A stretch of 34,301 nucleotides of DNA from the NCBI GenBank assembly GCA_938021455.1, contig CALIGP010000121.1, forward strand, positions 1-34,301, written 5' to 3'. The DNA comes from an uncultured Lewinella sp. Lineage in GTDB: Bacteria; Bacteroidota; Bacteroidia; Chitinophagales; Saprospiraceae. A program made the translations under genes and the position numbers. Under the pieces are notes generated by a model. The model made no database searches and was not told the DNA's origin. It saw nothing but the letters and a program-made list of their open reading frames with translations. Of the stretch, positions 1 through 34,301 are shown one piece after another. The stretch's first letter is position 1, and each line of letters starts with the position of its first letter.

Positions 1-298
1 ATTGAAACCACTTTTTCTACTGCTTCCGGGGGCAGTTTGGGCGCAGCCGCAGGTGCAATGATCGCTAAGGTAGCAGCGAATGTCACCCGCTATACCTTCT
101 CTACCCACTGCTCTTGTAGCCTTCCCTTGCTCCCCGCGTTCGCGCCCAAACCCTTTCCCCTTCCTCCCCCTTCCCCTTTACTCCCTTAGTCTCCAAATCC
201 CGGATACTTATCGAAAAAACTAGGCAACGGAGATCTTAACGTACAATTTAGTGGTCCAATGAAGACTTAAACTATCCCAACCCACAAATCATCCCCAC

Positions 299-1405
299 AT
301 GAATTCACTGAAAGATTTTTTCCTTTTTTGCTCCGGTGCTGACCGGACTATCCTTGATCGTGTACCCTCCGATGAGAATAAATACCTCGGTATTGGAGGA
401 ACGATCTTTTTCACGGGTGTGCTGGCCACCCTGTCTGCCGGTTATGCGCTCTATACCATCTTCGATAGCTACATAATGGCCGTCCTCTTTGGTCTGGTAT
501 GGGGGTTGATGATCTTTAACCTTGATCGGTACATTGTATCCAGTATGAAAAGTAAAGGTGGCTTTGGAGACTTTATGGTCGCCTTGCCCCGCCTCGCAAT
601 GGCCATTTTGTTGGCCCTCGTTATTTCCAAGCCTCTGGAGCTGAAGATCTTTGAAAAGGAGATTGATGCGGAACTGATCGTCATGGAGCAGGAGACCTTC
701 AAGGAGCAGGAAGACCGCGTTAACGCCCGCTTTACCGGCGGCATTACTGCCGCAGAAAACGAACTGGCCACCCTCCAGGCCGAGGTGACCACCAAAACTA
801 CCGCCCGTGATGCGGCGAAAACCGCCGCCCTCGCCGAAGCCGATGGCTCCGGAGGCTCCGGTATCCGTAATATGGGCCCCATCTACCGCGCCAAAAAGGC
901 TGCCGCTGCGCAAGCTCAGGCTGAGCTAGACGAAACCCTTGCGGCTCTCCAGCCACAAATCGACGCTAAGCGCAGCGAGATTACGACGCTCCGCGCCGAA
1001 GCTGCCACCAGCATCACCAGCCTTGAACGCGGTGCCTACGGCGGCATGGCCGCCCGCATTGATGCACTGGAGCGGCTCGGTAGCCGAAGTGATGCCATCC
1101 TGATGGCCAGCATCTTCATCACCCTGTTGTTTATCGCCATCGAGACGGCCCCGATCTTCACTAAACTGATTTCTCCGCGAAGTCCCTATGACCACCTTCT
1201 GCACGAGCACGAGCACGTCTACGCCATGGAAGCTAAAGAAAGCATCACGGAACGAACGAATAACGTCAAAAACCGCCTGCGTATTCATACCGAAGTCGGC
1301 ATTCACCAGACAACGGCGGACATTGCCGCCAAGAAGGCAGAAATCGACGTCGCTCTGCGGGAGCACCGGAAGTCTCTGGGAGACCTGGGGCTTGGGATGG
1401 GGTAG
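299..1405 (+). CDS. DUF4407 domain-containing membrane protein
   Basis: Complete ATG-to-TAG ORF; N-terminal TM segments, 'FNLDRYIVSS' motif, long coiled-coil middle and C-terminal TM, typical of DUF4407. Confidence 0.85.
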   Translation: MNSLKDFFLFCSGADRTILDRVPSDENKYLGIGGTIFFTGVLATLSAGYALYTIFDSYIMAVLFGLVWGLMIFNLDRYIVSSMKSKGGFGDFMVALPRLAMAILLALVISKPLELKIFEKEIDAELIVMEQETFKEQEDRVNARFTGGITAAENELATLQAEVTTKTTARDAAKTAALAEADGSGGSGIRNMGPIYRAKKAAAAQAQAELDETLAALQPQIDAKRSEITTLRAEAATSITSLERGAYGGMAARIDALERLGSRSDAILMASIFITLLFIAIETAPIFTKLISPRSPYDHLLHEHEHVYAMEAKESITERTNNVKNRLRIHTEVGIHQTTADIAAKKAEIDVALREHRKSLGDLGLGMG

Positions 1406-1414
1406 GGCTTATTT

Positions 1415-1558
1415 CGGTAGACGGTAGATTGTAGACTGTAGTATGGTAGACGGTAGAAAAATTATACTCCTCTACCGACTACAATACTACCGACTACCGT
1501 CTACCGTCTACCGACTAAAGACTAAAGACTACCGACTAAAGACTACCGTCTACAATAC
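1415..1558. repeat. Inverted array of degenerate heptamers (CGGTAGA-type left arm, TCTACCG-type right arm) forming a long hairpin
   Basis: Left arm 1415-1457: CGGTAGA CGGTAGA TTGTAGA CTGTAGT A TGGTAGA CGGTAGA. Spacer 1458-1470. Right arm 1471-1558: TCTACCG ACTACAA T ACTACCG ACTACCG TCTACCG TCTACCG ACTAAAG ACTAAAG ACTACCG ACTAAAG ACTACCG TCTACAA. Confidence 0.9.
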
Positions 1559-3016
1559 TAACCCATCCACCACCTCCCCCGCTACATCCGTCAACCGGAA
1601 GTTCCGACCCTGGAAGGAGTAGGTAAGCCGTTCGTGGTCAAAGCCGAGGAGTTTGAGCATGGTGGCCTGCACATCGTGGACGTGCATCCGTTCCTTCACG
1701 CCGTAGAAGCCAATTTCGTCTGTTTCACCGTAGGTGATGCCCGGGCGAACGCCACCACCGGCCATCCACATCGTGTAGGCGGCGCCGTGGTGGTCACGGC
1801 CATAGAAAGGCATCGTCAAGCCGCCCCGATTCTCCTGCATGGGCGTGCGACCAAATTCGCCGCCCCAAACGACGAGCGTATCTTCCAGCATTCCTCGCTG
1901 CTTCAAGTCCGTAAGCAAGGCCGTCATGGGCCGGTCGATGCGCCGGCAACGATCCCGTAAACCGTGGTTAAGGCTGGCGCCCTTGTTCGTACCGTGGTCG
2001 TCCCAGCCCCAGTTGTAGAGTTGTACGAAGCGGACACCAGATTCCACGAGCCGGCGGGCCAGCAGACAATCGTTCGCGAAGCCGGAGCCCCCCGGTTCAC
2101 TGCCATAAAGCTCGTGGATGTAGGTGGGCTCTTTGCTGATATCCATCACTTCCGGAACGGAAACCTGCATCTTGAAGGCCATCTCATACTGGCTGATGCG
2201 GGTCAGCGTTTCGGGGTCTCCGACTTGCGCATACTGCCGTTGGTTAATTTCATTGATGGCCGCGATGCTGCGGCCGCGTAAATCCCGGCTCATTCCCTCG
2301 GGGTCGCCCAGGTAGAGAATGGGGTCTCCTTCGGAGCGGCACTGCACCCCCTGATGAATGGAGGGCAGGAAGCCACTGCCCCAGAGCTTCTTCCCGCCGC
2401 TGGGTAATTGCCCTCCGGAGGCCAATACGATGAAGCCTGGAAGGTTGTCGTTCACTGAACCCAAACCGTAGGTTACCCACGAGCCGAAGGCCGGCCGGCC
2501 CACCCGTGGACTACCCGTATGCATCAGTAGTTGCGCTGGCGCATGGTTGAACTCATCAGTATGCACGGCTTTCAGGAAGGCTACCTCGTCCACTACTTTG
2601 CTGAAGTGTGGTAACAGGTCGGAGACCCAGGCACCGCTCTGGCCATGTTGCGCAAAATTAGCCTGCGGGCCCAGCATCAGTGGGGTTCCCTGAATGAAAG
2701 CAAAGCGCTTGCCAGCCAGCAAGGACGCCGGACAGTCTTTACCGTGTAGCTCTTCCAGCTTCGGTTTGTAGTCGAACAGTTCTAATTGAGACGGTGCCCC
2801 GGCCATGTGCAAGTAGATCACCCGCTTCGCTCTCGGGGCGTAGCGCATGGCCTGGCGCATTGCTTCGGGCACCGCATCTGTACTGCCAGTCGGAGACGAG
2901 CAGCCGCTAAGTCCCGCCAATGCCGCTCCTCCTAATGCCAACGCTCCGTTGCGGAGAAACAGCCGGCGGCTGTTGAGTTGTGCATTCCGGTAATGTGCTT
3001 CTTCGTTAATTTTCAT
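1550..3016 (-). CDS. DUF1501 domain-containing protein (secreted, sulfatase-like fold)
   Basis: Twin-arginine-like/lipoprotein N-terminus (NSRRLFLRNGALALGGAALAGLSGCSS), 'HMAGAPSQLELFDYKP', 'VVWGGEFGRTPM', 'GRDHHGAAYTMWMAGGGVRPG'; typical DUF1501. Confidence 0.92.
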   Translation of the reverse strand: MKINEEAHYRNAQLNSRRLFLRNGALALGGAALAGLSGCSSPTGSTDAVPEAMRQAMRYAPRAKRVIYLHMAGAPSQLELFDYKPKLEELHGKDCPASLLAGKRFAFIQGTPLMLGPQANFAQHGQSGAWVSDLLPHFSKVVDEVAFLKAVHTDEFNHAPAQLLMHTGSPRVGRPAFGSWVTYGLGSVNDNLPGFIVLASGGQLPSGGKKLWGSGFLPSIHQGVQCRSEGDPILYLGDPEGMSRDLRGRSIAAINEINQRQYAQVGDPETLTRISQYEMAFKMQVSVPEVMDISKEPTYIHELYGSEPGGSGFANDCLLARRLVESGVRFVQLYNWGWDDHGTNKGASLNHGLRDRCRRIDRPMTALLTDLKQRGMLEDTLVVWGGEFGRTPMQENRGGLTMPFYGRDHHGAAYTMWMAGGGVRPGITYGETDEIGFYGVKERMHVHDVQATMLKLLGFDHERLTYSFQGRNFRLTDVAGEVVDGLVL

Positions 3017-3032
3017 TGTCTCATCTTTCTAA

Positions 3033-3199
3033 AGACCCCGTAGGGGTTAAACCTCCTTAGCCTTATGACACCCGAGCGCGAAGCGCGAGTCTTTCCCTCC
3101 TTCCCCAGACCGCGTAGTGGTCAAACATCCTTAGCCCCGGATGAAGGCGAAGGCGAAGCCATCGCCGAAATCCGGGGACACACGAGCGCGAAGCGCGAG
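3033..3199. repeat. Tandemly duplicated structured intergenic repeat (two units) with an extra nested hairpin in unit 2
   Basis: AGACCCCGTAGGGGTTAAACCTCCTTAGCC (3033-3062) and AGACCGCGTAGTGGTCAAACATCCTTAGCC (3107-3136) match at 26/30. Each is followed by GACAC(C/A)CGAGCGCGAAGCGCGAG (copies at 3073-3089 and 3183-3199). Unit 2 contains CCCCGGAT...ATCCGGGG (3135-3177). Confidence 0.85.
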
Positions 3200-3214
3200 C
3201 TCCCTCCCTCCCTT

Positions 3215-5935
3215 TCACCCCTTCGTAATAAACGCATCCAGGTTAAACAGTGTATTGACCACCACGGCCAACGCTGCGAGTTCCGCATCCGGGCTGCCAA
3301 CGAGTTTTTCTGCATCAGCGAGTTCGTTTTGGTATTGTCGCAGAGATTCGTTGTAAAAACGTAGAAGTACGACAGCATCAGCCGGATCCGGTTCCTGAAA
3401 CAACACGCGCTGGTAAGCAGCTGAAATCCATTCCTTAGATGAAACCTTAGACTTTTTGACGGCAACCGCCAGCGCATTCGCTGCTTCAACTACCACCGGA
3501 TCATTGAGCGTCATCAGGGCCTGTAGCGGGGTGTTGGTGATCGTCCGCTGCGACAAACAAACTTCGCGGTTCGGCCCGTCAAAGGTCGTCAGGAAAGGGT
3601 GGGGGACACTGCGTCGCAGATAGGTGTAAACGCCCCGTCGGTAGCGGTCTTCTCCTTCGCTGGTGATCCACTTCATACCGCTGTAAACGACACCATCCCA
3701 CAGGCCGTCCGGCTGGGGAGGCATCACGCCCGGGCCATACATTTTATCGCTCAGTAGACCGGAGACGGCCAGGATTTGATCTCGTACCTCTTCGGCACTG
3801 AGTCGTTTGCGTGGTCCACGGGCCAGCAGCTCGTTGTAGGGGTCGGCAGCGAGTAACTCCGGGCTACTGGCAGAAGATTGTTGGTAGGTCTCCGAAGTGA
3901 CCATCAGGCGGAGGAGCTGTTTACTGCTCCAGTTCAGCTCTCCGGAGAACTGCCCAGCCAGCCAGTCTAATAGCTTTGGGTGGGAGGGTAAGTCGCCCTG
4001 GCTACCAAAATCTTCGAGGGTGGTGACGATGCCCTGACCGAAGAGAGCTGCCCAGTAGCGATTCACCGCGACCCTGGCGGTAAGCGGGTTCTCCGGAGCA
4101 GTAATCCAGTTGGCGAAATCGAGACGGTTAGGTGTCTGACCTCTCTCCTCCATGGGCGGAAAGATGGGGGCGACTCCCGGCTCCACCGTATCTGCGGGTA
4201 CCAGCCAGTTACCGGCCGTGAAGAGTCTGGTCGTTCGGGCCTGCTCCGCTGGCCGGTCTACCATCACCGGAACGCGAACGGAGTCTTTGGCGTCCAATAA
4301 TTCCTGGATGTAGGCTTCTACTTCAGCGTATCCTGCCTGCCCTTCACCGGGAAGTTTTTCCTGGAAGTGGACGCCGTAAATACCGGCGATCTTTTTGTCT
4401 TCCGCTCCGCTGAATTGAAAATAGAGGGCATGATCACCCGCCGTTGGCGGAATCTTGAGTTGCTGGGTGCCGAAGGGCCATTTGCGGGAGGAAAGATCGG
4501 TTTCCAACAGTAGTGGTCCGTCCAGGGCGTCCAGTGTGATGCGTAAGGACAGGCCTTTGCTCATGGCCCGGTAGGAGAGATGGATGGCGGCGATGTCGTC
4601 TAATGCCTGATCTTTAACGCGGAAAGAGTTACCATTATGTACGAATAGTAGGTCTTCATCTCCACGGTCGGTAAAGATGCCACCGATGACTTCGGTAAAC
4701 GTTTCGGGGCGAAGCCGTGGCTCGCGCATCCGCAGCCGTTTAACCCAATTTTGCACCTGCGTTCGCGCCTCCTTCTGCTCATGTTCCCTTACCCAAAGTT
4801 CCAGCTTTTTGACCTTCTCCTCTTCCGCCGGGAAGTAGGTGATCAGGTTAGGCGCTTCGGAAACGTGGTCATGGTCGGTACTCTGATTGAAGAAGGCGTA
4901 GCTGCGATAATATTCCTCCTGCCGAAGCGGATCGTAGGGGTGCCCGTGGCACTGCACGCAGGCCATCGAAGTGCCCAGCCAAACTTCCCAACTGGTCGCT
5001 ACCCGATCCATGATGGTGATGTTTCGGTATTCTTCATTGGAGGTGCCCCCCTCGTCATTACTTAGGGTGTTGCGGTGGAAGGCCGTTGCTAGATATTGAT
5101 CCGGACTCGCCTCCGGCAGCAGGTCTCCGGCGAGTTGCTGAACGGTAAATTCATCGTAGGGCATGTCCTCATTGTACGCGCGAATCACCCAGTCGCGCCA
5201 GGGCCAGATCGTCCGATTCGGGTCCCGCTCGTAGCCCCGGGAGTCGGCATAGCGCGCCAGGTCGAGCCATTTACTGGCCCAGTGTTCTCCGAAGGCAGGG
5301 CTTTGCAAGAGCGCATCAACGGCCTCTTCGTAGGCTTCCGGCCGATCGTCCTCCAGGAAGGATAGCATCATTTCCTGGCTTGGAGGAAGCCCCGTTAAGT
5401 CAAAGCTTACCCGGCGGAGGAGATCCCGTTTTTGGGCGCGGGGCGCAGGTGCAAGGTTTTCTTTTTGGAGCCGGGCGAGGACGAAGGCATCGATTGGATG
5501 ATTAACTTCAAGAGCAGAAACGGGCAATTCCCACGCTTTGACGGGTAAGTAAGCCCAGTGCTCTTCCCATTCCGCTCCCTGACGAATCCACTCTTCGATC
5601 AGCTCCGTTTCTTCTGCTGTGAGCGGGGCGTGCTCCAGCGGCATTCGTAGTTCAGGCTTGTCGTGCTTAATCCGGACAACGATCTCACTCTTCGCCGGCC
5701 GGCCGGGCACGATGGCAAATTTTCCGCTGCTCGTCTCTCCTAATGCATCTTCCCGAAACACGAGCCCAAACCCGCCGGATTGCTTCACGCCACCGTGGCA
5801 GGCAATGCACTTCTCGTTGAAGATCGGACGGATGCTTTCGTTATAACTGATCGGGTCTTCGTTGCCGCAACTGCCCGCTATCAGCCATAAGATCAGTAGA
5901 GCGGGGAAGGCTGAAAAACGGAGAAGTCGCTGCAT
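3215..5935 (-). CDS. DUF1549/DUF1553 (PSCyt1-PSCyt2-PSD1) heme-binding cytochrome c-like protein
   Basis: CxxCH motifs 'CIACHGG' and 'CVQCHGHPYDP'; PSCyt2 'DRVATSWEVWLGTSMACVQCHGHPYDP'; PSD1 'NRYWAALFGQGIVTTLEDFGSQGDLPSHPKLLDWLA'; adjacent to the DUF1501 gene. Confidence 0.93.
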   Translation of the reverse strand: MQRLLRFSAFPALLILWLIAGSCGNEDPISYNESIRPIFNEKCIACHGGVKQSGGFGLVFREDALGETSSGKFAIVPGRPAKSEIVVRIKHDKPELRMPLEHAPLTAEETELIEEWIRQGAEWEEHWAYLPVKAWELPVSALEVNHPIDAFVLARLQKENLAPAPRAQKRDLLRRVSFDLTGLPPSQEMMLSFLEDDRPEAYEEAVDALLQSPAFGEHWASKWLDLARYADSRGYERDPNRTIWPWRDWVIRAYNEDMPYDEFTVQQLAGDLLPEASPDQYLATAFHRNTLSNDEGGTSNEEYRNITIMDRVATSWEVWLGTSMACVQCHGHPYDPLRQEEYYRSYAFFNQSTDHDHVSEAPNLITYFPAEEEKVKKLELWVREHEQKEARTQVQNWVKRLRMREPRLRPETFTEVIGGIFTDRGDEDLLFVHNGNSFRVKDQALDDIAAIHLSYRAMSKGLSLRITLDALDGPLLLETDLSSRKWPFGTQQLKIPPTAGDHALYFQFSGAEDKKIAGIYGVHFQEKLPGEGQAGYAEVEAYIQELLDAKDSVRVPVMVDRPAEQARTTRLFTAGNWLVPADTVEPGVAPIFPPMEERGQTPNRLDFANWITAPENPLTARVAVNRYWAALFGQGIVTTLEDFGSQGDLPSHPKLLDWLAGQFSGELNWSSKQLLRLMVTSETYQQSSASSPELLAADPYNELLARGPRKRLSAEEVRDQILAVSGLLSDKMYGPGVMPPQPDGLWDGVVYSGMKWITSEGEDRYRRGVYTYLRRSVPHPFLTTFDGPNREVCLSQRTITNTPLQALMTLNDPVVVEAANALAVAVKKSKVSSKEWISAAYQRVLFQEPDPADAVVLLRFYNESLRQYQNELADAEKLVGSPDAELAALAVVVNTLFNLDAFITKG

Positions 5936-5998
5936 TATTCGTGGGTGTTTTCGGCAAACTACCCCTCAATATAAGGACTTTGCCTACCTTAACCATCC

Positions 5999-6535
5999 AT
6001 GAAGTTTTGTTCCAACTGTGGCTCCGACCAAATAGCGCTCCAAATTCCGCAAGGGGATAATCGGGAACGTTTTGTATGCCCTGCTTGCCAGACGATCCAC
6101 TACCAGAACCCAAACATTGTGGCGGGCTGCTTACCCGTTTGGGAAGACAAAGTCCTGCTCTGCCGCCGAGCCATCGAGCCAGCCTACGGCCTGTGGAACG
6201 TCCCTAGCGGCTACCTCGAAAATGGAGAGTCCGTCGCCGACGGTGCCCGCCGGGAAGTATGGGAGGAAGCCGCCGCGAAAGTTGATATTCATTACCTGAT
6301 CACCCTCTATAATTTGCCCAAAATCAACCAGATTTACCTGCAGTTCGTGGGCGAACTGGTGGACGGTGCCTTTGGCGTCGGCGAAGAAAGCCTGGAGTCA
6401 GCCCTATTCACAGAGGCCGATATTCCTTGGAAGGAGATGGCCTTCACCTCTTCGGTCTTTACGCTCAAACGATATTTCGAAGACCGACGGGCGGGCGTTA
6501 AGCGCTTGCATCGGGGCGATTATCCGGTGGTGTAG
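5999..6535 (+). CDS. NUDIX hydrolase with N-terminal zinc ribbon
   Basis: N-terminal CSNCGS...CPAC zinc ribbon; Nudix box 'GYLENGESVADGARREVWEEAAAKV'. Confidence 0.93.
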   Translation: MKFCSNCGSDQIALQIPQGDNRERFVCPACQTIHYQNPNIVAGCLPVWEDKVLLCRRAIEPAYGLWNVPSGYLENGESVADGARREVWEEAAAKVDIHYLITLYNLPKINQIYLQFVGELVDGAFGVGEESLESALFTEADIPWKEMAFTSSVFTLKRYFEDRRAGVKRLHRGDYPVV

Positions 6536-6539
6536 CTCG

Positions 6540-7364
6540 TTACTCTTTCTTAAGCAACTCACCACTATCCACCCATTTCCAATCTATCCGATCCCGAATC
6601 AAGTCATCGAGTATCTCCTTATGGCCAGCGCCAAAGATGACCAATACACGATCCTTTGGCTCAACGATGCGATGGACATTGGTGAAAATTCTCAAATTGC
6701 GAGCATACCATTCTTCGACCAGAAAGGTGCCGGGGTAATCCTTTTCTTTACCTAGTCCGATGAAGTGTTTTAAGTAGAGATTCTGATTCAGGTTGTGGGC
6801 AAAAAAGTTGGAGTTGCAGGTCCTCAGCATATCGGTAATGGTCATGGCCGCCAGAGAGTCGGCGATATGTTGGCCCTCAACGAAGCGTTGCTGTAAATCG
6901 GCGACTTCAGCTTTCTGGCCGTTGGCCAGGGCCCAGGCCATGGCACTATCAGCGGGGAAGCTAGTGAAGGCGTCAACGGGGTGCAGCTCCGTTAGGCCCG
7001 CTGCCTTTCCGAGTGGATAGACGAGCTGTACTAACTCACTATTAAGGTAGAATTCATCGTCAGGGGCGATAACGGATTCTAATTCTCCTGACAGCCAAGC
7101 TTGATAGTAGTATTTACTCCACAACGTATCTCCTTTCACCCATTCGAAAGCGATTTTGGTGGGTTGAAACCGGCTGACGAGTTCAATGGTCTCCCGCAAC
7201 TCTGCTTGTCGTTGAGGACTGTTTACGTCTCCAAGGTCAGCGTTGATTTTGTCATTTCCAGGGTTATGTAAGTGCATGGTTCCGAATACGGAGAGGGTCG
7301 GTTTTTGGGCGGAGAGGCTAAGATTGAGTAGGAGGAACAGGAGGGTGAAGAAGGCCTTTTTCAT
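6540..7364 (-). CDS. DUF5694 / TraB-like protein
   Basis: Signal peptide; 'FGTMHLHNPGNDKIN' (GxxH), 'IAFEWVKGD', C-terminal 'VIFGAGHKEIL'; paralog of the adjacent 7371-8249 gene. Confidence 0.75.
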   Translation of the reverse strand: MKKAFFTLLFLLLNLSLSAQKPTLSVFGTMHLHNPGNDKINADLGDVNSPQRQAELRETIELVSRFQPTKIAFEWVKGDTLWSKYYYQAWLSGELESVIAPDDEFYLNSELVQLVYPLGKAAGLTELHPVDAFTSFPADSAMAWALANGQKAEVADLQQRFVEGQHIADSLAAMTITDMLRTCNSNFFAHNLNQNLYLKHFIGLGKEKDYPGTFLVEEWYARNLRIFTNVHRIVEPKDRVLVIFGAGHKEILDDLIRDRIDWKWVDSGELLKKE

Positions 7365-7370
7365 AGCTGG

Positions 7371-8249
7371 TTAGTATTTGTTGAGATCTGAGAAATCCAC
7401 CAATTCATAAGCCGGAGAGCTTTCGAATTGCTGCCGTAATATGCCTAAGTGACCGGCTCCGAAGAGGACGAGAATCCGGTCGTCAGGAGAGGTTGTTGAT
7501 TGCCGGATCTTACGGTAGATGCGTAGATTTCTACTGTACCACCAGATGGCGAGGGCATCGACACTTTCGTCGCTTTCGAATTCTAGATAATGACCGTGCC
7601 CACGCCGGATGCGATGTGGATCGTTCATGTATTGGAAAACATCGAGTAGCTGAGCGTTGGCCTCCAGCTTGTCTTCCATTTCGTAGAGTTGGTAATACCG
7701 GGTATCGATTAAAGTGTCCCAGTTAGGATCCTCGGTACTGAAAAGACTATCGATCATCGGGCGGTAAACGCTGGAGTCCTTATGCCAATGGAGTGAATTC
7801 GAGAAAGTGAAGGCATCTCCGAGGATGAGCGTGTCGATCTCAAATTGCTTACCCAGCCGGAAGGCCAGTTGTTGGATTTCGCCCTTGCCCAGTTCGTGCT
7901 CTCCGTTTAGATACTTCCGGTAAACATCGTTGACCCGGCTCCCGCTCCTGCGTTCCACCACGATCTTATTGGGCTTAAAGCGGGCGATGTAATCGAGCAG
8001 TTCTCGAAGCTCTGCCTGTTTTTTTACCGTTTTTACGTCTACTCGGTCTTCAGCGCTTGTCTTGTGGCTATCCAGGTCCGGGTAGTCGAAATGAAAAGAA
8101 CCTACGAGGAGGACTTTAGGAAGTTTGTCTCCCTGAATGAGAACTTCGTCGGGGTCAAAAGTGGTAATGTCACGTGTTGTTTGGGCGCTGACGCAGGTGC
8201 AGAGTAAAAGGACCAGGAGCAGTGGGAGTAGTGCTTTATGGCGGATCAT
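7371..8249 (-). CDS. DUF5694 / TraB-like protein
   Basis: Signal peptide; 'VGSFHFDYPDLD' (GxxH), 'IVVERRSGS', C-terminal 'VLFGAGHLGIL'; paralog of the neighbour. Confidence 0.75.
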   Translation of the reverse strand: MIRHKALLPLLLVLLLCTCVSAQTTRDITTFDPDEVLIQGDKLPKVLLVGSFHFDYPDLDSHKTSAEDRVDVKTVKKQAELRELLDYIARFKPNKIVVERRSGSRVNDVYRKYLNGEHELGKGEIQQLAFRLGKQFEIDTLILGDAFTFSNSLHWHKDSSVYRPMIDSLFSTEDPNWDTLIDTRYYQLYEMEDKLEANAQLLDVFQYMNDPHRIRRGHGHYLEFESDESVDALAIWWYSRNLRIYRKIRQSTTSPDDRILVLFGAGHLGILRQQFESSPAYELVDFSDLNKY

Positions 8250-8354
8250 AGCTGTAATTGTTTATTGTTGTTACAATGATCGCGACGAGGCAAGCCAGGG
8301 ACCGAGAAGAATCGGTGAACCAGCGGATAAATCGCTCAGTTGTTTTGGTAAGCA

Positions 8355-8384
8355 TTCACCGATCCAGTTGACGGATTCACCGAT
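8355..8384 (+). promoter_or_regulatory. Candidate LytTR-type binding site (two direct repeats, 21 bp period)
   Basis: TTCACCGAT (8355-8363), 12 nt spacer, TTCACCGAT (8376-8384); an inverted copy ATCGGTGAA is at 8311-8319. Located upstream of the LytS/LytTR pair. Confidence 0.5.
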
Positions 8385-8419
8385 TTTCGACCGCCTCTTT
8401 TTTCTGGGAGCGTAGTTTT

Positions 8420-9481
8420 ATGCTCATGAAGGAGCCCACCCTAACCATGCCTAAATCAATTGGCAAACTTTTGCTTTGGTACGGAATCATCTATCTAGTG
8501 GTCATCAAGTTGCGAGAGGTCATTTATGCGGACTCGCTTTCGGAAGCTTTTAGCGATTATAATGATCCGCACATGTTTGGCCTGATGATTGCCTCCGGAC
8601 TAGCCTTTTTTAGCTACTCTCTGTTCAGTTATTTGGGCCTTCACTTGTTTTTCGGGAAAGTTGCTTGGTGGCAGCTCCTGGGAGCACTCATTTTTCTGAT
8701 TATTGGCTGTATGTTTTTCAGGGCTTTCCTGGAGGAGTTCGTTATCTACAATATTTTTGGTGTGGGCAACTACAACAGGAATATGAGCTGGCCGGTCTAC
8801 CTGTTGGATAATGTCTACTACGCGATCATCTTTTGTTCGCTGGGCATTGTCTTCTTTTTCGTTCAATACGGCCACTTTAGTGAAGCCAACAGGCGGCAGA
8901 TCGAAGTATCTCAACGGGAGACCGAGCTCAAGTTTCTGCGATCTCAGGTCAATCCGCACTTCCTTTTCAATACGCTCAATAATCTTTATTCGCTGGTTGC
9001 TACGGAGTCTAGTCAGGCACTTCCCGTAATCGATAAATTGAGCGGTCTGCTCCGCTATTCGCTCTATGATCAAGCGTCGATGGTGCCACTAGCGCGTGAA
9101 ATTACTTACCTCCAAGACTTCCTGGAATTGGAGAGCTTACGGGTTGACGGACTGGTGCCTCCGGAGGTGATTTTTGGTCCTTTTTCTAAGGACTGGCAAC
9201 TTCCTCCACTTTTACTCGTCCCTTTCATTGAGAACGCCTTCAAGCACGGAGACCTGAAGAACGCTGACCGGCCACTACGGATTCAGTTGAGTGAACTCGA
9301 AAATCGCCTTCACTTTCGGGTGGAGAATTTGATAAGGAAAGAAACGGCCTCCCAAGACGAGGTGGGCGGAATCGGCCTTAACAATGTGCGTAAACGGTTG
9401 GATCTAATGTATCCCCGCCGGTACGTTTTGGAAATTAATCCTCGAGCAGAAGATTTTATAGTGGATTTGAAATTCGGCTAA
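8420..9481 (+). CDS. LytS-family sensor histidine kinase (His_kinase domain)
   Basis: TM segments then 'LKFLRSQVNPHFLFNTLNNLYSL' H-box, 'LLLVPFIENAFKHG', 'GGIGLNNVRKRLDLMYP'. Confidence 0.95.
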   Translation: MLMKEPTLTMPKSIGKLLLWYGIIYLVVIKLREVIYADSLSEAFSDYNDPHMFGLMIASGLAFFSYSLFSYLGLHLFFGKVAWWQLLGALIFLIIGCMFFRAFLEEFVIYNIFGVGNYNRNMSWPVYLLDNVYYAIIFCSLGIVFFFVQYGHFSEANRRQIEVSQRETELKFLRSQVNPHFLFNTLNNLYSLVATESSQALPVIDKLSGLLRYSLYDQASMVPLAREITYLQDFLELESLRVDGLVPPEVIFGPFSKDWQLPPLLLVPFIENAFKHGDLKNADRPLRIQLSELENRLHFRVENLIRKETASQDEVGGIGLNNVRKRLDLMYPRRYVLEINPRAEDFIVDLKFG

Positions 9482-9495
9482 TCCTAGAAATCAGT

Positions 9496-10194
9496 ATGGC
9501 ATTAAACGTAATAATCATTGATGATGAACCCCTGGCGCTAAAGCTTCTGTCTAAGTATGTTGACAATCACGAAGAGCTTACGCTAATGGCGAGTTTCTCT
9601 AACCCAATTGACGGACTGGAGTATCTTGGTAATCATACCACAGACCTTCTTCTCCTCGATATACAAATGCCAGAACTTAACGGCCTTCATTTGGCTCGCC
9701 TGGTCAAAGGCAAGTGTAAAATAATATTTACGACTGCTTACGGAGAACACGCTCTGGCTGGCTTTGAATTGGATGCCATTGATTACCTGCTAAAACCCAT
9801 CACTTATGAGCGGTTCCAGCGTGCAGTTACTAAAGCTATTATCTCTTCCGGGCCACGCGATAAGGCATTACAAAAAAGAGACACGCCCAACCACCTCTTG
9901 GTGAAATCGGGTAACCGAATTGTTCGCCTTGAGCTAGATAAGCTCCTTTATGGCTCGTCTTCCGGAGACTATTTGACGCTCTACCTGGCCGATGGATCTA
10001 AATTGCTCACCCTGGAGAACCTTACGGATATGGTAGGCCGACTACAGGCGGATCAATTTTGCCGTATCCATCGTAGTCACTTCGTTGCGCTGCAAAAGGT
10101 CGACTTCGTTGAGCGACGAAGAGTTGTTATTGGTAAGCATTGGTTACCAGTCAGCGATGGCTATCGGGAGGCTTTTTTCGCGGCGTTTAACTAG
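9496..10194 (+). CDS. LytTR family response regulator
   Basis: REC domain 'IIDDEPLAL...LLLDIQMPELNGL...LLKPI' and C-terminal LytTR 'FCRIHRSHFVALQKVDFVERRRVVIGKHWLPVSDGYREAF'. Confidence 0.95.
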   Translation: MALNVIIIDDEPLALKLLSKYVDNHEELTLMASFSNPIDGLEYLGNHTTDLLLLDIQMPELNGLHLARLVKGKCKIIFTTAYGEHALAGFELDAIDYLLKPITYERFQRAVTKAIISSGPRDKALQKRDTPNHLLVKSGNRIVRLELDKLLYGSSSGDYLTLYLADGSKLLTLENLTDMVGRLQADQFCRIHRSHFVALQKVDFVERRRVVIGKHWLPVSDGYREAFFAAFN

Positions 10195-10204
10195 GTTCTT
10201 CCCT

Positions 10205-10361
10205 GGTCGAGACGCTTTGCATCGAGCGCGAACGGGGCCGAAGGCTCCCGGAGCGGGTTAGCGCAGTAGCTTTTTGCCGTGGCGGGTGTTGCACGGTCAA
10301 AGTCGCTACGCTCCCTTGCCCGGCTTGACGCATAGCGACCGTAGCGCTATGCGTCTCGACC
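10205..10361. repeat. 157 bp structured element bounded by inverted repeats
   Basis: GGTCGAGACGC (10205-10215) is the reverse complement of GCGTCTCGACC (10351-10361). Internal hairpin GACGCATAGCG (10327-10337) / CGCTATGCGTC (10345-10355). Confidence 0.75.
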
Positions 10362-10362
10362 A

Positions 10363-12741
10363 TTAGCGTACCGTAAACACCACCGACTTCAGATCCTTTA
10401 GCTGACTGCTGTTACCGACCATGATCTCGAACTCGCCGGGCTCAACGGTCCATTCCATGTTGATGTCGAGGAGCTCCAGCTGTTGCTGCCCGAGTTCAAA
10501 GGTGACGGTCTTACTTTCTTCGGGTTCCAGGAAAACTTTTTCGAAGCCTTTGAGCTCCCGCACTGGGCGGGTGACGGAGCTGAAACGGTCGCGAATGTAC
10601 AGCTGCACGACTTCCGATCCGGCCCGGGTACCATTGTTGGTAACGGTAACCTTTACGTTGGCTGCTTCGCCCAGCCGTACGCTGGCGGCGGAGAGCGTAG
10701 GCGGAGATATGTCAAAAGTAGTGTAGCTCAATCCATAGCCGAAGGGCCAGGCAGCGGAGACATCATCGAAGAGGTAGCCCCGGCGTGCCGTAGGCTTGTA
10801 GTTATAGTAAGCTGGGATGTGGCCGACAGACCTCGGCAGACTTATGGGGAGTTTCCCTCCGGGAGCTACCTTGCCAAAGAGGACGTCGGCAACACTGTTA
10901 CCGGTCTCTTGCCCGAGATAAAAGCACTGGAAGACGGCGGCAGATTTTTCTACCAGGTTGGCAATGTCCAATGGGCGACCACCAAAGACAAGCCCAACGA
11001 TGGGCTTACCGGATTTGGCTAGTTCGTCGATGAGCTCATTCTGCAGGCCTGCCATTTCCAGCGTTGGGCGGTCTCCCCAATGGCCTTCGGCCCAGGCTTC
11101 GCGGCTGGTGAGTTCGTTACCACCTACGGCCAAGACGATGACGTCGGCCCGGCGTACTGCCCGGACCGCGGCCTGAATTCGGAGCCGGTCTTCACTTTCT
11201 TCGATGGCTACCACAGGGTCTTTATACCAGCTTCCGGGCTCTACTACCCGGGCGCCTTCTGCGTAGATGAGGTTGACGGAGTCAGCCCCCAGGGCATTTT
11301 CCAGCCCGTCTTTGATGGTCACAAAGTGGTCGGGCATGTCAGAGTAGCCACCGAGCAGTACCTTGTCTGCATTGGGGCCAACGACTGCGATGGTTTTTAT
11401 TTTATCGTTGAAAGGTAAGGTGCCGTCATTGGTAAGTAGAATCATGCCCTCGGCACCAGCTTTACGAACAAGCGCGTCATCTTTCGCAGTATTGTTGAGT
11501 ACGCCAGCGGGATCGGTGTAGGGGTTTTCAAAAAGGCCCCGGTCGAACTTTTGCTGAAGGATACGACCAACTGCCTGGTTCAGGATAGCTTCATCAAGGG
11601 TACCGTCGTTGACGGCTTCTACGAGGGCAGGGAAGGCTTCCCGATCGGGAAGTTCAATGTCAACGCCTGAAGAGATGGCCAGAACGGCAGCGGCTTTCCA
11701 ATTAAGGGCAACGGCGTGACGGTCGGTGAGTTCGCGGACGGCAAAATAATCAGAGACGACGGCACCTTTATAGCCCCAGGTGTCCCGTAGCAGCGTATTC
11801 AGCATCCAGCCATTGGCGTGGCTGGGTATACCATTGACCTCATTGTAGCTGGCCATAATGTTGCGCACGTTACCTTTCTCGACGATGTGGCGGAAAGGGT
11901 AGAGGAAAACCTCTCGCAGGGTTCTTTCGGAGATGTTGGCCGGAGCGATGTTGTTGCCGCCTTCGGGTTCGCCATGGCCGGCCATGTGTTTGAGGGTAGC
12001 GAATACTTCGCCTTCATCCCATTTTTCATCGTCGCCCTGAAAGCCCAGTACTGCCTGGAGGCCGATTTCAGCGGCCAGGAAGGGGTCTTCCCCCAGGGTT
12101 TCTTCGACCCGGCCCCAGCGGGGATCACGGGAGACGTCCACTACGGGAGTAAGGACGACGTGCCCGCCGCGACTGGCTGTTTGCCGGGCGGCAGTGGCGT
12201 AGAGCTTTCGGGTAAGGTCGCGGTTAAAGGTGGCGGCTACGGAGATGGGCTGCCCCCAGCTGGTGGCATTGAGTGCGGCTAAGCCATGCAGGCTTTCTTC
12301 GTGGTTCAGGGCGGGAATTCCCAGGCGAGTGTTTTCTACGAGCCACTTCTGGATGGCGTTAGTAAATTCAACTTCGTTAGCCCCGGAACGGCCGATGGCG
12401 GGAGGCCCCGCCAGCTCGCTTGGGCGTGTGATGTGGCCGATGCCGTGCGGCATGACGGCAGAAGCACTATCTACATTGAAGCTAAAATCTTCGTTGTAGA
12501 ATCGTTTTTTGTCTTGCCAAACGGCGGTGACCTGAGCTACCTTTTCTTCTACGGTCATCCGGCCAATCAGGTCTTCGACTCGGTCTTTGGTTGATTGGGT
12601 GGCGTCTTTGTAAATCGCTTTAGTGAGGGACTCTCCTGCGGCAGGGGCGGAGGGTTCGGTCACTGCTGCCTCGTTATTCGTTCCTCCACAACCATCGAGA
12701 GCAGCGAGGAACGGCAGCATTAGAAAAAGTAAAAAGCGCAT
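10363..12741 (-). CDS. bglX: Glycoside hydrolase family 3 beta-glucosidase (BglX-like)
   Basis: 'GIPALNHEESLHG', 'LKHMAGHGEPEGG', 'GAVVSDYFAVREL', C-terminal fibronectin III-like domain 'RAGSEVVQLYIRD'. Confidence 0.9.
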   Translation of the reverse strand: MRFLLFLMLPFLAALDGCGGTNNEAAVTEPSAPAAGESLTKAIYKDATQSTKDRVEDLIGRMTVEEKVAQVTAVWQDKKRFYNEDFSFNVDSASAVMPHGIGHITRPSELAGPPAIGRSGANEVEFTNAIQKWLVENTRLGIPALNHEESLHGLAALNATSWGQPISVAATFNRDLTRKLYATAARQTASRGGHVVLTPVVDVSRDPRWGRVEETLGEDPFLAAEIGLQAVLGFQGDDEKWDEGEVFATLKHMAGHGEPEGGNNIAPANISERTLREVFLYPFRHIVEKGNVRNIMASYNEVNGIPSHANGWMLNTLLRDTWGYKGAVVSDYFAVRELTDRHAVALNWKAAAVLAISSGVDIELPDREAFPALVEAVNDGTLDEAILNQAVGRILQQKFDRGLFENPYTDPAGVLNNTAKDDALVRKAGAEGMILLTNDGTLPFNDKIKTIAVVGPNADKVLLGGYSDMPDHFVTIKDGLENALGADSVNLIYAEGARVVEPGSWYKDPVVAIEESEDRLRIQAAVRAVRRADVIVLAVGGNELTSREAWAEGHWGDRPTLEMAGLQNELIDELAKSGKPIVGLVFGGRPLDIANLVEKSAAVFQCFYLGQETGNSVADVLFGKVAPGGKLPISLPRSVGHIPAYYNYKPTARRGYLFDDVSAAWPFGYGLSYTTFDISPPTLSAASVRLGEAANVKVTVTNNGTRAGSEVVQLYIRDRFSSVTRPVRELKGFEKVFLEPEESKTVTFELGQQQLELLDINMEWTVEPGEFEIMVGNSSQLKDLKSVVFTVR

Positions 12742-13024
12742 GGTAATGCTTTAGTGTCAATGTTAACCCAATATAGAATCTTGACGGTAAAGTACGGGAG
12801 TTTAGGACAACCCTGCTCCAAGAATGTCCATTGCATCCTGCGTTTGCGCCCTGAAAACGATTGCTATTCGAAAAAAAAATCAAGAGTAGCGTTTGCATAG
12901 TTAGTTTTTGGAGATGCTGGTGTCGTTAAGAAGAGGTTAGAAGCCAAGGCTTCGTTGTCTAAACGGAGCCGAACCAGTATATTTATCGCGATTAAACCTA
13001 ACCCCTTACAGAACTCCTTTTTAC

Positions 13025-15529
13025 ATGTTAAAGCATCTATTATCAGCCTTCCTTCTACTGGTTGGCCCATGCCTTTTTGCACAGTCATCCCTAACGGATT
13101 TACTAGACGGTTACTACACCAGTTACTTTCCCGAAAAGGTCTTTGTTCACACGGATAAATCGGTATATGCCGGTGGAGAGACCATCCTGGCCGCCGTGTA
13201 TCTGGTAGACGGGCGCTATCATCTGCCAGATAGCGTCAGCAAAACGATCTACCTGGAACTACACGACCCAAAAGGAGAAACGGTTACCCGGAAACGGATT
13301 TACGCTTTTGACGGGCATACTTCGGGTAGTATTTCACTGCCGGCTAATATTGTGCCGGGCCATTACCAGGTAACGGCCTATACCAGCTACCAACGTAATA
13401 GTGGCGTGAACACGCTCTTTCGGAAAACCATCGAAATTGTTGGCGGCCTGAAGGAAAGTGGAGGAGTAGCGGCTCCTTCAGAATCAGTAGTGCAGGTCGA
13501 TGAGTCGTTTGGTGTGGACGCGAAGCCAAGCCTCCGCTTTTTTGCCGAGGGAGGTGACTGTGTGGTTGGGCTTCCTTGCCGAGTGGCCTTTGTCGCGGAG
13601 GCAGCCAATGGTGAACCATTAGCCATTAACGCCCGTCTGCTCGGAGAAAAAGACAAAGTAGGTATTGATATTTTTACGGAAGCTACCGGGATTGGTACGT
13701 TTACTTACACGCCAGTAGTGGGGGGGGACTATCGAGTTGTACCCAAAGGAACAGAGGAGGAATATGATTTGCCAAAGGCCCTTGACGCTGGCATTCATTT
13801 AGGGGTCGACGTAGCTACGGATACGGTAAAGCTACACCTGGCAACGAATACTGAAACCGGGCTGGAAGGAGCTACTCTGCTATTACATCTACGAGGGGTC
13901 AATATCTTTGAACAGGCTATTCCCGAAGAATCGACGGAGCTTAATATTCTGCTTCCCGTACCGGCACTACCCGCTGGCGTGATCGTGGCTACCGTTTTTG
14001 ATGGAGCGGGGCAACCGGTTGCTGAACGACTCTTCTTCGTGCCACCCTCCAGAAGTGAGCTATTTGTGCAATCCTCCGCAGAACGCTATAATTTTCGCTC
14101 GCCCGCCAAAATCCAATTGGCCGCCCCCTACCGGGACGTTGCAGCGGACAGTCTGGCTGGTTCTCGCATCAGCCTAAGCATTTTGCCCCAGGCCTCGATG
14201 GGAGGCCCTCAAGGCGATGATATTCGTACCTGGCTTTTACTCAACAGTGATCTTGATCGACCAGTACAGAATGCACCTGAACTTCTATTTGCTGGTAAAG
14301 AAGCCGGGCGCTCCCGTCGCGTAGACGAATTTCTACTTACCCGTGCCTGGCGACGGTTCCGGTGGCCAGACCTGGGCTTACTGGACAATTTTAAACCTGA
14401 ATACTTGTTGGAGCCAGGCCTTTATCTACGTGGCCGGATGACAAAGCTGGAGAACGAGAAGGCTGCCCGCCCGGGTAAACTCTTCCTGACCCGAATGGAG
14501 AATGGTTTTACGGCCCAGACCATGAGCGATGAGGAGGGGTACTTTGCTTTTGGCCCCATCATTGCCTTTGATACCTTTCCGGTGATGGTTCAGGGACGGT
14601 TTAAATTTGGAAAGAAGAACCGGGATAACCCTGACATTGACCTGGAGGATAATAGTAATGTGACGCTAAAGCGGATAGAACTTGATCCGGTGAAACTTCC
14701 CTTGCTTTCAGCGATTGATGTTCGCCCTCAGGCCTTAAAGGAGGAGGAGGTCTTGGAAGAGGAGAACGACTACACCGAGATCAGCCGCAAGGCCCTGACG
14801 GTTGCCCGAACCTACGACTCGTTGATCATAGATCTGGACGTAGTGGATATTACCGCTGCCCGGATAGACCAGGAGGAAGAGGTGAGGCGGGAACGTTCTA
14901 AATTATATGGCGGCCAGCCGGACACTAGGATACTCGTAGCGGACAACCCCCGAATCAGAACTGCCGTGAATATTCTGGACCTCTTACGGGGCTTGCCTGG
15001 CGTACAGCTAACTAAAAATGCGGATAATGAGGACATTGTCGTCATTCGGGGTAACGCTGGAATTAACGGCCCCGTTGAACCCCTTTACTTTTTGGATGGG
15101 GTAGAAACCCGCTTCGAACGATTGGTCAACATGCCGGTAAGAATTATTGAATTCATCGACGTGGTCAGAGGACCGCGAGCGGTTGGGCTCGGCGCGCCGC
15201 CTACCGGCGGTGCAATTGTTGCGTACACCTACCAGGATGAGCGCGGTCGACTGAAGGAGGCCGGCTTGCTGGAGACGGAGTTTCAGGGCTATCAGAAGGT
15301 AAGAGAATTTGCCACTTTTGATGCCAGCCTCCCCGAAAACAGAAATCGCCCGGATCTAAGAACTACTCTATATTGGATTGCGGATCTACGAACGGACAAA
15401 CGTGGTCGGGTTGACGTAGATTTCGTCACCTCCGATCAGCGAGGGCTTTTCACCGTTATTGCACAGGGACTGAGAAAGGACGGGACCCCCTTCTTCGGTA
15501 GCTGTGAGTTTAGGGTGGGGGAGGAGTAG
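13025..15529 (+). CDS. MG2-like macroglobulin domain + TonB-dependent receptor plug domain protein (no C-terminal barrel)
   Basis: Signal peptide; 'FPEKVFVHTDKSVYAGGETILAAVYLVD' (MG2), C-terminal plug 'ILDLLRGLPGVQLTKN...PLYFLDGVETRFERLVNMPVRIIEFIDVVRGPRAVGLGAPPTGGAIVAYT'. Confidence 0.82.
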   Translation: MLKHLLSAFLLLVGPCLFAQSSLTDLLDGYYTSYFPEKVFVHTDKSVYAGGETILAAVYLVDGRYHLPDSVSKTIYLELHDPKGETVTRKRIYAFDGHTSGSISLPANIVPGHYQVTAYTSYQRNSGVNTLFRKTIEIVGGLKESGGVAAPSESVVQVDESFGVDAKPSLRFFAEGGDCVVGLPCRVAFVAEAANGEPLAINARLLGEKDKVGIDIFTEATGIGTFTYTPVVGGDYRVVPKGTEEEYDLPKALDAGIHLGVDVATDTVKLHLATNTETGLEGATLLLHLRGVNIFEQAIPEESTELNILLPVPALPAGVIVATVFDGAGQPVAERLFFVPPSRSELFVQSSAERYNFRSPAKIQLAAPYRDVAADSLAGSRISLSILPQASMGGPQGDDIRTWLLLNSDLDRPVQNAPELLFAGKEAGRSRRVDEFLLTRAWRRFRWPDLGLLDNFKPEYLLEPGLYLRGRMTKLENEKAARPGKLFLTRMENGFTAQTMSDEEGYFAFGPIIAFDTFPVMVQGRFKFGKKNRDNPDIDLEDNSNVTLKRIELDPVKLPLLSAIDVRPQALKEEEVLEEENDYTEISRKALTVARTYDSLIIDLDVVDITAARIDQEEEVRRERSKLYGGQPDTRILVADNPRIRTAVNILDLLRGLPGVQLTKNADNEDIVVIRGNAGINGPVEPLYFLDGVETRFERLVNMPVRIIEFIDVVRGPRAVGLGAPPTGGAIVAYTYQDERGRLKEAGLLETEFQGYQKVREFATFDASLPENRNRPDLRTTLYWIADLRTDKRGRVDVDFVTSDQRGLFTVIAQGLRKDGTPFFGSCEFRVGEE

Positions 15530-16018
15530 CTACAAGCCCGCCAGCGTCTCAAAGAGCTCTCCACTATCAATCAATGCTCCCTCTTCCATGATCAGGAAAA
15601 TGTCCTGATCTCGCCCCGTAGCCAGGTATTTACGTTCGGCGGAGTAAAGTTTAGGGCTAACTCCATCTGCTTTCATCCTGGCAAACATCTCCTTTGGTGG
15701 TAGATCAGTGACCGTAAAGTCGATACTGGTTTGCCCGTCGAGCAGAATACCTCGCATTTCGATTTTATCCGGTCCTGTTTTATAGGTTCTTAGGTCATTC
15801 GGACGGCGATGAACCAGGTATTCTATCTTTTCAATGACTCCTGAGAATACGATTTGGGAAAATTGGAGGATGAATTTATCCGCTTGTCCAGGCTGTTCTT
15901 CCTTCATCTTCTGCCAGCTTCCAGCATCAATTCCATTGACACTTAGGAACTTGACGAATTGATTGGTCACCTCTTCCAGTTCGCTCTTTCGCAGTCTTCT
16001 AAATTTCGTTTCTTTCAT
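15530..16018 (-). CDS. Hypothetical protein
   Basis: Complete 162 aa ORF; stop codon directly abuts the stop of the convergent gene; no family recognised. Confidence 0.7.
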   Translation of the reverse strand: MKETKFRRLRKSELEEVTNQFVKFLSVNGIDAGSWQKMKEEQPGQADKFILQFSQIVFSGVIEKIEYLVHRRPNDLRTYKTGPDKIEMRGILLDGQTSIDFTVTDLPPKEMFARMKADGVSPKLYSAERKYLATGRDQDIFLIMEEGALIDSGELFETLAGL

Positions 16019-16020
16019 GG

Positions 16021-16053
16021 TTTGCCAAACAACCCTACCATTGTGTAGTTTTG
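16021..16053 (+). promoter_or_regulatory. Bacteroidota-type promoter upstream of terC-like gene
   Basis: TTTG (16021-16024), 21 nt, TAGTTTTG (16046-16053), matching TTTG/TAnnTTTG. Confidence 0.5.
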
Positions 16054-16100
16054 CAGCCTAGGAATAATTTTCACTTCCGACTGACTAATACAGCTCAAGC

Positions 16101-16943
16101 ATGTTTGATATCCCTGATTTTGGTAGCGGTGCCGTTTGGCTTTCTCTGCTAACCCTTACTTTTTTGGAGATCGTTCTCGGTATCGATAACATCATCTTCA
16201 TCTCTATCGCTTCGGACAAGCTAAAGTCTGATGCAGACCGAAAGCGAGCTACTAATATTGGCCTTATTCTGGCCATGGTACTAAGAATTGTCCTGCTTTT
16301 TGGCGTATCTATCCTGGTCGCAATGGAAGATCCATGGTTTACCTTCGACTGGGGCTGGGCAGCGGGTGGCTTCAGTGGTCAAAGCCTGATCTTGATTGCT
16401 GGTGGTATTTTCCTCTTATACAAGTCGACCTCAGAAATCCGACATAAACTCGAAGGCGAAGATGATCACGCCAATGGTGGTGGTAAAGGGGGGGCAACGT
16501 TGACCTCCGTAATTATCCAGATTACCATCATCAACATCGTCTTCAGTTTTGACTCGATTCTTACTGCGGTAGGGATGACGAACGGGCTGTATGGCGCTCT
16601 GATTGTGATGATCATTGCCGTGGTAGTCTCTGTTCTGATTATGATGCTATTTGCCGTTCCCGTGGGTAATTTTGTTAACAAGAACCCTACGGTACAAATG
16701 CTTGGCCTGGCCTTCCTGATTCTGATTGGCTTTATGCTGATTGCTGAGGGCGCTCACCTGGGCGATCTGGTTGTCTTTGACTCTCACGTAGGCACTGTTC
16801 CTAAGGGTTATCTCTACTTCGCGATTGCGTTCTCCCTGTTGGTTGAATTCCTGAATATGCGTATCCGCCCAGGAAAGAAGAGTAAGCACGTTGAGCTGAA
16901 TACCTACGCGGCAGAGGAGGCGGCTTCGCAAAAGGAAGGGTAG
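16101..16943 (+). CDS. TerC family integral membrane protein
   Basis: 'LTFLEIVLGIDNIIFISI...FSFDSILTAVGMT...LGLAFLILIGFMLIAEG'. Confidence 0.95.
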   Translation: MFDIPDFGSGAVWLSLLTLTFLEIVLGIDNIIFISIASDKLKSDADRKRATNIGLILAMVLRIVLLFGVSILVAMEDPWFTFDWGWAAGGFSGQSLILIAGGIFLLYKSTSEIRHKLEGEDDHANGGGKGGATLTSVIIQITIINIVFSFDSILTAVGMTNGLYGALIVMIIAVVVSVLIMMLFAVPVGNFVNKNPTVQMLGLAFLILIGFMLIAEGAHLGDLVVFDSHVGTVPKGYLYFAIAFSLLVEFLNMRIRPGKKSKHVELNTYAAEEAASQKEG

Positions 16944-16992
16944 GGGCTCCAGCTGTTCTACAGTCTCACCGGCTGTCTTGACGTAACTACAT

Positions 16993-17063
16993 AAAAAAGC
17001 GGTCAACAATCATCGACTCCTTCTCAAAAGAACGAGGTGATGATTGTTGACCGCAATTTTTTT
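16993..17063. terminator. Bidirectional hairpin terminator between terC-like gene and infC
   Basis: AAAAAA + GCGGTCAACAATCATC (16999-17014) / GATGATTGTTGACCGC (17039-17054) + T-rich tract to 17063; perfect 16 bp stem between convergent genes. Confidence 0.85.
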
Positions 17064-17080
17064 GCAGCAGGAGAATCGAT

Positions 17081-17764
17081 CTATTCTTCCTCAACGGCGT
17101 TAAGCTTCTTCTCTAGCTCAGCGTCAACCGCTTTTGCTTTCGTCTTCTTCTTAGCAGCGTCGCTTTTCTTACGCTTCTTAGGCTGGATCATGACGTTCAT
17201 CCGTCGTTTTTCCATTTTTGGCATGGCTTCAGCAGTGCCTACATCTTCCAGTTCCTTCATGAAACGGAGGAGGAGTAATTCGCCACGGTCTTTGAAGACA
17301 ATGGATCGGCCCCGGAAGTGTACATAGGCTTTTACCTTGGCACCGTCTTCCAGAAACTCACGTGCGTGACGGAGCTTAAAGTTGAAGTCGTGGTCTCCCA
17401 TATTAGGGCCAAAGCGAACTTCTTTAACTACGGTTTTAACCGTGTTAGCTTTTAATTCCTTTTCCCGTTGCTTTTGCTGGTAAAGGAACTTCTTATAGTC
17501 AATGATCTTTGCAACAGGGGGAACGGCATTCGGGCTGATTTCAACCAAATCCAGATCCACATCTCTCGCCCAGCCTTTAACAAGTCTGGTGTCATAAACT
17601 TCACCTGCGGAAATTTTCTCTCCGAGCTCAGCGGCAATATCCGCTACATTATCTCCGACTAATCGAACCTCCGGAACCCGCAACATATCGTTGATGCGGT
17701 GTTTTGGTGCGGTATCTTCTCTGCGGAAAGTGCGTCTACGGCCGCCGCCTCTTCTTCTACCCAA
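17081..17764 (-). CDS. infC: Translation initiation factor IF-3; non-ATG start (TTG)
   Basis: 'RINDMLRVPEVRLVGDN...VDLDLVEISPNAVPPVAKIIDYKKFLYQQKQREKE...KEVRFGPNMGDHDFNFKLRHAREFLEDGAKVKAYVHFRGR'. Start codon is TTG; no in-frame ATG upstream before a TAA. Confidence 0.96.
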   Translation of the reverse strand: MGRRRGGGRRRTFRREDTAPKHRINDMLRVPEVRLVGDNVADIAAELGEKISAGEVYDTRLVKGWARDVDLDLVEISPNAVPPVAKIIDYKKFLYQQKQREKELKANTVKTVVKEVRFGPNMGDHDFNFKLRHAREFLEDGAKVKAYVHFRGRSIVFKDRGELLLLRFMKELEDVGTAEAMPKMEKRRMNVMIQPKKRKKSDAAKKKTKAKAVDAELEKKLNAVEEE

Positions 17765-17891
17765 TACTTTGGTATTTATTTAAAAAATGGGGTGTTGCCC
17801 AGTGTGGGGGCAAAAACCTTGTTAGGAAATTGTACTATAAGAGAAGGTACGGCCAGGAAAATAGTTCCCGATTCATCCCTTAACTCCCGTA

Positions 17892-17930
17892 AAAATAAGG
17901 TGAGCCGGAGAGAAATCCCTCCGGCTCACC
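17892..17930 (-). terminator. Rho-independent terminator downstream of clpC
   Basis: GGTGAGCCGGAG (17899-17910) / CTCCGGCTCACC (17919-17930), followed on the minus strand by TTATTTTT. Confidence 0.85.
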
Positions 17931-17965
17931 CAAAAATTATAGAATTAGCAATACTTATCGTAGCG

Positions 17966-20548
17966 CTATTCTTCTACGTCGGAGCCAACGGCTTCGTTTT
18001 GTGTGATGCTCAGGCCATCCTCTTCTTCGTTAAGAACAGCGACTAGCTTACTTCCTCCTTCAGGGTTATTGTTCAGGATGAATTCAGCCAGGGGGTCTTC
18101 AATATACTTTTGAATAGCCCGGTGTAAGGGGCGAGCACCAAACTGAGGATCGAAGCCTTTTTCTGCGACAAATTTCTTGGCTTCTTCGGATAGTTCAAGG
18201 CTGAACTCCAATCCATCAAGACGCTTGTACAGGTCGGCTAGTGCAATATCGATGATCTTGAAGATCTCTTCCTGCCCGAGACTATTGAAGATGACAACGT
18301 CATCGATCCGGTTCAGGAATTCCGGAGAGAAGGTCCGCTTCAGGGCATTGTTGATTACCGCTTTGCTGTTCTCCTCTGCGTTCTCCGTCCGGGCTTTAGT
18401 GGCAAAGCCTACGCCCTGACCAAAGTCCTTCAACTGGCGAACACCAATGTTGGAAGTCATGATGATCATGGTATTCTTAAAGTCCACTTTGCGACCCATA
18501 CCGTCGGTTAGCTGTCCGTCGTCCAGCACCTGCAGCAAGATGTTGTAAACATCAGGGTGAGCCTTCTCGATCTCGTCGAGCAGAATCACGCTGTAGGGCT
18601 TGCGGCGTACCTTCTCGGTGAGTTGGCCACCTTCTTCGTAGCCTACGTATCCGGGAGGGGCACCAATCAGGCGGCTGACGCTGAATTTCTCCATGTACTC
18701 AGACATGTCAATTCGAATCAGGCTGTCCTCGCTGTCAAAAATGTACTTGGTCAGCACCTTAGCTAGTTCCGTCTTACCTACACCCGTCGGGCCGAGGAAG
18801 ATGAAGGTACCGATGGGCTTCTTAGGATCTTTAAGGCCAACGCGGTTCCGCTGAATGGCTTTGGTGACTTTCTCAATGGCACTATCCTGACCAATCACGG
18901 AGCCTTTCAGATCATCGGCCATACCGACAAGCTTTTTGCTCTCGTTCTGGGCTACCCGGTTAACGGGGATGCCCGTCATCATGGATACCACCTCGGCGAT
19001 ATCGTCTTCCCCAACGGGGTAGCGACGTGTCTTGGACTCTTCTTCCCACTTCACTTTCGCTTCCTCAAGCGAGCGCTGAAGCTTACTTTCCTTGTCGCGT
19101 AAATCGGCAGCACGTTCGTACTGCTGGTTCTTCACGGCCAGGTTTTTCTGCTCCCGCACTTCTTCGATCTCTCCTTCTACCTGCTCAATGTGCTCAGGTA
19201 CGGTGATGTTTTTGAGGTGCGTACGTGCGCCAACTTCGTCGAGCACGTCAATGGCTTTGTCGGGAAGGAAACGATCGGTAATGTACCGGTCGCTGAACTT
19301 CACACAAGCTTCAATGGCTTCGTCAGAGTAGTTGACGTTGTGAAACTCTTCGTACTTAGATTTGATGTTGTTCAGGATGTGAACGGCCTCCTCCGGGCTT
19401 GGCGGGTTAACCAATACCTTTTGGAAACGACGGTCAAGGGCACCATCTTTTTCAATGTGCTGACGATACTCATCCAGCGTAGAAGCACCAATACATTGGA
19501 GCTCACCCCGGGCAAGGGCCGGCTTAAAGATGTTGCTGGCGTCAAGTGATCCGGTGGCACCACCTGCACCCACAATAGTGTGGATCTCATCAATGAAGAG
19601 AATCACGTCCCGGCTTTTTTCCAGCTCGGTCATGATGGCTTTCATCCGTTCCTCAAACTGGCCGCGGTACTTCGTACCTGCTACCAAAGCAGCGAGGTCG
19701 AGCATCACGATACGCTTGTCGAACAATGTCCGACTTACTTTTTTCTCTTTGATGCGGAGAGCAAGACCCTCTACGATCGCAGTCTTACCTACACCCGGTT
19801 CACCAATTAGAATAGGATTGTTCTTCTTGCGACGGCTTAAAATTTGGCTGACGCGTTCGATTTCAGTTTCCCGACCAATGATGGGGTCAAGTTTGTTATC
19901 ATCTGCCAGGGAAGTGATGTCCCGCCCGAAATTGTCGAGTACAGGCGTACGGCTTTTACTGCCACCTCCCGGGCCACCTTTACGCTGGCCACCCTGGTAG
20001 TTGCCGCGGCCTTGTTCGCCGTCGTCTTCAAATTGGTCACCGCCATCATCAGGAGCCTGACCCATGGGTAAGTCCATATCTTCGGTGAAGTCTTTTTCGT
20101 CTTTCACGTAATCGAGTTCTGCTTTATAAATGTCATACTCTACTTCAAACTGACGGAGGATTTTGGCCGCCGGAAGTTCCTTGTTCCGGAGAATAGAGAG
20201 TATCAAATGTTCCGGGCTAACGATGGTAGTCTTCAGTGCCTTAGCTTCTAGAAAAGTTACTTTCAGGACGCGATCGGCTTTGTCGTTGAGCGGAAGTTGA
20301 GAGATAGTATTGCCGCTGGTTTGGCCACTATTCCGCTGAATATTCTCACGGATAGTATCCTTGAGCGCCTGGATATCAACGGCCAGATTCCGTAATACGC
20401 GGTTAGCCAGACTATCCGGCATACTCAAAACACCCAGCAAAAGATGTTCGGGGCCCACGTAGGCATGGCCTAGCTTTTCGGCTTCGATCTTGCCGCGGGC
20501 CATGGCCTTTTTTATTTCAGGACTGAATTCCTTTCTACTTGGATTCAT
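17966..20548 (-). CDS. clpC: ATP-dependent Clp protease ATP-binding subunit ClpC
   Basis: Clp_N repeats, two Walker A motifs ([16 protein letters not shown]), UVR-like region '[17 protein letters not shown]'. The supplied ORF runs to 20635, but the natural ATG ([16 protein letters not shown]) is at 20548. Confidence 0.95.
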
Positions 20549-20849
20549 TTTTATAAATTTTCTTTGGTTGGGGAAAGATAACGGGGCGCGGACGCTGGTG
20601 CAAGCAATGTTGAAAAACAGCAACGTTCCTAACATCGTCTTTCGTCAAATAGCAGCTGTAATAAACGTGCCAGATGACTACTACTGACAAATAAACCTGA
20701 CAATTCGCCGGTCTGTGGACAATTTGTACAGGACTTCAGCAGCTTATTAAGGGGAACAATAAAGCGTAACTTTAGTTGGAGAAAAAATCAGCAAATTCTG
20801 ACAGATGGCCCAGCTTTTGTTAGGTTCCCATAGATTTAGTCAAAAAAAC

Positions 20850-20857
20850 TACCTTTG
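20850..20857 (+). promoter_or_regulatory. -7 promoter element of STAS gene
   Basis: TACCTTTG followed by CGCC; matches TAnnTTTG, with ATG at 20876. Confidence 0.45.
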
Positions 20858-20875
20858 CGCCAAATAAAGAAGAAT

Positions 20876-21256
20876 ATGAAATTCAGCCTCGACAAGCAAG
20901 AACGCTACACGCTCATCAAGCCCGAAGAAGATAACCTCAACTCAGCCGTAGCGCCACAGTTGAAGTCAGAATTCGTCATCCTGGCGAATGAAGGTATCAA
21001 CAACTTGATCCTTGATTTAAGTTCTGTAAAGTACGTTGACAGCTCTGGCCTAAGCGCTATTCTAACGGCTCGCAGGCTCTGGACTAACCTGGGGACTTTC
21101 GTCGTTACCGGCGTTGATCACCCTGCCGTAAAGCGCCTGGTGGAGATATCTAAAGTAGACTCCGTACTAACGATTTTGCCGACGGTTTCTGAATCCAGCG
21201 ATTTCATTATGATGGAGGAACTGCAACGGGATCTTCAGGGAGATGGCGAAGAGTAG
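20876..21256 (+). CDS. STAS domain (anti-sigma factor antagonist-like) protein
   Basis: 'INNLILDLSSVKYVDSSGLSAILTARRLW' STAS core; ATG at 20876 preferred over upstream TTG at 20855. Confidence 0.9.
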   Translation: MKFSLDKQERYTLIKPEEDNLNSAVAPQLKSEFVILANEGINNLILDLSSVKYVDSSGLSAILTARRLWTNLGTFVVTGVDHPAVKRLVEISKVDSVLTILPTVSESSDFIMMEELQRDLQGDGEE

Positions 21257-21313
21257 AGAGCAACTCTCTGCTTGAAAAGCATCACCAACTAACGTGCTAC
21301 TTTGGCAACTCTT

Positions 21314-21391
21314 AGCGGTCAAGGGTTTGTATTTAGACTACCACCTTAATGTAACGGTAGGCTAAATACTAACCGTTGACCGCTTTTGTAT
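21314..21391 (+). terminator. Long hairpin terminator downstream of STAS gene
   Basis: AGCGGTCAAGGGTTTGTATTTAG (21314-21336) pairs with CTAAATACTAACCGTTGACCGCT (21362-21384), 21/23 positions, plus inner CTACC/GGTAG, followed by TTTTGTATTTT. Confidence 0.75.
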
Positions 21392-21502
21392 TTTAACGAG
21401 AACGCTATTTTGGCCAACTGTTTTAGGCGCAGACTTAACCGGGAAGAGCAACTTCATGGCGACGGGAGGCATTGTTTTTTCCGAAAGTAAAATTATCTCC
21501 AG

Positions 21503-23949
<2,447 letters not shown>

Positions 23950-24196
23950 GGAGATAGCCTAGCCAGGCGGCCTTGACTTTGTCGCCCTTGGAGTTTAGGA
24001 AACTGACCAGGGTGGTGAAGAAACCGGCTAAATCTTGATTGTTGGGCATGATTAAGAAGAGATTAGGATAAAGGTATTGAAAAGGAGGAGTTTGGCTGAC
24101 CTTGTCTCAGGGCAGGGAGAGTTGGATTCGTAGGATTCATAAAGAATTTTTAGGGTGTGTCCTACAAAAATTCGCAACCACTCGTACCTTTCCCTT

Positions 24197-25441
24197 GTGA
24201 AAACTATCATCGTTCAAATTGATAATCAAGGCCTACACTACGGCATCGGGTACATTCCATGGGAGGTGACAAACCTGCCCGTGGGTGGCTTCCGCTTCCG
24301 GGAGCGAGAGACGGTGTTCTGGGAAGTAGAGATGACGGGTTACGATATAGGATCCGGCTGTTTGGCGGTCCGAGTGATGGATTATGAGGCGGAAAAAATA
24401 GCTTTCCGTCCCGAACGTGCCATGAAGCAGCCGGTGAAGCAATTGGTGTTTGCACCTTTAGATGGAGAAGCGTTTAAGGCGCAGCTGGCGTATTATCAGG
24501 CAGGGCCGTTGGCCAGTGTATTGCTGGAAAACCCTGCCGCAAAAACACCCTCTGCACCTGCGGTTGCGCCCCCCCAAGAGGAGGATTGGGAAGCGCCTTC
24601 TTACACACGAAGCGTTTCTTTCTCTCTGCCGCTGCTCGAGCTCACTTTCGCCAATGGAGGGGTGAAAGGCAGTGTGGAATTGCCGGGGCTGACGGATGCA
24701 GTAGATTTTAGTATATCCAACGACCACATCGTCGCCGAGTTTGATGCCATCAAGCCATTTTTCGTCCGGGCGTTGAAGCGGAAGACAATTGAGATCTCCG
24801 CCAGTTTGATGTTTACAAACGACGAACCCCGACTGCAGGATGCCCGCTCTTCCCAAATTGACCGTATAAACGATGATATGCTGGAAGTCTTCCGCGCACG
24901 CGGTGTCCGACAGTTGCTCTCTCCGGAACGGATGGCTACCGTTGATAAAAGTCTTTTTACCCCAGATGATATTTTCGAGAGCCTCGACGACAATGAACTT
25001 GGAAAAGCCACCCTGCCGCAGGATGGATTTGACCTGCTGAACGAAATTCTCCGCCACAAAACAGTCCGGAACGCCCGCCAACTAGAATTCCTGGCCGGCC
25101 GTCTGCATCAGGCAGCGCATAAACTGCGCTTCGTCCTTTCCCCGAAGTTTGGCTTTGTCTTCGTCGCCGAAGGCCGGGAGGGGCGGCATTTCATCCTGGA
25201 GCTGCTTGACTCTCACGCCACCTACGTCTGGAGCCTACCGCTGGAATGGCGAACGCTTGATGAGCAGTTCCGGGCCGTAGAGAAAGAGATCGCCGCCATC
25301 GCCAGCATCGGCCGGGGGCAATACCGCCGCACGCTGCACTTCGAACATGAGTTTTGGTTCGTTATCCACGAATCAGCGGACTCGACGCTAGTCGATGGTT
25401 TCCCGCGCTGGAAGAACCGGCTGTTGGAGGGGTTGATGTGA
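24197..25441 (+). CDS. Hypothetical protein
   Basis: Long ORF; GTG start at 24197 (VKTIIVQIDNQGLHYGIGYIPWEV) or upstream GTG at 24155; no family recognised. Confidence 0.7.
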   Translation: MKTIIVQIDNQGLHYGIGYIPWEVTNLPVGGFRFRERETVFWEVEMTGYDIGSGCLAVRVMDYEAEKIAFRPERAMKQPVKQLVFAPLDGEAFKAQLAYYQAGPLASVLLENPAAKTPSAPAVAPPQEEDWEAPSYTRSVSFSLPLLELTFANGGVKGSVELPGLTDAVDFSISNDHIVAEFDAIKPFFVRALKRKTIEISASLMFTNDEPRLQDARSSQIDRINDDMLEVFRARGVRQLLSPERMATVDKSLFTPDDIFESLDDNELGKATLPQDGFDLLNEILRHKTVRNARQLEFLAGRLHQAAHKLRFVLSPKFGFVFVAEGREGRHFILELLDSHATYVWSLPLEWRTLDEQFRAVEKEIAAIASIGRGQYRRTLHFEHEFWFVIHESADSTLVDGFPRWKNRLLEGLM

Positions 25442-25449
25442 GGCAGGCT

Positions 25450-26547
25450 TCACCTCCCATTCTCCCGCCGGTTTAGCTGCTTTTCCCGCAAGGGTTCCAG
25501 TTCCAGTACATCGTCGAACGTCTCGCCTTGCTCGGGCAGCGGTATTTGGTTCAGCTGCGCCAAACTAACCTTAACGGGTATCCGAAAACGAATGTTTTTT
25601 CCCCGCGTTCTCGGGTACTCCAGATAAAAATCCCACTCGATATTTTTGTAGTCGTGTCGGTAAGTAGCCGGAAGTTTTCCGGCCGGGAAGGGTAGGGGGA
25701 CACGGAAATATTTGCCCGTCCGGATGGCTGTGTCCCGAATGAGTACGCTTTTCTTGAAGATTTCTGAGGACTGCGCATCGTCTCCCACACCGATGGTCTG
25801 CCTTATCCGAAAGCCGATCCGGGCGTCCAGAAATTCCTCGCCAGCACCCCGGGGTTCCAGGTGAAGATGCGGGAAGCCTTTATGATCCGTTCGGACTTCA
25901 GCCAGCAGGTGACCGAAAAGATGACGACCAACGTAGTCGCCCTCCAGAATGTAGAGAAACGGCAGGAAACAAAGCAGCATGAACCAGGGGAAGTAGGCTG
26001 TATTCGGAACGAACATAACGGAGGTGAACAGGAGCCCCATCAAAAAGAGCCACCAGCTGCGATCTTTACCATTCAGACTTATTCGCCGGGCGGGGATTTG
26101 GTAGCGGGCATCTCCGCGAAGGACGGAGAAGGGAATGGTTACTTGCTTGAAGCCTAGTAGGTTCACATTGAACCCCTGTGCGGAAAAGCCGGAAGTTGCA
26201 CCACTAAAATCTCGGAGGTAAGCATCACCGGTTCTTTCATTTCGAATCCGGCTGGGGAATAGTTTTATCTCCAGATTATGGTCAATATTGAAGCCTTTTC
26301 CCTTGAAGTCAAAGTTGTCGAGCGGCTTAGGAAAGGTAAATGGGATAAAGTTGGTGCCTCGCTTTAGCTCAATATCATTACCAACGGTCGCCTTTTGGTC
26401 CCCCATCCGCAGCTCAATGCGCCAGACGGCCAGCTTTCCGGGGATGTCGATTTTTAGCTTACCGCTCACTATATCTCCCACCAGAAATTTCCCGCCAGAT
26501 TTACTGAGGTCATCAAGGGTGATTTTTATGTCTTTTGCAGTTACCAT
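25450..26547 (-). CDS. Hypothetical membrane protein with two beta-rich halves around a TM pair (possibly arrestin-like)
   Basis: N-terminal 'LVGDIVSGKLKIDIPGKLAVWRIELRMGDQKATVGNDIELKRGTNFIPFTF', central TMs 'SWWLFLMGLLFTSVMFVPNTAYFPWFMLLCFLPFLYIL', C-terminal 'WDFYLEYPRTRGKNIRFRIPVKV'. Confidence 0.65.
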   Translation of the reverse strand: MVTAKDIKITLDDLSKSGGKFLVGDIVSGKLKIDIPGKLAVWRIELRMGDQKATVGNDIELKRGTNFIPFTFPKPLDNFDFKGKGFNIDHNLEIKLFPSRIRNERTGDAYLRDFSGATSGFSAQGFNVNLLGFKQVTIPFSVLRGDARYQIPARRISLNGKDRSWWLFLMGLLFTSVMFVPNTAYFPWFMLLCFLPFLYILEGDYVGRHLFGHLLAEVRTDHKGFPHLHLEPRGAGEEFLDARIGFRIRQTIGVGDDAQSSEIFKKSVLIRDTAIRTGKYFRVPLPFPAGKLPATYRHDYKNIEWDFYLEYPRTRGKNIRFRIPVKVSLAQLNQIPLPEQGETFDDVLELEPLREKQLNRRENGR

Positions 26548-26642
26548 TACGGCTAAATATAGGCTTTGGGATGAATTAGAAATAATTGATCAGACGGAGA
26601 TGTTTAGTTCATCGACAAAAAAGCAAGCGCTTCGTGCTACTG

Positions 26643-26682
26643 GACACAAGAGGAAACAAAGACACAAAGAGCACAAAGGCAA
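26643..26682. repeat. Short degenerate tandem repeat, period 8-9 (ACAAA-type)
   Basis: GACACAAGA GGAAACAAA GACACAAA GAGCACAAA GGCAA. Confidence 0.6.
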
Positions 26683-26736
26683 TCTTCCAGAACGGTACCT
26701 ACTGAGCGGAAAGAGAGCTATTATTTCTTTTATGCG

Positions 26737-27555
26737 TCAGAACGTCCACCGCAGTCCATTGACCCAGCTGTAGGTCGTGTTGGGCACGTCGGGCAGGTCC
26801 CGGCTTACCCGGGCGTCGTAGGTGAGGCTGTAGCGGGTGGTAAACCGGATACGGTCTGTGATGGTCAACTGGGCGGAGAGGACGGAAGAAAGCCGGGTGT
26901 CTTTAAAGTTTGGGAGCCGGGGCTGGTAGTAAGTTGTACTGGCCAGTGTTAGGTTGGCTAGCGGACTGGTGGAAAGGGTGAGGTAGCTACTCAGGCGGTG
27001 GTCGCGGTAAGTGATGTCAATACCCGCCAGTTCGTCGTACTCGTACATATACAGAAGACCGAGGTAAGCGCGTCGCCCTCCTTTTTTGTACAGCCGCCTC
27101 CGTATGCCGGTGCCGGTGAGGAAGCGAAGATTCAGGCGTAGTTTTTCGTTGTACTGGACTTGCACGAAGCTCTCCCAGCGCCAGGGGTCTTTGAGTTCAT
27201 AACCGTAGCGGAGGTGGCCAAAGCCAGCGTTGAGTGCGTTGTTTCCGCTCACCTGGACGAGCTGATAATCCGCCAGGAAAAGGATATTACCACGCTGGCC
27301 CAGTCGGTCCAGCCGCAGGCTACCTCTGAGCGTAGTAACCAGTGAAGTATTCTTGTTGATGTTACCCCCGAGGTCCAGCTGGCCATACCAACCAAGGGTG
27401 TCCAGCTTTTTGCGCTTGTCCTCGATGTTGACAATTTGCGCGTCGACCATCATGGGCAGCAGTAAGAACAGTAGGGGCAGTAGGGCGCTGACGCAGGTGC
27501 AAGGGAAGTCCCTGAAAAGCAGGGTGAAGGAGCATATTCTGCGGGTATAAGGCAT
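26737..27555 (-). CDS. Outer-membrane beta-barrel protein (DUF481/DUF2490-like)
   Basis: Signal peptide then repeated amphipathic strands ending in aromatic F (...YSWVNGLRWTF); family choice between DUF481 and DUF2490 is uncertain. Confidence 0.7.
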   Translation of the reverse strand: MPYTRRICSFTLLFRDFPCTCVSALLPLLFLLLPMMVDAQIVNIEDKRKKLDTLGWYGQLDLGGNINKNTSLVTTLRGSLRLDRLGQRGNILFLADYQLVQVSGNNALNAGFGHLRYGYELKDPWRWESFVQVQYNEKLRLNLRFLTGTGIRRRLYKKGGRRAYLGLLYMYEYDELAGIDITYRDHRLSSYLTLSTSPLANLTLASTTYYQPRLPNFKDTRLSSVLSAQLTITDRIRFTTRYSLTYDARVSRDLPDVPNTTYSWVNGLRWTF

Positions 27556-27598
27556 TGTTCGGGGTATCAGTGGGATACCTCAAAGATAGCGAAAGACC

Positions 27599-27615
27599 CG
27601 AGCGCGAAGCGCGAG
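27599..27615. repeat. Dispersed palindromic repeat CGAGCGCGAAGCGCGAG
   Basis: Identical to 3073-3089 and 3183-3199; partial copy CGAGCGCGAA at 10223. Confidence 0.8.
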
Positions 27616-27622
27616 TTATGAT

Positions 27623-28198
27623 CTAAGCTTGAAGAGTAGCCTTCTGCTTGTGTACAAAAGGTATCCCCATCCACTGAGCAGCACCGAAGAGCAGGCCACT
27701 AAAAAGCAGGTTCGCCAACAAGCTATTGATCAGGAACGGAAGCCCGGCGGCAAAGGCGGCGATTAACCCCGCGAAGGTGTCCGGATACATGATTCCTCCG
27801 GCCCAGACCCCGAAGTTGGTGATCACGAAGAAGACCAGGGTTGCACCAATGGCTGCGCCTCCGACTTTTAGCCAAGAGAAGGCAGTACTGCGAAGAACGC
27901 CCATCCCAAGTAAGATCATGAGCACTAATCCACCATATACCCACGGGCTGAAGCCAAGGTATAAACCCTCATAGTATTGTCCGTAGACAATGTTGTTGAG
28001 CAGCAGGTCGCTCAGGTAAAAGGCAATAAGCGGGACGGCAAGAGCTAACCACTTTTTGGGCAAGGTTGCTGCACCGAACAGAGCCATCGCTCCTACTGGG
28101 ACAAAATTAGGCGGGTGTGGTAAGAGTCGGCTTCCAGCGGCCAATACAATCAGGCCAATGAGAAGGAGTAGGGTAGGGCGATTGGTTTCTTTGGTCAT
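27623..28198 (-). CDS. DUF6580-like integral membrane protein
   Basis: 'AAGSRLLPHPPNFVPVGAMALFGAATLPKKWLALAVPLIAFYLSDLLLNN'; ATG at 28198 (MTKETNRP) preferred over 28222. Confidence 0.7.
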   Translation of the reverse strand: MTKETNRPTLLLLIGLIVLAAGSRLLPHPPNFVPVGAMALFGAATLPKKWLALAVPLIAFYLSDLLLNNIVYGQYYEGLYLGFSPWVYGGLVLMILLGMGVLRSTAFSWLKVGGAAIGATLVFFVITNFGVWAGGIMYPDTFAGLIAAFAAGLPFLINSLLANLLFSGLLFGAAQWMGIPFVHKQKATLQA

Positions 28199-28219
28199 TC
28201 TTCGTGTCTTTTGACGCCG

Positions 28220-28227
28220 CAAATATA
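28220..28227 (-). promoter_or_regulatory. -7 promoter element (TATATTTG) for DUF6580-like gene
   Basis: CAAATATA on the plus strand equals TATATTTG on the minus strand, about 22 nt upstream of the ATG at 28198. Confidence 0.4.
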
Positions 28228-28430
28228 AGCAGAGGGAACTTGGAGAAAAGCAAGATGAATTTAATGTTTAGGATGGTGTCTACACACACAACTATACAAA
28301 TACAAGAAAGCTTATGTGTATGACTAAGTAATCATTATTATTTTCTAAAGCGATCGCCCTGAATTGACTACATCCTCAACTAATACACCTCCTGACTTGT
28401 ATCCAATGACAACGAAAAAATACCAGTAGC

Positions 28431-28757
28431 ATGGAAAATGTGAAGCCCACCATATTGAATGAACAGGAAGCGGAGAAGCTGGAGCGGATTGCTTTTATCC
28501 TGAAAACGGTGGCTCACCCATTGCGACTGGGAATTGTACATCTGTTGGAGCAGCATCCCCGGCTAAACGTAACGGATATCTGCGCTGCACTTGGCCCAAA
28601 AGCTGAACAATCGTTGGTGAGTCATCACCTTCAAAATATGAAGCTCAAAGGAATTTTGTCGGTTAAGCGAGACGGGCGTTCCATGATGTACTCCCTAAAA
28701 GAACGAGACGTCAGCTTAATCATCGAATGCCTCGAAAACTGCCAGTGTAATATGTAA
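28431..28757 (+). CDS. ArsR/SmtB family metalloregulator
   Basis: 'KTVAHPLRLGIVHLLEQHPRLNVTDICAALGPKAEQSLVSHHLQNMKLKGILSVKRDGRSMMYSLKE' winged-helix; C-terminal CQCNM. Confidence 0.9.
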   Translation: MENVKPTILNEQEAEKLERIAFILKTVAHPLRLGIVHLLEQHPRLNVTDICAALGPKAEQSLVSHHLQNMKLKGILSVKRDGRSMMYSLKERDVSLIIECLENCQCNM

Positions 28758-28809
28758 AACACCTGCATTGCACACTATTACTACTTCTTTCTACCTGAGC
28801 TAATCTTCT

Positions 28810-29562
28810 ATGGCCATCTGGCAATACCTGATTCTTTTCAGCAGTGTATTGGTCGGAGGCGGACTGGCACAGGCCCTCCGCACAAACCCCGACGAGGACC
28901 GCTGGAAATCCTTTCTGCCTTTACTTCTTTCCTTCAGCGGTGCTTACCTGCTGGGCATTGCCGCCATGGAGCTAATGCCAACGATATTCCGTAATCCGGA
29001 GTATCACACCGGCGTCTGGCTACTGGGCGGTTTTTTTGTGCAACTCTTGCTGGAAGGCCTTAGCCAGGGCGTGGAACATGGCCACGTACACGCTCACCAA
29101 CGCCAGGGATACGGCTACGCCATTACGATAATGATTGGTTTAGGGCTGCATGCTTTGTTAGAAGGCTTGCCGCTGGGTACCGCAGGCGAGATGAGTAGTG
29201 TACTGCATGAGCATACGCATATGGACGGCGACCATCTGTTGGTTGGGATTGTGCTACACAAAATTCCGGCGGCCTTTGCACTGGGCTTATTGCTGCGGCA
29301 TTCGGGGTATTCTTCACGATTTACCTGGGGCTGCTTGCTGTTGTTTGGTCTGCTTTCACCCCTGGGGGCTCTGCTTGGCGAGGTGATCAGTATTGATCCC
29401 GTTTGGCGCAACCGAGTGTTGGCCCTCGTGGTTGGTAGCTTCTTGCATATCTCTACAACGATCCTTTTCGAGGCCGACGGAGATCGCAATCACGGTATTT
29501 CAGCGAAGAAGTTCGCCGTAGTGGTAGTGGGTATGATGGTTGCTTACTTTACGGCGCATTGA
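28810..29562 (+). CDS. ZIP family metal transporter
   Basis: Multi-TM; His-rich loop 'EHGHVHAHQRQGYG', 'GLGLHALLEGLPLG', 'VGIVLHKIPAAFALGLLL'. Confidence 0.9.
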   Translation: MAIWQYLILFSSVLVGGGLAQALRTNPDEDRWKSFLPLLLSFSGAYLLGIAAMELMPTIFRNPEYHTGVWLLGGFFVQLLLEGLSQGVEHGHVHAHQRQGYGYAITIMIGLGLHALLEGLPLGTAGEMSSVLHEHTHMDGDHLLVGIVLHKIPAAFALGLLLRHSGYSSRFTWGCLLLFGLLSPLGALLGEVISIDPVWRNRVLALVVGSFLHISTTILFEADGDRNHGISAKKFAVVVVGMMVAYFTAH

Positions 29563-29697
29563 GGAAATTAGGTGGCCTGCCAAAAACAGAACTCTGCACC
29601 TGCGCCCCGGCGCCCAAACTTTCCGCATCGTAATTCACGCAGCTAAAGCTCCGTTCGCTAAGCTTGTCCTGTCGACCTTTGTGTGAACCCGTTCTGC

Positions 29698-30618
29698 ATG
29701 TCTGAATCCGACCCCATAATCAAAGCTGCCGCCATCCGTAATCGTCAAATTGGTGTGGGCCTGATGCTACTGGGCGCCATTCTCTTTTCCTGCAAGGCTG
29801 TTGTTATTAAGCTGGCTTATCAGTATGAGGTGACGAGTATTACCCTTCTGGGCCTACGGATGGCTTTCGCATTACCCTTGTTTCTCCTGATCGCCTGGTT
29901 CCGGCGGGAGCGCACCGCAACCCACGGACCGCTCAGCCGGCGTGATTTCATAGTGATCGTTACGCTTGGCATCTTTGGCTACTATGCAGCAAGTTATACC
30001 GATTTTCTCGGCCTACAGTATCTCAGCGCGGGTATGGAACGTCTGATTCTGTTCGTATATCCTACGATGGTACTCATCCTGCAGCGGATGATTTTCGGGA
30101 CACCCATCAAGCCCGTCCAGTGGCTGGCCACGGTAATTTGCTATGCAGGTATTGCATTGGCCTTTAGCGGATCGGACTTCTCGGTTGGGAATTATACCGC
30201 ACTGGGCGCCAGCCTGGTTTTCCTGAGTGCCTTTCTTTACAGCTTTTACGTTATCGGCAGCGGACGCTTCGCGCCTCGCTTAGGTACCGTGCGGTTTACC
30301 TCACTGGCGTTGGTGGCTGCCAGCCTGGCGGTATTACTACATGTATTCTTTTCCGGTAATACGCTCTTTGGGCTGCAGCCTGGCTTATACGCCTACGGAT
30401 TGGTACTGGCCGTTTTTTGCACTGTCATCCCCAGCTATATGGTGACAGAGGGAGTCCGTAGGATCGGAGCAGGGGATGCGGCTATTCTCGGAGCTATCGG
30501 GCCGGTGGCAACTATTGTACTAGAATATTTGGTGCTTAATGAAAGTCTGAATTTGGTACAAGGAATTGGTGCAGGCCTAGTAATTGTGGGGGTTGTGATC
30601 ATTGGGCGGAACAAATAG
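29698..30618 (+). CDS. EamA/DMT family transporter
   Basis: Ten TM segments with duplicated EamA pattern; ends 'VIVGVVIIGRNK'. Start at 29698 preferred over GTG at 29683. Confidence 0.9.
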   Translation: MSESDPIIKAAAIRNRQIGVGLMLLGAILFSCKAVVIKLAYQYEVTSITLLGLRMAFALPLFLLIAWFRRERTATHGPLSRRDFIVIVTLGIFGYYAASYTDFLGLQYLSAGMERLILFVYPTMVLILQRMIFGTPIKPVQWLATVICYAGIALAFSGSDFSVGNYTALGASLVFLSAFLYSFYVIGSGRFAPRLGTVRFTSLALVAASLAVLLHVFFSGNTLFGLQPGLYAYGLVLAVFCTVIPSYMVTEGVRRIGAGDAAILGAIGPVATIVLEYLVLNESLNLVQGIGAGLVIVGVVIIGRNK

Positions 30619-30672
30619 GCCTGGCTGGCAGCAGGGCAACCAACAAAAAAGGAGAAATTCTTTTCTTACTAG

Positions 30673-30703
30673 TTGTGTATTTCCAAAACAAGAATTACCT
30701 TTG
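30673..30703 (+). promoter_or_regulatory. Bacteroidota-type promoter for tRNA-Arg
   Basis: TTG (30673-30675), 20 nt, TACCTTTG (30696-30703), then CACC. Confidence 0.7.
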
Positions 30704-30724
30704 CACCCGCTTCGGAAGAAGAAT

Positions 30725-30798
30725 GGCTGCGTAGCTCAACTGGATAGAGCACTTGACTACGAATCAAGAGGTTTCAGGTTCGAATCCTGACGCGGTCA
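30725..30798 (+). tRNA. tRNA-Arg (anticodon ACG)
   Basis: Acceptor GGCTGCG/CGCGGTC (two G-U pairs), D stem GCTC/GAGC, anticodon stem CTTGA-CTACGAA-TCAAG, T arm TCAGG-TTCGAAT-CCTGA; CCA not encoded. Confidence 0.95.
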
Positions 30799-30803
30799 CA
30801 TCG

Positions 30804-30826
30804 GGCAGACTTCGGTCTGCCTTTTT
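30804..30826 (+). terminator. Rho-independent terminator after tRNA-Arg
   Basis: GGCAGAC-TTCG-GTCTGCC followed by TTTTT. Confidence 0.85.
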
Positions 30827-30861
30827 GTTCCCGGCATTCGTGCCGACTAACGTATGTAACG

Positions 30862-31113
30862 ATGTCTAAAGTTTGTAAACTCACGGGTAAGAAGCCGATT
30901 AGCGGTAACAACGTTTCCCACTCCAACCGGAAGACGAAGCGTCGTTTCGTTCCTAACATTCAGAAGAAGAAGTTCTTCGTTCCTGAAATAGGTAAGTTTG
31001 TCACCCTTCGCATTTCTACTTCTGCCATGCGTACCATCAACAAGCTTGGTGTATATGCTTACATCAAGAAGTTGGAAAGCAAAGGCATCGAAACTGGCGT
31101 TAAGCTGAAATAA
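30862..31113 (+). CDS. rpmB: 50S ribosomal protein L28
   Basis: 'MSKVCKLTGKKPISGNNVSHSNRKTKRRFVPNIQ...LRISTSAMRTINKLGV'. Confidence 0.97.
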   Translation: MSKVCKLTGKKPISGNNVSHSNRKTKRRFVPNIQKKKFFVPEIGKFVTLRISTSAMRTINKLGVYAYIKKLESKGIETGVKLK

Positions 31114-31155
31114 AACTAACCTCTGATAAAGAGAAACTAACAATAACTTAGCTCC

Positions 31156-31265
31156 ATTCATTTGGATGTTGGCTGCGTCAGCCAGAGAAACACTAACTCT
31201 GATGACAAAGTCGAAGAGTTAGTGTTTCTCTGGTTGACTGCAAAGCAGCCAACATTCAAATGAAT
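31156..31265. repeat. Very long hairpin (about 45 bp stem) between rpmB and rpmG
   Basis: ATTCATTTGGATGTTGGCTGCGTCAGCCAGAGAAACACTAACTCT (31156-31200) pairs with AGAGTTAGTGTTTCTCTGGTTGACTGCAAAGCAGCCAACATTCAAATGAAT (31215-31265). Confidence 0.9.
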
Positions 31266-31273
31266 CAATTATC

Positions 31274-31462
31274 ATGGCTAAGAAAAGTAAAGGTAACCGC
31301 AACCTCATCATCCTGGAGTGCACCGAGCACAAGACTAGCGGACAGCCCGGCACCAGCCGCTACGTTACTCAAAAGAACCGGAAGAATTCTCCTGATCGCG
31401 TTGAGCTCAAGAAGTACAACCCGATTCTGCGTAAGGTAACCGTACACCGGGAAATCAAGTAA
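31274..31462 (+). CDS. rpmG: 50S ribosomal protein L33
   Basis: '[62 protein letters not shown]'. Confidence 0.97.
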
Positions 31463-31518
31463 TCATTGAACTTATCCATAGCGGCAATTGTCGTTAAGGA
31501 TAGACAACAAATCCTGCA

Positions 31519-31692
31519 ATGGCTAAAGTATCAAAGAACTCTCGGACCGGCCAACGTGCCGCCAACGCTGGCTCCGGCCGCGATTTCATCAAAGTCGTAC
31601 AGTCCGTAAAGGATCCTGTAACGGGCAAGTACTCTTACAAAGAGGTAATGGTCCACAAAGACAAGATTGATGAATTCATGAAGGACAAGTAA
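31519..31692 (+). CDS. DUF4295 family small protein (57 aa)
   Basis: Below the ORF-track cutoff: MAKVSKNSRTGQRAANAGSGRDFIKVVQSVKDPVTGKYSYKEVMVHKDKIDEFMKDK*; follows rpmB-rpmG as in other Bacteroidota. Confidence 0.88.
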   Translation: MAKVSKNSRTGQRAANAGSGRDFIKVVQSVKDPVTGKYSYKEVMVHKDKIDEFMKDK

Positions 31693-31708
31693 TTCCTACT
31701 TCTCTTCA

Positions 31709-31758
31709 GAAAACAAAGAGGCCCATTTCGCTAGCGCGACTTGGGCCTCTTTGTTTTC
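31709..31758 (+). terminator. Terminator of rpmB-rpmG-DUF4295 operon
   Basis: GAAAACAAAGAGGCCCA (31709-31725) / TGGGCCTCTTTGTTTTC (31742-31758), perfect 17 bp inverted repeat with T-rich 3' arm. Confidence 0.85.
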
Positions 31759-31839
31759 CCATCGTAGCGAACATCATTAGTGCCCCATCTTCTCTTCAAA
31801 TACTGTACTTTCGCGCCCCGGCCTTTTAACGAAACTACC

Positions 31840-32928
31840 ATGACTTCAGATCAACTCAAAGAGCTTAAAGATCGTCTTGCGCTGCTAAGAGGTTACCTCG
31901 ACGTAGAGAAGCGGAGCTTCGTCATTGAGGACCTCACACAGAAGAGCCTGGACCCGAATTTTTGGAACGATAGCAAGGCCGCCGAGGCCGTAATGAAGCA
32001 GCTGCAGAGTAATAAGGGGTGGGTGAAGCAGTATCAGGTAGTTGCCGACCGGGTCGACGATCTGGAAGTCTTGCAGGAGTTCCTGAAAGAAGGGGAAGGG
32101 ACGGAAGAAGACCTGGAGCGACGATACGAAGAAACGGTTGCTGTATTGGACGACGCTGAGTTCAGAGCAACCCTCAACCGCCCGGAAGATGAATTGGGCT
32201 GTATTCTGGAGATCAACGCCGGTGCCGGAGGCACCGAAGCCAACGACTGGGCCGAGATGCTGCTGCGCATGTTCACGATGTACTGTGAGAAAAACGCTGG
32301 CTATAAGGTGAGCATGGCCAGCCGACAGGATGGCGATGCGGCGGGCATCAAATCAGCGACCATGGAAATTCAGGGCGACTTCGCCTACGGTATGATGAAG
32401 GGTGAGAACGGCGTACACCGACTGGTGCGCATCAGCCCGTTTAACGCGCAGGGGAAGCGACAGACGAGCTTCGCCTCCGTGTTTGTACACCCGCTGGTAG
32501 ACGATACCATTGAGGTAGAGATTAACCCAGCGGACCTGAGCTGGGATACCTTCCGCGCCAGTGGCGCGGGCGGGCAGCACGTCAATAAGACGGAGTCTGC
32601 CGTCCGCGTTACCCACGCCCCGACGGGCATCGTCGCAGAATGCCAGGACGAACGCTCCCAACACAAGAACCGTGACCGGGCGATGAAGATGCTCCGCAGC
32701 CGCATCTATGAGCTAAAGCTGAAAGAACAGCAAGCCGAGCGAGACGAGGTCGAAGCAGGGAAGACGGCCAACGAATGGGGAAGCCAGATCCGCAGCTACG
32801 TACTTGATGATCGCCGCGTGAAGGACCACCGGACGGGCTGGCAGACTTCGCAGACGGATGCGGTGCTGGACGGGGACCTGGAAGGGTTTCTGAAGGCTTA
32901 CTTGCGGTGGAGTGGGGAGGCAAAGTAG
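31840..32928 (+). CDS. prfB: Peptide chain release factor 2
   Basis: 'LRGYLDVEKRSFVIEDLTQKSLDPNFWND', GGQ motif 'ASGAGGQHVNKTESAVRVTH'; ATG at 31840. No in-frame TGA or frameshift. Confidence 0.96.
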   Translation: MTSDQLKELKDRLALLRGYLDVEKRSFVIEDLTQKSLDPNFWNDSKAAEAVMKQLQSNKGWVKQYQVVADRVDDLEVLQEFLKEGEGTEEDLERRYEETVAVLDDAEFRATLNRPEDELGCILEINAGAGGTEANDWAEMLLRMFTMYCEKNAGYKVSMASRQDGDAAGIKSATMEIQGDFAYGMMKGENGVHRLVRISPFNAQGKRQTSFASVFVHPLVDDTIEVEINPADLSWDTFRASGAGGQHVNKTESAVRVTHAPTGIVAECQDERSQHKNRDRAMKMLRSRIYELKLKEQQAERDEVEAGKTANEWGSQIRSYVLDDRRVKDHRTGWQTSQTDAVLDGDLEGFLKAYLRWSGEAK

Positions 32929-32967
32929 GAGTCAGGGAGTCAGATAGTCAAGGAGTCAAACAGTCAG
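32928..32967. repeat. Short tandem repeat, period 8 (GGAGTCAG-type)
   Basis: GGAGTCAG GGAGTCAG ATAGTCAA GGAGTCAA ACAGTCAG, starting at the last base of the prfB stop codon. Confidence 0.8.
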
Positions 32968-33086
32968 GTAGAGCTGCCGCTGTTGTAGGGCACACTGCGA
33001 AGCGGCTGGCTTTTAGGAGGAGATAGCATAAGGTGTAATAATAGAACGCTGTCTTGAGATGAAAAGGCTGCGTTTTACTAACGCGT

Positions 33087-33536
33087 CTAATAACGTGCGG
33101 CCGCTATCCTAACTTCTTGTAGTAGTGAATCAATAATGAATTGACCCGAAAAGAGAAAAGGAGGTTGATCAAAAAAAAGCTCTTCTTGTTCTCCAAAACT
33201 CCTATCGTCTTCCTCATTTAGTATCAATAAATCAAAAGATTCAATCACATAATTACCAGCTTTTACAAAAGAGGTTGTTTCATGGATCAGGGGCTTATTG
33301 AAGGTAAAGTTGTATTGGCCCCGAAAAGCCCATCTTTCACTCTCAAAATTAAGGTTGATGGAAGAGTAGACACTGTTCATTAATTCCGTTTCAGTAGAAT
33401 CGGTAACAATAAGGAGTGAGGTTACCTGCCAATCTCCTCTAATGGAGTTATTGGTGTCATAAGAAGGATCGTCGTACCGTTGACAAGCGGAGAACAGAAT
33501 GGTGATAAGTAAGAGGTAGAAGGTGTAATTTTTCAT
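33087..33536 (-). CDS. Hypothetical lipoprotein
   Basis: Lipobox N-terminus 'LLLITILFSACQRYDD'; 'IRGDWQVTSLLI' (lipocalin-like opening). Confidence 0.7.
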   Translation of the reverse strand: MKNYTFYLLLITILFSACQRYDDPSYDTNNSIRGDWQVTSLLIVTDSTETELMNSVYSSINLNFESERWAFRGQYNFTFNKPLIHETTSFVKAGNYVIESFDLLILNEEDDRSFGEQEELFFDQPPFLFSGQFIIDSLLQEVRIAAARY

Positions 33537-33592
33537 TATCCTGGAAGATAAGGTGAGTGCAAATTACAACGAAAGTCTTTACACGCCTCCCA

Positions 33593-34297
33593 CTACCTTA
33601 AAATCGTAAAACCAAAACCCAGCCGTAGGGCGCTGATGGGTGTAGCTTCATCGACACCAACCGGTAGCTGGAAACCTTGTGATATGGTAGAATAATCATA
33701 GTTACGCAAGCTGCGCTGGTAACCGGCATAGCCATATAATCGGCCAAGGTGAATACGACCTTCAAGGCTGATACCATAGTCAGTCGAAAAGGTTCGTCGG
33801 TCGGGTTCTAATACAAAGGGATTGTCTTCAAATTTCTGTCCCAAAGAGACGTACGGACCGATGCTTGCGGATAACAGCCTGCAGGGGCGGTAGGTGATTC
33901 TGGGTGTAATGTCTGCGTAATGGACGCGGGAGGGTATTAAGTTGCCCCGGGAGAAGCCACCGTTCTCTTGTTCCACGCGATGTTCGTAGCCTCTCCTCGA
34001 ATACCCTACCCGGAGGCCCCAGGAAATATTTGTGCTGGCGGGTGCGTAGCTGAAGTCAAGGCTGGTGGTAGCTGAATTAAGAGCTCTTAGGTAGTCGCGC
34101 CCTGAGGAATTAGTCAGGCCAATTAATTCGGGTTGTTGGTTGAAGGAGCCGAAGGAATACCCCCCTTCAACACTAAGCTGGAGGGGGGAGGACGTAATAC
34201 TTCGCCCGCCAAAGAGACCTTTCGGTGCTTTATTACTTTGAGTGCAGGCGCTGCCGCAGGTGCAAAGGAGTGTGAATAGGAGCAGTGAACGTAACAT
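33593..34297 (-). CDS. Hypothetical outer-membrane beta-barrel protein
   Basis: Signal peptide 'MLRSLLLFTLLCTCGSACTQ', alternating strand pattern, C-terminal 'ALRLGFGFTILR'. Confidence 0.65.
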   Translation of the reverse strand: MLRSLLLFTLLCTCGSACTQSNKAPKGLFGGRSITSSPLQLSVEGGYSFGSFNQQPELIGLTNSSGRDYLRALNSATTSLDFSYAPASTNISWGLRVGYSRRGYEHRVEQENGGFSRGNLIPSRVHYADITPRITYRPCRLLSASIGPYVSLGQKFEDNPFVLEPDRRTFSTDYGISLEGRIHLGRLYGYAGYQRSLRNYDYSTISQGFQLPVGVDEATPISALRLGFGFTILR

Positions 34298-34301
34298 AAG
34301 A

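Follow-up and report, generated by a model that had tools for sequence, protein, structure and literature searches.

A long, near-perfect hairpin lies between rpmB and rpmG in the window, which is the whole 34,301-nucleotide stretch of DNA from a marine Neolewinella that we analyzed. We read it as a lineage-restricted intercistronic hairpin in the rpmB-rpmG-DUF4295 transcript and, tentatively, regard an RNase III processing signal as its most likely role. It is most likely a local peculiarity of an already known kind, and not a new system, although its history is unusual and patchy. The features of the region, in window coordinates, are as follows.

30862..31113, + strand: rpmB (50S ribosomal protein L28), the upstream gene (TIGR00009, 95 bits)
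31121..31133, + strand: small 4-bp hairpin CTCT/AGAG right after the rpmB stop (spacer folds)
31156..31176, + strand: outer stem, 5' arm, 21 bp (mechanical arm search and RNA fold)
31177..31200, + strand: inner stem, 5' arm, 24 bp (arm search and RNA fold)
31201..31214, + strand: tip GATGACAAAGTCGA, with 4 further pairs and a 3-nt loop (RNA fold)
31215..31238, + strand: inner stem, 3' arm (arm search and RNA fold)
31239..31244, + strand: 6-nt bulge TGCAAA between the two stems, 3' arm only (RNA fold)
31245..31265, + strand: outer stem, 3' arm (arm search and RNA fold)
31266..31273, + strand: 8-nt single-stranded leader CAATTATC, with A at -3 and -6 of the rpmG start (sequence)
31274..31462, + strand: rpmG (50S ribosomal protein L33; NF001860, 81 bits)
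31519..31692, + strand: DUF4295 gene, third and final one of the small genes (PF14128, 51.5 bits)
31709..31758, + strand: probable operon terminator hairpin with arms ending GTTTTC, conserved in the related genome G002 (arm search and G002 comparison)

The preliminary description reported a hairpin with a stem of about 45 bp between rpmB and rpmG that ends 8 nt before rpmG. The arm search and the RNA fold confirmed this hairpin at 31156-31265, 8 nt from the rpmG ATG (31274), with 49 predicted pairs (21 in the outer stem, 24 in the inner stem and 4 at the tip). The fold of 31150-31270 has a predicted energy of -76.3 kcal/mol (z = -13.4), and none of 200 shuffled sequences folded as well. Several details needed revision. 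The inner stem (GTCAGCCAGAGAAACACTAACTCT/AGAGTTAGTGTTTCTCTGGTTGAC, 31177-31200/31215-31238) is present and paired, but its length is 24 bp instead of the 18-20 bp first given. The outer stem does span 21 bp, and what had been reported as its single mismatch forms a G-U wobble pair when the sense RNA is considered. The internal asymmetry noted between the stems is present, and its exact form is the TGCAAA bulge in the 3' arm; on the 5' arm the outer and inner stems are continuous. Aligning the spacers defined a conserved core, GGCTGYGTYAGCCRGAGAAACA, which is carried by the inner 5' arm together with the end of the outer 5' arm. The place and size of the bulge (5-6 nt) are kept in the two other genomes that carry the hairpin, G002 and G008, and its sequence is not.

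Family profiles support the original gene calls of rpmB as L28, rpmG as L33 and the DUF4295 gene. prfB comes after the DUF4295 gene, and a tRNA-Arg gene with a terminator-like hairpin lies upstream of rpmB. A search of the window with Rfam 15 returned tRNA only, and no RNA family matched the hairpin at its gathering threshold. Small hairpins are predicted after the rpmB stop in several relatives too, and their likeness to the one in the window is limited to position. An upstream sequence, AGAGAAAC..TAAC, resembled the inner arm by eye and was dropped, as it is not conserved in G002. Literature searches on this spacer or on Lewinella hairpins found nothing.

We examined the distribution of the hairpin in the host genus, Neolewinella, using 21 genomes including that of the window (G000). 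A hairpin occupies the same place in two of the other 20 genomes, G002 (152-nt spacer) and G008 (158-nt spacer). It is absent from the remaining 18, including the near relatives G003, G005, G014 and G018. Hairpin-free spacers in the genus are 11 to 66 nt where measured by script, and the longest overall is about 70 nt. Five spacers that the script had missed (G006, G010, G015, G017 and G018) were taken by reading the sequence, and no such hairpin is found in them. In another collection, the script found 66 Bacteroidota rpmB-rpmG spacers (three from Neolewinella), with 13 further spacers left unresolved. Sixty-five of the 66 are 2-55 nt long, and the outlier, at 131 nt, has a weak fold (-22.5 kcal/mol).

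The hairpin is a single-copy feature in each of its three carriers. Searches of the window's own genome and of the genus, by DNA similarity or by core pattern, found no second copy above chance level. The exact two-arm pattern occurred in the three carriers only over 398 genomes. A covariance model run over 298 family genomes matched G000 and G002 only, which is a weak negative: G008, itself a training sequence, was unmatched, and its presence among the 298 genomes is not certain. A plasmid search for the hairpin gave no match. Two pattern matches in viral contigs were taken as chance, one folding without a matching long stem and the other having a short stem only.

Trees of a Clp ATPase gene and of rpmB+rpmG+DUF4295 both place G000 with G002, and both group G008, G003 and G014, with G005 and G018 adjacent to them. 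The branching order of G003, G008 and G014 varies. Monophyly of the carriers was rejected with each data set (AU p = 6e-43 for the Clp gene and 0.003 for the flanking genes). Since G008 is not sister to G000 and G002 and its nearer relatives are hairpin-free, either the hairpin was ancestral to this clade, with three or more losses since, or recombination or insertion carried it from one lineage to another. As possible one-arm remnants, sister spacers gave an ambiguous picture, with z values of 2.5-3.8 for G014 and weaker or mixed results for the others, against z = 4.0 for the joined G000 flanks compared with the G005 spacer.

Sequence identities give an uneven picture of conservation. The hairpins are 72% identical between G000 and G002, 75% between G000 and G008 and 83% between G002 and G008, while identity at fourfold-degenerate sites is 82%, 46% and 45%, respectively. 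Against G008, the hairpin is more similar than fourfold sites for both G000 (p = 7e-5) and G002 (p = 8e-8). Thus, over the long distance the hairpin has been conserved better than silent sites, and over the short distance it has not. A core under constraint, together with other positions that change fast and are compensated, would account for this pattern, as would transfer of the hairpin between the lineages of G002 and G008.

Comparing the rpmB-rpmG spacer among relatives, as the preliminary description had proposed, gave a positive result for covariation. Eleven pairs differ between G000 and G002, and all 11 are still paired: eight changed on both sides, three changed on one side by exchange of G-U and G-C, and none is broken. 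One further pair has been lost from both arms in G002. Across the three species, 95.7% of cells pair, and nine pairs show two-sided change, compared with 3.5 in shuffles (none of 500 reached nine) and 0-2 with partners slid; this test used three sequences and a structure derived from one of them. Comparison of G008 with G000 revealed six broken pairs in the whole hairpin, and the outer stem is partly decayed in G008. We also considered the excess of G-U over A-C pairs on the sense strand. The counts are 4:0 for G000 and G002 with the shared tip pair excluded (p = 0.06) and 6:2 over three species (p = 0.14), and this evidence was set aside as weak because the pairs are too few. The covariation, which exceeds its controls, suggests a structured RNA under selection, though correction at the DNA level could also act. 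Covariation by itself is no proof of function, because the distribution is patchy (18 of 21 genomes lack the hairpin) and template-switch correction is possible.

We favor RNase III processing because occlusion of the rpmG leader is predicted, RNase III genes are present and unmasking of start codons by this enzyme is known in E. coli. In the proposed mechanism, the hairpin would fold in the nascent mRNA and bury the rpmG leader up to -9. RNase III would cut the long duplex and set the rpmB mRNA apart from the rpmG-DUF4295 mRNA. After the cut, the rpmG leader would be largely unpaired, as with RNase III at E. coli adhE. The lineage may gain from this by giving L28 an mRNA half-life or translation rate that is independent of that of L33/DUF4295.

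An RNase III gene (PF14622 over its cut-off) is present in G000, G002, G008 and the non-carrier G015. RNase III acts on duplexes of about two helical turns (~20 bp or more), and the predicted helices of 24 and 21 bp reach this length. The intact hairpin leaves positions -8..-1 of rpmG open. For -25..-9, the predicted unpaired fraction in the intact form is 0.02 in G000, 0.01 in G002 and 0.39 in G008. A 3' fragment starting 30-48 nt before the rpmG start raises this value to 0.50-0.59 in G000 and G002, and relatives without the hairpin give 0.41-0.58; these folds use one G000 coding start for all and assumed cut points. The preliminary description had offered an RNase III site or a translational control element as possible roles, and both would be compatible with the coupled arms, the RNase III genes and the folds, which predict that the rpmG leader is first occluded and then released. 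Several observations count against processing: 18 of the 21 Neolewinella genomes manage without the hairpin, in G008 the outer stem has partly decayed and the leader is less occluded, the G-U excess is weak, and some of the coupled changes can be attributed to template switching.

RNase III signals of this general form are familiar from phage T7 early mRNAs. The R1.1 signal is an intercistronic hairpin whose 3' side has an asymmetric unpaired stretch, as here, and its helix is shorter than that of the Neolewinella hairpin. RNase III cleavage unmasks the starts of adhE in E. coli and cIII in lambda, where the ribosome binding site is otherwise occluded (PMC5371410). The Neolewinella hairpin may resemble these cases as a structure by a start codon that would hinder initiation and that RNase III could remove. 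It differs from them in being intercistronic and in forming one long, near-perfect helix, and cleavage is known there and proposed here. In the E. coli rpsO-pnp operon, as in Neolewinella, a ribosomal-protein gene is separated by a hairpin from the gene that follows it, and RNase III cuts before pnp (PMC5371410). The genes are different, however, and cleavage in that operon destabilizes the pnp mRNA.

The main rival to processing holds that the hairpin is a dispensable DNA palindrome that arose by template switching (inverted copying) in a spacer of ~50 nt and was kept complementary by further switches, with any effect on the mRNA being incidental. We regard this as possible, if somewhat unlikely. 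Perfect stems can arise by template switching and can be restored by it (Monttinen and Loytynoja 2022, PMC8794818), and RNA hairpins made in this way share with ours long, near-perfect stems and multi-base compensatory changes. The published cases are RNA genes (e.g. microRNA and rRNA), unlike the bacterial operon spacer described here. Some of the two-sided changes between G000 and G002 are transversions, and these, like the pair lost from both G002 arms, can be attributed to template switching too. If presence is ancestral, absence from at least three sister lineages also fits a dispensable element. Against this explanation, conservation of the core extends to three species at a divergence of 54-55% in fourfold sites, and the bulge of 5-6 nt has not changed its place, although correction of the arms would tend to erase it.

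A census of long hairpins bears on the same rival. Hairpins whose arms reach 20 nt or more number 5.8 per 100 kb in G000, 4.8 in G002, 3.4 in G008 and 1.2 in G015, compared with 0 in block shuffles. Long hairpins thus characterize this lineage and are several-fold denser in the sampled G000 and G002 DNA than in G015, with the census covering sampled stretches of contigs picked by convenience and G015 being the sole non-carrier. The spacer between the STAS and metallo-beta-lactamase-fold (rnz) genes contains another hairpin (21314-21384). Its ends, AGCGGTCAA/TTGACCGCT, are largely kept in G002, and most of its stem interior differs in sequence there yet still pairs. Coupled turnover of arms is therefore not special to the rpmB-rpmG spacer, which supports the template-switch explanation. 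No 10-mers are common to the rpmB-rpmG hairpin and the other sampled long hairpins.

The sampled DNA contains further palindromes of several kinds. Long imperfect hairpins built from short repeated units (GGTAGAC/GTAGTCG) occur in G000 at 1398-1572 of the window and on contigs L240 (10552-10680) and L252 (3295-3446), and G002 has similar hairpins with other units (GTTGCAG, GTCAGGCA). The window hairpin at 1414-1514 is largely missing or different in G002 (1450-1514 compared), which indicates a fast-changing palindrome. Between convergent TerC-like and infC-like genes, a hairpin with 32-nt arms, an A-tract and a T-tract (16993-17060) has a counterpart in G002 and is likely a two-way terminator. 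Two near-identical perfect hairpins with TTTTTAT tails (AGC[AG]ATCAGCGGACAGCATTCAGG...) lie on different G000 contigs (L243 14338-14394 and L244 2948-3004) and are possibly a small multicopy element.

Processing and template switching could also be combined. It is conceivable, but unlikely, that this Neolewinella lineage places long, near-perfect hairpins between co-transcribed genes as RNA processing signals and renews them by template switching. Such sites would turn over quickly in sequence while the duplex and its cutting were kept, and the rpmB-rpmG hairpin would be one member of that set.

Autogenous control appears improbable; under this explanation, translation of rpmG would be repressed when L28, L33 or some other ribosomal protein attached to the conserved core and bulge. 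The site does lie between two ribosomal-protein genes at the rpmG start, its core and bulge are conserved and rpmG occlusion is predicted. However, no Rfam leader matched at gathering thresholds, and most of the genus lacks the hairpin. Known ribosomal-protein control sites are short and irregular, and a near-perfect duplex of 45 bp is unlike them.

It is similarly doubtful that a REP/REPIN-like or MITE-like mobile palindrome was inserted between rpmB and rpmG, possibly repeatedly or by transfer. REP/REPIN sequences with RAYT (TnpA-REP) transposases are intergenic palindromes (PMC3116915 and PMC8266576), and Y1 transposases (Y1_Tnp) are present in all five Neolewinella genomes tested, with no link to the hairpin. 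Insertion would also suit the patchy distribution, in which G008 is not sister to G000 and G002, and the greater similarity of the G002 hairpin to G008 (83%) than to its sister G000 (72%). Joining the G000 flanks with the hairpin removed gives a sequence resembling the hairpin-free G005 spacer (z = 4.0). REP/REPINs are multicopy, unlike the Neolewinella hairpin, which has one copy per carrier, none found elsewhere in the genus or on plasmids by DNA or pattern search and no 10-mer in common with the other long hairpins sampled. No target duplication was recognized by eye. The preliminary description had raised a mobile palindrome with several genomic copies, and a search for the arm elsewhere found no second copy in the window's own genome or in the genus; the multicopy form of this explanation is thus largely refuted.

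A transcription terminator or attenuator between the two genes is very unlikely: the spacer hairpin is very stable, but it is followed by CAATTATC instead of a T-tract, rpmG begins 8 nt later, a sigma-70-type scan (Bacteroidota promoters lie outside it) found no promoter-like site in the spacer, and a better terminator candidate follows the DUF4295 gene. The hairpin was absent from the list of the terminator scan, and we agree with the earlier view that it is not a simple terminator. Because the T-tract and other copies are both absent, we consider the hairpin neither a terminator nor a multicopy palindrome.

If processing does take place, a Bacteroidota ribosomal-protein operon would contain an intercistronic RNase III site. 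Shine-Dalgarno sequences are missing in Bacteroidota, and what tunes initiation is the local structure together with an A at -3, -6 and -12/-13 (PMC6847099). In such a phylum, the structure upstream of a start codon has a direct bearing on how that codon is used. The genus offers a small natural experiment, in which one spacer occurs with and without a 110-nt hairpin among close relatives. Arms that change together between sister species help to tell selection on RNA from template-switch correction.
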